The position numbers and the translations under genes were made by a program. DNA of 64,000 nt, from contig CACCRN010000005.1 of the NCBI GenBank assembly GCA_902548405.1, forward strand, positions 1 through 64,000. The letters run 5' to 3'. Under the pieces are notes generated by a model. The model had not been told where the DNA came from and made no database searches. It was given only the letters and a program-made list of their open reading frames with translations. The DNA comes from an uncultured Pelagibacteraceae bacterium. GTDB lineage: Bacteria > Pseudomonadota > Alphaproteobacteria > Pelagibacterales > Pelagibacteraceae. Shown piece after piece: positions 1 to 64,000 of the stretch (its first letter is position 1; every line of letters starts with the position of its first letter).

Positions 1-139
1 TTCTTCCATACTGACCTCGACCACTAAATTGTTTTTCAGCAACAACCATACCAAATTTATAGTTAGTTTTTTTTATTATTCTTGCAGCTGTATCGTTAGT
101 ACTTTTTATTATTTTAAAATTAAATTTCTTAAATTTCAT
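1..139 (-). CDS. birA: biotin--[acetyl-CoA-carboxylase] ligase, N-terminal part (truncated by window start)
   Basis: Reverse-strand translation from ATG at 139: MKFKKFNFKIIKSTNDTAARIIKKTNYKFGMVVAEKQFSGRGQYGR, containing the BirA-type STND...GRGQYGR motif; start overlaps nuoN stop. Confidence 0.8.
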   Translation of the reverse strand, partial: MKFKKFNFKIIKSTNDTAARIIKKTNYKFGMVVAEKQFSGRGQYGR

Positions 140-1557
140 TAAATAATATTAATTCTTGATACTACCTCAATTAATTGGCTTGGAAATATGAAGTATAAAA
201 GAATTAATATTGTAGAAAAAGTTAATGAAAATTTTAACCATAAACTATGATCCGTATCATATTTATCTTTTTCTTTATCAAAGTACATAATCTTAATTAT
301 TCTTAAGTAATAGAAAGCTGCAACAACAGTAGATAACAATCCAACAATAGCTAAAAAATACATTGATTGTTCTAAAACTGCTTTGAAAACATAAAACTTA
401 GCAAAAAATCCTGCTAATGGTGGTATCCCTGCCAATGAAAACAATATTACAAGTAAAGAAAGTGATAATAATGGATGATTTTTCGATAAACCAGATAAGT
501 CATCAATATCTTCGTAATATTGATTATTTCTTTTAAGCATTAACAAACAAGAAAAAAGAGCCAAATTCATTACAACATAAATTGAAATATAAATTATTGA
601 ACTTTGAATTCCTTCATTAGAAGCAGTGGCAAGACCAGCCAATGTATATCCTATGTGTCCAATAGAGCTATAAGCAACTAGTCTCTTAATGTTTGTTTGT
701 CCAATTGCTGCAATTGCTCCAAAAAGCATTGAGGCAATAGATAAAAATATAATTATCATTTGCCATTGATCTATTAGATTTAAAAATGGAACATATAAAA
801 ATCTAATAAATACAGTTAACGCAGCAATTTTTGGTACCATTGTGAAAAATAAAGTTACTGTAGTTGGAGATCCTTCGTATACATCTGGTGCCCACATATG
901 GAATGGGACTGCTGAAATTTTGAATGCTAAACCTACTAAGATAAAAACTATCCCAAAAGTCAGTACATACTCATTTGAATTAAGTTGTGTGGAAATCACA
1001 TCGAAGTTTGTAGAACCTGAAAAACCATAAATTAGTGAACATCCATAAAGTAATAATCCTGATGATAATGCACTTAATACAAAATATTTTAAACCTGCTT
1101 CAGATGATTTTAGTTGATCTCTATTATAAGTTGCTAAAACATATAAGGCTAATGATTGTAACTCTAGACCCATATAAAATACAATTAAATCATTAGAACT
1201 AATCATGACCATCATTCCCAGCACAGAACTCAAAATTAAAACTGGATATTCAATATTAAAAATTTTAAAAATTTTTAAATAACTAGAAGAAATAACTAAT
1301 ACTAGAAAACCGCCCAACAATGTTATTATCTTCATAAATGAAGACATCTTATCTATTACAACACTGCCATTAAACAAAGTTTCTCTATTCACAGAGAAAG
1401 TTTCGTTAATAGTAATTATAGCGGCGATCAAAAATACAAATAAAGACAAGTTAAAAGTAATACCTGAACTATTTTTTTTAAATACTCCCAATACAAGTAA
1501 AAACATTATTGATAATGAGATAAAAATTTCAGGTAAAATTAAATTTAAATTTTCCAT
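139..1557 (-). CDS. nuoN: NADH-quinone oxidoreductase subunit N
   Basis: 472 aa polytopic membrane protein at the end of a nuo operon; antiporter-like subunit motifs. Confidence 0.96.
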   Translation of the reverse strand: MENLNLILPEIFISLSIMFLLVLGVFKKNSSGITFNLSLFVFLIAAIITINETFSVNRETLFNGSVVIDKMSSFMKIITLLGGFLVLVISSSYLKIFKIFNIEYPVLILSSVLGMMVMISSNDLIVFYMGLELQSLALYVLATYNRDQLKSSEAGLKYFVLSALSSGLLLYGCSLIYGFSGSTNFDVISTQLNSNEYVLTFGIVFILVGLAFKISAVPFHMWAPDVYEGSPTTVTLFFTMVPKIAALTVFIRFLYVPFLNLIDQWQMIIIFLSIASMLFGAIAAIGQTNIKRLVAYSSIGHIGYTLAGLATASNEGIQSSIIYISIYVVMNLALFSCLLMLKRNNQYYEDIDDLSGLSKNHPLLSLSLLVILFSLAGIPPLAGFFAKFYVFKAVLEQSMYFLAIVGLLSTVVAAFYYLRIIKIMYFDKEKDKYDTDHSLWLKFSLTFSTILILLYFIFPSQLIEVVSRINII

Positions 1558-1558
1558 G

Positions 1559-3040
1559 TTATTTACTCGCTAAATTAATATTATGCATATTTATTAAATC
1601 TGAAACGGAAACCTCAATTGTATTAATCAAAGGATCTGGATAAAAACCAAAAAATAAAGTTGGTATAGCTAAGCATGTTAAAATTACATATTCTGATTTA
1701 TTCAAATCTAACATTTGTTTTAAATCTTCATTAACTAATTTCCCAAAAACAACTCTTTTATACAACCAAAGCATATAAGCAGCTCCTAAAATTACTCCTA
1801 AGCTTGCTAACACAGCTACTAAAAAATTATCCCTAAAAGCACCCATTAAAATTAAAAATTCTCCAATAAAACCACTTGTTCCAGGTAATCCTAAAGCGGC
1901 TAATGTAAACAACATAAATAAAATCGAATACTTTGGTATTATGACAACTATACCACCATAAGAATTTATCATCCTTGAATGCATACGGTCATAAACCACA
2001 CCAACGCATAAAAATAGAGCTGCAGATACTAATCCATGACTAATCATCTGAATTATACTTCCCTCGATACCTTGTTGTTGAAGAGTAAAAATACCTAAAG
2101 TTACAAAACCCATATGTGCAACAGAAGAATATGCAATTAGCTTTTTCATATCTTCCTGCATTAAGGCGATAAAAGAAGTAACAATTATTGCTATAACACT
2201 TAAAGTATAAATAAGAGGCGTAAATACTTCCGAAGCTATTGGAAATAACCCAAGTGAAAACCTAATAAAACCATATCCTGCCATTTTTAACAAGATAGCA
2301 GCTAATAAAACTGAACCGGCCGTAGGAGCTTCAACATGAGCATCCGGTAACCAAGTGTGAACAGGCCACATAGGTGTTTTTACTGCAAAAGAACTAAAGA
2401 AAGCTAACCATAATAAATTTTGATATTTAGTGTCAATTCCAATTTCATAAAGTTTAACTACATCTGTTGTACCTGATATCCAGTATATTGAAATGATCGC
2501 AACCAGCATTAAAACCGATCCAAGCAAAGTATATAGAAAAAATTTAAATGCTGAATAAACACGTTTTGGACCACCCCAAATACCAATAATTAAAAACATT
2601 GGGATTAATCCAGCCTCAAAAAATAAATAAAAAACAACTAAATCAAGTGCGCAAAACACACCAATCATGAAACTTTCCATGATTAAAATTGCAATTAAAA
2701 AATCTCGTAATCTATTTTTTACTGAATTGTTAACTGAAATGATACAAAGTGGAGTTATAAAAGTTGTTAAGATTATAAATAATATCGAAATTCCATCAAC
2801 ACCAACTTTGTAATTAATAAATCCTTCAATCCATAATCTATCTTCAACAAATTGAAAATCAGATATACTTTGGTCAAAAGATATCCACAAATAAATAGAA
2901 ATTAAAAAATTAACTATACTTGTAAATAAAGATACATATTTAGCTGTTGAATTATTTCCATCTTTATCTTTTGTAAAAAATAAAAAAAGAGCTCCTATAG
3001 TGGGTAACAAGATTAAAGATGATAAAATTGGAAAGCTCAT
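1559..3040 (-). CDS. nuoM: NADH-quinone oxidoreductase subunit M
   Basis: 493 aa; TPMWPVHTWLPDAHVEAPTAGSVLLAAILLKMAGYG motif of NuoM. Confidence 0.97.
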   Translation of the reverse strand: MSFPILSSLILLPTIGALFLFFTKDKDGNNSTAKYVSLFTSIVNFLISIYLWISFDQSISDFQFVEDRLWIEGFINYKVGVDGISILFIILTTFITPLCIISVNNSVKNRLRDFLIAILIMESFMIGVFCALDLVVFYLFFEAGLIPMFLIIGIWGGPKRVYSAFKFFLYTLLGSVLMLVAIISIYWISGTTDVVKLYEIGIDTKYQNLLWLAFFSSFAVKTPMWPVHTWLPDAHVEAPTAGSVLLAAILLKMAGYGFIRFSLGLFPIASEVFTPLIYTLSVIAIIVTSFIALMQEDMKKLIAYSSVAHMGFVTLGIFTLQQQGIEGSIIQMISHGLVSAALFLCVGVVYDRMHSRMINSYGGIVVIIPKYSILFMLFTLAALGLPGTSGFIGEFLILMGAFRDNFLVAVLASLGVILGAAYMLWLYKRVVFGKLVNEDLKQMLDLNKSEYVILTCLAIPTLFFGFYPDPLINTIEVSVSDLINMHNINLASK

Positions 3041-4953
3041 TATTTAACTATCAAAAAGGTTAATAAAGCAGAAAAACCTAACAACATTACAAAAGCATAT
3101 TGATAGATAAAACCACTTTGAAATTTATTTGCTTTAATTGAACATTTTTTTATAAAAGAAGAAATTCCATCTGGACCAAATCCATCTATTATAGTTCCAT
3201 CACAGACTTTCCATAAAAATATCCCAAGTTTTTTCGATGATTTAATAAAGATAACCTCATACAACTCATCGAAGTACCATTTATTAACAAGGAAATTGTA
3301 TAAAGGTTTATTCATTGACGCTATTTCATTTGGCAATTTTTTGTTCTTAACAAATAAATAATAAGCAATAGGTATTGATAGGATAACTAAACTAGGTGTT
3401 AAAAGTAAAAACCATGTTGGTGGATGATCTGTGCTTAAAGGTTCTAAAAATTTGATCGATTCTGACCAAAAGTAATTTTCACCACCATGTCCAATGAACA
3501 AATCTTTAAATAACACACCTGCAAAAATTGCACCAATAGAAAGCACAAATAACGGAACAAGCATTACCAAAGGTGACTCGTGCGTTTCTTCAATTTTAAT
3601 CTCTTTGTTATTATATTCGCCATGAAATGTTTTAAATATTAGTCTCCAAGAATAAACTGACGTTAAAAATGCAGTAACTATACCAATACCAGCTGCATAA
3701 TAACCTGTTGTATTTCCTTTCAAATATGCAAATTCAATAATTGCATCTTTTGAGTAAAAGCCTGATAAGAAAGGAAAACCTGTCAAAGCAAGAGTTCCTA
3801 TAATCATTAAAGCATAAGTGTAAGGTAATTTTCTCCATACGCCTCCCATGTTATTAATATTTTGCTCATCTTTAAAAGCATGAATTACTGATCCTGATCC
3901 TAAAAATAATAAGGCTTTAAAAAAAGCATGCGTAAATAAATGAAACATAGCAACATTGTAAGCTCCTACACCAGCTGCGAAAAACATGTAACCTAACTGA
4001 CTGCAAGTTGAATAAGCAATTATTTTTTTAATATCTGTTTGAACCAATGCTACCGTTGCAGCAAAAAAAGCTGTTGTCATTCCAACTACAGTAATCAAGT
4101 TTAAAATTACTGGAGAAAATTCATATATAGGTGAACATCTAACAACTAAAAATACGCCTGCAGTAACCATTGTTGCAGCATGAATTAAAGCAGAAACTGG
4201 TGTTGGTCCCTCCATTGCATCTGGCAACCAAGTATGAAGTAAAATTTGAGCTGATTTACCCATAGCTCCGATAAATAACAATAAACAAACCAAATCTATC
4301 GCTTTAACTTCAAATCCTAAGAAGGATAAATTTTTATCTACCACAGTTGGAATTTGCTGGAAAACTTCATCATAATTGACAGTCCCAAACAAATAAAAGA
4401 CTAAAAAAATACCTAATGCAAAACCAAAGTCACCTACTCTATTAACAACAAAAGCTTTGATTGCAGCTGCATTAGCACTCTCTTTTTTAAACCAAAAACC
4501 AATTAAAAAATATGAGCAAAGTCCAACTCCCTCCCAACCAAAAAATAGTTGAATAAAATTATCTGACGTTACAAGCATTAACATTGCAAATGTAAATAAT
4601 GATAGGTAAGCCATAAATCTTGGTTTATGTGGATCGTGGGACATGTAACCAATTGAATAAATATGCACTAAAGCAGATACAGAAGTTACAACTACTAACA
4701 TTACCGCTGATAGAGGATCAATTAACATTGACCAATTAACATCAAGTGAACCTGAATTAATCCAAGTTGCTATAACAATATTTTCCTCATATTGATTAAT
4801 GATTACCTGATATAAAACAATTATTGATAAAATTGCAGATATAGAAACTAATGCACTAGTTACTATTTCAGAATTTCTATCACCAATGTAACGTCCAAAA
4901 AAGCCTGAAATAATTGATGCTATTAATGGAAGAAATAAAATTGAAAGTTCCAT
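3040..4953 (-). CDS. nuoL: NADH-quinone oxidoreductase subunit L
   Basis: 637 aa; LLHTWLPDAMEGPTPVSALIHAATMVTAGVFL motif of NuoL. Confidence 0.97.
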   Translation of the reverse strand: MELSILFLPLIASIISGFFGRYIGDRNSEIVTSALVSISAILSIIVLYQVIINQYEENIVIATWINSGSLDVNWSMLIDPLSAVMLVVVTSVSALVHIYSIGYMSHDPHKPRFMAYLSLFTFAMLMLVTSDNFIQLFFGWEGVGLCSYFLIGFWFKKESANAAAIKAFVVNRVGDFGFALGIFLVFYLFGTVNYDEVFQQIPTVVDKNLSFLGFEVKAIDLVCLLLFIGAMGKSAQILLHTWLPDAMEGPTPVSALIHAATMVTAGVFLVVRCSPIYEFSPVILNLITVVGMTTAFFAATVALVQTDIKKIIAYSTCSQLGYMFFAAGVGAYNVAMFHLFTHAFFKALLFLGSGSVIHAFKDEQNINNMGGVWRKLPYTYALMIIGTLALTGFPFLSGFYSKDAIIEFAYLKGNTTGYYAAGIGIVTAFLTSVYSWRLIFKTFHGEYNNKEIKIEETHESPLVMLVPLFVLSIGAIFAGVLFKDLFIGHGGENYFWSESIKFLEPLSTDHPPTWFLLLTPSLVILSIPIAYYLFVKNKKLPNEIASMNKPLYNFLVNKWYFDELYEVIFIKSSKKLGIFLWKVCDGTIIDGFGPDGISSFIKKCSIKANKFQSGFIYQYAFVMLLGFSALLTFLIVK

Positions 4954-4955
4954 TA

Positions 4956-5267
4956 TTATCCTTTCAACTCATCAATTTCTTCAACTCTGATAGTTCCAGA
5001 GTTTCTGTAGTAAACAACGATTATAGCTAAACCAATCGCAGCTTCTGCAGCTGCTACCGTTAAAATAAATAAGGTAAATACTTGACCAGCTAAATCTCCA
5101 AGAAAAATTGAAAAAGCAACTAAGTTGATATTTACAGCTAATAAAATCAACTCAATACTCATTAATATAACAATAATATTTTTTCTATTAAGAAAAATTC
5201 CAATAACTCCAATTGAAAAAATCACAGCACCTAAAGTTAAATAGTGCCCTAAACCTATCTCAGTCAT
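4956..5267 (-). CDS. nuoK: NADH-quinone oxidoreductase subunit K
   Basis: [46 protein letters not shown]; start chosen at the internal Met of the 4956..5294 ORF. Confidence 0.93.
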
Positions 5268-5892
5268 CTGTTTTAACTCCTTTGTTGGAAGCAACTTCTA
5301 CAACACTTACTCCTTCTGCTCTTTCACGAGAAATTTGTTTTAGATAACTTTGTCTTTTGACATTTGATCTTTGTCTAAAAGTCAGAACAATTGCCCCAAC
5401 CATCGCAACTAACAAAATCATACCGCTGATTTGAAATATATGTATGTAATCAGTGTATAATACTTGACCTAGTGAGTGTGTGTTGCTTAAGCCTGAAACT
5501 TTTAATGAATTGTTAACATCAAAAATCTCTGGTTTATACTTCCATCCACCAATTACAATAATTAATTCAAAGAAAATGATTGTGCTAATAATTAGTCCAA
5601 CAGGAATATGTTTTGAGCTAGCAGCAGACGCAAACCATTGATTTTTTTGTTGAGCAACATTTAGCATCATTACAACAAAAAGAAACAAAACTGCTACGGC
5701 TCCAACGTAAACAATTAACATTATCATACCTAAGAACTCAGCACCAATCATAATAAATAGACAAGAAATACTGATAAAATCTAATATTAAAAAAAATACT
5801 GAATGGACAGTATTTTTAGATACTGTAACCATTATTGCAGAAACAACTGCAATTATAGAAAAAGTGTAGAAGAAAATAGCGTGAGCAATCAT
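5260..5892 (-). CDS. nuoJ: NADH-quinone oxidoreductase subunit J
   Basis: 210 aa membrane protein in nuo order, [19 protein letters not shown] motif. Confidence 0.95.
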
Positions 5893-6378
5893 TTATCTAT
5901 GTGAACTATCTGCTTTTATATTAGCGTCTAGAATATTCTCCCATCTATCACCATTATCTAATAGTTTTTCTTTTGTGTAATATAATTCTTCTCTTGTCTC
6001 TGTTGAAAATTCAAAATTTGGACCTTGCACTATAGCATCAACAGGACAAGCCTCTTCGCATAGACCACAATAAATGCATTTCATCATATCAATGTCATAA
6101 CGAGTAGTTTTTCTACTGCCATCTTCTCTTTGAGCAGATTCAATTGTAATTGCTTGGGCAGGACATACAGCTTCACAAAGTTTGCATGCAATACATCTTT
6201 CTTCTCCATTTGGATATCTTCTTAAAGCGTGCTCACCTCTAAATCTTGGGCTAATTTTTCCTTTTTCAAAAGGATAATTGATTGTTTTTTTTGGTTTAAA
6301 CAATTCTTTTATTGCAATGAACAAACCGCCTACAAAATCAACCATGAAAATAGTTTTAAAAAATCTAGATAAATTCAT
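5893..6378 (-). CDS. nuoI: NADH-quinone oxidoreductase subunit I (2x4Fe-4S)
   Basis: [19 protein letters not shown] and [21 protein letters not shown] ferredoxin motifs. Confidence 0.97.
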
Positions 6379-6380
6379 AA

Positions 6381-7379
6381 TTAGTTTGTTGGTAAAAGGT
6401 TAAAGTAAAATAAATAACTCGCAGTTAAAACAACCCAAGTTAATGACAAAGGAAGAAATACTTTCCAACCTAATCTCATCAATTGGTCATATCTATATCT
6501 TGGTACAATTGCTTTTACTAAAGCAAATAAGAAAAATAAAAGTAAAATTTTTAAAATTAACCAAATTGCACCTGGAATTAAAGTAAATGGATAAATATCT
6601 ATTGGAGATAACCAACCACCTAAGAATAATATAGCTCCCATAGCACACATCAACAAGATGTTCGCATACTCACCTAACCAAAACATTGCATACATCATTC
6701 CTGAATATTCTGTCTGGTATCCAGCAACTAATTCTGCTTCAGCTTCAGGTAAATCAAAAGGTGGTCTATTAGTTTCAGCTAAAGCAGAGATAAAAAATAT
6801 TACAAACATTGGAAATAACGGAATTACAAACCATAGATTTTGTTGAGCAATTACGATGTCATTCAAATTCAATGAGCCTACGCACAACAATACATTGATG
6901 ATAATAACTCCAATAGAAACTTCATATGATACCATTTGAGCCGCAGATCTAATTGCACCTAGGAAAGGATATTTAGAGTTTGAAGCCCATCCTCCCATAA
7001 TTATTCCATAAACACCTAGCGATGAAACAGCAAATAGATAAAGTATACCGACATTAATATCAGCTAAGACCTGTGTTGCACTAAATGGTATAACAGCCCA
7101 AGCTATCAAGGCTAATGTCATAGTAACGATAGGTGCTAATATGAAGATTACTTTGTTTGAGCTTGATGGGATGATTATTTCTTTAAAAATATATTTCAAC
7201 GCATCAGCTAATGATTGAAGTAATCCAAATGGTCCAACTACATTAGGTCCTTGTCTTTTTTGGACAAAAGCCCAAACTCGTCTATCTAGCCAAACAATCA
7301 TAGCTACAGAAACCAAAACTGGAACTAACAAAAATAAAATTTTGTATACCTCTTGAAAGACTATATTTAAATATTCCAT
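6381..7379 (-). CDS. nuoH: NADH-quinone oxidoreductase subunit H
   Basis: [30 protein letters not shown] and [27 protein letters not shown] motifs. Confidence 0.97.
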
Positions 7380-7380
7380 C

Positions 7381-9411
7381 TTAACCTTCTGTGCCTGTTG
7401 ATTTTAAATTCATTTTTGCATTATTGCACTCGATCATTGTTTTTGATGATTTAGCAACAACATTAGAAAAATAATAATCTTTAATTTCAATTTTTAAATT
7501 TTCATTATTAAAATCAGAAATTGATTTGTTATTATTTTGTTCAGTTTGTTTTTCACTTTGCAATTTTAAATAATTTAACATGCTGCTATCTAACTCTTCT
7601 TTATCGTTAAATAATTTTCTATTATTCATGAATTCAGCTAGTTCATTTATTATCTGCCAATCTTCTTTTGCATCTCCAGGTGGATAAGAAGCCTTAAATG
7701 CTTTTTGAATTTTTCCCTCTAAATTTGTATAATAACCGTCTTGTTCTGTATAAGCTGAGCCAGGTAAAATTATATCTGCACACTCTGCACCTTTGTCACC
7801 ATGGCTTCCTTGATAAATAACAAATTCATTTTTTTTAGCAAAATTTAAATTATCCTGACCTATTAAAAACACTATTTCAAATTTATTTGATTTTAAATCT
7901 TCTATTAAATTTGTTTTATTGTTTAAAACTCCTAAATCAAAATTTCCTACAGTTGCTGCATCACATGATAAAACATTTAAAGGGTTCCAGTCTTCTGAGA
8001 ACTTGTTTTTTTTATTCAAAAAATCTTTTAAATTATTAAACAAATATTGTGCGTTTTCTAATCTTAGTAAGGACTCACCAATTATTATCATTGGTTTTTT
8101 TGCACTTTCTATTTCTTTTGAAAGTTTATGTGTGTCATCTAAAATTTCTTTAATTGTTTTAGTTTGCCCATCTAAACTTTCATAAGGATAAGTTAGATCT
8201 CCACAATCATTTAATGATACAATTCTTGTACTATTATTTAGATAAGATTTTCTAATTCTTGCATTTAAAATTGTAGCTTCATATCTAGGATTAGCGCCCA
8301 ATAATAAAATTAAATCAGCATCTTCAATTCCATTAATTGAGGAATTAAACAAATAATTTTCTCTTTTTGAAATATTAATATATCTATTATCTGACCTTGA
8401 TTCATAATTATCAGTTTCAACTGTTCGGTCAAAAAATTCTTTAAAAATGTACGCAGTTTCCATGTTTGTTAAATCTCCAACAAAACCAGATACTTTTTCT
8501 TTTGATGTATTTTCTAATTTAGATTTTATTATTTTATAAACTTCTTGCCACGAAGCTTTCTCAAATTTACCATTGTATTTAATATATGGAGTATCTAATC
8601 TTTGATGAAGTAAACCATCACACGCATATCTAGTTTTATCTGAAATCCATTCTTCATTAATATCTTCATTTATTATTGGGAGAACTCTTTTTACTTCCCA
8701 ATCGTATGTATCAACTCTAATGTTTGAACCTATTGCATCCATAACATCAATTGTTTCAGTCTTTTTTAATTCCCATGGTCTCGCTTCAAAAACATAAGGT
8801 TTTGATGTCAAAGCTCCAACAGGACATAAATCAACTACATTGGCAGATAATTCTGATTGCATTGATTGCTCAAGATATGTTGTAATTTGCATATCCTCAC
8901 CTCTACCTATAGCACCAAGTTCTGGAACGCCTGCAACTTCAGTAGCAAATCGCACACATCTTGTGCAATGTATGCATCTAGTCATTTGAGTTTTGATTAA
9001 TGGTCCCATATTTTTTTCAGGAACTGCTCTTTTGTTTTCTTTAAATCTTGATTTATCTACCCCATAAAACATTGATTGATCTTGAAGATCACACTCACCA
9101 CCTTGGTCACAAACAGGACAATCTAAAGGGTGATTTGCAAGTAAAAATTCCATTACACCTTTTCTAGCTTTTTCAACTAAACTTGTATTTGTTTTAATGT
9201 TCATTCCCTCAGCTGCAGGCATTGCGCATGATGCAATGGGTTTTGGTGATTTTTCCATTTCAACCAAACACATTCTGCAATTCCCAGCTATAGATAATTT
9301 TTCATGATAACAAAATCTAGGTATCTCAACTCCTGCTTTTTCACAGGCTTGAAGAACTGTTAGTCCTTCTTCAACTTCTACATCAATGTCATTTACTTTT
9401 AATTTAAGCAT
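7381..9411 (-). CDS. nuoG: NADH-quinone oxidoreductase subunit G
   Basis: 2Fe-2S/4Fe-4S N-terminus ([36 protein letters not shown]) and molybdopterin-oxidoreductase-like C-terminus. Confidence 0.96.
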
Positions 9412-10735
9412 TTTTTTTATCTAATAAATGTTGATCAACCAAATAAGGTATATTATTTTTTTTCTGAACAATTGGGTCCAAATTGTTTCTTTCTTGAATT
9501 TCTTTTTTAAAATGTCTTAACAAACCTTGAACTGGCCATGAAGAACCTTCTCCAAATGCACAAATTGTATGACCAGCGATTTGGGTTGTTACATCTCCTA
9601 ACATGTCAACTTCATCTTTAGTTGCATCGCCTTTTGCCATACGCTCAAGCATTCGCCACATCCATCCAGAACCTTCTCTGCAAGGTGTACATTGTCCACA
9701 ACTTTCATGTTTGTAAAATCTAGCAATTCTCGCCATACATTTAATAATGTCTTGATCTTTATTAATAACCACTATTCCTGCTGTTCCTAATCCACTTTTT
9801 TCTTCGACACACGCATCAAAATCCATCTTTAATGTTTCGCATCTATCTTTTGGAATTAGAGGCATAGAAGATCCACCTGGTATTACGGCTTGTAAATTAT
9901 CCCATCCACCAATCACTCCACCAGCGTGAACTTCTATTAATTCTTTTAAAGGAATACTCATTTCCTCTTCCACATTACATGGATTATTAACATTTCCAGA
10001 AATACAGAATATTTTAGTACCTGTATTTTTTTCTCTTCCTAAAGAAGCAAACCATTTCGCTCCTCTTCTTAGAATAGTTGGCACCACAGCAATCGTTTCA
10101 ACATTATTAATTATAGTTGGGCATCCATATAAACCAATCAAAGCTGGGAAAGGTGGTTTTAATCTTGGTTGACCTTTTTTACCCTCTAAACTTTCAAGTA
10201 ATGCTGTTTCTTCGCCACAAATATACGCTCCTGCTCCATAGTGGATATAAATATCTAAATCCCAGCCAGTTCCTGCAGCATTTTTTCCTAATAGTTTTTT
10301 CTCATAAGCCTCATCAATTGCAGCTTGGAGTTTTTGACCATCAACAAAATATTCTCCTCTAATATATATGTAGCAGACGTGTGCTTGAACTGCGTATGAT
10401 GCTATTAGACAACCCTCTATTAATTTATGAGGTTCAAATCTTAAAATATCTCTATCTTTACAAGTGCCTGGTTCAGACTCATCACCATTAATAACTAAAT
10501 AATGTGGTCTTGATCCAACTTCTTTTGGTGCAAATGACCACTTTAAACCTGTAGGAAATCCTGCACCACCTCGACCTCTAAGCTGGGATTCTTTAATTTC
10601 ATTGATAATCCAATCTCTTCCTTTTTCAGTAATTTCTTTAGTGTTTACCCAATCACCTCTTGATTGTGACGCTGCTACATCAGAGCCTTTATCGTTATAT
10701 AAATTCTGAAAAATTCTATCTTGATCTTTAAGCAT
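9404..10735 (-). CDS. nuoF: NADH-quinone oxidoreductase subunit F
   Basis: [48 protein letters not shown] motifs. Confidence 0.97.
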
Positions 10736-11336
10736 TTTTTAAATCCGTTAGTGTTTTTCTATTGTTCTCTGGCTCATTATTAATTCTTCCTCTGTATGAA
10801 CCTGGTTTTGGAGTTTCTCCATTTAAAATTTTATCCAAAATCTCAGATGTTTTTTCTTTATCAAGATCTTCGTAATAATCATCATTTATTTGCATCATAG
10901 GAGCGGTCACGCATGCGCCAAGACACTCAACCTCCATCCATGAACAACTCTTATCGCTTGATAATTCACATTCATTTTCAGAAATTTTTTCCTTACAAGC
11001 TTCAACTAATTTATTTGCTCCTCTTATCATGCATGGTGTTGTTGTACATACTTGAACAAAATATTTTCCAACAGGTGATAGATTGTACATTGTGTAGAAA
11101 GTAGCTACCTCATAAACTTTTATATAAGGCATGTCTAAAAACTTAGCGATATACTTCATTGCAGCTAATGGTATCCAATTATTATTTTGTCTTTGAGCAA
11201 TATAAAGTAAGGCCATCACAGCACTTTGTTGTTTTCCTTTTGGATATTTTGCAACAATATTATTTGCTGCCTCTAAAGAGGAAGCATTAAATTCAAAACT
11301 TTCTGGTTGATCTTTTGCTGGTTTTCTTAAACTCAT
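10728..11336 (-). CDS. nuoE: NADH-quinone oxidoreductase subunit E
   Basis: [12 protein letters not shown]...[14 protein letters not shown] 2Fe-2S thioredoxin-like motif. Confidence 0.95.
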
Positions 11337-12508
11337 CTATCCACCTCACCAAAAACAATATCTAATGAACCTAGAATAGCTGGTACATCTGCTAACATGT
11401 GTCCTTTAATTAAATAATCCATTGATTGCAAATGTGAAAATCCTGGTGCTCTAATCTTACATTTGTAGGGTTTGCTCGAACCGTCAGAAATTAAATAAAC
11501 TCCAAATTCTCCCTTTGGTGCCTCAACAGCTGTATAAATTTCGTCCTTAGGTACTCTATAACCCTCTGTAAATAATTTAAAATGATGAATTAACGCTTCC
11601 ATTGATTGTTTAATATCTTTTTTTGATGGTGGACTAATTTTACCATCTAATGATTTAATTGGACCTTTTTCCATTTTAGATAAACACTGTTTAATAATAG
11701 ATACACTCTCTTTCATTTCTTCAATTCTGCATAAATATCTATCGTAGCAATCACCATTTTTTCCAACTGGTATTTTAAAATCTAAATCCTCATAACAATC
11801 ATAAGGTTGAGATTTTCTTAAATCCCAAGGTACCCCTGATCCTCTAATCATAACTCCTGAAAACGAATAATCTAAAGCATCCTCTTTACTTACAATTCCA
11901 ATATCGACGTTTCGTTGTTTAAAAATTCTATTGTCTGTTAAGAGACTTTCTAAATCATTAATCACTTTTGGAAATGTATCGCAAAAGTTTGAGATATCTT
12001 CCTCTAAACCTTTGGGTAAGTCTTGATGAACACCACCAGCTCTAAAGTAGTTAGCGTGCAATCTTGATCCAGAAGCTCTTTCGTAAAAAGTCATTAAAGT
12101 TTCTCGTTCTTCAAAACCCCAAAGTGATGGGGTTAAAGCACCAACATCAAGCGCTTGAGTAGTAACATTAAGAATATGGCTTAATATTCTTCCTATTTCA
12201 CAAAAAATAACTCTTATATACTGGGCTCTAATTGGCACATCTATTTTCAGAATTTTTTCTACAGCAAGAGCAAAGGCATGTTCTTGATTCATTGGAGCTA
12301 CATAATCCAAACGGTCAAAATAAGGAACAGCTTGCATGTATGTCTTGTTTTCAATTAATTTTTCTGTGCCTCTATGGAGCAAACCTATATGTGGGTCTGC
12401 TTTTTCAACAACCTCACCGTCTAATTCTAATATTAATCTTAATACACCGTGAGCTGCTGGATGTTGAGGACCAAAGTTTAGATTTAAATTTTTAATTTTT
12501 TTTGTCAT
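11333..12508 (-). CDS. nuoD: NADH-quinone oxidoreductase subunit D
   Basis: [36 protein letters not shown] motifs; start taken at [12 protein letters not shown] rather than the longer ORF start. Confidence 0.95.
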
Positions 12509-13097
12509 TATTCTCAATTTCTTCTTTAATATATTTTGTTCCTTCCCAAGGACTTTCGTAATCAAAATTTCTATAGTTTTGCTCTAGTTTAACTGGTTCG
12601 CTGATTACTTTTTTTTGATCTTCACTGTATCTAACTTCCGAGTGACCAGTTAAAGGAAAATCTTTTCTTAAAGGATGTCCTTCGAAACCATAATCTGTAA
12701 GTATTCTTCTTAAGTCGGGATGATCTTTGAAATTTACACCATACATATCAAAAACTTCTCTTTCCATCCAATTTGCTGCAGGAAAAACACTTGTTAAAGA
12801 CGGTATAACTTCATTTTCAGAAATAGAGTATTTTAGAACTAGTCTTTGATTAAATTCATGACTTAAAAATAAGTAAACTACTTGAAATCTTTGATTATTT
12901 TCTGGATAATCTACAACTGTAATATCTATTAGCTGTCGAAATTTTGTATCTAAATTAGTTTTTAAGAATAAAATTACATCTAAAAAATCATCTTTATCTG
13001 TTTCTAGATAAATTTGATTATGTTTTATTTCTGAATTGTTAATTTTAGTGGTCAACTCAGAATTAATTTTTTTTTCTAGATCCTCTAAACTATTCAT
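12492..13097 (-). CDS. nuoC: NADH-quinone oxidoreductase subunit C
   Basis: [42 protein letters not shown] motif. Confidence 0.96.
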
Positions 13098-13099
13098 GA

Positions 13100-13615
13100 C
13101 TATCTTATAAAAGATCCTTTTTTTCTAATTTTTTTTTGTAATTGCAAAATTCCGTATAATAATGCCTCTGCAGAAGGAGGACATCCTGGAACATACACAT
13201 CAACCGGAACTATACGATCACACCCTCTAACAACTGAATAAGAATAATGATAATAACCTCCACCATTTGCACAGCTACCCATAGAAATTACATATCTCGG
13301 TTCTGGCATTTGATCATAAACTTTTCTTAAAGCTGGTGCCATTTTATTTGTCAATGTTCCGGCAACAATCATTACATCTGATTGTCTTGGTGATCCACGT
13401 GGAGCAGCTCCAAATCTTTCCAAGTCATATCTGGGCATTGCTGTTTGCATCATTTCAACTGCACAGCATGCAAGACCAAAAGTCATCCAATGCAAAGAGC
13501 CAGATCTAGACCAATTAATTAAGTTATCCAACGACGTGGTTATAAAACCATTTTTACTAAAATCTTTAGCAAGTTGTTTAAACTCTTCAGGAACTTGTTC
13601 TATTTTATCGTTCAT
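13100..13615 (-). CDS. nuoB: NADH-quinone oxidoreductase subunit B
   Basis: [75 protein letters not shown] motifs. Confidence 0.97.
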
Positions 13616-13625
13616 TAAATTAATT

Positions 13626-13994
13626 TTATTCCCAATCTAGAGCGCCTTTTTTCCACTCATAAATAAAACCAACCGTTAGTATGAATAGAAAAATCATCAT
13701 TGATGAAAAACCTAATAGTCCAATGTTTCCTAATGATATTGCCCATGGAAATAGAAAGGCAATTTCAAGATCAAATATGATAAATAGAATTGCAACTAAG
13801 TAAAATCTTACATCGAACTCCATTCTAGAGTCCTGAAATGGTTCGAAACCACATTCATATGCAGATAACTTTTCTGGATCAGGTTTTTTTGGAGAAAGTA
13901 AAAAATTTAAAACTACAAAAGCAATACTTAAACCAAGAGCAATAATTAAAAATAGAATAATTGGTAGGTAATCTTTTAAAAATTCAGATAACAT
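13626..13994 (-). CDS. nuoA: NADH-quinone oxidoreductase subunit A
   Basis: [42 protein letters not shown] motif. Confidence 0.96.
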
Positions 13995-14082
13995 GAAAAT
14001 CTATATATCAGTTTTTATCTGATGTTGAAGGGAAGATAAGTCACATTTTGTTAATATTAACATACAGTTTAATGGGAAAAAG

Positions 14083-14159
14083 TGGCGGGAGTGAAGGGAC
14101 TCGAACCCTCGACCTATCGCGTGACAGGCGATCGCTCTAACCAACTGAGCTACACCCCC
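14083..14159 (-). tRNA. tRNA-Asp (GTC), CCA encoded
   Basis: Reverse strand gggggtgtagctcagttggttagagcgatcgcctgtcacgcgataggtcgagggttcgagtcccttcactcccgcca; cloverleaf pairs by eye. Confidence 0.93.
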
Positions 14160-14171
14160 ACTTAGTTTGTT

Positions 14172-14247
14172 TGGTGGGCAGTAAAGGACTCGAACCTTTG
14201 ACCCCCTCGGTGTAAACGAGATGCTCTACCAACTGAGCTAACCGCCC
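14172..14247 (-). tRNA. tRNA-Val (TAC), CCA encoded
   Basis: Reverse strand gggcggttagctcagttggtagagcatctcgtttacaccgagggggtcaaaggttcgagtcctttactgcccacca; GGGCGGT pairs with ACTGCCC. Confidence 0.94.
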
Positions 14248-14248
14248 C
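14208..14248. repeat. left att-like direct repeat (5' part of tRNA-Val)
   Basis: cggtgtaaacgagatgctctaccaactgagctaaccgcccc, identical to 18920-18960. Confidence 0.95.
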
Positions 14249-14339
14249 TAACCAAAAAACACTGTGTTTTATATCTTTTAGTACAATAACGTCAAGATCT
14301 ATTACCTTTGAAAAATGGCTAAAAATTAAATTTTTGCGA

Positions 14340-14361
14340 CTCAACTGTGACTGTAGTGTGA
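14340..14361. repeat. 22-bp direct repeat R, left copy
   Basis: ctcaactgtgactgtagtgtga, identical to 18837-18858; contains TGTGA(C) twice at 11-bp spacing. Confidence 0.9.
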
Positions 14362-14521
14362 CTAAATTTTTTATAGATTATTAACTATACACGGATGACA
14401 CAGCTAAATTGCAAAGTGTAGAAAACTTTTTATTTTTTTTCTAATTGCATATTATTTTTGGACAAAAGTGAAATTAGCCGTGTTTACTGTGTAGCTGTGT
14501 ATATCATTGAAAATAATTTTT

Positions 14522-14800
14522 TCATTTAGTTACAGCCTTTAAAATACTAAATACATAAGTTGGAAAAAAAGCAAAGCCACACGCAAGAATACCAAAAATA
14601 CCTGAGAAAGCCATAACGCCTAAAAATGCATTACCACTATCAAACATATTCCAAAATAAGTGTGAAGCAAATTTAAATTCAGGGTTAAAAAATTCGTACC
14701 AGGCTAAACCACCTATTACAGCAAAAGCATATTTAAATATATCAGGCCCAGGAAAGTCTTTCCATTTTTCCAAATAAATAGAATTGATTTCATTGATCAT
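14522..14800 (-). CDS. hypothetical small membrane protein
   Basis: 92 aa ORF with two hydrophobic stretches (YAFAVIGGLAWYEF, FLGVMAFSGIFGILACGFAFFPTYVFSIL). Confidence 0.6.
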   Translation of the reverse strand: MINEINSIYLEKWKDFPGPDIFKYAFAVIGGLAWYEFFNPEFKFASHLFWNMFDSGNAFLGVMAFSGIFGILACGFAFFPTYVFSILKAVTK

Positions 14801-14845
14801 TAATCTTTATTCCAAATAATCACTTCAAGCATTTAGAATGCCCTA

Positions 14846-15234
14846 TTATCTTTCTGGCATTTATAATCAAAATTATAGTGTTTACCCACCATAAAACTTT
14901 TCTGAGACATAGCACCATCAAGCCTATTAATTTTCATCTCTAGATAGATGTCTAATTTTGTATCACTATGTAAAAGTTCTATTTCATTAACATTAATATC
15001 TACTCTAGTATGTTTAATTATTTTTCCTTCAGCATCTTTTAATGTGCCATCAACAAATTCCTGATTTCCAATATTTATCCAATTTCCAGATTCATCAAAG
15101 CTTAGTTTTATAGAAACATCTCAGTTTTCTTCTAAACTTCTTTTTTCATCTATACATATAATTGAAATAACTTCACTAAAAGCACACCCCCCAAACAACA
15201 AACTAAGAACCAGGATCGATAGAAACTTTTTCAT
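14846..15234 (-). pseudogene. lipoprotein-like gene interrupted by an in-frame TGA
   Basis: Reverse translation MKKFLSILVLSLLFGGCAFSEVISIICIDEKRSLEEN*DVSIKLSFDESGNWINIGNQEFVDGTLKDAEGKIIKHTRVDINVNEIELLHSDTKLDIYLEMKINRLDGAMSQKSFMVGKHYNFDYKCQKDNRAF; lipobox-like LLFGGC; TGA at 15121-15123. Confidence 0.65.
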
Positions 15235-15401
15235 TTTAAACTCAAAGTAATGAAGCAAATTATATAAAAAATAGCCATTCCAGAAAGAAATTTAGTTTCA
15301 ATAGTTTTTCCAAATTTTTTATATTGAATAAAACTTAATATAATAAAACCAAACGCAGCCACGATAAAATATGACGGTTCAATAGTTTCGGTTATACGCA
15401 T
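15231..15401 (-). CDS. hypothetical 56-aa membrane protein
   Basis: MRITETIEPSYFIVAAFGFIILSFIQYKKFGKTIETKFLSGMAIFYIICFITLSLK; stop overlaps the ATG of the downstream lipoprotein-like ORF (ATGA). Confidence 0.5.
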   Translation of the reverse strand: MRITETIEPSYFIVAAFGFIILSFIQYKKFGKTIETKFLSGMAIFYIICFITLSLK

Positions 15402-15404
15402 AAA

Positions 15405-15995
15405 TTATTTTTCATTTAATTCGTACAAGGTTTTTCCTTTATACATCCAAAATTGAGGGCCTGCGATTTTGTTCCACGTATAGCCCATCTCTTGTACAAT
15501 TTCTAAAGCTGACTGAGAAAGTGACATTGGTTTACCTTTAAATTCAATTAAATCATTTTCTAAAACTTTAGCTTTTATTGTTTTATCTTTTTTGAATTCT
15601 AATTCCTCACCAACTTCAATTCCAATTTGTGCGAAATTAAATCTATTTCTATTTCTCTCTTTATCTAAAGCTGTCTTATCACTTGAAGTTTCAACCACAT
15701 CTTCTCTTGGAGTTACATCTTCACCTTCAGCAATATCTAGCGCTGCTTTTGCTTGTTCAGGTGACATTCTAAAAAATTCTCTATTATCTCTTATTCTGAA
15801 TTCATCAAATGCTTCGTGCATTTTCTTTTCAACAAATTCTGCTTTTTCTATACGTTTTGCGTAATAACATTCAAATGGAATAGGTATTGCGGTCTTGTCT
15901 AGTTCTTTCATCCTTTGCTCTACTGAGTTTTCAGTGAAACCAATCTTGATTATGCCTGGCATTGCTTGATTGGTTAAGATGTATACAGTTTTCAT
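15405..15995 (-). CDS. T5orf172/GIY-YIG superfamily nuclease with RAMA-like C-terminal domain
   Basis: N-term KTVYILTNQAMPGIIKIGFTENSVEQRMKELDKTAIPIPFECYYA...KKMHEAFDEFRIRDNREFF; C-term FAQIGIEVGEELEFKKDKTIKAKVLENDLIEFKGKPMSLSQSALEIVQEMGYTWNKIAGPQFWMYKGKTLYEL. Confidence 0.8.
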   Translation of the reverse strand: MKTVYILTNQAMPGIIKIGFTENSVEQRMKELDKTAIPIPFECYYAKRIEKAEFVEKKMHEAFDEFRIRDNREFFRMSPEQAKAALDIAEGEDVTPREDVVETSSDKTALDKERNRNRFNFAQIGIEVGEELEFKKDKTIKAKVLENDLIEFKGKPMSLSQSALEIVQEMGYTWNKIAGPQFWMYKGKTLYELNEK

Positions 15996-16681
15996 TTAAA
16001 TTCCTTACAAAAGTTTCCTAAAGAGAAAGACATATTCCAAGGTATTGGATATCCTTTATCAATTTTATAATTTATTGCAAAATTAGCATATTCACTAATA
16101 CCTTTATTTTCAAAACAATTATAAATATGTTTTATAACTTTTGTGTAATAATCCTTCATGTCCTGTGGTGCATTTTGATCTGACAAAATCATTCTAGTTA
16201 CTGAAAGTGCTCCATCAGTATATCCTGCTAAATATACTTTTTTATTAGTATTATCTAATTTTTTCCAAGCGTTTCTTGTTATATTTTCTATTGGTTTATT
16301 TTTTTCAATTTTAATATTTTTATATTCTTCAGTTTTAGAAAGATTACTACAAACTGCTGATGACCAACGAAAAATTTCATTCGCTGCGTTATCACCTTCC
16401 TCCCAACCTAGAATAAACATATTAGTTTGAAATCTATCAAACTCTCTCTCAATGCAATATCTAAATTGTGAAATTAAAATATCTCTTGAATTATCAGGTG
16501 CATTATTCCAAATATAGTACCCCCATGCATCTAAAGCACCTTTAGCATAGAAATTTTTTTGAACTTTTTTTAAGTTATCCCAGTACGTAAAATCTGCAAA
16601 AAATTTATTTTTATCAGCGGTAGCACTTCCACAAAATAATAAGCTAATAAACATGATTGATAGAAGTATTTTCATTACCAA
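15992..16681 (-). CDS. hypothetical exported protein with internal duplication
   Basis: 229 aa, signal peptide MVMKILLSIMFISLLFCGSATA; overlaps downstream nuclease by 4 nt (ATGA). Confidence 0.7.
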   Translation of the reverse strand: MVMKILLSIMFISLLFCGSATADKNKFFADFTYWDNLKKVQKNFYAKGALDAWGYYIWNNAPDNSRDILISQFRYCIEREFDRFQTNMFILGWEEGDNAANEIFRWSSAVCSNLSKTEEYKNIKIEKNKPIENITRNAWKKLDNTNKKVYLAGYTDGALSVTRMILSDQNAPQDMKDYYTKVIKHIYNCFENKGISEYANFAINYKIDKGYPIPWNMSFSLGNFCKEFK

Positions 16682-16744
16682 TTATTACCAAATTGTTTAC
16701 TGGGTGTCTATTTGGGTAAAATATCAATATTTATTTTTTATTAA

Positions 16745-16942
16745 TTATTCTCCCCCATCAGAACCTCCTTTTTTTAAATAACTAATAATTATTTTTTTAT
16801 CTTCAGGACTTGGTTCAATTGGTTTTTCCCATAGATCTACTAATGACTGAGATATTGGTCCTACTGGTCCACCTTTTTCCATTATGGTATCATACATAGT
16901 TTCTAAGATACCTTTTTTATTTTTAGATTGTTTTTTTTTCAT
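16745..16942 (-). CDS. hypothetical 65-aa protein
   Basis: ORF MKKKQSKNKKGILETMYDTIMEKGGPVGPISQSLVDLWEKP...; purine-rich stretch aaaggagcat just upstream of the start. Confidence 0.55.
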   Translation of the reverse strand: MKKKQSKNKKGILETMYDTIMEKGGPVGPISQSLVDLWEKPIEPSPEDKKIIISYLKKGGSDGGE

Positions 16943-17021
16943 ATGCTCCTTTAGCGTTAATGTTTAATGTCCGAAGCAAGTAGAGTTATTTCTAAATCAC
17001 GGACAAATACATAGTATCAAA

Positions 17022-17045
17022 GTTCAGGGCACCTGGCAACAGAAC
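17022..17045. repeat. 24-bp repeat A, left copy
   Basis: gttcagggcacctggcaacagaac; one mismatch to 18329-18352. Confidence 0.85.
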
Positions 17046-17106
17046 GCCCCTACTCATTTGTTAATTTAGTTTGCAGTATCAACGTTATTTTAAAAACACA
17101 ACCTTG

Positions 17107-17132
17107 CTGGTCGGCCTGTGGTCGGCATTTTA
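17107..17132. repeat. 26-bp repeat B, left copy
   Basis: ctggtcggcctgtggtcggcatttta; GGTCGGC twice at 11-bp spacing; overlaps the stop of the GIY-YIG ORF. Confidence 0.85.
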
Positions 17133-18233
17133 ATTTGTTTTATTCCAAGGCTTTGGTCTTATCATATGTTTAACTGCTTCATCAAAACACCCTCTTTCTT
17201 TTGAAGCCCTATAAGCAGATGGAGAATTTCTTTTCCAGGATGATCTTGTGCTATATTTTTTTGCATCTTTTAAAATCTTTTCTTTTGTCCATTTCCAGAC
17301 CGTACTGCCTTCAACTTTTGTAAGATGTTCGGTGATTCTTGGATCATTAAGCAAATTTCTTTTTTGTGCAGCTGCGTAAGAATTTTTATCTTTTTGTAAC
17401 CATAATTTAAAAGTTTTGTGTTTTAATGCTGCTTCTATAATTTTTTCATCAGTCCATTTTTTTTCCCATAGCCTCTCCATATGTTTTGTTGCTTCTTTTA
17501 AAATACCCATTGACCAAGCTGCTTTATAACTTAAAACATCATTTTTTAACCATTCTGCTATTGTTTTATATTTTTTAGCTTCAAAAATAATTTTCTTTTT
17601 TGTCCACTTAATTGTCGTTCCTCCCAATGAGCCAGCCTTAGCTATATTTAAAACTTTATAATTTTGATTTCTGTATTCTGATACTAGCTTTCTCTCAATT
17701 TTGATTGCTTTGTCAGCTAATATGTAGTCTGTTAATTGTTTTTGAATTAATGATTTAACTCCAAACTTATTAGCTAAATCTATAATTTTTGGATTATCTC
17801 TAAAGTGATCTCTCATCCTTCTTTTAATATCTCCTGTTAGACCAATATAGATAATCTTTTTGCCTTTCACCTTAATGCTATAAACACATCTTATTTTTTT
17901 ATTTCCAACAGGTCTCATATGTTTGGTTGCTTCTTTTAACCATCCATTTTTTCTTGCAGCTCCATATGCAGAACTTTCATTGGTCACCCAAGAAACTATA
18001 GTTTCGAATTTTTTAGCTGAAGCTAAGACCTTTTCTTTAGTCCAATATCCGTGGACTATAATTTTGGACATATGCTTTGTTAGCTTTGGTAATAATTTTC
18101 TTGCACATGCAGTTGCATAGGCACTTGGTTCTTCGGTTCTCCAATCTTTGACTGAATTGTATTTGTTTGCTGATGTCTCTAGAGCTTTATATGTCCATTT
18201 ATTTGGCGTGTTAGGTTTTCTTGCCATAAACAT
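17130..18233 (-). CDS. GIY-YIG endonuclease with five flanking W(T)xEK..A.K...W....SAY.AA....L.EATKHM-type modules
   Basis: Central RCVYSIKVKGKKIIYIGLTGDIKRRMRDHF GIY-YIG domain; two modules before and three after it. Confidence 0.85.
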   Translation of the reverse strand: MFMARKPNTPNKWTYKALETSANKYNSVKDWRTEEPSAYATACARKLLPKLTKHMSKIIVHGYWTKEKVLASAKKFETIVSWVTNESSAYGAARKNGWLKEATKHMRPVGNKKIRCVYSIKVKGKKIIYIGLTGDIKRRMRDHFRDNPKIIDLANKFGVKSLIQKQLTDYILADKAIKIERKLVSEYRNQNYKVLNIAKAGSLGGTTIKWTKKKIIFEAKKYKTIAEWLKNDVLSYKAAWSMGILKEATKHMERLWEKKWTDEKIIEAALKHKTFKLWLQKDKNSYAAAQKRNLLNDPRITEHLTKVEGSTVWKWTKEKILKDAKKYSTRSSWKRNSPSAYRASKERGCFDEAVKHMIRPKPWNKTN

Positions 18234-18252
18234 TTATGCTAACATATAAAAT

Positions 18253-18278
18253 CTGGTCGGCCTAGAGTCGGCATTTTA
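18253..18278. repeat. 26-bp repeat B, right copy
   Basis: ctggtcggcctagagtcggcatttta; three mismatches to 17107-17132; just upstream of the GIY-YIG start. Confidence 0.85.
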
Positions 18279-18328
18279 GATTAAATTTGCTAATTTCAAT
18301 TCAAATTATTCGCGAATAATGGTACTTT

Positions 18329-18352
18329 GTTCGGGGCACCTGGCAACAGAAC
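18329..18352. repeat. 24-bp repeat A, right copy
   Basis: gttcggggcacctggcaacagaac; one mismatch to 17022-17045. Confidence 0.85.
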
Positions 18353-18372
18353 CAGGATCGATAGAAGTTTTT

Positions 18373-18765
18373 TCACTTATCAAAAAATTTTTTTCTAATA
18401 TATCCTACTTTGGTAGTTTTAAAATGCTTGAAGGGTACACTTGTATCTTCAATTGCTTTTATAGTCTCTTCTGTAATATTCCCATAAACTTCTATTTCAA
18501 ATCTGTCAGCAATCTCTTGATGTTTTTCAACATAAGCTTGAACAGGGGGATTATTAAGGTGATGCACCATAGCTTCACTGTTTCGGTATACCTCACTCCA
18601 CGTAAATTCTAAAGGATCAGTTGGATCTTGATCAAAAGTATGAATAAGCATATCAGGTTCTGACTCATTAACGGCGTCATCTGCTTCTTTTGCTATCTTA
18701 AGATATTCTTCAACCTTACCTTCTTTGACACGTATTCTAGCTATTAAAATAAAAGGATTAGACAT
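18373..18765 (-). CDS. antibiotic biosynthesis monooxygenase (ABM) family protein
   Basis: 130 aa; FILIARIRVKEGKVEEYLKIAKEADDAVNESEPDMLIHTFDQDPTDPLEFTWSEVYRNSEAMVHHLNNP. Confidence 0.8.
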   Translation of the reverse strand: MSNPFILIARIRVKEGKVEEYLKIAKEADDAVNESEPDMLIHTFDQDPTDPLEFTWSEVYRNSEAMVHHLNNPPVQAYVEKHQEIADRFEIEVYGNITEETIKAIEDTSVPFKHFKTTKVGYIRKKFFDK

Positions 18766-18836
18766 TGTTTATAATACCAAATCCTGAACATAGAGTCTTT
18801 AGCAAAAAAAAGTAACGAGATTCTGAACTTTTTAAT

Positions 18837-18858
18837 CTCAACTGTGACTGTAGTGTGA
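18837..18858. repeat. 22-bp direct repeat R, right copy
   Basis: Exact copy of 14340-14361. Confidence 0.9.
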
Positions 18859-18919
18859 TCAAAGTAATCGTAGAGCTTAAAACTTATTGAAACTGCTTAA
18901 TTATATTTTTTGAAATTTA

Positions 18920-18960
18920 CGGTGTAAACGAGATGCTCTACCAACTGAGCTAACCGCCCC
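18920..18960. repeat. right att-like direct repeat: truncated 41-nt tRNA-Val copy
   Basis: Exact 41-bp copy of 14208-14248; lacks variable arm, T-arm and 3' acceptor, so not a functional tRNA. Confidence 0.95.
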
Positions 18961-19009
18961 AAAACAGAGCTACTTATTACATCAACACTTAAATAAAGTA
19001 AATTAATTA

Positions 19010-21388
19010 TTATTGAATACTAGCTTGAGATTTATCGTCTTTTTTAGCTAAATCTACCTCAACCCATTCTGTAGGTTTAAGTTCTTTAGTTAAAGCAATT
19101 TTAATTACCTGGTCAGCATATTCAACTGGTGTAATTTTAATATCATCTATAATTTTCTTAGGCATATCCACCAAATCTTTTTCATTTTCTTTTGGAATCA
19201 AAACTTCTTTAATTCCAGCTCTATGAGCGGCTAGTAATTTTTCTTTAAGGCCACCTATTGGTAATACTTGACCTGTTAATGTTACCTCACCAGTCATCGC
19301 TACATCTCTTCTCACAGGTATATTTGTAATCGATGAAACAATTGAAGTGACCATTCCTATTCCAGCAGATGGACCATCTTTTGGTGTTGCTCCTTCTGGT
19401 ACATGAATGTGAAAATCTTTTTTCTCAAATAGAGGTGGAATGATTCCATACTCCAGACATTTTGATCTAACAAAAGATTTTGCAGCTTTTACAGACTCTT
19501 GCATAACATCACCTAGCTTACCAGTAATTTGCATTCTACCTTTACCAGGCATAGTTACTGTTTCAATTTTTAAAATTTCACCACCATACTCAGTCCAAGC
19601 AAGTCCAGTTACAATACCTACTCTATTTTCAGTTTCTAATTCCCCAAATTTAAATTTAGCTACACCAAGAAAATCAGATAAGTTTTTATTATTTATTTGG
19701 ACTTCTTTTTCTTCACCCGCTACAATTTTTTTAACAACTTTTCTAGCAAGTTTAGAAATTTCTCTTTCTAGGTTTCGAACTCCTGACTCTTTTGTGTATC
19801 CTCTAATTACTTCTTTTATGATGTCGTCCTCCAATTTCATTTCTTTTTCTTTAACACCATTATCTTTAATTTGTTTAGGAAGTAGATATTTGTTAGCTAT
19901 ACTAATTTTTTCATCCTCTGTATAACCAGCCAATCTTATTACTTCCATTCTGTCTAATAATGGTGGCAATATATTTAGAGTATTTGCTGTTGTTACAAAC
20001 ATTACATCAGATAAATCATAATCAACTTCTAAATAGTGATCGTTAAAAGTTGTATTTTGTTCTGGGTCTAACGCTTCTAATAGCGCTGATGATGGATCAC
20101 CTCTATAATCATTTCCAATTTTATCTATCTCATCCAGTAAAATCAGAGGATTTTTTGTTCCAGCTTTTTTCATCATTTGAATTATTTTACCTGGTAATGA
20201 TCCAATATAAGTTCTTCTATGCCCTCTTATTTCTGCTTCGTCTCTCATACCACCCACAGACATTCTAACAAATTCTCTGTTAGTTGCTTTTGCTATAGAT
20301 TTTCCTAAAGATGTTTTACCAACACCAGGGGGGCCAACTAAGCATAATATTGGACCTTTGATTTTTTCCATTCTTTTTTGAACAGCTAAGAATTCTATTA
20401 TTCTCTCTTTAACTTTCTCTAGACCAAAATGATCTTTATCAAGAATATTTAATGCTTTAGTTAAATCTATATCAACTTCGCTTTTCTTGTGCCAAGGTAA
20501 TTCTGTCATCCAATCTAAGTAGTTTCTAACCACTGTAGCTTCTGCAGACATTGGGCTCATGTTCTTCAATTTTTTGAGTTCTTGAAGACATTTTTTTTCA
20601 ACTTCTTTTGGCATTTTTGCTTTTGTGATAGCTTTATTTAGACTAGTAGTTTCATCTTTGCCGTCTTCAATTTCACCAAGTTCTTTCTGAATAGCTTTAA
20701 GTTGTTCATTTAAATAATATTCTCTCTGAGTTTTCTCCATTTGAGTTTTAACTCGTCCTCGAATTCTTTTCTCTACACCAATTATGCTTGTTTCATTTTC
20801 CATAATTTTAATTATGGCGTTTAATCTCTTCTTAACATCAACTGTTTCAAAAATTTGTTGTTTTTCTGAAATTGTAGCTGTGATATGTGAAGCAATATTA
20901 TCAGCTATTTGTGAAGGATCTTTTAACTGCTTGATTGTATTTATTGTTTCATTCGAAATTTTCTTATTTATTGAGGTTAATTTTTCTAATCTTCTCAAAG
21001 CAGTAGCTGCTAAAGGAAATAAATCCTCATCTTTTGGTAAGATGTCATTGAAATATGTATAGTTACACGTAATAAATTTCTCATTATCTTTAAAGTCTAA
21101 AATTTTAACTCTTTTAATTCCTTCTACTAAAACTTTTACAGTTCCATCTGGTAACTTTAATAATTGTAAGATACTTCCCTCACAACCATACATAAATACA
21201 TCTGTTTTCTTAGGATCATCAATCTCTGAGTTTTTTTGTGTTACAAGAATGATCTTCTTATCTTTTTTCATCACCTCATTAAGTGCAGAAATAGATTTAT
21301 CTCTTCCTACAAACAAAGGTATTACCATGCTTGGGAAGACTACAATGTCTCTTAAAGGTAATAACGGCAATGATATTTTGACATCCAT
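19010..21388 (-). CDS. lon: endopeptidase La (ATP-dependent protease Lon)
   Basis: GPPGVGKTSLGKSIAKATNREFVRMSVGGMRDEAEIRGHRRTYIGSLPG; PKDGPSAGIGMVTSIVS catalytic region. Confidence 0.98.
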   Translation of the reverse strand: MDVKISLPLLPLRDIVVFPSMVIPLFVGRDKSISALNEVMKKDKKIILVTQKNSEIDDPKKTDVFMYGCEGSILQLLKLPDGTVKVLVEGIKRVKILDFKDNEKFITCNYTYFNDILPKDEDLFPLAATALRRLEKLTSINKKISNETINTIKQLKDPSQIADNIASHITATISEKQQIFETVDVKKRLNAIIKIMENETSIIGVEKRIRGRVKTQMEKTQREYYLNEQLKAIQKELGEIEDGKDETTSLNKAITKAKMPKEVEKKCLQELKKLKNMSPMSAEATVVRNYLDWMTELPWHKKSEVDIDLTKALNILDKDHFGLEKVKERIIEFLAVQKRMEKIKGPILCLVGPPGVGKTSLGKSIAKATNREFVRMSVGGMRDEAEIRGHRRTYIGSLPGKIIQMMKKAGTKNPLILLDEIDKIGNDYRGDPSSALLEALDPEQNTTFNDHYLEVDYDLSDVMFVTTANTLNILPPLLDRMEVIRLAGYTEDEKISIANKYLLPKQIKDNGVKEKEMKLEDDIIKEVIRGYTKESGVRNLEREISKLARKVVKKIVAGEEKEVQINNKNLSDFLGVAKFKFGELETENRVGIVTGLAWTEYGGEILKIETVTMPGKGRMQITGKLGDVMQESVKAAKSFVRSKCLEYGIIPPLFEKKDFHIHVPEGATPKDGPSAGIGMVTSIVSSITNIPVRRDVAMTGEVTLTGQVLPIGGLKEKLLAAHRAGIKEVLIPKENEKDLVDMPKKIIDDIKITPVEYADQVIKIALTKELKPTEWVEVDLAKKDDKSQASIQ

Positions 21389-21448
21389 AGGATTAATATG
21401 GATATTATAAATTATATTGCAATAGGTTTTTGTTACTTATTAAGGATA

Positions 21449-22717
21449 TTAAGCCGCTGATGTTTTGCCAGACTTAGATTTATTTTCGCCTTTAGAATGA
21501 ACTAAAATTGGTTGTGATTGACCTTTTGCAGCTCCTGCATCAACAATTACTTCTTCAATGTTGTCTTGACTTGGTAGATCATACATAGTTTTTAATAATA
21601 TATTTTCTAATATTGATCTCAATCCTCTTGCTCCTGTTTTTTTGCTAATTGCTTTTTGAGCTATTTCTTTAAGTGCATTTTCTTTAAATGTTAATTTTGC
21701 TCCATCTAGCTTAAATAATTCTTGATACTGTTTAGTTAAAGAGTTTTTAGGTTCTTGTAGAATTTTGATCAATGATTTTTCGTCTAAATCTTCAAGAGTT
21801 GCTATCATTGGTAATCTTCCGATAAACTCTGGTATCAATCCAAATTTTAATAAATCCTCAGGCTCTAGTCCCTTCATCCACTCTCCTGTTTTTTTATCCT
21901 GAGTATTTTTTACGTCTGCTCCAAAACCAATTGAAGTACCTTTATCTCTTTGAGAAATAATCTTGTCTAATCCAGCAAATGCACCTCCACATATGAAAAG
22001 AATATTGGTTGTGTCTACTTGTAAAAATTCTTGCTGAGGATGTTTTCTTCCTCCTTGAGGTGGAACACTTGCAACAGTTCCTTCCATTATTTTTAATAAA
22101 GCTTGTTGAACTCCTTCACCAGATACATCTCTTGTAATGGATGGGTTCTCAGATTTTCTACTAATCTTATCAACTTCGTCGATATACACTATTCCACGTT
22201 GTGCTTTTTCAACATTATAATCTGAAGCTTGAAGTAATTTTAAAATAATATTTTCAACATCTTCACCAACATATCCTGCTTCAGTCAATGTTGTTGCATC
22301 TGCCATTGTAAATGGAACATCTAAAATTCTCGCTAGAGTTTGAGCTAATAAAGTTTTACCACAACCAGTAGGTCCAACTAATAAAATATTGGATTTAGAT
22401 AATTCTACATTCTTACTAGTTTTGTTTTCATAATTAAGTCTTTTGTAGTGATTGTGTACAGCTACCGATAAAACTTTCTTGGCATGCGCTTGACCGATTA
22501 CATAATCATCTAGCACTGTGCAAATTTCTTTTGGTGAAGGTAGACCGTCTTGGTGTTTAACAAAAGTATCTTTGCTTTCCTCTTTTATAATATCCATACA
22601 AAGCTCAACACATTCATCACAGATAAATACAGTTGGACCTGCAATTAATTTTCTAACCTCGTGTTGGCTCTTTCCACAAAAAGAACAGTAAAGAATATTT
22701 TTATTATTTGTACTCAT
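21449..22717 (-). CDS. clpX: ATP-dependent Clp protease ATP-binding subunit ClpX
   Basis: [30 protein letters not shown] zinc finger; [43 protein letters not shown]. Confidence 0.98.
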
Positions 22718-22806
22718 AATTTTTTAAACGAATCAATTTCATTACTTTATTATAGATGACTCATACTAATCAAGTTTGGATTAGTAAGTTGTCAATATAT
22801 TGTGTA

Positions 22807-23418
22807 TTATGATCTTTTTTCTACTACTTCGTCAATAAGACCAAATGATTTTGCGACATCAGCGGTCATGAAATTGTCTCTCTCTAATGCAGATTTTATT
22901 TCATCAACAGTTTTGCCTGTATGTTTTGAGTAAATTTCATTTAATCTTTTCTTTAATGACAAGACTTCATTTGCATGTATTTCGATGTCCGTAGCTTGTC
23001 CTTGAAAACCTGCTGAAGGTTGATGAACCATTATTCTTGAATTGGGTAAAGAAAACCTCTTACCTTTAGTTCCTGCAGCCAACAAAAATGATCCCATTGA
23101 TGCAGCTTGTCCAATACATAAAGTTGAAATATCGGGTTTTACATATTGCATGGTGTCGTAAATTCCAAGACCAGCTGTAACTAGTCCACCAGGACTATTG
23201 ATATATAAATAAATTTCTTTTTTTGGATCTTCAGCTTCTAAAAATAATAACTGAGCTGTTATTAAAGATGCAATATTGTCATTTATCTGACCTGTTAAAA
23301 AAATAATTCTTTCCTTTAGAAGTCTCGAATAAATATCATAAGCCCTCTCACCTTTGCTAGATTGCTCTACAACCATCGGCACTAGATTGCTCATATGTTC
23401 TGATAATTTTGTTGTCAT
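22807..23418 (-). CDS. clpP: ATP-dependent Clp protease proteolytic subunit ClpP
   Basis: 203 aa; [43 protein letters not shown]. Confidence 0.98.
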
Positions 23419-23450
23419 AAGTTGATTCGTCCTATTTATACAACTTGTGA

Positions 23451-24911
23451 TTACTTTTTGCTAACTTTTTTTGTTTTTTTAGCAGCTGTTTTTGCTTTTG
23501 CTGTTTTTGTAGAAGGTTTTTTTTTCTCTGAAGCTTTTGCTGTTTTTGTAGAAGGTTTTTTTTTCTCTGAAGCTTTTGCTGCCGGTTTCTTTTTTGTTTC
23601 TTTTTTTGGTTCGTGATCATGTTTATGAGCTTCTTTTAAGATTTTTTCCGCCTCATCTTTTGAAATTTCTTTTTTATTTGGTTTACCTTTTTCTTTTATA
23701 AGATTTAAAATTTTCTCCTCATACACTGTCCCCCTTAGACTAGCTAGAGCAGATGGGTTTTTTTGATAAAAATCCATAACCATTTTTTCTTGTCCTGGCA
23801 TCATTCTTAATTGCTTTTGAACTTCAGCTTGAATTTCTTGTTCACTAACATTGATTTTGTTTTTTTCACCAAATTCATTTAAGATTAACCCAGTTTTAAT
23901 TCTTGTTTTTGCCTTTTCCTCAAAAGATTTTTTATTCTTCTTAGCCTCGTCTTCAGACATACCTTGTGAAAGAATTTTAACTTCTTCTTCAATTAAGTTT
24001 TCTGGAACTTCCTCAACTTTAATTTTTTCAATTTCTTTTAAAATTTGATTTTTTGAAAGTTGATCTAAAGAATTTTTATATTCATCATTTATTTGTTTTG
24101 AAATTAAAGCTTTAAGATCTTTCAAATCTTTAGCTCCTAAATTTTTTGCAAAATCATCATCTATTTTCACTTCTTGTGGTTGTTTAACTGATAAAATTTT
24201 ACAATTAAATTTAGCTTTTTTATTAACTAATTCTTTTTCAGGATAATTTTCTGGAAGTGTTGCTTCAACAACTTTCTCATCATCTTTTTTAACACCAATT
24301 AGCTGCTTATCAAAACCTTTCAAAAATAAATCTTTACCTAAGGTAAGCTGTGTATTTTTTCCTTCACTACCTTTAAATTCTTTTCCATCAATTGTTGCTT
24401 TGTAATCTAGAGCTACGAGATCACCCTCTTTTGCTTTTGTATCTGCGGCACCTTCCTTGAAATTTGGTTGGTTCTTAGCAATTTCTTTTATTCTTTTATC
24501 TGTCTCACTATCATCAATTTTAACGGCGTATTCATCAAATTTAATGTTTTCTAATGATTTAATCTCTACTTTAGGTAGCTCTGTAACTGACAAGACATAT
24601 TCTAATTCTTTATCTTCACCATATGTCTTTAAATCTAATTTTGGCTGACCCGCTGGTTTAATTTTGTTTTCTTCCAATGCTTTAGTTGATGTATCTTTTA
24701 AAACTTTGTCTAATACTTCACCAAATACAGCTTTACCAAATTGTCTTTTTAAAATTTCTTTTGGTACTTTTCCTGGTCGAAAACCTTTTAAATTTACTGT
24801 TCCTTTAATCTCTTCATATTTTTCATCCATATAAGAGTTCATAGTCTCTTTATCGATAAAAATTTTTAGATCTTTATTTAAACCTTTTTTATTTTCTACA
24901 GTAACTTTCAT
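23451..24911 (-). CDS. tig: trigger factor with extended Lys/Ala-rich C-terminal tail
   Basis: [23 protein letters not shown]-domain, PPIase region; located upstream of clpP; C-term [13 protein letters not shown] repeats. Confidence 0.95.
23494..23580. repeat. 39-bp tandem repeat inside tig (two full copies plus partial)
   Basis: gcttttgctgtttttgtagaaggtttttttttctctgaa at 23494-23532 and 23533-23571, partial copy to 23580. Confidence 0.9.
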
Positions 24912-24921
24912 AATTATTTAA

Positions 24922-25006
24922 TGGTAGGGCGAAAAGGACTCGAACCTTCACCGATTGCTCGACTGGTTCCTAAGACCAGCGCGTCTACCAATTCCGCCAT
25001 CGCCCC
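24922..25006 (-). tRNA. tRNA-Leu (TAG), CCA encoded
   Basis: Reverse strand ggggcgatggcggaattggtagacgcgctggtcttaggaaccagtcgagcaatcggtgaaggttcgagtccttttcgccctacca; long variable arm. Confidence 0.92.
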
Positions 25007-25089
25007 AGTTAAATTAGGTGCTTTATATATTATTGAACTCATTTGTCCAATCCGAATAATAGTGTAAAAGGATATAAAAATATAAAAAA

Positions 25090-25341
25090 ATGATTGTTTC
25101 ACCTTGTATAAGTATTTGTAAAACCGATCCTTCGACCGGCTATTGTTATGGTTGTGGAAGAAATAACGAGGAAAAAAGACTTTGGAAACTTGAAGAAACA
25201 ACAGATGATTGGAAAAAAGAAAATTTAAATGAAATTGAAAAAAGACTGACTGGTTGGCAACTTGAAAGTTTTAAAGAATCTTATTCTTACAAAATCGATA
25301 ACGGTATATCTCTTTTCAAGAAAAACCTGACTAAAGAATAA
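25090..25341 (+). CDS. DUF1289 family protein
   Basis: CISICKTDPSTGYCYGCGRNNEEKRLW cysteine motif. Confidence 0.85.
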   Translation: MIVSPCISICKTDPSTGYCYGCGRNNEEKRLWKLEETTDDWKKENLNEIEKRLTGWQLESFKESYSYKIDNGISLFKKNLTKE

Positions 25342-25347
25342 AATAAT

Positions 25348-25521
25348 ATGAGCAAAGTTAAAATTGTAAGCATTATATATGCTATAGGTATAATTATTGG
25401 TGCTTTATTCTTTGATGTTTGGGGTGCAGACACCACTCCATTTAAAACATTGTCTGTATTCGCATGGACCGTAATATTTATTATAGCTTTATTTTTTGCA
25501 GATAAGAATGAGAAAAAATAA
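25348..25521 (+). CDS. hypothetical small membrane protein
   Basis: MSKVKIVSIIYAIGIIIGALFFDVWGADTTPFKTLSVFAWTVIFIIALFFADKNEKK. Confidence 0.6.
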   Translation: MSKVKIVSIIYAIGIIIGALFFDVWGADTTPFKTLSVFAWTVIFIIALFFADKNEKK

Positions 25522-25930
25522 GTTTTTAATATTTTGTTTATCTTTATTTTTAATAAGCTCAAATACTCACTCAGAAATTATTGTTTTAAGTAAATGTGAC
25601 CACAAAGAGGATAAATATTTAAAAAATGAATATATTTTTAATCTCAATGAATTAGTTATGACTAGAAATTATGTATATACAGAAAAAACTTATCAAAAAT
25701 ATAGAATTACTGATTTAAGTGTAAAAAAATCAAACTCCTATGTAAGAAATATTTACGAAGAGGATGGTAAAATTTTTACTTTAAAACATGGTTATCCTCA
25801 ATTTTATACTCAAATATTAATTGAAAAGAACAAGCCTGAGATATTTATTAAAAGTGTTATGAACGATATCGAAGGGATTTCAAAAATTTCTACATGTAAA
25901 AAAATAGAAAAATTTGCAAACCAAAGTTAG
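25508..25930 (+). CDS. hypothetical exported protein
   Basis: Signal peptide MRKNKFLIFCLSLFLISSNTHS; start placed downstream of the ORF-track start. Confidence 0.6.
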   Translation: MRKNKFLIFCLSLFLISSNTHSEIIVLSKCDHKEDKYLKNEYIFNLNELVMTRNYVYTEKTYQKYRITDLSVKKSNSYVRNIYEEDGKIFTLKHGYPQFYTQILIEKNKPEIFIKSVMNDIEGISKISTCKKIEKFANQS

Positions 25931-26064
25931 GTTTTCTTTTTTTTATTTTCCTTAAGTTTATCTAAATTTTTTTTTTTAAAATCAAATCTACTATTTGAAA
26001 TATTAGATCTATGTTTAGCGAATGCTTGTTTTTGTGCTTGTCGCATAGCTCTTTTTGAAGACAT
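25927..26064 (-). CDS. hypothetical 45-aa basic protein
   Basis: MSSKRAMRQAQKQAFAKHRSNISNSRFDFKKKNLDKLKENKKKKT between convergent genes. Confidence 0.4.
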   Translation of the reverse strand: MSSKRAMRQAQKQAFAKHRSNISNSRFDFKKKNLDKLKENKKKKT

Positions 26065-26074
26065 AAATTCTAAT

Positions 26075-26632
26075 TTAATATTCAATTTCTAAAGTATCAA
26101 TTACTTTTAAATTTTTATCTGAAATAACAATCTCACCTGATGATGGTGCATAGTTTAAAAGCTCAGATATTACCACGTAATGTGTTACAAAAATTATATT
26201 TTGTTTTTGATCCCACGTGTTTAAGAATTTATTAAAATCAATAACTTGTTGTTTTCTATTTTTAGCAAATTTTGCACTAAAAAATGAATTCAAAAAATTT
26301 TTTGTTTCATAATTTTTAAAGGCTATTTCTGCAGTTTCTTTGCATCTGCACCATTCACTAGAGTAAATTTTGTTTATTAAAATATCATTTTGTTTAAAAA
26401 AATTTCCAATTTTTTTTGATTGTACTCTTCCCTCGTCATTTAAGTTTCTTTGGGTTTCACAATTATTGACATCAAAATTAGAAGGATCCCCTCCTCCCGG
26501 TGCATAAGCATGGCGAATAAATATCAATTTACCACCTTTTTGAAGCTCACTAACAATTGCTTCATTTGAATCTGCTTTAATTGGAGAATTTAAAAATATA
26601 AATATAATTAAAAAATATTTTAAAATTTTCAT
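26075..26632 (-). CDS. histidine phosphatase family protein, exported
   Basis: LIFIRHAYAPGGGDPSNF motif; signal peptide. Confidence 0.8.
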   Translation of the reverse strand: MKILKYFLIIFIFLNSPIKADSNEAIVSELQKGGKLIFIRHAYAPGGGDPSNFDVNNCETQRNLNDEGRVQSKKIGNFFKQNDILINKIYSSEWCRCKETAEIAFKNYETKNFLNSFFSAKFAKNRKQQVIDFNKFLNTWDQKQNIIFVTHYVVISELLNYAPSSGEIVISDKNLKVIDTLEIEY

Positions 26633-26634
26633 TA

Positions 26635-27315
26635 ATGAATAATAAATTAAAACAACTTAATAAGAAAATTATTAAATGTAGAAAATGTCCTAGATTAATT
26701 AATTTTATTAAAAAAATATCTACCGTAAAACGAAAACAAAATATTAACGAAACTTATTGGGGAAAACCAGTTCCAGGGTTTGGTAAGATAAACTCGAAAT
26801 TATTAATTTTAGGTTTAGCGCCAGCAGCACATGGGGGAACCAGAACAGGAAGACCTTTCACTGGAGACAAATCAAGCGATTTCTTGTTTTCTTGTTTAAA
26901 AAAAGCAAATATTTCTAATCTACCTTATTCAGAAAGTTTAAATGATGGATTGGAATTAAAATCAACTTTTATAACCAATATACTGAAATGTGTTCCTCCT
27001 GGTGACAAACCAACAAATGGAGAATTATCAAATTGCTCAAATCATTTTCAAAATGAGATTGAAACTTTAAGTAAAATCCAAACAATTGTTGCTTTAGGTA
27101 AAGTTGCTTTTGATAATTGTATTAAATATTACAAAAGTAAAAATAAATTAAATGGAAAGTATACTTTTAAACATGGGAAATATTATGATTTATCAAATAA
27201 AATTAGATTGTACGCATGTTACCATCCAAGCCCTCGAAATGTTAATACAAAATTAATATCTGAAAAAATGATGGTTAATTTTTTCAAAAAAATAAAAAAA
27301 GTAAGAGCTATTTAG
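26635..27315 (+). CDS. uracil-DNA glycosylase, family 5 (UDGb)-like
   Basis: CRKCPRL..., LILGLAPAAHGGTRTGRPFTGDKSSDFL, CYHPSPRN motifs. Confidence 0.85.
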   Translation: MNNKLKQLNKKIIKCRKCPRLINFIKKISTVKRKQNINETYWGKPVPGFGKINSKLLILGLAPAAHGGTRTGRPFTGDKSSDFLFSCLKKANISNLPYSESLNDGLELKSTFITNILKCVPPGDKPTNGELSNCSNHFQNEIETLSKIQTIVALGKVAFDNCIKYYKSKNKLNGKYTFKHGKYYDLSNKIRLYACYHPSPRNVNTKLISEKMMVNFFKKIKKVRAI

Positions 27316-27724
27316 ATTTTAAAATATAAGGCTCAAAGTTGTTTAAAACTATCTCAGGAATTTTTGTAGGTTTTCCGATTGTATTTACAAATACTAAATG
27401 TATTTTTGCATCCACAATTAATAAATCATCTCTGTAAATTGACTGATCCATTACAAAAGAGGTTTTTGACAAAGACGATATAAAAGATTTTATTGTTAAA
27501 TTATCTTCTAAGTATGCTGATTTTTTATATTCAATATTGCATGACTTAACGATTATTAAAGAATTAAACTCATCTTTAATTTTCAAATTACTTAAACCAA
27601 TAGCTAATAATGCTTCTGTTCTAGCTCTTTCAAAGTATTTTAAATAATTTGCGTAATAAACTACTCCTCCAGAGTCGGTATCTTCATAGTAAATTTTAAC
27701 ATTATGGCTAAAAGTTTTATGCAT
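27308..27724 (-). CDS. ybgC: YbgC/FadM family acyl-CoA thioesterase
   Basis: VKIYYEDTDSGGVVYYANYLKYFERARTEAL hot-dog motif. Confidence 0.9.
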   Translation of the reverse strand: MHKTFSHNVKIYYEDTDSGGVVYYANYLKYFERARTEALLAIGLSNLKIKDEFNSLIIVKSCNIEYKKSAYLEDNLTIKSFISSLSKTSFVMDQSIYRDDLLIVDAKIHLVFVNTIGKPTKIPEIVLNNFEPYILKSK

Positions 27725-27782
27725 TGTTCATTAATATCAAATAATGAGAAATTTTTATACAAACTAAGATATAATAACTACA

Positions 27783-27923
27783 ATGAATGTTTATATAATT
27801 TGGTTGATTGGAGTAATTTTATGGAATTTTGGTGTTCCTAATGCTACTCCAACAGAGGACGTAATTGTAGCAATCATACTGTCAGTCCTGAGTATGGGGC
27901 TAAAAAAATATACTAAACTTTAA
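27783..27923 (+). CDS. hypothetical 46-aa membrane protein
   Basis: MNVYIIWLIGVILWNFGVPNATPTEDVIVAIILSVLSMGLKKYTKL. Confidence 0.5.
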   Translation: MNVYIIWLIGVILWNFGVPNATPTEDVIVAIILSVLSMGLKKYTKL

Positions 27924-28574
27924 TTAATTTGCTGAAAAATAAATGTTTTGAAAATAAGCCACAGATTTCATTTTAGAATTATCTGTATCAGCCATAACTG
28001 CTAAACCATCTAATTCGTCTAAATCTAAATCGTGGAATTTCTTAAAATCTTCTTTTACATTTGATTTAACTGTTACCCATTCATCTAAATTAGTTTTGGT
28101 TGTGGCCATAACATTGTCTATAGATTTTTTTGTGTATGGACTTGGCCAACTTTGTCCAACATCATTGTTGCTTGAAAACACATAGTTAATTGCTCTATTT
28201 GATAATGGTGTTGCACCTGTTTTTTTAACAGCAAAAACTCTCGCCGCAAAATCATGCCCTTTTTTTGTGTCTTCCTTAATTCCAGACAAATCTTGCTCAA
28301 TTTTCCACGTAATATTTATAAAAGGTGTCTTGTTAAGATCAATTTTAACCTCTTTTCCAAGACCAGATGCTGCATTATCAGCAACCGCCTTTAAAAAATT
28401 TCCATTTTCATTTTTCCCAACAGTATAGCTAGTCTTATTTTTTGCCCCTCTTACTTTTCTGACAGTTAATTCTGAAAGTTCTGATTCTGTAAACTCAAAA
28501 ACTACAACTTCATTTGCAACAACTGAGCTGATAGAAATTAAAAAAATTGAAATGAGTTTAAAAAATATTTTCAT
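27924..28574 (-). CDS. DUF3047 family protein
   Basis: Signal peptide and NITWKIEQDL...DFAARVFAVKKTG...YVFSSN...AVMADTDNS pattern. Confidence 0.75.
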   Translation of the reverse strand: MKIFFKLISIFLISISSVVANEVVVFEFTESELSELTVRKVRGAKNKTSYTVGKNENGNFLKAVADNAASGLGKEVKIDLNKTPFINITWKIEQDLSGIKEDTKKGHDFAARVFAVKKTGATPLSNRAINYVFSSNNDVGQSWPSPYTKKSIDNVMATTKTNLDEWVTVKSNVKEDFKKFHDLDLDELDGLAVMADTDNSKMKSVAYFQNIYFSAN

Positions 28575-28649
28575 AATTTAGGTTCTTAATACATTATTTA
28601 GACAATATTTAAACATGCAAAAATCAGATTTAACTTTTAAATAATTACT

Positions 28650-28772
28650 ATGAGAATAATTTCAATTTTTCTTCTTTTAATTTACTGGTCAATTATTATT
28701 CTGTCACCTATTATGGGCAATAATTCTATTAACAACCAAAATAATGATTTAAAAATTGTTTCTAGTCTTTGA
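28650..28772 (+). CDS. hypothetical 40-aa membrane protein
   Basis: MRIISIFLLLIYWSIIILSPIMGNNSINNQNNDLKIVSSL. Confidence 0.35.
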   Translation: MRIISIFLLLIYWSIIILSPIMGNNSINNQNNDLKIVSSL

Positions 28773-28774
28773 GA

Positions 28775-29521
28775 TTAATAAGTAGATCTACCACCACTAA
28801 TATCAAATACTGCAGCTGTAGAAAAAGTATTCTCTTGCGAAGAAAGCCAACAAACTAGTGAGGTAAATTCATGTATTTCAAGAAATCTTCCTCTTGGTAC
28901 TTTTGAAAGCATTCTTTGCACATGTTCTTTGCTCATTTGATCCAAAATTCTAGTTTTTGCTCCAGCTGGTGTGACAGCGTTTACAGCAATATCTTTGTCA
29001 GCCAATTCTTTACCTAAGGCTTTAGTTAATCCAATTGCGCCAGCTTTTCCAGAGCTATATGCGCTTGCATTTGCATTACCATCTTTGCCTGCAACAGAAG
29101 CTACATTAACTATTCTGCCGTAATTGTTTTTAATCATATTTGGGACAATCGCTCGACAGCAATTAAAAGTGCCAATTAGATTTATTTGTACTATTTTGTT
29201 CCACATATCAACATCGTACTCCCAGAGAGGGCCAGTGGGACCAGTTATGCCTGCATTATTAATTAAAATATCTATATTTGTTTTTGAAGTAATTTTAGAA
29301 ACATTTTTTTCTACATCTTGATAATTTGAAATATCAACAACACTACTATATAAATTGGGATTTTTAACTTCATCAATTGCTGATTTAAGAAGTTTTTCGT
29401 CAATATCCCAAATAAAGACTTCAGCGCCTGATTCTAAAAATCTTTTTGCAACATCTAATCCAAAGCCTTGGGCACCACCAGTAACTATAGCTGTTCTATT
29501 TTTAAAGTCGAAATTGTGCAT
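28775..29521 (-). CDS. SDR family oxidoreductase
   Basis: TGGAQGFGLDVAKRF; NNAGITGPTGPLWEYD; YSSGKAGAIGLTKALGKEL. Confidence 0.88.
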   Translation of the reverse strand: MHNFDFKNRTAIVTGGAQGFGLDVAKRFLESGAEVFIWDIDEKLLKSAIDEVKNPNLYSSVVDISNYQDVEKNVSKITSKTNIDILINNAGITGPTGPLWEYDVDMWNKIVQINLIGTFNCCRAIVPNMIKNNYGRIVNVASVAGKDGNANASAYSSGKAGAIGLTKALGKELADKDIAVNAVTPAGAKTRILDQMSKEHVQRMLSKVPRGRFLEIHEFTSLVCWLSSQENTFSTAAVFDISGGRSTY

Positions 29522-29527
29522 TTTAAA

Positions 29528-30985
29528 TTATTTTTTTGCCAACAAGTAATACGTTATCCAGGCTACAAATGCACCAATTAACCACGCATAAGACTGTAAA
29601 AACATTAAACTTGTGTTCCAAATTGTTGATGCTGAAAAAATAAAACCTAGAAATACTGAGTAAACACCTTTGATATGCCACCCTCTTGAATAATAGTAAC
29701 TACTCTCTTTTTCTACTGAATACAAATCTTTGTTACTCAAGTTTTGTTTATTGATCAGATAATAGTCAGCAACTATTACTCCAAATAACGGTCCAAAAAA
29801 TGCACCAAATGTATCTATAAAAGATAAAATGCCAACTTGACTTAAAATTGTAAGCCAAAAAATAGCGACCAACAATCCTAGAAAAGAAATTATATAACTT
29901 GCACTTCTTAAAGATAATTTACTTGGAACAAAATTAATCAGCGAATATTGAGAAGGAATATAGTTAGCTACTAAGTTGGTAGATGCTGAAGCAATTACGA
30001 TAAAAAAAAGTACTAATGTAGTTATTTGAATATTGTCAAATTTGCCTATGATATCAGTAGGATTTGTAAAAATTCTGTCTATATCTGAAAATTTTTGATT
30101 TAGAAGTGCATCTGATCCAGCAACAATAAATATAGAGAAAAAAGAGAAAATAATTAAATTAATAAGCAAACTTAAATTCCCTTTACCCAACTCTTTAGTA
30201 TTTTTAACATTCCTAGAAATGTCCCCAAAACTAATTATTAATATTGAAAAATAAGCAAAGACAGTTCCTGCTACAGTTAAAAGTGGTAATAAATTATTAA
30301 GATCAAAAAAATTTTTGGTATTAAAAATATTTACAAAAGCTTTTGAAGTTAACTTAACATCACTTAAAAAAACAAGGAAGAAAAAAACAATAATTCCTAC
30401 ATAAACACTGATTGCTGAAAAATTTATTATTTTTTTATTATATTGAGCACCAATACTAAAGAAAAATGTTTGAAAAATAATTACAATTAAAATTGATGAC
30501 CAATCTATAATATTTAAACCAAAAAAATAAAAAATAAATATATCTTGTACTAACAATGACTCATCGATAGTGAAAAGTAATATTCTAATAAGATAAGTTA
30601 AAATTTTTGATAAAAAATAAGTTTGAATTCCAAATAAGAAAATTCCAACCAAGCTTCTGATTAATCCAAAAAATTTCGCTCCATTAAATCCTAAAGAAGA
30701 TCTCAACAAAACTACAAAAGGCAATCCAAATTTTTGTGAAGGTTTTCCTATAAAATTAGCAAATAAATAAACAAAAAATGAACCTAATAAAGTTCCTATT
30801 AAAACCACAAAGGTGTTTAGATTGTACATTATATAAAGTGAGGCAATTAGAGAAAAACCAATTACACTTTGTACATTAACTCCCCAGTAACAAAAAAGGT
30901 CTTTCCAATTCCAAGTTTTATAATTTGGATTTACCGAAACTAAATCCCAATTTGATAGGGAGTATTTAACTTTAGGTTGATTCAC
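29528..30985 (-). CDS. NCS1 family nucleobase:cation symporter-like permease
   Basis: 485 aa polytopic; KTWNWKDLFCYWGVNVQSVIGFSLIASLY...GAFFGPLFGVIVADYYLI. Confidence 0.82.
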   Translation of the reverse strand: MNQPKVKYSLSNWDLVSVNPNYKTWNWKDLFCYWGVNVQSVIGFSLIASLYIMYNLNTFVVLIGTLLGSFFVYLFANFIGKPSQKFGLPFVVLLRSSLGFNGAKFFGLIRSLVGIFLFGIQTYFLSKILTYLIRILLFTIDESLLVQDIFIFYFFGLNIIDWSSILIVIIFQTFFFSIGAQYNKKIINFSAISVYVGIIVFFFLVFLSDVKLTSKAFVNIFNTKNFFDLNNLLPLLTVAGTVFAYFSILIISFGDISRNVKNTKELGKGNLSLLINLIIFSFFSIFIVAGSDALLNQKFSDIDRIFTNPTDIIGKFDNIQITTLVLFFIVIASASTNLVANYIPSQYSLINFVPSKLSLRSASYIISFLGLLVAIFWLTILSQVGILSFIDTFGAFFGPLFGVIVADYYLINKQNLSNKDLYSVEKESSYYYSRGWHIKGVYSVFLGFIFSASTIWNTSLMFLQSYAWLIGAFVAWITYYLLAKK

Positions 30986-31011
30986 TAGAGATTATTTTAA
31001 ACTAATAATTT

Positions 31012-32346
31012 CTACTGTCCATATAGGAGAGTTGGTAACCAAAGTGCAATTTTAGGAAATATTATAATTAAAACCAAACCAATTATTTGAAGCACCATAA
31101 ATTGCATCATTCCATAATAAATATCTTTTAAATCCCATTCAGGCACCACTCCTTTTAAGAAATACGCAGACAAAGCCACTGGTGGGGACAGCCAGGCGGT
31201 CTGGAGATTGACAGCAACTAATATTGCAAACCAAGTAAGATTAAAGCCAAGAGCTTCAATCAATGGTAAAATAATTGGCACAATAATCATTACGATTGGT
31301 ACCCACTCTAAAGGCCAACCTAATAAAAATATTGCAACCATTACAATCGCTAAAATTAAATATTTGTTCATTTCTAAACCTAACAAGAATTCAGTTAATA
31401 GAGTTGGAGTACCTAGTCTTGCAAAAACTGCACCAAAAAAATTTGATGCAGCAACTAAAACCATAATTAAAGCTGTTATCTCTAAAGTTTTAACAAGTGC
31501 TTCTTGAAGTTTTGAAAAAGTTAATTTTTTGTATGCTAAAGAAAGTAGTAAAGCTCCCATTGCACCACAACCAGCTGCTTCTGTTGGAGTTGCAAAACCA
31601 AAAAGTATGCTTCCTAATGCTGCAAACACTAAGGCTGCTGGTGGAACTAAACCTAAGAAGAATTCAATCCAAACTTCTTTCATACTAGCAGCTCTCATCT
31701 CTTCAGGTATTACAGGTCCCAATTTAGGATTGATCATACATCTTATTGTTGTGTATCCAGCGTATAAACTAGCTAGAAGAATTCCTGGAATTATAGCAGC
31801 CGCAAATAAATCAATAACTGGAATTTCCATAATTGGGCCCATAACAACAAGCATGATACTTGGAGGTATTAAAATTCCTAAAGTACCACCAGCTGTTATC
31901 GTTCCTGCAGCAAGTCTGACGTCATAGCCAGATCTATTCATTGATTTTGCAGCCATGATACCGAGTATGGTTACTGAAGCACCAACAATTCCTGTTGCTG
32001 CAGCAAAAATAACTGAAACAAAAAGAACAGCATAATATAACGCTCCTCTAACTCTTGCGAGCATCATTTGAAAAGATGAGAATAATCTTTCCATCAAACC
32101 TGCCTGCTCCATCATAATACCCATAAAGACAAAGAGCGGGACGGCGGCGAGGGTTTGTTCGGTCATAACCATTGAAAATTGGAGCGTCATTAAATAAAAG
32201 ACCAATTTTCCAAACCCTAAATATCCAAATACAAAACCTAAAAATATAAGTGTAAATGAAATAGGAAACCCTACGAAAATTGCAAAAAGCATTACTCCAA
32301 CCAGAATAAAACCTAAATATGCTGGATCTATAAATTCAGCTAACAT
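31012..32346 (-). CDS. dctM: TRAP transporter large permease subunit (DctM)
   Basis: 444 aa; VPLFVFMGIMMEQAGLMERLF; GGTLGILIPPSIMLVVMG. Confidence 0.92.
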   Translation of the reverse strand: MLAEFIDPAYLGFILVGVMLFAIFVGFPISFTLIFLGFVFGYLGFGKLVFYLMTLQFSMVMTEQTLAAVPLFVFMGIMMEQAGLMERLFSSFQMMLARVRGALYYAVLFVSVIFAAATGIVGASVTILGIMAAKSMNRSGYDVRLAAGTITAGGTLGILIPPSIMLVVMGPIMEIPVIDLFAAAIIPGILLASLYAGYTTIRCMINPKLGPVIPEEMRAASMKEVWIEFFLGLVPPAALVFAALGSILFGFATPTEAAGCGAMGALLLSLAYKKLTFSKLQEALVKTLEITALIMVLVAASNFFGAVFARLGTPTLLTEFLLGLEMNKYLILAIVMVAIFLLGWPLEWVPIVMIIVPIILPLIEALGFNLTWFAILVAVNLQTAWLSPPVALSAYFLKGVVPEWDLKDIYYGMMQFMVLQIIGLVLIIIFPKIALWLPTLLYGQ

Positions 32347-32960
32347 TATTCATCTTCTCCTGGCCATTTTCCTCTAGTAGCAGCCCAATAACTTTTTAAT
32401 AATTCTGAAATACCTTGGATTAATAAAAATACGATACCAACCAATAAACAACTCTTAATCGGCCACATATAAGGCATCCAAGTAGTATCCATTCCTCTTT
32501 CACCTCTTTGAATAGATTCACCTACATAACCAATTGTCATATAAAGAAAGACAATTAGTCCTGGAAAATAAAATAAAATATATAACCAAAAATCAATCGT
32601 CCCTTGGTTTTTTGTTTTGAAATTTCTGTATAAAAAATCTGCTCTTATATGAACACCTTTTGAAAGCGCATAACCTGCGCCTAACATGAATAGTGCACCG
32701 TATAAAAATCGACTTATGTCATAAGCCCAAATTGTAGGTGCATGAAAAAGTTTTCTCGCTAAAACTTCGTAAGTCATAGCAAAAATAAGTGGCATCAGTA
32801 TCCAACAAACAACATTACCTATCCATTTACTAAATTTATCAATATTTATAATTGAGCTTGCCATCCATGATGGCATGTCGTTTGGCATCTTTCCTGAACC
32901 ACCTCGCCTCTCGGCTATCATTTCATCTGATATATCTAGTTTAGTTGGTTCTTCAGCCAT
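32346..32960 (-). CDS. dctQ: TRAP transporter small permease subunit (DctQ)
   Basis: 204 aa four-TM protein between dctM and dctP. Confidence 0.9.
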   Translation of the reverse strand: MAEEPTKLDISDEMIAERRGGSGKMPNDMPSWMASSIINIDKFSKWIGNVVCWILMPLIFAMTYEVLARKLFHAPTIWAYDISRFLYGALFMLGAGYALSKGVHIRADFLYRNFKTKNQGTIDFWLYILFYFPGLIVFLYMTIGYVGESIQRGERGMDTTWMPYMWPIKSCLLVGIVFLLIQGISELLKSYWAATRGKWPGEDE

Positions 32961-33032
32961 AAAAATTTTGTTAGAAAAACTAGAGCGGACAATTAAGTCC
33001 GCTCTAATTTGAATTATAGATTAATTATTGGA

Positions 33033-34127
33033 TTACTTTAATGTTGCTGCGTGAGCCATTCCTAGCTTCGCATTAGACATTTGCGCACCACTCCAGAAAG
33101 GAACTGCTATATCAGCAAATTCTTTCATAGAGTCCCATACTTCTGCAAAGAATGCATTGTTTGCAGCGTTTGTTTCCAAACTTTTCTTAGCTGCAGCCAT
33201 GTATTCTGTGAAGTAATCAGAAGGTGTGTCCTCTAATTTAACTCCATGAACTTCAGTAAGCTCTCTTAAAGCTTTACCATTTTCATAGATTCTGTAACTT
33301 AAAGATTTAGCTAATGAAGCATTAGCTGCAACTTCAAGAGACTTCTTCTCATGATCGCTCATAGCGTTATAAGTTTTTCCAGTAATATAAAAGTCAGCAT
33401 TTACGACTACTTGGTGTAGACCTTGTAGGTAGTAGTGCTTTAATACTTTTTGGAAACCAAACGTTAAATCTGGTTTTGGACAACACCATTCAGCAGCATC
33501 AATTGTTCCTGCTTCTAAAGCTGGTAGAATATCTCCACCACCCATAGCTACAGATGCGATACCGATGTCTTTATATGTTTGTCCTGGAATTCCTGGAGGA
33601 GTTCTAAACTTATATTTTCTAAAGTCAGCCATGTCTTTGATAGGTTTTGGAAACCAACCTAAAGCTTCTGGTCCAACTGGTTGAATCATAAATCCTTTGA
33701 TGTCTCTTCCCATTTCTTTCCATAGTCTGTCGTATAACTCTTTTCCACCGCCATACTGGAACCATGATAAGAATGCAATGTTGTCAATACCAACACCACC
33801 ACCAGCTACTGGAGAACCGAATAGCATAGCTGCAGGATGGTCACCTGACCAATAGTGAGTCCATGCGAAACCACAATCGATTAGGCCTTTGTCAACTGCA
33901 TCTAAAGTTTCTTTCACACCAACAACAGCTCCAGCTGGCATAATTTCAAACTTAAGAGATCCACCAGTTAACGCTGTTACTGTGTCAGTAAAATCCTTTA
34001 ACATCTTAACTTCATCAGCTTTTGTGTTAAGAACTGTCTGACATTTTAGTGTTTTTGCAGCATTAGCGTTTGAAATAAATCCAAACACCATTGCAACTGC
34101 AAATAACATTGAAATGATTTTTTTCAT
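33033..34127 (-). CDS. dctP: TRAP transporter substrate-binding protein (DctP)
   Basis: 364 aa, signal peptide, YKFRTPPGIPGQTYKDIGIASVAMGGGDILPALEAGTIDAAEW. Confidence 0.93.
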   Translation of the reverse strand: MKKIISMLFAVAMVFGFISNANAAKTLKCQTVLNTKADEVKMLKDFTDTVTALTGGSLKFEIMPAGAVVGVKETLDAVDKGLIDCGFAWTHYWSGDHPAAMLFGSPVAGGGVGIDNIAFLSWFQYGGGKELYDRLWKEMGRDIKGFMIQPVGPEALGWFPKPIKDMADFRKYKFRTPPGIPGQTYKDIGIASVAMGGGDILPALEAGTIDAAEWCCPKPDLTFGFQKVLKHYYLQGLHQVVVNADFYITGKTYNAMSDHEKKSLEVAANASLAKSLSYRIYENGKALRELTEVHGVKLEDTPSDYFTEYMAAAKKSLETNAANNAFFAEVWDSMKEFADIAVPFWSGAQMSNAKLGMAHAATLK

Positions 34128-34267
34128 TTGTTTCCCTCTCTTTATTTTTAAATCCGAAACTGTGTCAAAGAATGTAAACTAAAACAAGTGTTAATATTGG
34201 TATATTTTAAAATTTTTAACAGATTTGTTAGAAATATAATTTTTTTAATTTATAAGAGTTCTAATTT

Positions 34268-35863
34268 ATGAATAATTTTGATTTCATTATACTAGGAGCT
34301 GGATCAGCGGGCTGTGTTTTAGCAAATAGGCTATCAGAAAATCCTTCACACAAAGTTCTTTTGATTGAGGCTGGAGGTAGAGATAATTATCCATGGATCC
34401 ATATTCCAGTTGGTTATTTTAAAACAATGCACAACCCTAATACTGACTGGTGCTACAAGACAGAACCAGATGAAAGCATGAATAATATTTCAATACGTTA
34501 TCCCCGTGGAAAAACTTTAGGAGGAAGCTCTTCTATCAATGGACTTTTATATATCCGAGGACAACACAGAGATTATGATATTTGGAGACAGCTTGGAAAT
34601 ACTGGCTGGGGTTGGGATGATGTTCTGCCCTATTTTATGAAAGCAGAAAATCAAGAAAGAGGCAAAAGTGAATATCATGGAGTTGGTGGACCTCTCTCTG
34701 TCTCAGATCAAAGAATACATCTTCCTCTATTAGATGAGTTTCAGAACGCTGCTGAGGAATTTGGTGTACCAAAAACAAAAGATTTTAATACAGGAGACAA
34801 TCATGGCTGTGGTTATTTTCAAGTAACAGAAAAAGATGGATTTAGATGCAGTACTGCTGTTGGTTATCTAAACCCTGTTAAGCATAGAAAAAATTTAACA
34901 ATTATTACTCACGCTCATGTTAAAAAAATAAACTTTGAAAATAAAAAGGCAAAATCAGTTGAGTATTGGCAAGATAATGAATTGAAAACAGCTGAAGCAA
35001 ATAGAGAAGTTATAGTTTCTTCTGGTGCAATCGGTTCTCCTCAAATATTGCAAGTGTCAGGAATTGGAAATCCAGAAAAACTAAAAAATTTAGGAATTGA
35101 TATGGTTCATAATTTAAATGGTGTAGGTGAAAATCTACACGATCACTTAATGTTAAGACCTATTTATAAAATTAACGGTTTAAAATCTCTTAACAAAAAA
35201 ATTAATAGCTTGTTTGGAAATTTGCTTATCGGATTAGAGTATGTTTTTAAAAGAAGTGGTCCAATGACTATGGGAGCAAGTCAGCTTTGTATGTTTGCAA
35301 AAAGTGATCCTTCTTTAGAATTACCAGATTTACAATGGCACGTTCAGCCAATGAGTATGGATACTTTGGGAGCTACAAAAAATCATGATTTTCACGCGTT
35401 TACTCCAACTGTTTCAAATATAAGACCTACAAGTAGAGGTCACGTAAGTATTATTGATAAAGATTCACGCGTTTACGCAAAAATAAAACAAAATTACCTG
35501 TCAACTGATCACGATAGAATGATTGCTGCCAAAGGATTAAAATTGACAAGAAAAATTATAATGGAATCTGAAACTTTTAAGAAATATACACCTGAGGAAT
35601 ATAGACCAGGTATTCATATTAATGATGACGAGGAATTAGTAAAAGAAGCATCAAATTTTGCCCAAACAATTTTTCATCCTGTTGGTACATGCAAAATGGG
35701 TCAAGATGAGATGTCAGTAGTTGATGAAAAATTAAAAGTAAGAGGAATAGAAAATCTTAGAGTTATTGATGCATCAATAATGCCTAACATTACTTCAGGA
35801 AATACTAATGCGCCTACGATTATGATTGCAGAAAAAGGTGCTGACATGATACTACAACAATAA
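34268..35863 (+). CDS. GMC family oxidoreductase (choline dehydrogenase-like)
   Basis: FIILGAGSAGCVLANRLSE; YPRGKTLGGSSSINGLLYIRG; HPVGTCKMG; NITSGNTNAPTIMIAEKGADMI. Confidence 0.93.
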   Translation: MNNFDFIILGAGSAGCVLANRLSENPSHKVLLIEAGGRDNYPWIHIPVGYFKTMHNPNTDWCYKTEPDESMNNISIRYPRGKTLGGSSSINGLLYIRGQHRDYDIWRQLGNTGWGWDDVLPYFMKAENQERGKSEYHGVGGPLSVSDQRIHLPLLDEFQNAAEEFGVPKTKDFNTGDNHGCGYFQVTEKDGFRCSTAVGYLNPVKHRKNLTIITHAHVKKINFENKKAKSVEYWQDNELKTAEANREVIVSSGAIGSPQILQVSGIGNPEKLKNLGIDMVHNLNGVGENLHDHLMLRPIYKINGLKSLNKKINSLFGNLLIGLEYVFKRSGPMTMGASQLCMFAKSDPSLELPDLQWHVQPMSMDTLGATKNHDFHAFTPTVSNIRPTSRGHVSIIDKDSRVYAKIKQNYLSTDHDRMIAAKGLKLTRKIIMESETFKKYTPEEYRPGIHINDDEELVKEASNFAQTIFHPVGTCKMGQDEMSVVDEKLKVRGIENLRVIDASIMPNITSGNTNAPTIMIAEKGADMILQQ

Positions 35864-36456
35864 TGTTTGCAGAATTTTTTACTCCCGAACAAATTGCTAT
35901 TTTAACACAAATAATTTTTATTGATTTAGTGTTAGCTGGTGACAATGCCATTATAATTGGAATGGTAGCCTCAAAATTTCCAGTTGAACAAAGGAAGAAA
36001 GTTATATTTTGGGGAATTGGTGGTGCAGTAATATTACGGATAATATTAACGTTACTAACAGCTTATTTGTTACAAATTACAGGACTAAGGCTTATTGGGG
36101 GAATTTTACTGCTTTATATTGTTTACAAACTTTATGTTGATGTAATCAAAGGCTCAGATTCAGAGGAAGATATAAAAGTAGACAACTCAAGTTTTTTAAA
36201 AGCAATTTGGACTGTTTTACTTGCTGATTTTACAATGAGTTTAGATAATGTTTTAGGTGTTGCTGGTGCTGCAGGTGATCATTATGGATTACTTGTATTT
36301 GGATTGGTTCTATCGATTGTTTTAATGGCAACTGCTGCAACATTAATTTCTGGATGGATAAAAAAATACAAATGGATTGCATGGGTTGGGTTATTAGCAA
36401 TTTTAATAGTAGCTGTTGATTTGATTTATACAGATATTAAAATAATATTCTTTTAA
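35863..36456 (+). CDS. TerC family integral membrane protein
   Basis: IDLVLAGDNAIIIGMVAS and ADFTMSLDNVLGVAGAAGDHYGLL. Confidence 0.9.
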   Translation: MFAEFFTPEQIAILTQIIFIDLVLAGDNAIIIGMVASKFPVEQRKKVIFWGIGGAVILRIILTLLTAYLLQITGLRLIGGILLLYIVYKLYVDVIKGSDSEEDIKVDNSSFLKAIWTVLLADFTMSLDNVLGVAGAAGDHYGLLVFGLVLSIVLMATAATLISGWIKKYKWIAWVGLLAILIVAVDLIYTDIKIIFF

Positions 36457-37214
36457 TGTATCTTCAAAAAATTAATCTTAAAAATAAGTACGCACTAGTT
36501 ACTGGTGCTGGTAAAGGACTTGGGAGAGCTTGTTCTATTGCACTAGCTGAAGCTGGAGCAACAGTAATAGCATTAAGCAGAACTCCATCTGATTTAAATA
36601 AATTAGAAAAAGATATTAAAAAAATTAAAGGTAAAGTAATTAAAGTTCCTTGCGATGTAATGAATTATGAAGATCTAAAAGCAAAATTAGAAAAAATCAA
36701 AATTATTGATGTTTTAGTAAACAATGCTGGAACTAATATTCCTGAACCTTTTGAAAAAATTAAACAAAAAAGTATGAACTACTTGGTAGACTTAAATCTA
36801 AAAGCTGCATTTAATGTTGCGCAATTAGTAGTTAAGAAAATGCTTAAAAATAAAAAGAGACCTGGCTCTATTATTAATATGTCTTCTCAATTAGGTCATG
36901 TAGGTATGGGTGGGAGAAATGTTTACAATATGACTAAATTTGGGATTGAAGGTTTGACAAAAGGTATGGGTGTAGAGTTAGCTAAAAGAAATATAAGAGT
37001 GAATACAGTAGCTCCTACGTTTGTAGAAACTCCAATGGTTAAAAATTTTTTTAAAAATAAAAAATTTAAAAAACTAGCACTTGGAAATATTCCAATGGGA
37101 AAAGCAGCAACTGAAAGTGATGTATCAACAACAGTTTGTTTCTTAGCCTCACCTGCTTCCTCAATGATAACTGGAACATCAATTATAATAGATGGTGGAT
37201 GGACAGCTCAGTAA
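36456..37214 (+). CDS. SDR family oxidoreductase
   Basis: TGAGKGLGRACSIALAEAGA; NNAGTN; YNMTKFGIEGLTKGMGVELA. Confidence 0.9.
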   Translation: MYLQKINLKNKYALVTGAGKGLGRACSIALAEAGATVIALSRTPSDLNKLEKDIKKIKGKVIKVPCDVMNYEDLKAKLEKIKIIDVLVNNAGTNIPEPFEKIKQKSMNYLVDLNLKAAFNVAQLVVKKMLKNKKRPGSIINMSSQLGHVGMGGRNVYNMTKFGIEGLTKGMGVELAKRNIRVNTVAPTFVETPMVKNFFKNKKFKKLALGNIPMGKAATESDVSTTVCFLASPASSMITGTSIIIDGGWTAQ

Positions 37215-38002
37215 TAAATAGATTTTTTTTAATATTTTTCTTATTTTTTTCAACTGCAAACGCGATAGAATTTCAAGGTAAATTCTTACAAGGTCATTTT
37301 ATCTTAGGAACAACAAATCCTGGTGCAAAGATAATTGTTGGAAAAAAAGAAGTAAGAGTATCAGAGGATGGTTTTTTCGTTTTTGGTATTGATAGAGATC
37401 AAAAATATGATCTTACTTTTACAAAAATCTTTGATGGAAAGAAATCTACAATAACCAAAAAAGTTTTAAAAAGAAAATACAACATTCAAAGAATAGATGG
37501 CTTAGAAGAAAGCAAAGTAACCCCACCCGAGTCAGTCTATAAAAGAATTAAAAAAGAAAATAATGCAATTGGTGAAGCAAGAGCAATTAATTCTGAATTA
37601 CAGTTTTTTAAGCAAAAATTTATAATGCCTGTTGAAGGAATAATTAGTGGTGTTTATGGGAGTCAAAGAATTTTAAACGGTAAACCTAGATGGCCACATT
37701 ACGGAATTGATATAGCTGCGAAACAAGGAACAATGATTAAATCATCAGGCTCAGGTAAAGTTACAATGGCTGAAGATGATTTATATTATACCGGTGGTAC
37801 AGTCATTATGGATCATGGTCATGGTATATCAACAATTTATTCACATTTAGAAAACGTTTTAGTTTCAGTTGGAGATTTAATTAATCAAGGAGATATTATT
37901 GGAACCGTCGGATCGACAGGTAGATCAACTGGACCTCATCTTGATTTTAGAATTAATTGGTTTCAAACTAGATTGGACCCAATGTCTGTTTTGGAAAATT
38001 AA
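37199..38002 (+). CDS. M23 family metallopeptidase (LytM domain), exported
   Basis: PRWPHYGIDIAAKQGTMIKSSGSGKV...MDHGHGISTIYSHLENVLVSVGDLINQGDIIGTVGSTGRSTGPHLDFRI; start MDSSVINRFFLIFFLFFSTANA. Confidence 0.9.
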   Translation: MDSSVINRFFLIFFLFFSTANAIEFQGKFLQGHFILGTTNPGAKIIVGKKEVRVSEDGFFVFGIDRDQKYDLTFTKIFDGKKSTITKKVLKRKYNIQRIDGLEESKVTPPESVYKRIKKENNAIGEARAINSELQFFKQKFIMPVEGIISGVYGSQRILNGKPRWPHYGIDIAAKQGTMIKSSGSGKVTMAEDDLYYTGGTVIMDHGHGISTIYSHLENVLVSVGDLINQGDIIGTVGSTGRSTGPHLDFRINWFQTRLDPMSVLEN

Positions 38003-38598
38003 TAAAAAAACATCCAAATACCAACAAGAATTAATATAAATCCGCCAATTTTATTTAAAACTTTTAAATATTTTGATGCTATGAATTCTCTAAACTTGCC
38101 AAATACAAATGCATATGAGCTATCAAATATTGTAGCTACAATTATAAAAATAATTCCAAAATAAATTATCTGATAACTAATAGGTTCATTTATATTAATA
38201 AATTGAGGAATAAATGCACCAAGGAACAAAAAGATTTTTGGATTAGTTAAAATCACTATTAACCCTTGGAGAAAATATTTTTTTTCAAATTTAGTTATTT
38301 GAGTTTTTTTTAAATCAATATCTGACTTAATTGCAATTACTCCAAGTGAAATTAAATAAATTGAACCTAGAATTCTTACATAATTAATAATCACTTCTAG
38401 AAAAGGAGAAACTATCTCAAATCCAAGTGCTAATAAAAATAACAAAATTAAAACGCCAACTTGGGTACCAAAGACGTTTAATAATCCTGCTTTTACACCA
38501 GATCTTAAAGAATTAGCAATTATCAGACTGACAGTGGGGCCAGGCACTATCACTATTAAAAAACTTGCTATAACAAAATATAGTAATACAAAATCCAT
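37999..38598 (-). CDS. LysE family translocator
   Basis: IVPGPTVSLIIANSLRSGVKAGLLNVFGTQVG. Confidence 0.9.
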   Translation of the reverse strand: MDFVLLYFVIASFLIVIVPGPTVSLIIANSLRSGVKAGLLNVFGTQVGVLILLFLLALGFEIVSPFLEVIINYVRILGSIYLISLGVIAIKSDIDLKKTQITKFEKKYFLQGLIVILTNPKIFLFLGAFIPQFININEPISYQIIYFGIIFIIVATIFDSSYAFVFGKFREFIASKYLKVLNKIGGFILILVGIWMFFY

Positions 38599-38649
38599 GG
38601 CAGTCTGAATTAATCAATAACAACTTGAGATAAAAATAAAACAAAAAAA

Positions 38650-39510
38650 ATGAAATTTAAATCAAGAGAAACACTGGGAATTATTTTTGCAATAATTGCT
38701 TACTTTTCATTTTCAATCCTTGATGCAATTCAGAAAACTGCAGTTATTCATTACTCTATATTTCAATTATTATTTATCAAATACACTTTTGTGCTTTTGT
38801 TAGGCTTGATAGAAGCAAAAAGAGCTAACAATAATAAATTTTATAGATCTAATAATTTAAAACTTCAAATTATAAGAAGTCTACTATCTATTTTAGAATC
38901 TGGTTTTTTTGTTTTATCTTTTAAACACCTGTCTTTAGCGAACGCTCATAGCATAGGCGCACTAGCACCTATAATTATAGTTGCCTTATCTGTATTTATT
39001 TTAAATGAGAGAGTATCAATTAAAACTTGGATAGCAATCTTTATAGGTTTTATTGGAGTTTTGATAATTATTAGACCTGCATCTGATGTATTTAGTGTAA
39101 ATTCTTTTATTCCATTGCTAGCAGCTTTTTTTCTGGGTCTTTATCAAATCGCAACAAAAAAAATAACTGAATATGATGCTCCAGAAGTATCCTTGTTCTA
39201 CTCTTCTTTAGTTGGGATTGTTATAACCTCAATAATGGCGTTTAATTTTTGGCAACCTGTTAATTTTAATTCTTTATATTTCTTTGTGCCAATTGGTTTA
39301 TTTTTTTCATTAGGTATATACTTCCAAATATTAGCACTTAAAAATGCAAGAGCTAGCATAATACAACCATTTCATTATACTTTAATTTTTTGGGCAATAA
39401 TTTTTGGAGTTTTCTTCTATGATGATGTCCCAGATTTATTTACTATTATAGGTGCAATAATAATTACAACTTCAGGAATATTTGTTATTAATCAAACATC
39501 AAAAAAATAA
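38650..39510 (+). CDS. DMT family (EamA) transporter
   Basis: 10-TM EamA-type protein, LAPIIIVALSVFILNERVSIKTWIAIFIGFIGVLIIIRP. Confidence 0.88.
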   Translation: MKFKSRETLGIIFAIIAYFSFSILDAIQKTAVIHYSIFQLLFIKYTFVLLLGLIEAKRANNNKFYRSNNLKLQIIRSLLSILESGFFVLSFKHLSLANAHSIGALAPIIIVALSVFILNERVSIKTWIAIFIGFIGVLIIIRPASDVFSVNSFIPLLAAFFLGLYQIATKKITEYDAPEVSLFYSSLVGIVITSIMAFNFWQPVNFNSLYFFVPIGLFFSLGIYFQILALKNARASIIQPFHYTLIFWAIIFGVFFYDDVPDLFTIIGAIIITTSGIFVINQTSKK

Positions 39511-39523
39511 ATTAATAATTCTT

Positions 39524-40300
39524 ATGACAAAAACACTTAGAGATAAAATTTCCGATAAATTAGTTAATGCTTTTCAAAATAATAAAATTATTTCTCCAAT
39601 ACCTGGCAAATTTACAAAAAAACTTATTGAAGCGGACAAATTTAGAAAATTATGTGAAAGCAAAATAAAAGATCCAACAATAGGTTTTAAAGCTGGTGGA
39701 ACTGGCATTCCGTTAATGAAAAAATTAAAAGAAAAAGAGCCTTTTATTGCATCTGTTTTTAAAAAAAACTTAATAAAAAGTGGGAAAAAAGTAAAAATAA
39801 ACAAATATGCTTTAGGGATTGAACTTGAAGTTTGTTATTTAATCAAAAAAACTTTTTTCACTTCAAAAGGTAAGATCACAAATAGTAACGTAACTAAATA
39901 TATTTCACACATGGCACCCTGTATCGAAGTAGTTGGATATAGGCAAAAAAGAAAAGGTATTACTTCTTTTGGCGATTTAAGTAGTGACTTTGGAGGTAAT
40001 ATTAAATTTTTGATTGGTCAAAAGAAAAAATTTAAAAAAATTAACATAGGTAATTTAAAAACAAATATTTCAAATAAAAAAGCTAAGCAAAGTGTAGATG
40101 GAAACACAAATGCTGTTTATGTAAATCCCATAAATTCATTAAGATTTGTTTTAAATAAAGTTAAAAAAGATAAAATTAATTTAGACAAAGATTTTTATGT
40201 TTTTACAGGATCCACAGTTGGGGTTGTGCCTATTATAAAAAAAGGAACATATACAGCAAAAATTGATAAACTTGGATCTGTAAGAGCAGTTATTTCATAA
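39524..40300 (+). CDS. 2-keto-4-pentenoate hydratase / fumarylacetoacetate hydrolase-like protein
   Basis: GIELEVCYLIKK...APCIEVVGYRQ...FTGSTVGVVPIIKKGTYTAKIDKLGSVRA. Confidence 0.75.
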   Translation: MTKTLRDKISDKLVNAFQNNKIISPIPGKFTKKLIEADKFRKLCESKIKDPTIGFKAGGTGIPLMKKLKEKEPFIASVFKKNLIKSGKKVKINKYALGIELEVCYLIKKTFFTSKGKITNSNVTKYISHMAPCIEVVGYRQKRKGITSFGDLSSDFGGNIKFLIGQKKKFKKINIGNLKTNISNKKAKQSVDGNTNAVYVNPINSLRFVLNKVKKDKINLDKDFYVFTGSTVGVVPIIKKGTYTAKIDKLGSVRAVIS

Positions 40301-40358
40301 TATTATAATCAGAAGGATAATTTTATTCATAGAATACGTGTGTAAAAATTAGCTAATC

Positions 40359-41240
40359 ATGAATAATATTTTTCTTTTTATAATCACTCTTTTTTGTTGG
40401 TCACCCACCTGGTATCTAATTAAATTTCAATTAGGCTATGTTGATCCACTGGTATCTGTATTTTATAGATTTTTAATAGCTTCATTTATAATCTTTATTT
40501 TTTTAATAATTAAAAAAGAAAAATTACAATTTTCAATTAATCAGCATTTTTGGTTTTTGTTTTTTGGAATTTGCTTGTATTCGGTGAATTATGTTTTCTT
40601 CTATTTGTCTAACACTTATTTAATTAGTGCTTTTCCAGCAATTGTATTTTCAACTGTAGTAATAATGAATATAGTTGGTGAAGCATTCTATTTTAAAAAG
40701 AAACCTTCTATAAAAACTTTAACTGGAGCATCAATTGGTATGCTGGGTATTTTGATCATTTTCAATGATGAAATTTTCAATTTTAGTTTCAGCGAAGGAA
40801 CCCATATAGGATTGTTTCTAGCTTTGATTGGAACATTTAGTGCATCAACAGGTAATATGGTACACCAAAGAAACTTAAATAATAATTTTCCTCCAATACA
40901 AACAATAGCATATGCTATGTTTTATGGTTCAATTGTTACACTGATAATTACAAAATTTAGAGGAACTGAATTATTATTTGAAACTAGTTTTAGCTACATC
41001 TCTTCACTGCTTTATCTTTCAATTTTTGGTTCAATATTTGCTTTTGTATCTTATTTAAAGTTACTTGAAAAAGTTGGACCTGGAAGAGCTGGTTATGTTG
41101 GTGTTGTAATGCCCGTTTTAGCATTAATTATTTCAACAATATTTGAAAATTTAGAATGGCAATATGATCTAATAATGGGTCTTCCAATTTTAATCATTGG
41201 TGCTGTTCTTGTGATAAATCAAAAAATTAGAATTAATTAG
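40359..41240 (+). CDS. DMT family (EamA) transporter
   Basis: FCWSPTWYLIKFQLGYVDPLVSVFYRFLIASFIIF; duplicated EamA repeats. Confidence 0.87.
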   Translation: MNNIFLFIITLFCWSPTWYLIKFQLGYVDPLVSVFYRFLIASFIIFIFLIIKKEKLQFSINQHFWFLFFGICLYSVNYVFFYLSNTYLISAFPAIVFSTVVIMNIVGEAFYFKKKPSIKTLTGASIGMLGILIIFNDEIFNFSFSEGTHIGLFLALIGTFSASTGNMVHQRNLNNNFPPIQTIAYAMFYGSIVTLIITKFRGTELLFETSFSYISSLLYLSIFGSIFAFVSYLKLLEKVGPGRAGYVGVVMPVLALIISTIFENLEWQYDLIMGLPILIIGAVLVINQKIRIN

Positions 41241-42541
41241 ATTTCTGATTTAGCTCTCAAACGTTCATAAACTAATCTAGTTTTTATTCCTAAATTTAAA
41301 AATGGTTGCGGTGGTAACCAAGTAGGTTTATTCCTCGCTTCTATTGTTTTTATTTCACTAGTGCATTCATTAATCGCTTTAAGAGCAATTTGTTCACCAA
41401 ATAAAGTTCCTACACCAATACCTGAACCGTTATAACAACCAGCGGCAAAAATATTATTATCAATTTTTTCAAATATTTGAGAACTATTCCTTGTTCTTGA
41501 TACTATTCCAGACCAAGATGATTTAATTATATCATTAGGTAATTGTGGAAATCTTTTTTGTATTCCAAGTTTCTGATTGAAAGATCTTTTTTTAAGAGTG
41601 GAATTTGACATACCAAATGGATCGTGGACTTCTGCTGTATTTCTTATCAAAATTCTTCTATCTTTTGTCGTTCTAATTGTTGCGCCCATTGGCCTTACAG
41701 GTAGTACACCCCATTCTTTTGGTTCACCAATAGATTTAAATTCTTCATCAGATAAGCTTCTTGTCATGCTCGCAGTTAATGTAATAGGAAAATTATAATT
41801 TGATTTTATCCCTAGTGATTTTAAGAAACCATTCGTAGCAAAAATAATATTTTTTGTTTTAATTTTTCCATTTTTGAAATTACAAAAAATGAAATCTTTA
41901 TTTTTAGTCCAATTTAATAAACAAGAATTTTCATACAAAAAAACATTAGTAGGAAGAGCATCAACCATTGCTCTAACTAATTTTCCTGGATGTATTAGAA
42001 TACCACCCTTTGTGTAAAGTCCGATATTATAAAAACTAGTACCTAATTTTTCAGACAACTCTTTGTTTCCTAATAAACTGTGTTCAAAGCCTAACTTAGA
42101 TAATGTATTTGAAAAATTTTCTAAAATTTTTTTATCTTCAATTTTTGATGAAGCAAAATATTTACCACATTCATTCCAATCACAATCTACTTGATGTTCT
42201 TTAATAAATTTTTTTACTACATCTATTCCTAATGAATAAATATCAGCTTTCTTTTTGTAATTTTGCAATTCTTTATTTGATGTAAAACCATCGTTCAAAG
42301 TTGTATCAACCAAATAACCAGAATTTCTGCCACTAGCACCCTCACCTGCTAGTTGGGCATCTGTTAGTATAATTTTTAAATTTGAATTTATTTGAGCTAA
42401 TTTTCTTGCTGCAGACAGACCTGTGTAACCAGCTCCTATTATTAACCAATCACACTCATCGTTTGATAGAAGAGACTTGATGTTTGTTCTTGGATTAAGG
42501 TCATTAATCCAACTACAGCTATTATCGTTAGTCACTTCCAT
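41237..42541 (-). CDS. FAD-dependent oxidoreductase (DadA/PuuB-like)
   Basis: WLIIGAGYTGLSAARKLAQ; ASGRNSGYL; AAGCYNGSGIGVGTLFGEQIA. Confidence 0.85.
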   Translation of the reverse strand: MEVTNDNSCSWINDLNPRTNIKSLLSNDECDWLIIGAGYTGLSAARKLAQINSNLKIILTDAQLAGEGASGRNSGYLVDTTLNDGFTSNKELQNYKKKADIYSLGIDVVKKFIKEHQVDCDWNECGKYFASSKIEDKKILENFSNTLSKLGFEHSLLGNKELSEKLGTSFYNIGLYTKGGILIHPGKLVRAMVDALPTNVFLYENSCLLNWTKNKDFIFCNFKNGKIKTKNIIFATNGFLKSLGIKSNYNFPITLTASMTRSLSDEEFKSIGEPKEWGVLPVRPMGATIRTTKDRRILIRNTAEVHDPFGMSNSTLKKRSFNQKLGIQKRFPQLPNDIIKSSWSGIVSRTRNSSQIFEKIDNNIFAAGCYNGSGIGVGTLFGEQIALKAINECTSEIKTIEARNKPTWLPPQPFLNLGIKTRLVYERLRAKSEI

Positions 42542-42580
42542 GAAGTGACTTTACGATAATTGATAAATTTTTAAAAGATT

Positions 42581-44365
42581 TTAAGAGTTTAATGAAGGTT
42601 GTTTCTTCATATCTGCTTTGTTGATACCAGCAACTCTTACCGGTTTCTTCATCGCATCTCTTCTAAATGGTTCTCCAAGTTCTTGGTTTAGAATTACTTC
42701 TATAAATGTTGTAATTCCTTTCTTTTGATCTTCACAAGATTGCTTGATTGCATTTGTTGTTTCTTCCATAGTTCTAACGGTTACACCTTTTAAACCACAT
42801 GCATCAGCAACTTTAGCGTAACTTAATTCAGGGTCTAACTCAGTTCCAACAAAATTATTATCAAACCAAAGAGTAGTATTTCTTTTTTCTGCACCCCATT
42901 GATAATTTCTAAAAATTACCATTGTAATTGCAGGCCATTCTTCTCTTGCACATGAGCTCATTTCGTTCATGCTAATTCCAAAAGCGCCATCTCCCGCAAA
43001 ACCAATTACTGGAGTATCAGGGCAACCAATTTTTGCACCTAGTATAGATGGGAATCCATAACCACAAGGTCCGAATAAACCTGGGGCTAAATATTTTCTT
43101 GGTTTTTCAAAAGTTGGGTAAGCATTACCAATTGCGCAGTTATTACCAATATCACTTGAAATAATTACATCATCAGGCATACCAGATTGAATTGCTCTCC
43201 AAGCTTGTCTTGGTGACATTCTGTCTGCATCTCTTTCTCTAGCCTCTTTATTCCAAACTGTTCCCTCATCATCATCTTCATGATCTAAACTTGAAAGTTT
43301 TTGCAACCATGCAGATTTTGTTTGGTGAATTAAATCTTTTCTAGCTTGTCTATCAGTATCTCCAGCGTTTGAAGATAGTTTTGCTAAAATTTGCTCCGCA
43401 ACTAATTTTGCATCACCGCTAATTCCAACTGTTACTTTTTTAGTTAAACCAATTCTATCAGGATTAATATCTACCTGAATGATGTTTGCATTTTTTGGCC
43501 AATAATCAATTCCATATCCTGGTAAAGTTGAAAATGGATTTAGTCTTGTACCTAGTGCTAAAACAACATCAGCTTTTGAAATTAATTCCATTGCAGCTTT
43601 AGAACCATTATAACCTAAAGGTCCTACTGCTAGTGGGTGACTTCCTGGAAAACTATCGTTATGTTGATAACCAGAACATACTGGTGCATCTAATTTTTCA
43701 GCAAGATTTTTAGTAGCATCAATAGCTCCACCAATAACAACACCAGCACCTGAAAGTATTACTGGAAATTTTGCATTAGATAATAAATCAGCAGCTTTAG
43801 AAACAGCGTCGTTACCTCCACCTTGTCTTTCTAATCTTACAATTGGTGGTAAATCAATATCAATAACCTGGCACCAATAGTCTCTTGGAACGTTTATTTG
43901 TGCAGGGGCTGAGCCTCTTATAGCTTTTTCAATTACTCTGTTTAGAACTTCTGCCATTCTTGATGGGTCTCTAACTTCTTCTTGATAACAAACCATGTCT
44001 TTAAACAGGTTCATTTGTTCTACTTCTTGAAAACCACCTTGGCCCATAGTTTTATTTGCAGCTTGTGGTGTTACTAATAATAGAGGTGTGTGATTCCAAT
44101 ATGCAGTTTTAATTGGAGTTACTAGTCCTGTTATTCCTGGTCCGTTTTGTGCAATGACCATAGACATTTTACCTGTAGCTCTTGTGTAACCATCAGCAAT
44201 TAAACCACCATTTGTTTCATGGGCTACATCCCAAAAAGTAATTCCTGCATCAGGAAAAATATCTGATATTGGCATGAAAGCAGAACCGATAATTCCAAAA
44301 GCGTGCTCAATGCCGTGCATTTGTAAAACTTTTACAAAAGCTTCTTCTGTTGTCATTTTTGTCAT
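42581..44365 (-). CDS. xsc: sulfoacetaldehyde acetyltransferase
   Basis: 594 aa ThDP enzyme, MTTEEAFVKVLQMHGIEHAFGIIGSAFMPISDIFPDAGITFWDVAHETNGGLIADGYTRATGKMSM typical of Xsc. Confidence 0.93.
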   Translation of the reverse strand: MTKMTTEEAFVKVLQMHGIEHAFGIIGSAFMPISDIFPDAGITFWDVAHETNGGLIADGYTRATGKMSMVIAQNGPGITGLVTPIKTAYWNHTPLLLVTPQAANKTMGQGGFQEVEQMNLFKDMVCYQEEVRDPSRMAEVLNRVIEKAIRGSAPAQINVPRDYWCQVIDIDLPPIVRLERQGGGNDAVSKAADLLSNAKFPVILSGAGVVIGGAIDATKNLAEKLDAPVCSGYQHNDSFPGSHPLAVGPLGYNGSKAAMELISKADVVLALGTRLNPFSTLPGYGIDYWPKNANIIQVDINPDRIGLTKKVTVGISGDAKLVAEQILAKLSSNAGDTDRQARKDLIHQTKSAWLQKLSSLDHEDDDEGTVWNKEARERDADRMSPRQAWRAIQSGMPDDVIISSDIGNNCAIGNAYPTFEKPRKYLAPGLFGPCGYGFPSILGAKIGCPDTPVIGFAGDGAFGISMNEMSSCAREEWPAITMVIFRNYQWGAEKRNTTLWFDNNFVGTELDPELSYAKVADACGLKGVTVRTMEETTNAIKQSCEDQKKGITTFIEVILNQELGEPFRRDAMKKPVRVAGINKADMKKQPSLNS

Positions 44366-44481
44366 AAGACTAGAACCCCTCTAAAGTATAATTATTAAGA
44401 ATTTATAAAATTCGTTTGTCAATTTTCGCGATTAATATATAAGATTTCATAAATTTCAAACAAACAATTCGACACAACATT

Positions 44482-44766
44482 ATGGCTACAGACATCATTA
44501 TACACGACGAAAAAGACAACGTAGGAGTAGTTGTTATTGAAAAAATCACTCCAAAACAGGACTGCTCTTGCTGGATTATGGAAAATGACAAGACAGTTAA
44601 CATTCAATCTGAAGATGAAATCCCTCTAGGACACAAAATTGCAATGAACGATTTAAATGAAGGTGACACTATTATTAAATACGGTCATGATATTGGTAAA
44701 GTAGTCAAATCAATCAAAAAAGGTGAACACGTACATGTTCACAACGTTAAAACAAAGAAGTGGTAG
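44482..44766 (+). CDS. suyA: (2R)-sulfolactate sulfo-lyase subunit alpha (UxaA N-terminal/SAF domain)
   Basis: 94 aa; [20 protein letters not shown]...[28 protein letters not shown]; followed by suyB. Confidence 0.88.
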
Positions 44767-44770
44767 TAAT

Positions 44771-45937
44771 ATGGAAATCCCAAAAAGTTTTTTAGGTTAT
44801 AAAAGAGAAAATGGCAGAGCTGGAACAAGAAATCATGTAATCATTTTGCCTGTTGATGATATTTCAAATGCTTGTGCAGAAGCTGTCGCAAACAATATTA
44901 AAGGCACAATTGCGTTACCTCACTCGTATGGAAGATTACAGTTTGGTGCTGATTTAGAGTTACATTTTAGAACAATGATAGGTACAGCAAAAAACCCAAA
45001 TGTTGCTGCTGCTATAATTATTGGCATTGAGCCTAAATGGACTAAAAGAATTGTTGATGAAGTGGCAAAAACTGGAAAACCTGTTGAAGGTTTCAGTATT
45101 GAGGGTGCTGGTGACATTGAAACAATCATGAAAGCTTCAAAAAAAGCTCAAGAATTTTCAATGTGGGCTTCTGAAAAACAAAGAGAGGAATGCTCAATAA
45201 GTGATCTTTGGATTTCGGTAAAATGTGGTGAGTCTGACACTACTTCAGGTCTTGCATCTAATCCAACAGTTGGAAATTTAATGGATAAATTAGAGCCATT
45301 AGGAGTTCATTTATGTTTTGGTGAAACTTCAGAACTTACAGGTGCTGAAACAGTTTGTGAAAAAAGAGGTAAAACTCCAGAAGCACAAGAGAAGTTTAAA
45401 AAAACTTGGAATGAATACAATGATTTCATTTTAAAAGAAGCAACAGATGATTTATCAGAAAGTCAACCTACTGCGGGAAATATAGCTGGAGGACTTACTA
45501 CGATTGAAGAAAAAGCATTTGGAAATTTTCAAAAAATAGGATCAAGACAATTCGTAGATGTTTTAACACCTGCCGAAGAACCACAAAAAGGTCCAGGATT
45601 ATATTTTATGGATACTTCTTCAGCTGCAGCAGAATGTGTTACTTTGCAAGCCGCTGGCGGTTTTAATATTCACTTATTCCCAACAGGACAAGGAAATATT
45701 ATTGGAAACCCAATTGAACCAGTTGTAAAATTAACAGCCAATCCATTAACAGCAGTCAGCATGAAAGAACATATCGACTGCGATGTTTCTAAAATTCTTT
45801 CTAGAGAAATGAATTTGGATCAAGCTGGTGATGAACTAATTAAATCAACTATTAGAACAGCTAATGGAAGGTTAACTTGTGCTGAAGCTTTAGGTCATAG
45901 AGAATTTGTAATGACTAAGCTTTACAGAAGTGCTTAA
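44771..45937 (+). CDS. suyB: (2R)-sulfolactate sulfo-lyase subunit beta (UxaA family)
   Basis: 388 aa; [65 protein letters not shown]; start placed at 44771. Confidence 0.88.
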
Positions 45938-45953
45938 TTAAAAATCTTACTTT

Positions 45954-47027
45954 ATGGCTAAAAATAAGTACCTGGTACTTTTACCTGGTATTATACTTGC
46001 GTTTGTTCTCTACACATTATCTCAAGGCTTTAATAATATTATTGGTATTGAAATATTAGGATACGAAAAAAGTCCTATATCCACTGCAATGATAGCTATC
46101 CTATTAGGAATGTTCTTTGGAAACATTTTTAAAATAAGAGAAAGTTTCAAAAGGGGTTTAGATTTTACTCAAAAAAATATTTTAAAACTTGGAATAATTT
46201 GTTTAGGTATTCAATTAAAACCTTTTGAGTTTCTTGAATTTGGTGCAATTGCTATTCCTTTAATTGTAATTTGTATTGTAAGTGTATTAGCAGTAATTAA
46301 ACTTTTAATTAAAAAATTAAAAATCCCAACGAGAATGGCTTATTTAATATCAATTGGCAGTACAGTTTGTGGAACAACAGCAATCATGGCAACTGCACCT
46401 GTAATTGGTGCCAAAAAAAATGAGATATCCTATGCAATTGCGAACATCACTTTGTTTGGAATTCTCTCAATGTTGATCTATCCATACTTTGCAAATTTTT
46501 ATTTTAATGGTGAACCACTTCTAATTGGTTTGTTTTTAGGAACTTCTATACATGAAACAGCGCAGGTAGCAGCTGCTGGATTGATCTATGATCAGCAGTT
46601 TAATAGTCCAGAGACTTTAAATGTAGCAACAGTTACTAAACTAATCAGAAATACCTTTTTGATTATTATGATACCCTTGTTTGCGTATCTTTATAATAGA
46701 GGCCAATCTAAAGAAAAAAAATACTCAATAATTAATATTTTTCCCTATTTTGTCCTTGGATTTGTTGCAATGATTATTGTTCGAAATATTGGTGATCAAA
46801 TTTTTATTATAAACAATAGTGAAATTTGGCTTAGCACTGTAGATAACATTAAATCTTTATCAAAAATATTCCTAACAATGGCAATGGCAGCAATTGGTAT
46901 GTCTACTAATTTAAGAGATATAAAAAATATGGGATACAAACCTTTTGTAGTTGGATTTGTGGGAATGGCTACTGTTGGAATTGTTTGTTTAGGGACTATT
47001 GAATTATATCTTTACTTATTTAATTAA
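45954..47027 (+). CDS. YeiH family putative sulfate/sulfite exporter
   Basis: LPGIILAFVLYTLSQGF...SPISTAMIAILLGMFFGN...IGSTVCGTTAIMATAPVIGAKKNEISYAIANIT...GTSIHETAQVAAAG. Confidence 0.87.
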   Translation: MAKNKYLVLLPGIILAFVLYTLSQGFNNIIGIEILGYEKSPISTAMIAILLGMFFGNIFKIRESFKRGLDFTQKNILKLGIICLGIQLKPFEFLEFGAIAIPLIVICIVSVLAVIKLLIKKLKIPTRMAYLISIGSTVCGTTAIMATAPVIGAKKNEISYAIANITLFGILSMLIYPYFANFYFNGEPLLIGLFLGTSIHETAQVAAAGLIYDQQFNSPETLNVATVTKLIRNTFLIIMIPLFAYLYNRGQSKEKKYSIINIFPYFVLGFVAMIIVRNIGDQIFIINNSEIWLSTVDNIKSLSKIFLTMAMAAIGMSTNLRDIKNMGYKPFVVGFVGMATVGIVCLGTIELYLYLFN

Positions 47028-48103
47028 GATTTCATCAACATTTGTTTTTTAAAATTTGAAAAAAATCTTCTTATAAAAGCTGCTGCTACACCTAAAAATA
47101 TTGCAAACATAATTGAAAATAAGCCATAAAAGAATGGCATCTCATTAGAAAAATCTAGAATAAATTGTGAGAAAAAATTTAAATCAGGAATTACAGAAGT
47201 GGTTGTTGAATTTGTATCATGATCTGCAAAAAATGAATCATAAGCAATAGCAATACCAACTGCTAAAATCAAAATAGCCATCAATGCTCGTAATCCTGAG
47301 CTATCAATTTTTTCTCCTAGTTTTTGTCCAATCTGAACACCAATTATTGATCCAATAACAAGTAGAAATACTAAAAGTAAATCAATCGAGCCATAATTAA
47401 ATGAATGCAGGAAAGTAACAATTACACTTACAAAAATAGTAACAAAAAGCGATGTTCCGGGAACAAGTTTAGTTGGCATCTTAATTATATAAATCATTGC
47501 TGGCACTAATATAAATGCTCCACCTATTCCCATTATTGCAGCAATAAAACCAACTACTAAACCAATAACTATTGGGGTAAAAATACTTTCATATAATTTT
47601 GATTTTGGAAATCTCATTCTTAAAGGAAGACCATGGATCCAATAATGAACATGTAATTTTTTTTTAACTAAAATATTTCTTTTAGCTTTATCAATCTCAC
47701 CTAGACTCTCGACTAACATTAAAGATCCAATGATTGCTAAAATATACATGTACGCTAAAGAGATTACGGTATCAATTTTTCCAATACCTTTAAAATAAGA
47801 AAAGGTAAAAATTCCTAATGAGGTACCTATAGCACCGCCAATGACAATCATTAAACCCATTTTGTAATCTAAAGTGTTTTTTAGATAATGTGTTGTTGAA
47901 CCGGAAACTGAAGTAGCTAAGATATTGTTTGCTTCATTTGCAACTGCATAAGCTGGAGGGATACCTAAAAAAATTAAAAAAGGTGTCATTAAAAAACCAC
48001 CACCTACTCCAAACAATCCAGAGAGGACACCAACGATTGCACTTAATATAAGAATTTCTATTGGATTAACAAAAACTTGCGCGATGGGTAAAAATACATC
48101 CAT
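47024..48103 (-). CDS. TauE/SafE family sulfite exporter-like permease
   Basis: LSAIVGVLSGLFGVGGGFLMTPFLIFLGIPPAYAVANEANNILATSVSG; VGFIAAIMGIGGAFILVPAMIYI. Confidence 0.9.
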   Translation of the reverse strand: MDVFLPIAQVFVNPIEILILSAIVGVLSGLFGVGGGFLMTPFLIFLGIPPAYAVANEANNILATSVSGSTTHYLKNTLDYKMGLMIVIGGAIGTSLGIFTFSYFKGIGKIDTVISLAYMYILAIIGSLMLVESLGEIDKAKRNILVKKKLHVHYWIHGLPLRMRFPKSKLYESIFTPIVIGLVVGFIAAIMGIGGAFILVPAMIYIIKMPTKLVPGTSLFVTIFVSVIVTFLHSFNYGSIDLLLVFLLVIGSIIGVQIGQKLGEKIDSSGLRALMAILILAVGIAIAYDSFFADHDTNSTTTSVIPDLNFFSQFILDFSNEMPFFYGLFSIMFAIFLGVAAAFIRRFFSNFKKQMLMKS

Positions 48104-48131
48104 TTAAATAAATAAATTGTTTAAAAACAAC

Positions 48132-48209
48132 TTAGTTAAAAGTAATAAAAGTTCCAACTATAATAACTCCCCAATAAGCAGCTAAACTTAAAAATATACC
48201 TGTTTTCAT
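48132..48209 (-). CDS. possible 25-aa single-TM microprotein
   Basis: Reverse translation MKTGIFLSLAAYWGVIIVGTFITFN; no other support. Confidence 0.3.
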   Translation of the reverse strand: MKTGIFLSLAAYWGVIIVGTFITFN

Positions 48210-48332
48210 TAAAGAAATTTTTAAGCTTGTCAGTTTATTGAAAATTTTTACGTTAGAAAATTGCATTAAGTGCGTCAATACACCCAGAGAACAAATTGTC
48301 AAATATTATTTTAAAAATTAGATAAATTTTTT

Positions 48333-48683
48333 TTAATATATCGTAGCACCAAAAACTTTAACCACATCATCTTCAATACCTAAAACTAACCTTCCCAAAA
48401 ATTCTCCTGGAATTTCTTTATTGGTCTGTTTTATCAGAACGGTTATATGCTCTCCTCTTCTAAGACACCCAAAAGGCTCGAACGTTTCGTGAAGATTAGT
48501 GATAAGCTTGTTGTTAGCCCATTGTTTTCCAAGCTCTACTTCATTGGCTCCAAAGAGCATCTGAGTTGAAAAATCTCTAGTAAATCCACCATAATCTTTA
48601 AGGTTTGACGATTTTACCAGGTTGAACCAAATAGGTTTAGCCAACTCATATATTTCATCATCTTTTTTTGATAAAATATCCAT
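48333..48683 (-). CDS. hypothetical protein encoded next to aprA
   Basis: 116 aa ORF; no recognised domain. Confidence 0.75.
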   Translation of the reverse strand: MDILSKKDDEIYELAKPIWFNLVKSSNLKDYGGFTRDFSTQMLFGANEVELGKQWANNKLITNLHETFEPFGCLRRGEHITVLIKQTNKEIPGEFLGRLVLGIEDDVVKVFGATIY

Positions 48684-48710
48684 AACTTATCTATTTCTAA
48701 TTAAAGTATC

Positions 48711-50570
48711 TTAAGAAGCTTTTTTCTTCTCGTTCTCATCCACGATGTGGTAGACAGGAACCTTCTCCATACTAAATTTACCAGTTTTTGGATCTCTTCT
48801 AGAAACTGTCAGACAATGCCAATTATCATCATCTAGTTTCATATGATCTCCTCTATAATAATATCCTGGCCATCTAGTTTCTTCTCTAAATAAAGTATGT
48901 TCAGTTACACACTGAGAAGTTAAAGCTCTATGTTTCAATTCCCAAGCTCTCATTAATTGGTGATAATCCTCAGCTCCAACATGCTCAAGATCTTCTTGAA
49001 GCCATTCAAGCAATTCAAGACCTCTTTTTAACATATTGCCATTAGTCATATAATTAGATGTAATTCCACCTACATATTCATCCATAATCTTCTGTAGTCT
49101 TTGTAGACCTTGGATTGGTGATATATAGCTAGGAGAAACAGTTCCCCCTGTGATTTCGTTTTGTGCAACAGTGAAGTTTTCAAGTGGTTTGTAAACCATA
49201 GCTTTAAAATCCTCACATTGTTTGTCTGAAACCTTAACTCCTTCAGCTTTTTTATCTTCGATATACTTAACAGCAGCTTTAGCAGCTAATCTACCTTCTG
49301 TGAAAGATCCAGATGAAAACTTATGAGCACTTCCACCCACAGTGTCTCCAGCACCAAATAACCCATCAATTGTAAGCATTCTGTTATAACCCCAGAAATA
49401 TTCTGGTGGAGATAAATCTTCAGGACCACTTACCCAAGCTCCTGAACAAGTAGCGTGTGAACCCATAACATATGGTTCTGAAGTTGTTAATTCAGGGTTT
49501 GTGTATTTAGGATCAATATTTTGAGACGCCCATACTACAGCTTGACCAACAGTCATTCCTAAGAAATTCTCCCAGCCAACTGTTTCTAAGTGTGGATCTT
49601 GGAAAGCTTCAGTTGTAACCATGTGAATTGGTCCACCACCAGCAGCAACTTCTTGTATAAAAGCATGATTTCTTAAACAAGTAGGTGTTGGGTGATGATC
49701 AATATATTCGCCAACTAACTCTTTAGTTTGGTCATACCATTTCTTCTCATAATTTTCCCCATTAGCGTTCTGGGTATACGTTTTTAAGTGTAAGAAATAA
49801 GCTCCAACAGGCCCATAACCATCTTTAAATCTACATAACACAATTCTATTTTCCATTTGTGTCATTTTAGCTCCAGCAGCAATAGGAAGAGCATATGCTG
49901 AACCGTTACTCCAAGGAGCGTACCAAGTTCTACCCATTCCTTCTCCAACTGCTCTTGGTTTGAAGATATGAGAAGCACCACCAGCTGCAACTATTACGGC
50001 TTTTGCTCTAAAAACATGAAAATCACCTGTTCTCATGTTAAAGCCAACCGCTCCACCAATTCTATTATCTTGAGACTCATCCATAAGTAAATGAGTGATC
50101 ATTATTCTATTATAAATTTTGTCAGCAGATTTTTTTGCCGCTTCAGCAACAATAGGTTTGTAACTTTCGCCATGGATCATGATCTGCCATTTACCTTCTC
50201 TTAAATATCTTCCAGTTTGTTCATTTTTCATCATTGGAAGACCCCATTCATCAAACATGTGAACAGTAGAGTCTACGTGTCTAGCCATGTCATAACCTAA
50301 ATCTTCTCTAACCATTCCCATTAAGTCATTTCTTGCATATCTAACGTGGTCTTCAGGTTGATTTTCTCCCCATTGCATTCCCATGTAACAATTGATTGCA
50401 TAAAGACCTTGAGCAACAGCTCCACTTCTATCTATGTTTGCTTTTTCCACACAAACAATTTTCATATCTCTTCCCCAGTGTCTAGCTTCGAACGTAGCAC
50501 CCGTTCCAGCCATACCACCACCAACAACTAATATATCGCAATCCTCGTAATGTGTCTTATGTCTAGCCAT
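48711..50570 (-). CDS. aprA: adenylylsulfate reductase subunit alpha
   Basis: CDILVVGGGMAGTGATFEARHWGRDMKIVCVEKANIDRSGAVAQGLYAINCYMG...; followed by aprB. Confidence 0.96.
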   Translation of the reverse strand: MARHKTHYEDCDILVVGGGMAGTGATFEARHWGRDMKIVCVEKANIDRSGAVAQGLYAINCYMGMQWGENQPEDHVRYARNDLMGMVREDLGYDMARHVDSTVHMFDEWGLPMMKNEQTGRYLREGKWQIMIHGESYKPIVAEAAKKSADKIYNRIMITHLLMDESQDNRIGGAVGFNMRTGDFHVFRAKAVIVAAGGASHIFKPRAVGEGMGRTWYAPWSNGSAYALPIAAGAKMTQMENRIVLCRFKDGYGPVGAYFLHLKTYTQNANGENYEKKWYDQTKELVGEYIDHHPTPTCLRNHAFIQEVAAGGGPIHMVTTEAFQDPHLETVGWENFLGMTVGQAVVWASQNIDPKYTNPELTTSEPYVMGSHATCSGAWVSGPEDLSPPEYFWGYNRMLTIDGLFGAGDTVGGSAHKFSSGSFTEGRLAAKAAVKYIEDKKAEGVKVSDKQCEDFKAMVYKPLENFTVAQNEITGGTVSPSYISPIQGLQRLQKIMDEYVGGITSNYMTNGNMLKRGLELLEWLQEDLEHVGAEDYHQLMRAWELKHRALTSQCVTEHTLFREETRWPGYYYRGDHMKLDDDNWHCLTVSRRDPKTGKFSMEKVPVYHIVDENEKKKAS

Positions 50571-51040
50571 TAGTAGTAAACTCCTTTTTTAAACGACTCC
50601 TTTGGAACTGATGGTAATTCACCATCAATATTTAAACCTTCTGGCTCAGTGTAAAGTCTTTGTGAATTAATCTCACCTTGGTTTGGTTTGTCGCCTTCAG
50701 CAAGTTTTGGAATAAATTTACCCCATGGTTTTGTAGTAATCGGAGAAACAAAGTTTTTCTCTGTTCCATTTCTAAATTTGATCTTCCATGAGATTGTTCC
50801 TTTTTCTTCTTCTCTTCTAACTCTAACGCTATGACCCATAGGAGCAAAATCAGCATAGCCTCTTACATCAATTGCATGATTTGGGCATGCTTTTACACAT
50901 GAATAACATTCCCAACAAAAGTTAGGTTCAATATTTTTTGCACGTCTGATATTTTCATCTATGTGCATAATATCTGATGGACAAATATCCACACAGTGAC
51001 CACAGCCATCACATCTTGTCATGTATACGAAAGTTGACAT
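50570..51040 (-). CDS. aprB: adenylylsulfate reductase subunit beta
   Basis: MTRCDGCGHCVDICPSDIMHID and CWECYSCVKACPNHAIDVRGYADFAPMG. Confidence 0.96.
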   Translation of the reverse strand: MSTFVYMTRCDGCGHCVDICPSDIMHIDENIRRAKNIEPNFCWECYSCVKACPNHAIDVRGYADFAPMGHSVRVRREEEKGTISWKIKFRNGTEKNFVSPITTKPWGKFIPKLAEGDKPNQGEINSQRLYTEPEGLNIDGELPSVPKESFKKGVYY

Positions 51041-51073
51041 AATTATTTATTCTCCTTTTTTAATTTCATCATA

Positions 51074-51868
51074 TTAATAGTGTTTAGGTTGTTCTCTTTT
51101 AATACCTAAACCAAACTGTTCAGGCGCGTCAGCAGGAGGAGGTAAGTTGTCTCGTGAACCATCTGCTTCTGCTAAATTTTTTTGGATTGCTGCACCAGGT
51201 TTATAAAACATGTGTGCAAATTTAGACCAATAAACTCCTCCAAATAAAACTAAATTTGAAAGTACAAATAAAGTCAAAAATAAATAAGATAATCCTGCTT
51301 GACCATTAGATTGTGTGTAAGACCACAATAAACCAAAAGTCGAACAAGCTAATAAAGCTAAAACAAATAAATCAGCTTTAATAATTCTGTACCAAGGATG
51401 CGCTTCCGCAGATACATCTACTCTTAAAAAAAACCAAAACCAATAACCACCAACACATGTAAGTATTGCTCCTACATGCCAAATCATAGACCAAGTAGAT
51501 GAAGTAGGTTTATCAGCTCCTGTGTAGCAAAATACTAAAACTGCTGATGCAACCCAAAATAATATTGTTCCATACATTCCAAGAACATGTGCAAGTCTTC
51601 TTTTTCCAAATCCAAGTTCTGCAGTTGTGCCGATATCATAAACTGTTGTCTTTGCGATAATTGAAGCTCTTTCTCCTGTACTCAATTCCTTAACAGCATT
51701 AGCTTTAGCTTTTTTGGCATTATTAAAAAAATAAGTAACGTTTTTGTGAATAATCATTTGTATAATTGTTCCTGCTGCAATCAAAATTACCATAGCAATT
51801 ATGAAGCTTTGCATTGCAAAAGGTGAGACTGTTTCAGCTAAAATTGAAAAAGGATTTGTAGATAACAT
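51074..51868 (-). CDS. aprM: AprM-like membrane protein, putative anchor of APS reductase
   Basis: 264 aa polytopic protein directly upstream of aprBA; position matches the aprM of SAR11-type apr loci. Confidence 0.75.
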   Translation of the reverse strand: MLSTNPFSILAETVSPFAMQSFIIAMVILIAAGTIIQMIIHKNVTYFFNNAKKAKANAVKELSTGERASIIAKTTVYDIGTTAELGFGKRRLAHVLGMYGTILFWVASAVLVFCYTGADKPTSSTWSMIWHVGAILTCVGGYWFWFFLRVDVSAEAHPWYRIIKADLFVLALLACSTFGLLWSYTQSNGQAGLSYLFLTLFVLSNLVLFGGVYWSKFAHMFYKPGAAIQKNLAEADGSRDNLPPPADAPEQFGLGIKREQPKHY

Positions 51869-51966
51869 AATTTTTAATTATTTATAAAGTTAGTTTGAGA
51901 TTTTCTAGTCTAGTTAAATAAAGAGTTCAACTAAAACTATTGGTCAATTTTGTCATTAATAACAAC

Positions 51967-52365
51967 TTACGGTTTACGTTTGTAATGTTGTTTATTAGGA
52001 ATTACTGATCTTACCCCACCTTGGGGGTTATCAACGTCACCTTCTCTTCTTGGTATCAAGTGTATATGGCAATGCATTATAGATTGACCTGCAATTTTTC
52101 CAGCATTTGTCCCAATATTAAATCCTTTAACATTAGTATCTTTACTTAGAATTTCATTTTTAACTATTTGGATAAGATCATTGCAAGCAATCAATTCATC
52201 ATTTGTCATGTCAAAATAATCTTTAATATGACGCTTAGGAATTATTAAACAGTGGTGATCAGAAACAGGATAAGAGTCGAAACTTGCATAAGCAAGATCA
52301 TTTTCGTGAGCAATACCACTTTTTTTTGAATCACAGAATAAACAAGGGTTGTTAGGATCTCTCAT
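51967..52365 (-). CDS. HIT family protein
   Basis: CLFCDSKKSGIAHENDLAYASFDSYPVSDHHCLIIPKRH...GQSIMHCHIHLIPRREGD. Confidence 0.93.
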   Translation of the reverse strand: MRDPNNPCLFCDSKKSGIAHENDLAYASFDSYPVSDHHCLIIPKRHIKDYFDMTNDELIACNDLIQIVKNEILSKDTNVKGFNIGTNAGKIAGQSIMHCHIHLIPRREGDVDNPQGGVRSVIPNKQHYKRKP

Positions 52366-52367
52366 AT

Positions 52368-53111
52368 TTAAATTAGAGTATTATATATTTTTCTAAGTTT
52401 ATTAAAGGAAACATTATTTCGACTTTTCCATTTTAATTCATCTATTTTTGATACAGATGTAACTCCCTTTCCTGATCCAATAAGAATTATTTCTTCATAA
52501 TCATTAATTTGTTTAATTGATACATCTTTAAAATTAATTTTAACTTTTTTACTTATGAACTTAAGCGTGTTTCCAAAATAACAATTCTTTTTTGGAGAAA
52601 ATATTTTTCCATTTTTAACAAAAACTAAATTTGAAGTACAAGTTTCTAATATTTTATTGTTAGCAACTAAAGCAATATCAAATTTAGATGAGTCAACCTT
52701 ACTAAGTTTTGCTAAAATTTTTTTATAATAAAGATTTTTATAATTTGGCTCAACTCTTTTATATTTAAATAATAAAAGACTAAAATTTTTTTTAATTTTT
52801 GGTCTTTTTCTTATAGATACAGATATTAGTTTTTTATTTAAAGCAATTCTAAATAAATTATCAGGACCTTTGTAGAGTGTATTTTTTTTAATTAGATCTA
52901 AAATAATATTCTTTAAGTTTTTTTTTCTAATTGCATATTTTTTTGTAGATTTAATTAAGTTTTCAATATGTGGTTTTAACAATATTAACTTGGGAGGTTT
53001 TCCAACCATACGCATTGTTGTAAATACACCTCTGGATCCCCAAAGATCTTTAAATGCAACTTCTTTAAGATTACTTAGCTGATAAGATTTTTTTAATAAG
53101 AGTGTTACCAT
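52368..53111 (-). CDS. pabC: aminotransferase class IV (aminodeoxychorismate lyase-like)
   Basis: RGVFTTMRMVGKPPKLILLKPHIENLIKS; adjacent to pabA/pabB. Confidence 0.75.
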   Translation of the reverse strand: MVTLLLKKSYQLSNLKEVAFKDLWGSRGVFTTMRMVGKPPKLILLKPHIENLIKSTKKYAIRKKNLKNIILDLIKKNTLYKGPDNLFRIALNKKLISVSIRKRPKIKKNFSLLLFKYKRVEPNYKNLYYKKILAKLSKVDSSKFDIALVANNKILETCTSNLVFVKNGKIFSPKKNCYFGNTLKFISKKVKINFKDVSIKQINDYEEIILIGSGKGVTSVSKIDELKWKSRNNVSFNKLRKIYNTLI

Positions 53112-53631
53112 TTTCTGTTAAAAAAGATTCTGGATGAAATTGAAATCCGTATATTTTGTTTTGATTATCCTCAAGGCCCATTGGTATTTTTGTTTTACTA
53201 CATCTCATAGTTATTTTAATAGAATTTGATTTAAATGGCTCCATTAATTTTAATGAATGATATCTTCCCACTTTGAACTCTTGATTGTTTTTAAAAATTT
53301 TACTTTGATTATTTGTTTTTATTTTAGATTGAAAACCATGGTAAATTTTTTTTTGTTGTATTATTTTGCCTCCCTCATTATGTAAAATCATTTGATATCC
53401 AAGACAAATACCAATAATTTTTTTCTTTCCTTTGTATTTTTTATAGATTTTTGAAGTAGTGGGATAATCCATTGGTGATCCGGGTCCTGGTGATAAAACA
53501 ATCACATCACTTCTATCAAGTAATCTATCATTTACTTCATAATAGTTTGAGCAAATTACTTTATCAAATTTTGCAAATTGATGAACAACATTCCATGTGA
53601 AAGAGTCTTGATGATCAATTATGTAAATCAT
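53071..53631 (-). CDS. pabA: glutamine amidotransferase component of aminodeoxychorismate/anthranilate synthase
   Basis: IIDHQDSFTWNVVHQFAK; LSPGPGSPMDYPTTSKI; GICLGYQMI; GFQFHPESFLT. Confidence 0.88.
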   Translation of the reverse strand: MIYIIDHQDSFTWNVVHQFAKFDKVICSNYYEVNDRLLDRSDVIVLSPGPGSPMDYPTTSKIYKKYKGKKKIIGICLGYQMILHNEGGKIIQQKKIYHGFQSKIKTNNQSKIFKNNQEFKVGRYHSLKLMEPFKSNSIKITMRCSKTKIPMGLEDNQNKIYGFQFHPESFLTENGNTLIKKILSAK

Positions 53632-54842
53632 TTAAATAACTCCAATAAAGATTTTGCTTTAATATAATTTTCGTTAAATTCTTTCTTTGGAGAGCTATCT
53701 AGCACTACTCCAGACGCAGCTGAAATCTCTGATTGATTTTTATAATTTAATATAGATCTGATTATAATATTAAACTTCATATCTTGATTAAATTTAATAA
53801 TTCCAAAACTCCCTGTAAAAATATTTCTACTTTCTTTTTCTTGATTATTTAAAAGTTCTAAAGTTCTAATTTTAGGACAACCAATTACAGATCCACCTGG
53901 CATCATTGCTTTAATAATATCAATCAATTTCGTATTTTTATTTAATATTCCACCGATTGAAGTCACATAATGAAAAAGATGCTTATATTCCTCGACATAT
54001 TTTTTTTTAAGTATTTTTACACTTCCAGGTTTACAAATTTTTGATAAATCACTTCTTTCCATATCAACTATCATGTTGTGTTCTTTGGTTTCTTTTTCAT
54101 TATTTTTAAAATACCTAAGAGCTATATTTTTATTTGATAATAATTTTTTCTTAAAGGTACCAGCTATTGGTTTGGTAATTATTTTATTTTTTTTCTTATC
54201 TATTAATGTTTCAGGAGAACAACTTACTATAGAGTAATCCTTATCTTTAATCATAAATGACTCTGGTGAAGAATTAACTCGCATTAATTTCCAAAAAAAA
54301 TTAACAGGATTGATTAAAGATTTATTCTTATATTTTGTGCAAATTTTAATTTGATAAGTCTCTCCTTGTCTTATTTTTTTTGAAAATAATTCAAATATTT
54401 TTCTATATTTTGCATAAGAAATATTAATCTTGAAAGGACTTAGTATTTGAGTTTTATTAAATTGATAATTGAATGTGTGTTTTTTGATATTAGATATAAC
54501 TTTAATATCCTTTCTAATTTTAATTATTGTCTCAGGTTTATAAAAAATTCCTTTATAAAAATTTATTCTTTTTTTATTTTTTAATTTAATACCAATTAAA
54601 TTACATAAAATTTCATAACCAAAAAAACCAAGATATAAATCTGTTTCTTTTTTAAACTTTTTTTTCTCGATGGAATTAAGAAATTTATATATATTTTTTT
54701 TTGTTAAAATGATCTTTTTAGAAAAATCAGTATAAATATTGTATCCACCATCTACTTTATAAATTATTAAAGGCTTATCTGATTGATACAGATCCTCTAA
54801 GTAAGGGTTGAATTTAAGTTTATGCTGGCTGTGTTCTTTCAA
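53628..54842 (-). CDS. pabB: aminodeoxychorismate synthase component I / chorismate-binding protein
   Basis: FSIVSCSPETLI-type region (DYSIVSCSPETLIDKKKNKIITKPIAGT), MMPGGSVIGCPKIRTLELL, GSFGIIKFN. Confidence 0.88.
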   Translation of the reverse strand: MKEHSQHKLKFNPYLEDLYQSDKPLIIYKVDGGYNIYTDFSKKIILTKKNIYKFLNSIEKKKFKKETDLYLGFFGYEILCNLIGIKLKNKKRINFYKGIFYKPETIIKIRKDIKVISNIKKHTFNYQFNKTQILSPFKINISYAKYRKIFELFSKKIRQGETYQIKICTKYKNKSLINPVNFFWKLMRVNSSPESFMIKDKDYSIVSCSPETLIDKKKNKIITKPIAGTFKKKLLSNKNIALRYFKNNEKETKEHNMIVDMERSDLSKICKPGSVKILKKKYVEEYKHLFHYVTSIGGILNKNTKLIDIIKAMMPGGSVIGCPKIRTLELLNNQEKESRNIFTGSFGIIKFNQDMKFNIIIRSILNYKNQSEISAASGVVLDSSPKKEFNENYIKAKSLLELFK

Positions 54843-56040
54843 TTGCTTTCTCTACTATAGGTAAGTGTATCAGACCTGCAAATAATGATAATGCGATAGA
54901 TCCGTACCATGCATAGTCAAAATTTCCATTTAATTCATAAAATACACCACCTAGATATGCTCCTAAGAAAGAACCAATTTGATGGCTTACGAAAACTATT
55001 CCATATAAAAGTCCAACGTATTTTGTGCCAAATATATGGGCCACAATTCCATTTGTTGGAGGAACTGTAGATAGCCATAAAAATCCAAAAGTAACTCCAA
55101 AGACGACAGAATTAAATATACTTGGTGGTAAAAAAATAAAATAAATAATTGAAACTCCTCTTAATAGGTAAATTGCACTTAATATTTTTTTCTTACTATA
55201 CCTTGTTGCTAAATAGCCACTCGTAATCGTACCAGCCATATTAAATACACCAATTAAAGCTAGCACCATTGCTGGTGTCCAGTCAGGCAAACCTTTGTCT
55301 GCCATATAAGTTGGAATATGTGTTGCTACTAAAGCAATATGCCAACCGCAAACAAAAAAACCTAAAGTAAGATAAATAAAACTTTTATTTGCAAATGCTT
55401 CTTTTAAAGCTTCTCTTGCAGTTTGATTGTTATCTTTATTAACACCAACTGGTATTTTTGGAGTGCTAACAAATAAAGATATTACCAAGCCAATTCCTAA
55501 AAGAAGAGAAAAGTATAAAAGAGTATTTTCCCAACCTGTTTCAACTAAAGAATATCTTACAAGTAAAGGTGAAACAAAATATCCAAAAGAACCTGCGCAT
55601 GTAACTATACCTGTTGCAATAGTTCTATTAGATGCTGGAAAATGCTTAGCTACAACTGATACAGGAATACCTATTGCCGTAGAACCTAACCCAATTCCTA
55701 TCATTACTCCTATAGTTAAAGTAAAGTAACTTCCAGTATTAAATCCAGAATAAAAAAATAAAACTCCAACTAAATAAAAAACAAAACCAATAAATATTGC
55801 AACTGCTCCTCCATACTTATCAGTAATTACACCAAATAATGGACTAAATACTCCCCAGAGTAATAACTGCAATCCCATAGCAAATCCAAAATGAGAAATA
55901 GAAATATCTAGGTCAGTATTGAAATCAAAATAAAACAAACCAAAAGTCTGTCTTATACCTAAAGAAATTATTACTACTATCGATGCAGCTATTAGAGTAA
56001 TTAAAGCTTTTTTACTTATAGTAAAATTTTCTGAGTTCAT
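54820..56040 (-). CDS. MFS transporter
   Basis: 406 aa, 12-TM; GVFSPLFGVITDKYGGAVAIFIG. Confidence 0.88.
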   Translation of the reverse strand: MNSENFTISKKALITLIAASIVVIISLGIRQTFGLFYFDFNTDLDISISHFGFAMGLQLLLWGVFSPLFGVITDKYGGAVAIFIGFVFYLVGVLFFYSGFNTGSYFTLTIGVMIGIGLGSTAIGIPVSVVAKHFPASNRTIATGIVTCAGSFGYFVSPLLVRYSLVETGWENTLLYFSLLLGIGLVISLFVSTPKIPVGVNKDNNQTAREALKEAFANKSFIYLTLGFFVCGWHIALVATHIPTYMADKGLPDWTPAMVLALIGVFNMAGTITSGYLATRYSKKKILSAIYLLRGVSIIYFIFLPPSIFNSVVFGVTFGFLWLSTVPPTNGIVAHIFGTKYVGLLYGIVFVSHQIGSFLGAYLGGVFYELNGNFDYAWYGSIALSLFAGLIHLPIVEKAIERTQPA

Positions 56041-57212
56041 TTAAGACTTTTGAGAGCTTGTTTTATATCAGCTATAAGATCTGCTGGATCCTCTAAACCA
56101 ATATGCAGTCTAACTATGTACTCGTTTTTTGCTAATTTAAGATAGCTTCTATTTCCTTGTTCTCGAACATTTTGATGTAAAGCTAAACTTTCAAAACCTC
56201 CCCAACTATAACCGTGACCAAATAATTTTAAATTATTTACAAATTTAACAACTGTTTTTTCACTTTTAGCTTTAATTCTTAAACCCATTAAACCTGAAGC
56301 ACCTGAATAATATTTCTTCCACATCCTAAAATTGTAAGAATCTTTTTTGTAAGGATACAATAATTTTATATTTTTAAATTTAGATAAAAACTCTGCTACT
56401 TTTTTTGCATTTTCTCTATGTCTATCTAATCTTACATCTAAAGTTCTTAATCCTCTTGTAATTAAATAAGCATCATCAGGTCCTAATCTTAAACCTGTAA
56501 CTCTTTCAGTTGCTTTAACTTTAGGAAAAACTTTTTTATTTACTGCTAGACTTCCACCCATTACATCAGAGTGACCTGAGTAATATTTTGTTGCTGAAAC
56601 GATTGCCATATCAAAACCAAGTTTAATAGGTTTTAAAAAATATGGAGTTCCCCATGTATTATCAATTGCTGTTAAAATTTTATGTTTTTTTGCAATGGAG
56701 ACAATCTTCCCTAAATCTTGAAAATCAAAAGTGTTACTTCCTGGGTTTTCCACAAAAATTAATTTTGTTTTTTTGGTAATTGCTTTTTCTAGTGTTTTAA
56801 GATCATGTGGATCATAAAAAGTTGTTTTAATATTAAATTCTTTTAAAAAATCTTGTGTCAAAAGTCTTGTTGGACTGTAAACTGGGTCAGCTGCAATAAT
56901 TTCATCACCAGGTCTTGTAACACTGAAGATTGCAAGGAATACCGCTCCAAACCCAGTAGGTGTTAAAAAAGTAAAATAACTTTCTTCAAGTTTAGATAAA
57001 ATTTGCTGCAAAATATGAGTCGTAGAAGTTCCTTGTCTGCCATAATCAAAATGTCCACCTGTTGGGTTTTTTTTTGCATTGTCTTGAGTTTTTCTAATAT
57101 CTTGCATCGATTTGAAAATAATCGTTGATGCTCGTACAATTGGTGGATTAACAGACTGATTATGAAAGTCTTTCGCTGTATGTTTTAAAAATGTTTTAAA
57201 AGAATTACTCAT
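56037..57212 (-). CDS. metC: PLP-dependent Cys/Met metabolism enzyme (cystathionine beta-lyase)
   Basis: FDYGRQGTSTTHILQQ; SATKYYSGHSDVMGGSLAVNK. Confidence 0.9.
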   Translation of the reverse strand: MSNSFKTFLKHTAKDFHNQSVNPPIVRASTIIFKSMQDIRKTQDNAKKNPTGGHFDYGRQGTSTTHILQQILSKLEESYFTFLTPTGFGAVFLAIFSVTRPGDEIIAADPVYSPTRLLTQDFLKEFNIKTTFYDPHDLKTLEKAITKKTKLIFVENPGSNTFDFQDLGKIVSIAKKHKILTAIDNTWGTPYFLKPIKLGFDMAIVSATKYYSGHSDVMGGSLAVNKKVFPKVKATERVTGLRLGPDDAYLITRGLRTLDVRLDRHRENAKKVAEFLSKFKNIKLLYPYKKDSYNFRMWKKYYSGASGLMGLRIKAKSEKTVVKFVNNLKLFGHGYSWGGFESLALHQNVREQGNRSYLKLAKNEYIVRLHIGLEDPADLIADIKQALKSLK

Positions 57213-57286
57213 AATAAAATTTGATATGTTTAAAAGACAATGCTATATCCCGTAAAAAACGTCAATAAATTAATAAATAGGACTAA

Positions 57287-57370
57287 ATGAGTTATCCGAA
57301 GAAACATAGGGGTCGAAGAAAACAAGGCTCCAAAAAGAGAAGAGCAAAAAGAAAAAATAAGAAGAAGTAA
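57287..57370 (+). CDS. putative 27-aa highly basic microprotein
   Basis: MSYPKKHRGRRKQGSKKRRAKRKNKKK; 16 of 27 residues are K/R; sits in the gap between divergent metC and mnmA 3' end. Confidence 0.5.
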   Translation: MSYPKKHRGRRKQGSKKRRAKRKNKKK

Positions 57371-57375
57371 TTCTT

Positions 57376-58494
57376 TTATTCTTTAATCCAACCACCGCCA
57401 AGAACTCTATGACCATATTGGTCTTTGCTATAGAATACGCATGCCTGTCCTGGAGATATTCCATCCTCAGGATTTAATAGATGAACATTTGCAGTATTAT
57501 TATCTTTTAAATCTACTTTTGCCTGAAGAAGACTACCTGTTGATCTAACTTTTACAAATATATTTTGATCAAGGTCTTTTTTGTCAGTTAATAAGTTTAA
57601 ATCTTTTAAAGATATTTCTTTTTTTCCAAGGTTTTCTTTGGGTCCTACTATAATTTCATTTTTATCTGAATTTATTTTTAAAACATATAAAGCTTCTTTA
57701 TCTGAAACCTTAATTCCTTTTCTTTGTCCAATTGTAAAATTAATAATACCATCATGAACACCAATTACTTTTCCATCTAAATTTTTAATGTTCCCTTTTT
57801 GAAAAGAGTCTGGTCTAAATTTTCTAATTACTGATGCATAATCTCCATTAGGCACAAAACAAATATCCTGACTATCTGGTTTATCAGCTACATTTAAATC
57901 TAGCTCTTTGGCAATTTCTCTTGTTTTATCTTTTAACATTCCACCTAATGGAAATCTTAAATAATCTAATTGCTCTCTTGTTGTGTTAAATAAAAAATAA
58001 CTTTGATCTCTATTTTCATCAATTGCTCTGTACATATTATTGGTGTTGTTTGATGTAATATTTTTTACATAATGTCCTGTAACTAGTGCATCTGCTTTAA
58101 GATCTTTTGAAACTTCAAATAAATCTTTAAATTTTACTGTTTGATTACATTGAACACATGGAATTGGCGTTTCACCTTTTAAGTAACTATCAACAAAGTT
58201 ATCTATTACCCCTTGCTTAAACTTATCTTGATAATACAAAATTTTATGTTCAATACCTAATTTATGAGCAACACGTTTTGCATCCATTATATCTTGACCT
58301 GAACAACATTGTTTAGATTGTGCTACTTCTTTTCCATCATCATATAGTTTAAGAGTAATACCTATAACTTTATAACCCTCGTTTTTCATAATTCCTGCTA
58401 CAGTTGACGAGTCTACTCCACCAGACATTGCAACAACGACTGTTGTATCTTCAGGTTTTTTGTCAATTCCGATAGAGTTTAATTCTTTATTCAT
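57376..58494 (-). CDS. mnmA: tRNA-specific 2-thiouridylase
   Basis: [49 protein letters not shown]. Confidence 0.97.
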
Positions 58495-58535
58495 TAGGTG
58501 GTATTTATACTGATTTACAATATAAGTTAAATTAA

Positions 58536-58706
58536 ATGATTTTAGATTATGAACCAGGTGACAAAGTCACTAATCCTGAGAATAAAGACTGGGGTATTGG
58601 ACAAGTACAATCAATCATAAAAGATAAGGTTACTGTCAATTTTGAAAATGCAGGTAAGAAAGTAATAAATGCAAAAAATATAGAATTAAAAAAAATTGGT
58701 AAATAA
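58536..58706 (+). CDS. DUF3553 family protein
   Basis: [56 protein letters not shown]. Confidence 0.8.
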
Positions 58707-58709
58707 AAG

Positions 58710-59474
58710 ATGGACTTACAAAAAATTATTGAAGATTTAGTTGATACTTTTTTATCAGCAGGAGACTTGTCTCTTCAGCTTAGAGAAAAAGGATTAAGTA
58801 AAGAAATTAAATCTGACAATACACCAGTAAGTAATGGTGATATTGAAGTAAATAACTTCATATCTTCTCAAATATCAAAAGTAACACCTTACATCCCAAT
58901 TATTTCAGAAGAAACTTCTGAAAACAAAAATAATTCTAAATTAAAAGATTTTTGGTTAGTGGATCCTATAGATGGAACCTATGATTACATAAACAATTTA
59001 GAGGAATTTACAATTAATGCAGGTTTAATTATCAACAATAAACCTGTTGCAGGTTTAATAAATGCGCCTGCAAAAAAAAGAATGTTTTATTCATTTGGAA
59101 AAGACAATTCTTTTGAGTTTACTAATAACAAAACAATAAACCTTTCTGAGTTACCATCCAAAAGAACAGAACCACTTAATTTCATTTCTTACAGCAATAA
59201 AATTAAACCTGAGATACAAAAGATTTATGATGAGCTAGGTGTAAAGGAACATACTAGAATGAAAAGTTCTTTAAAATTTTGTGTTGTTGCTGCATGTGAG
59301 TTTGATGGTTATGTTGCTGAACCTCGAGCTTATGAGTGGGATATTGCAGCAGGACATGCAATTTTAGAAAATGCAGGAGGATCTGTTAGAGACTTTGATG
59401 GTAATGAAATTTTATATGGTAAGAAAGATTTAAAAAATCCAAGTATAATTTTGAAAAGTAAAAATATAATTTAA
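58710..59474 (+). CDS. cysQ: inositol monophosphatase family protein (3'(2'),5'-bisphosphate nucleotidase-like)
   Basis: PIISEETSENKNN...FWLVDPIDGTYDYINNLEEFTINAGLI; AYEWDIAAGHAILENAGG. Confidence 0.82.
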   Translation: MDLQKIIEDLVDTFLSAGDLSLQLREKGLSKEIKSDNTPVSNGDIEVNNFISSQISKVTPYIPIISEETSENKNNSKLKDFWLVDPIDGTYDYINNLEEFTINAGLIINNKPVAGLINAPAKKRMFYSFGKDNSFEFTNNKTINLSELPSKRTEPLNFISYSNKIKPEIQKIYDELGVKEHTRMKSSLKFCVVAACEFDGYVAEPRAYEWDIAAGHAILENAGGSVRDFDGNEILYGKKDLKNPSIILKSKNII

Positions 59475-59617
59475 TGGATGAGCAATTAAGAATTATTTTA
59501 ATTATAATAGTGTCTGTCTCAATTTTTGGATTACTAGTTTTTGTTTTTGTTAAAAATTATATTAGAAATAAAATAAATCATCTTGTTGATGAAGAGAAAA
59601 AAAGAAAATTAAAGTAA
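59474..59617 (+). CDS. hypothetical 47-aa membrane protein
   Basis: MDEQLRIILIIIVSVSIFGLLVFVFVKNYIRNKINHLVDEEKKRKLK; start overlaps preceding stop. Confidence 0.5.
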   Translation: MDEQLRIILIIIVSVSIFGLLVFVFVKNYIRNKINHLVDEEKKRKLK

Positions 59618-60172
59618 TTTAATTATCTTTTCATATTCATTTTTATCAATATCCATTACTTTTTTTGATGTTTCAAAATCAAATCCGTTTCTTGCTAGTA
59701 AAGAAATATCTTTTTTATAAAACAAAGCTCTATTATCCTCTGCTCTTGAAGGTCCTATTCTCTTTTTTTTACATAATTTTATAGCTGAAAAAAAATCCTG
59801 ATCAGAATTATCTTCCTTTATTTTATCAACTGTATCTTTGATAAAACCATCATCAATTCCTTTGCCCATTAAATAATTTCTAATTTTATTTATAGAATTT
59901 CCTCTTTGGATCATGCTCTTTGCTTTACTTTCTGAATAAAATTTATCGTTAATAAATTTATTTTTTTCTAGATCAGACAAAACAATATCGATTAATTTAT
60001 TCACATCTTTTTTTCGAGAGTCTGTTGCAGAGAGTTTCATATATTTTTTTAATAAATATGTTTTAAGCTGTTGTTTAGAAGGTGCATATTTTTCAACATA
60101 CGCAAATGCAAAATTCCTCATTTCATCAACAGTAACTTGAAGTGTTTTTCTCTTATTTCTTATAGGAATCAT
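59609..60172 (-). CDS. recX: RecX family regulatory protein
   Basis: 187 aa; AFAYVEKYAPSKQQLKTYLLKK...FINDKFYSESKAKSMIQRGNSINKIRNYLMGKGIDDGFI. Confidence 0.8.
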   Translation of the reverse strand: MIPIRNKRKTLQVTVDEMRNFAFAYVEKYAPSKQQLKTYLLKKYMKLSATDSRKKDVNKLIDIVLSDLEKNKFINDKFYSESKAKSMIQRGNSINKIRNYLMGKGIDDGFIKDTVDKIKEDNSDQDFFSAIKLCKKKRIGPSRAEDNRALFYKKDISLLARNGFDFETSKKVMDIDKNEYEKIIKLL

Positions 60173-60196
60173 CGTTAGATTTTATATAATATAAAT

Positions 60197-60670
60197 ATGA
60201 TCGAACAAATTTATAACTATTTCACAATTGATGTGCTTTATATGTGGATCAATTTAGGAGTTATACCTTTTTGGTTTATCTTAATTGTATTTCCACAGTC
60301 TCACTTAAGTAGATATATAGTAACTACTATATTTCCATTTCTATTATTAGGCGGGGTTTATATTTACATTTTATACAGATCTTTCATTGTTGGTTATGAC
60401 TTTGATGCTAATTTTAGTTTGTATCTTGGCCTAGTCGAGTTATCTCGATTGTTTGAGGATAATTTATACCTAACTCTTTTCTGGACTCATTTTATAGCTA
60501 TAAATTTATTTGTTGGTGGATGGATGGTGAAAGACTCTCAAAAATACTACGTAAATAAAGTATTAATGTCGGTTCCTTTAATAGTTACTTACTTAATTGG
60601 TCCTATTGGTTTATTTATTTATTGGATAATTAGAATTTTTTACGCCAAAAAACTAAATCTATATGAGTAA
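60197..60670 (+). CDS. ABA4-like (DUF4281) family membrane protein
   Basis: 157 aa; LFWTHFIAINLFVGGWMVKDSQK...PLIVTYLIGPIGLFIYWIIRI. Confidence 0.65.
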   Translation: MIEQIYNYFTIDVLYMWINLGVIPFWFILIVFPQSHLSRYIVTTIFPFLLLGGVYIYILYRSFIVGYDFDANFSLYLGLVELSRLFEDNLYLTLFWTHFIAINLFVGGWMVKDSQKYYVNKVLMSVPLIVTYLIGPIGLFIYWIIRIFYAKKLNLYE

Positions 60671-61241
60671 TCATATAGATTTTTACTTCGATATTATTAG
60701 TCCTTACGCTTACATCGCATATAAAAAAATTTTAAAAATTAATAATGTTAATTTTAAATTGAAGCCAATATTATTAGGTGGTCTTCATAACTTAGCAGGT
60801 ATTACTGCCCCTGCATTTAACAAATATAAAATGAAAAATATGCAAAATGATTGTGAGCTTGTTGCAAAAAAAAACAACATTAATTTCAAATGGAATTCTA
60901 AATTTCCAATTAACTCTTTGCATATAATGAGAGGTTATCTTTGTGTTGATGTTAATGAAAAGGAACAGTATTTAAAAAGTTTTTTTGATGCTTATTGGAA
61001 AGAAGATCAAGATTTATCTAATGAAGAAAATATCAAAATAATATTAAAAAAATTAAAAATTAATGAAAATGATTTTTTTAATTCGATTAGTAACCAAGAT
61101 ATTAAAGATAAATTAAAACAATTAACACAGGAAGCTTTTGAAAAAGAAGTATTTGGAGCTCCAACTTTTATAGTAAATAATAAAGTTTTTTGGGGACAAG
61201 ACCGTCTAGAATATGCTTTAGATGAAATTAAAAATATTTAA
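60663..61241 (+). CDS. 2-hydroxychromene-2-carboxylate isomerase / DsbA-like family protein
   Basis: IDFYFDIISPYAYIAYKKI...GAPTFIVNNKVFWGQDRLEYALDEI. Confidence 0.88.
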   Translation: MSNHIDFYFDIISPYAYIAYKKILKINNVNFKLKPILLGGLHNLAGITAPAFNKYKMKNMQNDCELVAKKNNINFKWNSKFPINSLHIMRGYLCVDVNEKEQYLKSFFDAYWKEDQDLSNEENIKIILKKLKINENDFFNSISNQDIKDKLKQLTQEAFEKEVFGAPTFIVNNKVFWGQDRLEYALDEIKNI

Positions 61242-61582
61242 ACTATTTTAAAATTACTATTGCTAATAGATCCAAAACCACCTTCAATGTGAGAGATGTT
61301 TTTAAATCCTTTTTCAGTTAAAGACTTTACTGACATTTCAGATCTAATTCCTCCAGCACAAAATAAGACTACCTCTTTGTCTTTATCAATTTGGCCATCC
61401 TTAAAAATTTCACTATTAGGATCAAGAAGAGCTTCTAAATTTCCCATAGGTATATGGTTGGCTCCTTCAACTCTTCCCGTAAGTTCTAATTCATTTAATT
61501 CTCTAATATCAATTAAATTGCATTTGTTTTCTTGAACCATTTTATAAGCTTCATCAGCATTTATAGTTTTAATTTCACTCAT
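61238..61582 (-). CDS. rhodanese-like domain protein
   Basis: NLIDIRELNELELTGRVEGANHIPMGNL...VVLFCAGGIRSEMSVKSLTEKGF. Confidence 0.92.
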   Translation of the reverse strand: MSEIKTINADEAYKMVQENKCNLIDIRELNELELTGRVEGANHIPMGNLEALLDPNSEIFKDGQIDKDKEVVLFCAGGIRSEMSVKSLTEKGFKNISHIEGGFGSISNSNFKIV

Positions 61583-61640
61583 AGGATCAATAAATAAAGT
61601 TTGAATTGATTTAACTGTTATTATTAATTATTTCTAACTT

Positions 61641-62669
61641 ATGAAGGTTCAAAATAAAACAATTAAATCAAATTTTTTAAAAAAACTGTTTATTAAAATT
61701 TGTAGAATTTTTGACTTTGAAATTATTGATCAAGGTAATTTAACACTTCCTGTTAGTAACAAAAAAGACATAAAAAACCTCTCTAATATAGGCAAAGAGT
61801 CTTTAATCATTCCGATGGGTAGAATTAAGATTACACGGTCAGTTAAATCTTTAGATATAATTTTAAGAACATGTGCCTCAGTAAATATGTTGTCACAATC
61901 CAAAAAAAGAGTTTTTAAAAAAAATAAATCTGAATATTCTTTAAAAACATTAGTTTCGATTATTAACTCAATTAATAATAATAAAAAAATATTTAAAAAG
62001 ATTAAACTAAAATTGACAATTATTGATCACAATAGTGACAAAGCTATCATTAAAAAATTTGAAAAAATTTTAAATAATCAATTTTTTGAAAGTGAAATAA
62101 TTCAACTGGATATAAATAAGTATAAAAGGAATATTAAAAAAATAAATCAACAGGGAAAAATTGTTACTAATAATCAAATTTCAAATATGTCTAATATAAA
62201 TCAATCTTTAAATTTGGGCAAAAATTGTGAAGATTTAGTATATTTTGTAGAAGATGATTATATTCACAAACCCGATGCTATTGAAGAAATGATATATGCT
62301 TACGAAAGAATATCTACTCAACTAGGTACTGAACTTATAATGTGCCCAGCAGATTACCCCTATTTATATAACAAGATGGAGAATTCAAATATTTTGTTAG
62401 GAAACAAATATCATTGGCGTAAAATTAACGAAACTTTATGTACATTCCTTACTAGTAAAAAAATAATTAATAAACATTTCAAAAAATTTGTTAGTGCATG
62501 CGAGTTTGAACATTATCCTTTTGAAAAACCTTTTCATGATATATATAAAAAGGAACTTTGCATTAGTCCTATGCCAGCAATAGCTGTACATTTTACTAAT
62601 ATTAATTCAATTTATGGTTTATCACCGTTAATAGATTATAAAAAATTATGGGAAAAAAATAAATTATGA
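61641..62669 (+). CDS. glycosyltransferase-like (GT-A type) protein
   Basis: 342 aa; LVYFVEDDYIHKPDAIEEMIYAYERI resembles a GT-A EDD region. Confidence 0.5.
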   Translation: MKVQNKTIKSNFLKKLFIKICRIFDFEIIDQGNLTLPVSNKKDIKNLSNIGKESLIIPMGRIKITRSVKSLDIILRTCASVNMLSQSKKRVFKKNKSEYSLKTLVSIINSINNNKKIFKKIKLKLTIIDHNSDKAIIKKFEKILNNQFFESEIIQLDINKYKRNIKKINQQGKIVTNNQISNMSNINQSLNLGKNCEDLVYFVEDDYIHKPDAIEEMIYAYERISTQLGTELIMCPADYPYLYNKMENSNILLGNKYHWRKINETLCTFLTSKKIINKHFKKFVSACEFEHYPFEKPFHDIYKKELCISPMPAIAVHFTNINSIYGLSPLIDYKKLWEKNKL

Positions 62670-63136
62670 CATTAAAAATAAACTCAAAAGCTCCAACATT
62701 TGTAATACCATCAACTTCAAAAGATATATATTCTTTAAAAGACTCACTTGGAAAATATGTAATTTTATATTTTTATCCAAAAGATGACACACCTGGATGT
62801 ACAATTGAAACTAATGACTTCAATAAATTGTTAGCAAAATTTAAAAAACTAGAGTGTGAAGTATACGGGATTTCAAAAGACAGCTTAAAAAGTCACGATA
62901 AATTTAGAGATAAATACAAAATCAAATTTGATTTACTTGCAGATGAAGAGATTAAAGTATTAAAAAAATACAAAGTCTGGGGTAAGAAAAAATTTATGGG
63001 ACGTGAATTTATGGGAATAAATAGAACAACTTTTTTAATTGATAAAAAAGGTAAAATCCTAAAAATCTGGGAAAACGTTAAAGTAAAAGATCACGCCAAA
63101 GAAGTCCTAGAAACATTAAAAGATATTTCAAAATAA
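62666..63136 (+). CDS. bcp: thioredoxin-dependent peroxiredoxin (BCP/PrxQ)
   Basis: VILYFYPKDDTPGCTIETNDFN; GINRTTFLIDKKGKI. Confidence 0.95.
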   Translation: MTLKINSKAPTFVIPSTSKDIYSLKDSLGKYVILYFYPKDDTPGCTIETNDFNKLLAKFKKLECEVYGISKDSLKSHDKFRDKYKIKFDLLADEEIKVLKKYKVWGKKKFMGREFMGINRTTFLIDKKGKILKIWENVKVKDHAKEVLETLKDISK

Positions 63137-63138
63137 AA

Positions 63139-63166
63139 AAAGGCTCCTTATTTCTAAGGAGCCTTT
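63139..63166. terminator. bidirectional intrinsic terminator
   Basis: aaaggctcctta-tttc-taaggagccttt perfect 12-bp stem between convergent bcp and amtB. Confidence 0.85.
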
Positions 63167-63190
63167 AATTGTTAGATATTGAGAGATATT

Positions 63191-63982
63191 TTAGTCCCTT
63201 ATTGCGTAGGCTTTGACGCCAACTTCTGCAACATCAGTTCCAAGTTTTTCAGCTTGAGAACTAATTCTAAGACCAATTGTTTGTTTTAGAACTTTAAATG
63301 TGATGTAAGAAAGTATGAAACTAAATGCACATACTGCAATCACACCTGTTAACTGAGTTCCAAAATTTGTATCTGAGTTACTTAAAGGCACAACCAAAGT
63401 TCCAAAAATTCCAGCAAATAAATGAACAGGAATTGCACCTACAACATCATCAATTTTTTTACTTTCTAAAAACTTTGTACCAAAGTACATGATGATTGAT
63501 CCAACAGCTCCAATAGCAATTGCAAGCACTGGACTTGGAGTTAAAGGTTCAGCAGTAATTGCAACTAAACCAGCTAATGCTCCGTTAAGCATCATTACGA
63601 TATCTGTTTTACCACCTAATAATCTTGTAACGACTGCAGCAGTAACAGTACCAGCAGCTCCCGCTAAGTGAGTGTTAACCGCAATTTTACTAATCGCATT
63701 AACATCATCGAACGTTCCCATTGCAAGTTGACTAAAACCATTAAATCCAAACCAGCCAAACCATAATAAGAAAGTTCCTAATGTGACAAGTGGAATTGAA
63801 GATGCTGCAAAAGGTACCAAAGATTTTGTTTCACCTTTTTTATTAAATCTTCCTTCTCTTGCTCCTAATAATATTACACCAGCTAAAGCAGCTGCTCCAC
63901 CACATGCGTGAACTAAAGTTGAACCAGCAAAATCAGAGAATCCTGAAGTTGCTAACCAACCTCCACCCCACTGCCATCCCAT
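63191..63982 (-). CDS. amtB: ammonium transporter, C-terminal part (likely truncated at window end)
   Basis: GGWLATSGFSDFAGSTLVHACGGAAALAGVILLGAREGRF; LLWFGWFGFNGFSQLA; NTHLAGAAGTVTAAVVTRLLGGK. Confidence 0.93.
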   Translation of the reverse strand: MGWQWGGGWLATSGFSDFAGSTLVHACGGAAALAGVILLGAREGRFNKKGETKSLVPFAASSIPLVTLGTFLLWFGWFGFNGFSQLAMGTFDDVNAISKIAVNTHLAGAAGTVTAAVVTRLLGGKTDIVMMLNGALAGLVAITAEPLTPSPVLAIAIGAVGSIIMYFGTKFLESKKIDDVVGAIPVHLFAGIFGTLVVPLSNSDTNFGTQLTGVIAVCAFSFILSYITFKVLKQTIGLRISSQAEKLGTDVAEVGVKAYAIRD

Positions 63983-64000
63983 TGAAATAGGATAAATGAT

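Follow-up and report, generated by a model that had tools for sequence, protein, structure and literature searches.

The stretch of DNA analysed here (the window, 64,000 nucleotides) belongs to an uncultured bacterium of the Pelagibacteraceae (SAR11) and harbors on its minus strand an open reading frame of 367 aa (17130-18233), which encodes a GIY-YIG nuclease (Pfam PF01541, E 3.7e-07). The residues of the GIY-YIG domain (VYS..YIG, R, E, N) appear complete when judged by eye, and the domain is bordered on both sides by ~45-residue tandem repeats of the W-x-K type (W-T-K). Two sets of direct repeats on the plus strand flank the gene, A (17022-17045) and B (17107-17132) on the left and B' (18253-18278) and A' (18329-18352) on the right. 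The initial annotation had described this arrangement, and its positions and match counts hold: A and A' are identical at 23 of 24 positions, B and B' at 23 of 26. Allowing up to three mismatches, A and B each occur exactly twice in the window, with no occurrence expected from 100 dinucleotide shuffles; both repeats are far beyond chance.

Each B copy, originally taken for a 26-bp repeat, is really a pair of short words. At either end of the unit the 7-bp direct repeat GGTCGGC occurs twice at a distance of 11 bp (at 17109 and 17120 in B, at 18255 and 18266 in B'), which gives an arm-word score of 20 out of 21 that none of 100 shuffles reached. Judged by sequence, this layout is that of the arm sites of a tyrosine integrase, and the unit would carry a core and arm-type sites on both sides, as expected of a substrate of such an enzyme. 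Between left A and B lies a conserved left-end segment, CTCATTTGTTAATTTAGTTTGCAGTATCAACGTTATTTTAAAAACACAACC (17055-17106, plus strand), also found behind the tmRNA-associated A of other genomes, and the conserved right end contains a 16-bp palindrome, ATTATTCGCGAATAAT (18305-18320), common to many such right ends. Left A is itself adjoined by the motif CAAAGTTC (17018-17025, plus strand), the right-end signature of A-flanked elements.

The unit lies inside a larger island (14255-18966), for which an outer att-R ... R-att layout had been noted. This layout is real: a 47-bp direct repeat (96% identity) covers tRNA-Val sequence of the 5' half as far as the anticodon loop, with one copy (14208-14254) at the intact tRNA-Val(TAC) gene at the tRNA-proximal island end (14172-14247, minus strand; ARAGORN and Rfam) and the duplicate (18920-18966) adjoining lon. 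Inside these lie the R repeats (14329-14377 and, as a distal copy, 18826-18874), whose core TGTGACtgtagTGTGAC consists of two words with an 11-bp period, a layout that is also present in other tRNA-Val elements. Five relatives (G082, G271, G155, G253 and G261), ~95-97% identical around the site in the alignment, lack the island between lon and tRNA-Val, the two flanks meeting at the 47-bp repeat; the island is therefore a precise insertion that restored the tRNA-Val 5' half. Units of 1.65-3.3 kb with the same att - arm pair design as the island and the inner unit were found at tRNA-Val in three other genomes. No integrase gene is present in the outer island.

In the tRNA-Val units (window 14248-14330 and loci L144-L146) a conserved promoter-like TTGAC...TATAAA, supplied in the three other genomes by the right end of the unit, stands directly before the restored tRNA-Val 5' half and apparently replaces the displaced tRNA promoter. 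The outer cargo includes a T5orf172/MUG113 protein (15405-15995, minus strand; Pfam), which matches the PADLOC model of the candidate defence protein PDC-S57 (E 2.1e-71); a stretch 89% identical to its gene lies within a tRNA-Gly integrase element of another genome (G123). Beside A' lies an ABM-domain gene (18373-18765), of which copies with 84-95% identity occur in genus genomes in unrelated contexts, so that it looks like a captured host gene. The possibility that this gene is the target site of A was rejected, as the copies elsewhere have different surroundings and no A beside them.

The 19-mer core of A has three copies in the window genome, two in the window and one on contig 3. The latter is the 3' end of a two-piece tmRNA gene (Rfam RF01849, 226 bits; ARAGORN tag ANESYALAA), and it was this third copy that settled the tmRNA identity of A: the window copies match the RF01849 model weakly only, and A gave no match to Rfam at the gathering threshold, a permissive search alone linking it to alpha tmRNA. 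The A repeat of the initial annotation is thus real but not anonymous; it is the tmRNA 3' hairpin. At its 3' end the host tmRNA folds into a hairpin. Left A retains this hairpin and remains homologous to the tmRNA gene up to ~17054 (GCCCCTACT); A' ends at 18352 without the 3' GCCCC strand and continues into CAGGATCG. Direct repeats of the tmRNA 3' end thus flank the window unit, as in tmRNA (ssrA)-specific elements, with the window copy positioned inside the tRNA-Val island and not at the tmRNA gene. The host tmRNA gene has one A only, an unoccupied site. In IMG/VR, A matched phage-borne tmRNA genes only (T4-like phages with a complete alphaproteobacterial-type tmRNA gene; L125-L132), consistent with PMC9004378, and these matches were rejected as cassettes.

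Within the genus, the A 19-mer (up to one mismatch) was detected in 121 of 151 genomes, often as close direct pairs 0.25-2.6 kb apart. In forty such loci that were read, A stood at the tmRNA gene, followed at 4-12 nt the stop codons of genes that we take from their C-terminal sequences to be rnhA and pnp, lay behind a presumed bhmT, or formed tandem rows. From related Pelagibacteraceae genomes 64 distinct A-to-A units were collected (0.25-6.2 kb, median 1.2 kb), 30 of them at tmRNA. Their cargo varies widely and includes GIY-YIG proteins with or without NUMOD1, a MrcB_N/NO VEIN-type protein, trypsin-like proteases, cupredoxin, an inverse autotransporter, lipoproteins and small exported proteins; units with a single cargo gene and a length of 0.5-2 kb are common, and in 26 of 28 units examined the longest ORF was on the minus strand. 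Many genomes, the window genome included, have a single uninterrupted A at the tmRNA gene. The suggestion of a ~1.3-kb element that carries only a nuclease, is built like the outer island and lies inside it is thus supported both by the recurrence of A-B-[ORF]-B-A units with other cargo and by the single-A sites.

The units share their ends. Behind the left A follow ~50 bp that close with ...AACGTTATTTTAAAAATACAACC, and the right end reads ...ACAAAGTTC followed by A. The right-end signature with A was present in 59 of 389 genomes (15%; the genomes are incomplete), one case being in a single-contig 1.2-Mb genome, and a reversed-pattern control gave none. Each end contains, on its inner side, two ~7-bp words at a period of 11 bp; the two ends of a unit largely share their word, which varies between units (GGTCGGC in the window unit; TGGCACA, GTACGGG, TCCGCAC, GGCGTC and others elsewhere). 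Among units with the right-end signature, 38 of 48 had an arm score of at least 16 (0.8% of shuffles) and 32 of 48 one of at least 17 (0.05% of shuffles); the corresponding numbers for units lacking the signature were 1 and 0 of 16, and about a quarter of the A-to-A units lack both signature and arms. At a period of 11 bp 32 units reached a score of at least 17, compared with 3, 0, 1 and 0 at periods of 9, 10, 12 and 13 bp. The arms cluster at offsets of 67-82 bp from the left end and 94-98 bp from the right end. As part of the set was gathered by the right-end signature alone, arms and signature are partly independent evidence, and since the units are related by descent their counts do not represent independent events.

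Homologues of the GIY-YIG protein were found in only three other genomes among 349 (65, 42 and 47% identity). All three lie between A repeats directly behind tmRNA, in units that measure 1.6-2.0 kb and contain paired arm words, and the nearest (65%) uses the arm word GTCGGC, the same as the window unit. The window unit is therefore a tmRNA-type element away from tmRNA. Its protein also has homologues with ~35% identity in large Vibrio phages and falls into PHROG 20046 (function unknown).

Only one of the 64 units encodes an integrase. No tyrosine integrase was matched in the window genome (assembly 69% complete), and the unit differs from an autonomous tyrosine-integrase element in that neither it nor the island contains such a gene. 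A family of ~320-aa integrases was detected in 19 of 399 genus genomes, with a layout of a tRNA att copy followed by ~100 bp, a word pair with an 11-bp period and the int start codon. A smaller first set had contained integrases at tRNA-Gly, tRNA-Met and others and none at A. In two of the 399 genomes (G160 and G241) the tmRNA A itself takes the place of this att, and int starts ~120 bp behind it with the arm pairs in between. G160 harbors a complete 6.2-kb A-to-A element with the order tmRNA, A, integrase, small proteins, a primase-like protein (733 aa, DUF5906, PHROG DNA primase) and A; its right end is ACAAAGTTC-A as in the cassettes, and behind it come a unit of 2.4 kb and another A. The arm words of G241, GGCGTCA, were seen again in a unit without integrase from a different genome; none of the genomes analysed here was shown to combine a cassette with an integrase whose arm word is identical. 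A search of IMG/VR with the G241 integrase gave no match.

Taken together, we consider it likely that the window unit is a non-autonomous integrative cassette of Pelagibacteraceae, whose mobility, in trans through rare tmRNA-specific integrases, we infer. A, derived from the 3' hairpin of the tmRNA gene, would serve as attachment core, the word pairs at both ends as arm sites for a tyrosine integrase, and the GIY-YIG gene would be cargo. Cassettes that lack an insertion enzyme probably rely on that of larger and less common elements whose ends are the same, and the integrase-free units would thus depend on the integrase of another element in the same cell, here of the G160/G241 type. Acting on the cassette, this integrase would release a circle bearing a single A, which could then insert into the tmRNA A or a different A-like site, a step that may also have led into the tRNA-Val island. 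Insertion behind A would leave the tmRNA intact because the cassette brings the same 3' end.

The units might instead be decayed leftovers, that is, formerly autonomous elements that lost their integrase and replication genes and persist between att repeats. CIMEs (cis-mobilizable elements) are likewise att-flanked, lack an integrase and are regarded as decay products moved in cis, and the window unit, with att on both sides and no recombination module of its own, fits a CIME-like or non-autonomous integrative element. The lack of an integrase in 63 of 64 units, the truncated A' of the window unit and the units without arms would agree with decay, but no integrase or primase fragment was detected in those 63 units (E<=1e-3), and the common single-cargo units are not graded remnants. 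The right-end signature is moreover far more widespread than the tmRNA-type integrases, and ends and arm pairs are conserved despite differing cargo. Unlike in CIMEs, conserved ends combined with cargo turnover argue for use in trans, and we regard decay as unlikely.

We judge it very improbable that the GIY-YIG protein is a homing endonuclease by which the unit spreads into A sites. GIY-YIG proteins do include homing enzymes, the window protein has weak PHROGs matches to homing endonucleases, and all four homologues, the window protein among them, lie at A repeats. Most units with the same ends, however, have no nuclease gene and carry, for instance, trypsin-like proteases, cupredoxin, lipoproteins or the inverse autotransporter; arm pairs would be needless for homing, and Rfam detected no intron in the window, which speaks against group I intron membership. 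Slightly less probable still is that A is only a mobile transcription terminator whose pairs arose by homologous recombination or duplication. A does fold as a hairpin and stands just behind the stop codons of several genes, but the fixed-offset arm pairs, the conserved ends and the integrase genes in the same place would be left unexplained.

Points against a cassette mobilized in trans are the A-to-A units without signature and arms and the missing tyrosine integrase match in the window genome; moreover, the window copy may be immobile, as A' lacks its 3' strand and left A is preceded by the flank of a right end. The signature before left A was found at none of 45 tmRNA A's, so that left A may belong to a neighbouring element in tandem or represent the right end of an earlier one. 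The window unit may have reached the island as the second member of a tandem pair that arrived jointly, or may have inserted at a right end of older date. A half site of another left A was looked for in the island and not found, so that either the inner or the outer insertion may have come first.

A broader proposal, to which we give somewhat less than even chances, is that the exchangeable arm word acts as the address of many integrase-free units and that these words are recognised in trans by a small number of integrases specific for tmRNA or tRNA, with the tmRNA hairpin as a shared docking port. The effect would resemble that of an integron while the machinery would be of the lambda type. 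With regard to the attC site and the IntI-type integrase of integron cassettes, A is a hairpin and the related integrases have an extra N-terminal part and arm sites.

The element class had not been recognised in the initial annotation, but related ssrA or tRNA cassettes in which integrases are scarce are known from other bacteria. In Dehalococcoides, ssrA-specific islands are bounded by tmRNA 3' repeats, occur in tandem and carry an integration module in 16 of 31 cases (PMC3146451, PMC2764846). The SAR11 units are alike in having tmRNA 3'-end copies as bounds, in their tandem arrangement and in that many of them lack an integration module. The Dehalococcoides islands, however, use a serine recombinase (DsiB), insert in the T-loop and target a one-piece tmRNA (PMC3146451, PMC2764846), whereas the SAR11 units are linked to tyrosine integrases and to the 3' hairpin of a tmRNA made of two pieces, have arm pairs and are much smaller. 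Gene cassettes with tRNA-fragment repeats have been reported from additive flexible islands of Actinomarinales (PMC7771536) and Methylophilaceae (PMC10872708); these are also small, bounded by direct repeats of tRNA fragments and found in streamlined marine or freshwater bacteria, and the passages considered mention neither arm sites nor a tmRNA target nor elements with a cognate integrase. Tycheposons and VEIMEs (named in PMC11389934) are, according to summaries, marine integrative elements and satellites with a tyrosine recombinase, integrated at tRNA genes. By these summaries the 6.2-kb element of G160 resembles such satellites, and by the same summaries the SAR11 cassettes are set apart by having no recombinase. 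In the literature on SAR11 with tmRNA or satellites and integrase, as far as covered, no description of such cassettes was found.

SAR11 bacteria are extremely abundant and have streamlined genomes in which few mobile elements have been recognised, and yet their flexible gene pool is large. Cassettes of ~1 kb that dock at the tmRNA 3' hairpin would provide a concrete and testable route for the gain and loss of single genes in SAR11, and the cassette family would account for the otherwise odd nested repeats. As arm words vary at fixed spacing, the matching of integrases and cassettes would constitute a testable code.

Several minor features were observed in addition. Left of the unit, a leader on the minus strand (16930-17007) with the pattern TGTCCGTGATTTAGAAATAACTCTACTTGCTTCGGACA...AACGCTAAAGGAG-ATG recurs before tiny genes in at least 11 other genomes; 41 of its columns are invariant, and it contains a short GTCC/GGAC stem in which one pair is compensatory; it gave no Rfam match there and is possibly an undescribed leader RNA. 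At two loci (L150 and L151) runs of several pilin-like genes with the N-terminal GFTLIELLVVVAIIGILAAVGVVAY lie beside a copy of A. A perfect 39-bp tandem duplication is located in the window near the 3' end of the trigger factor gene (23494-23571).
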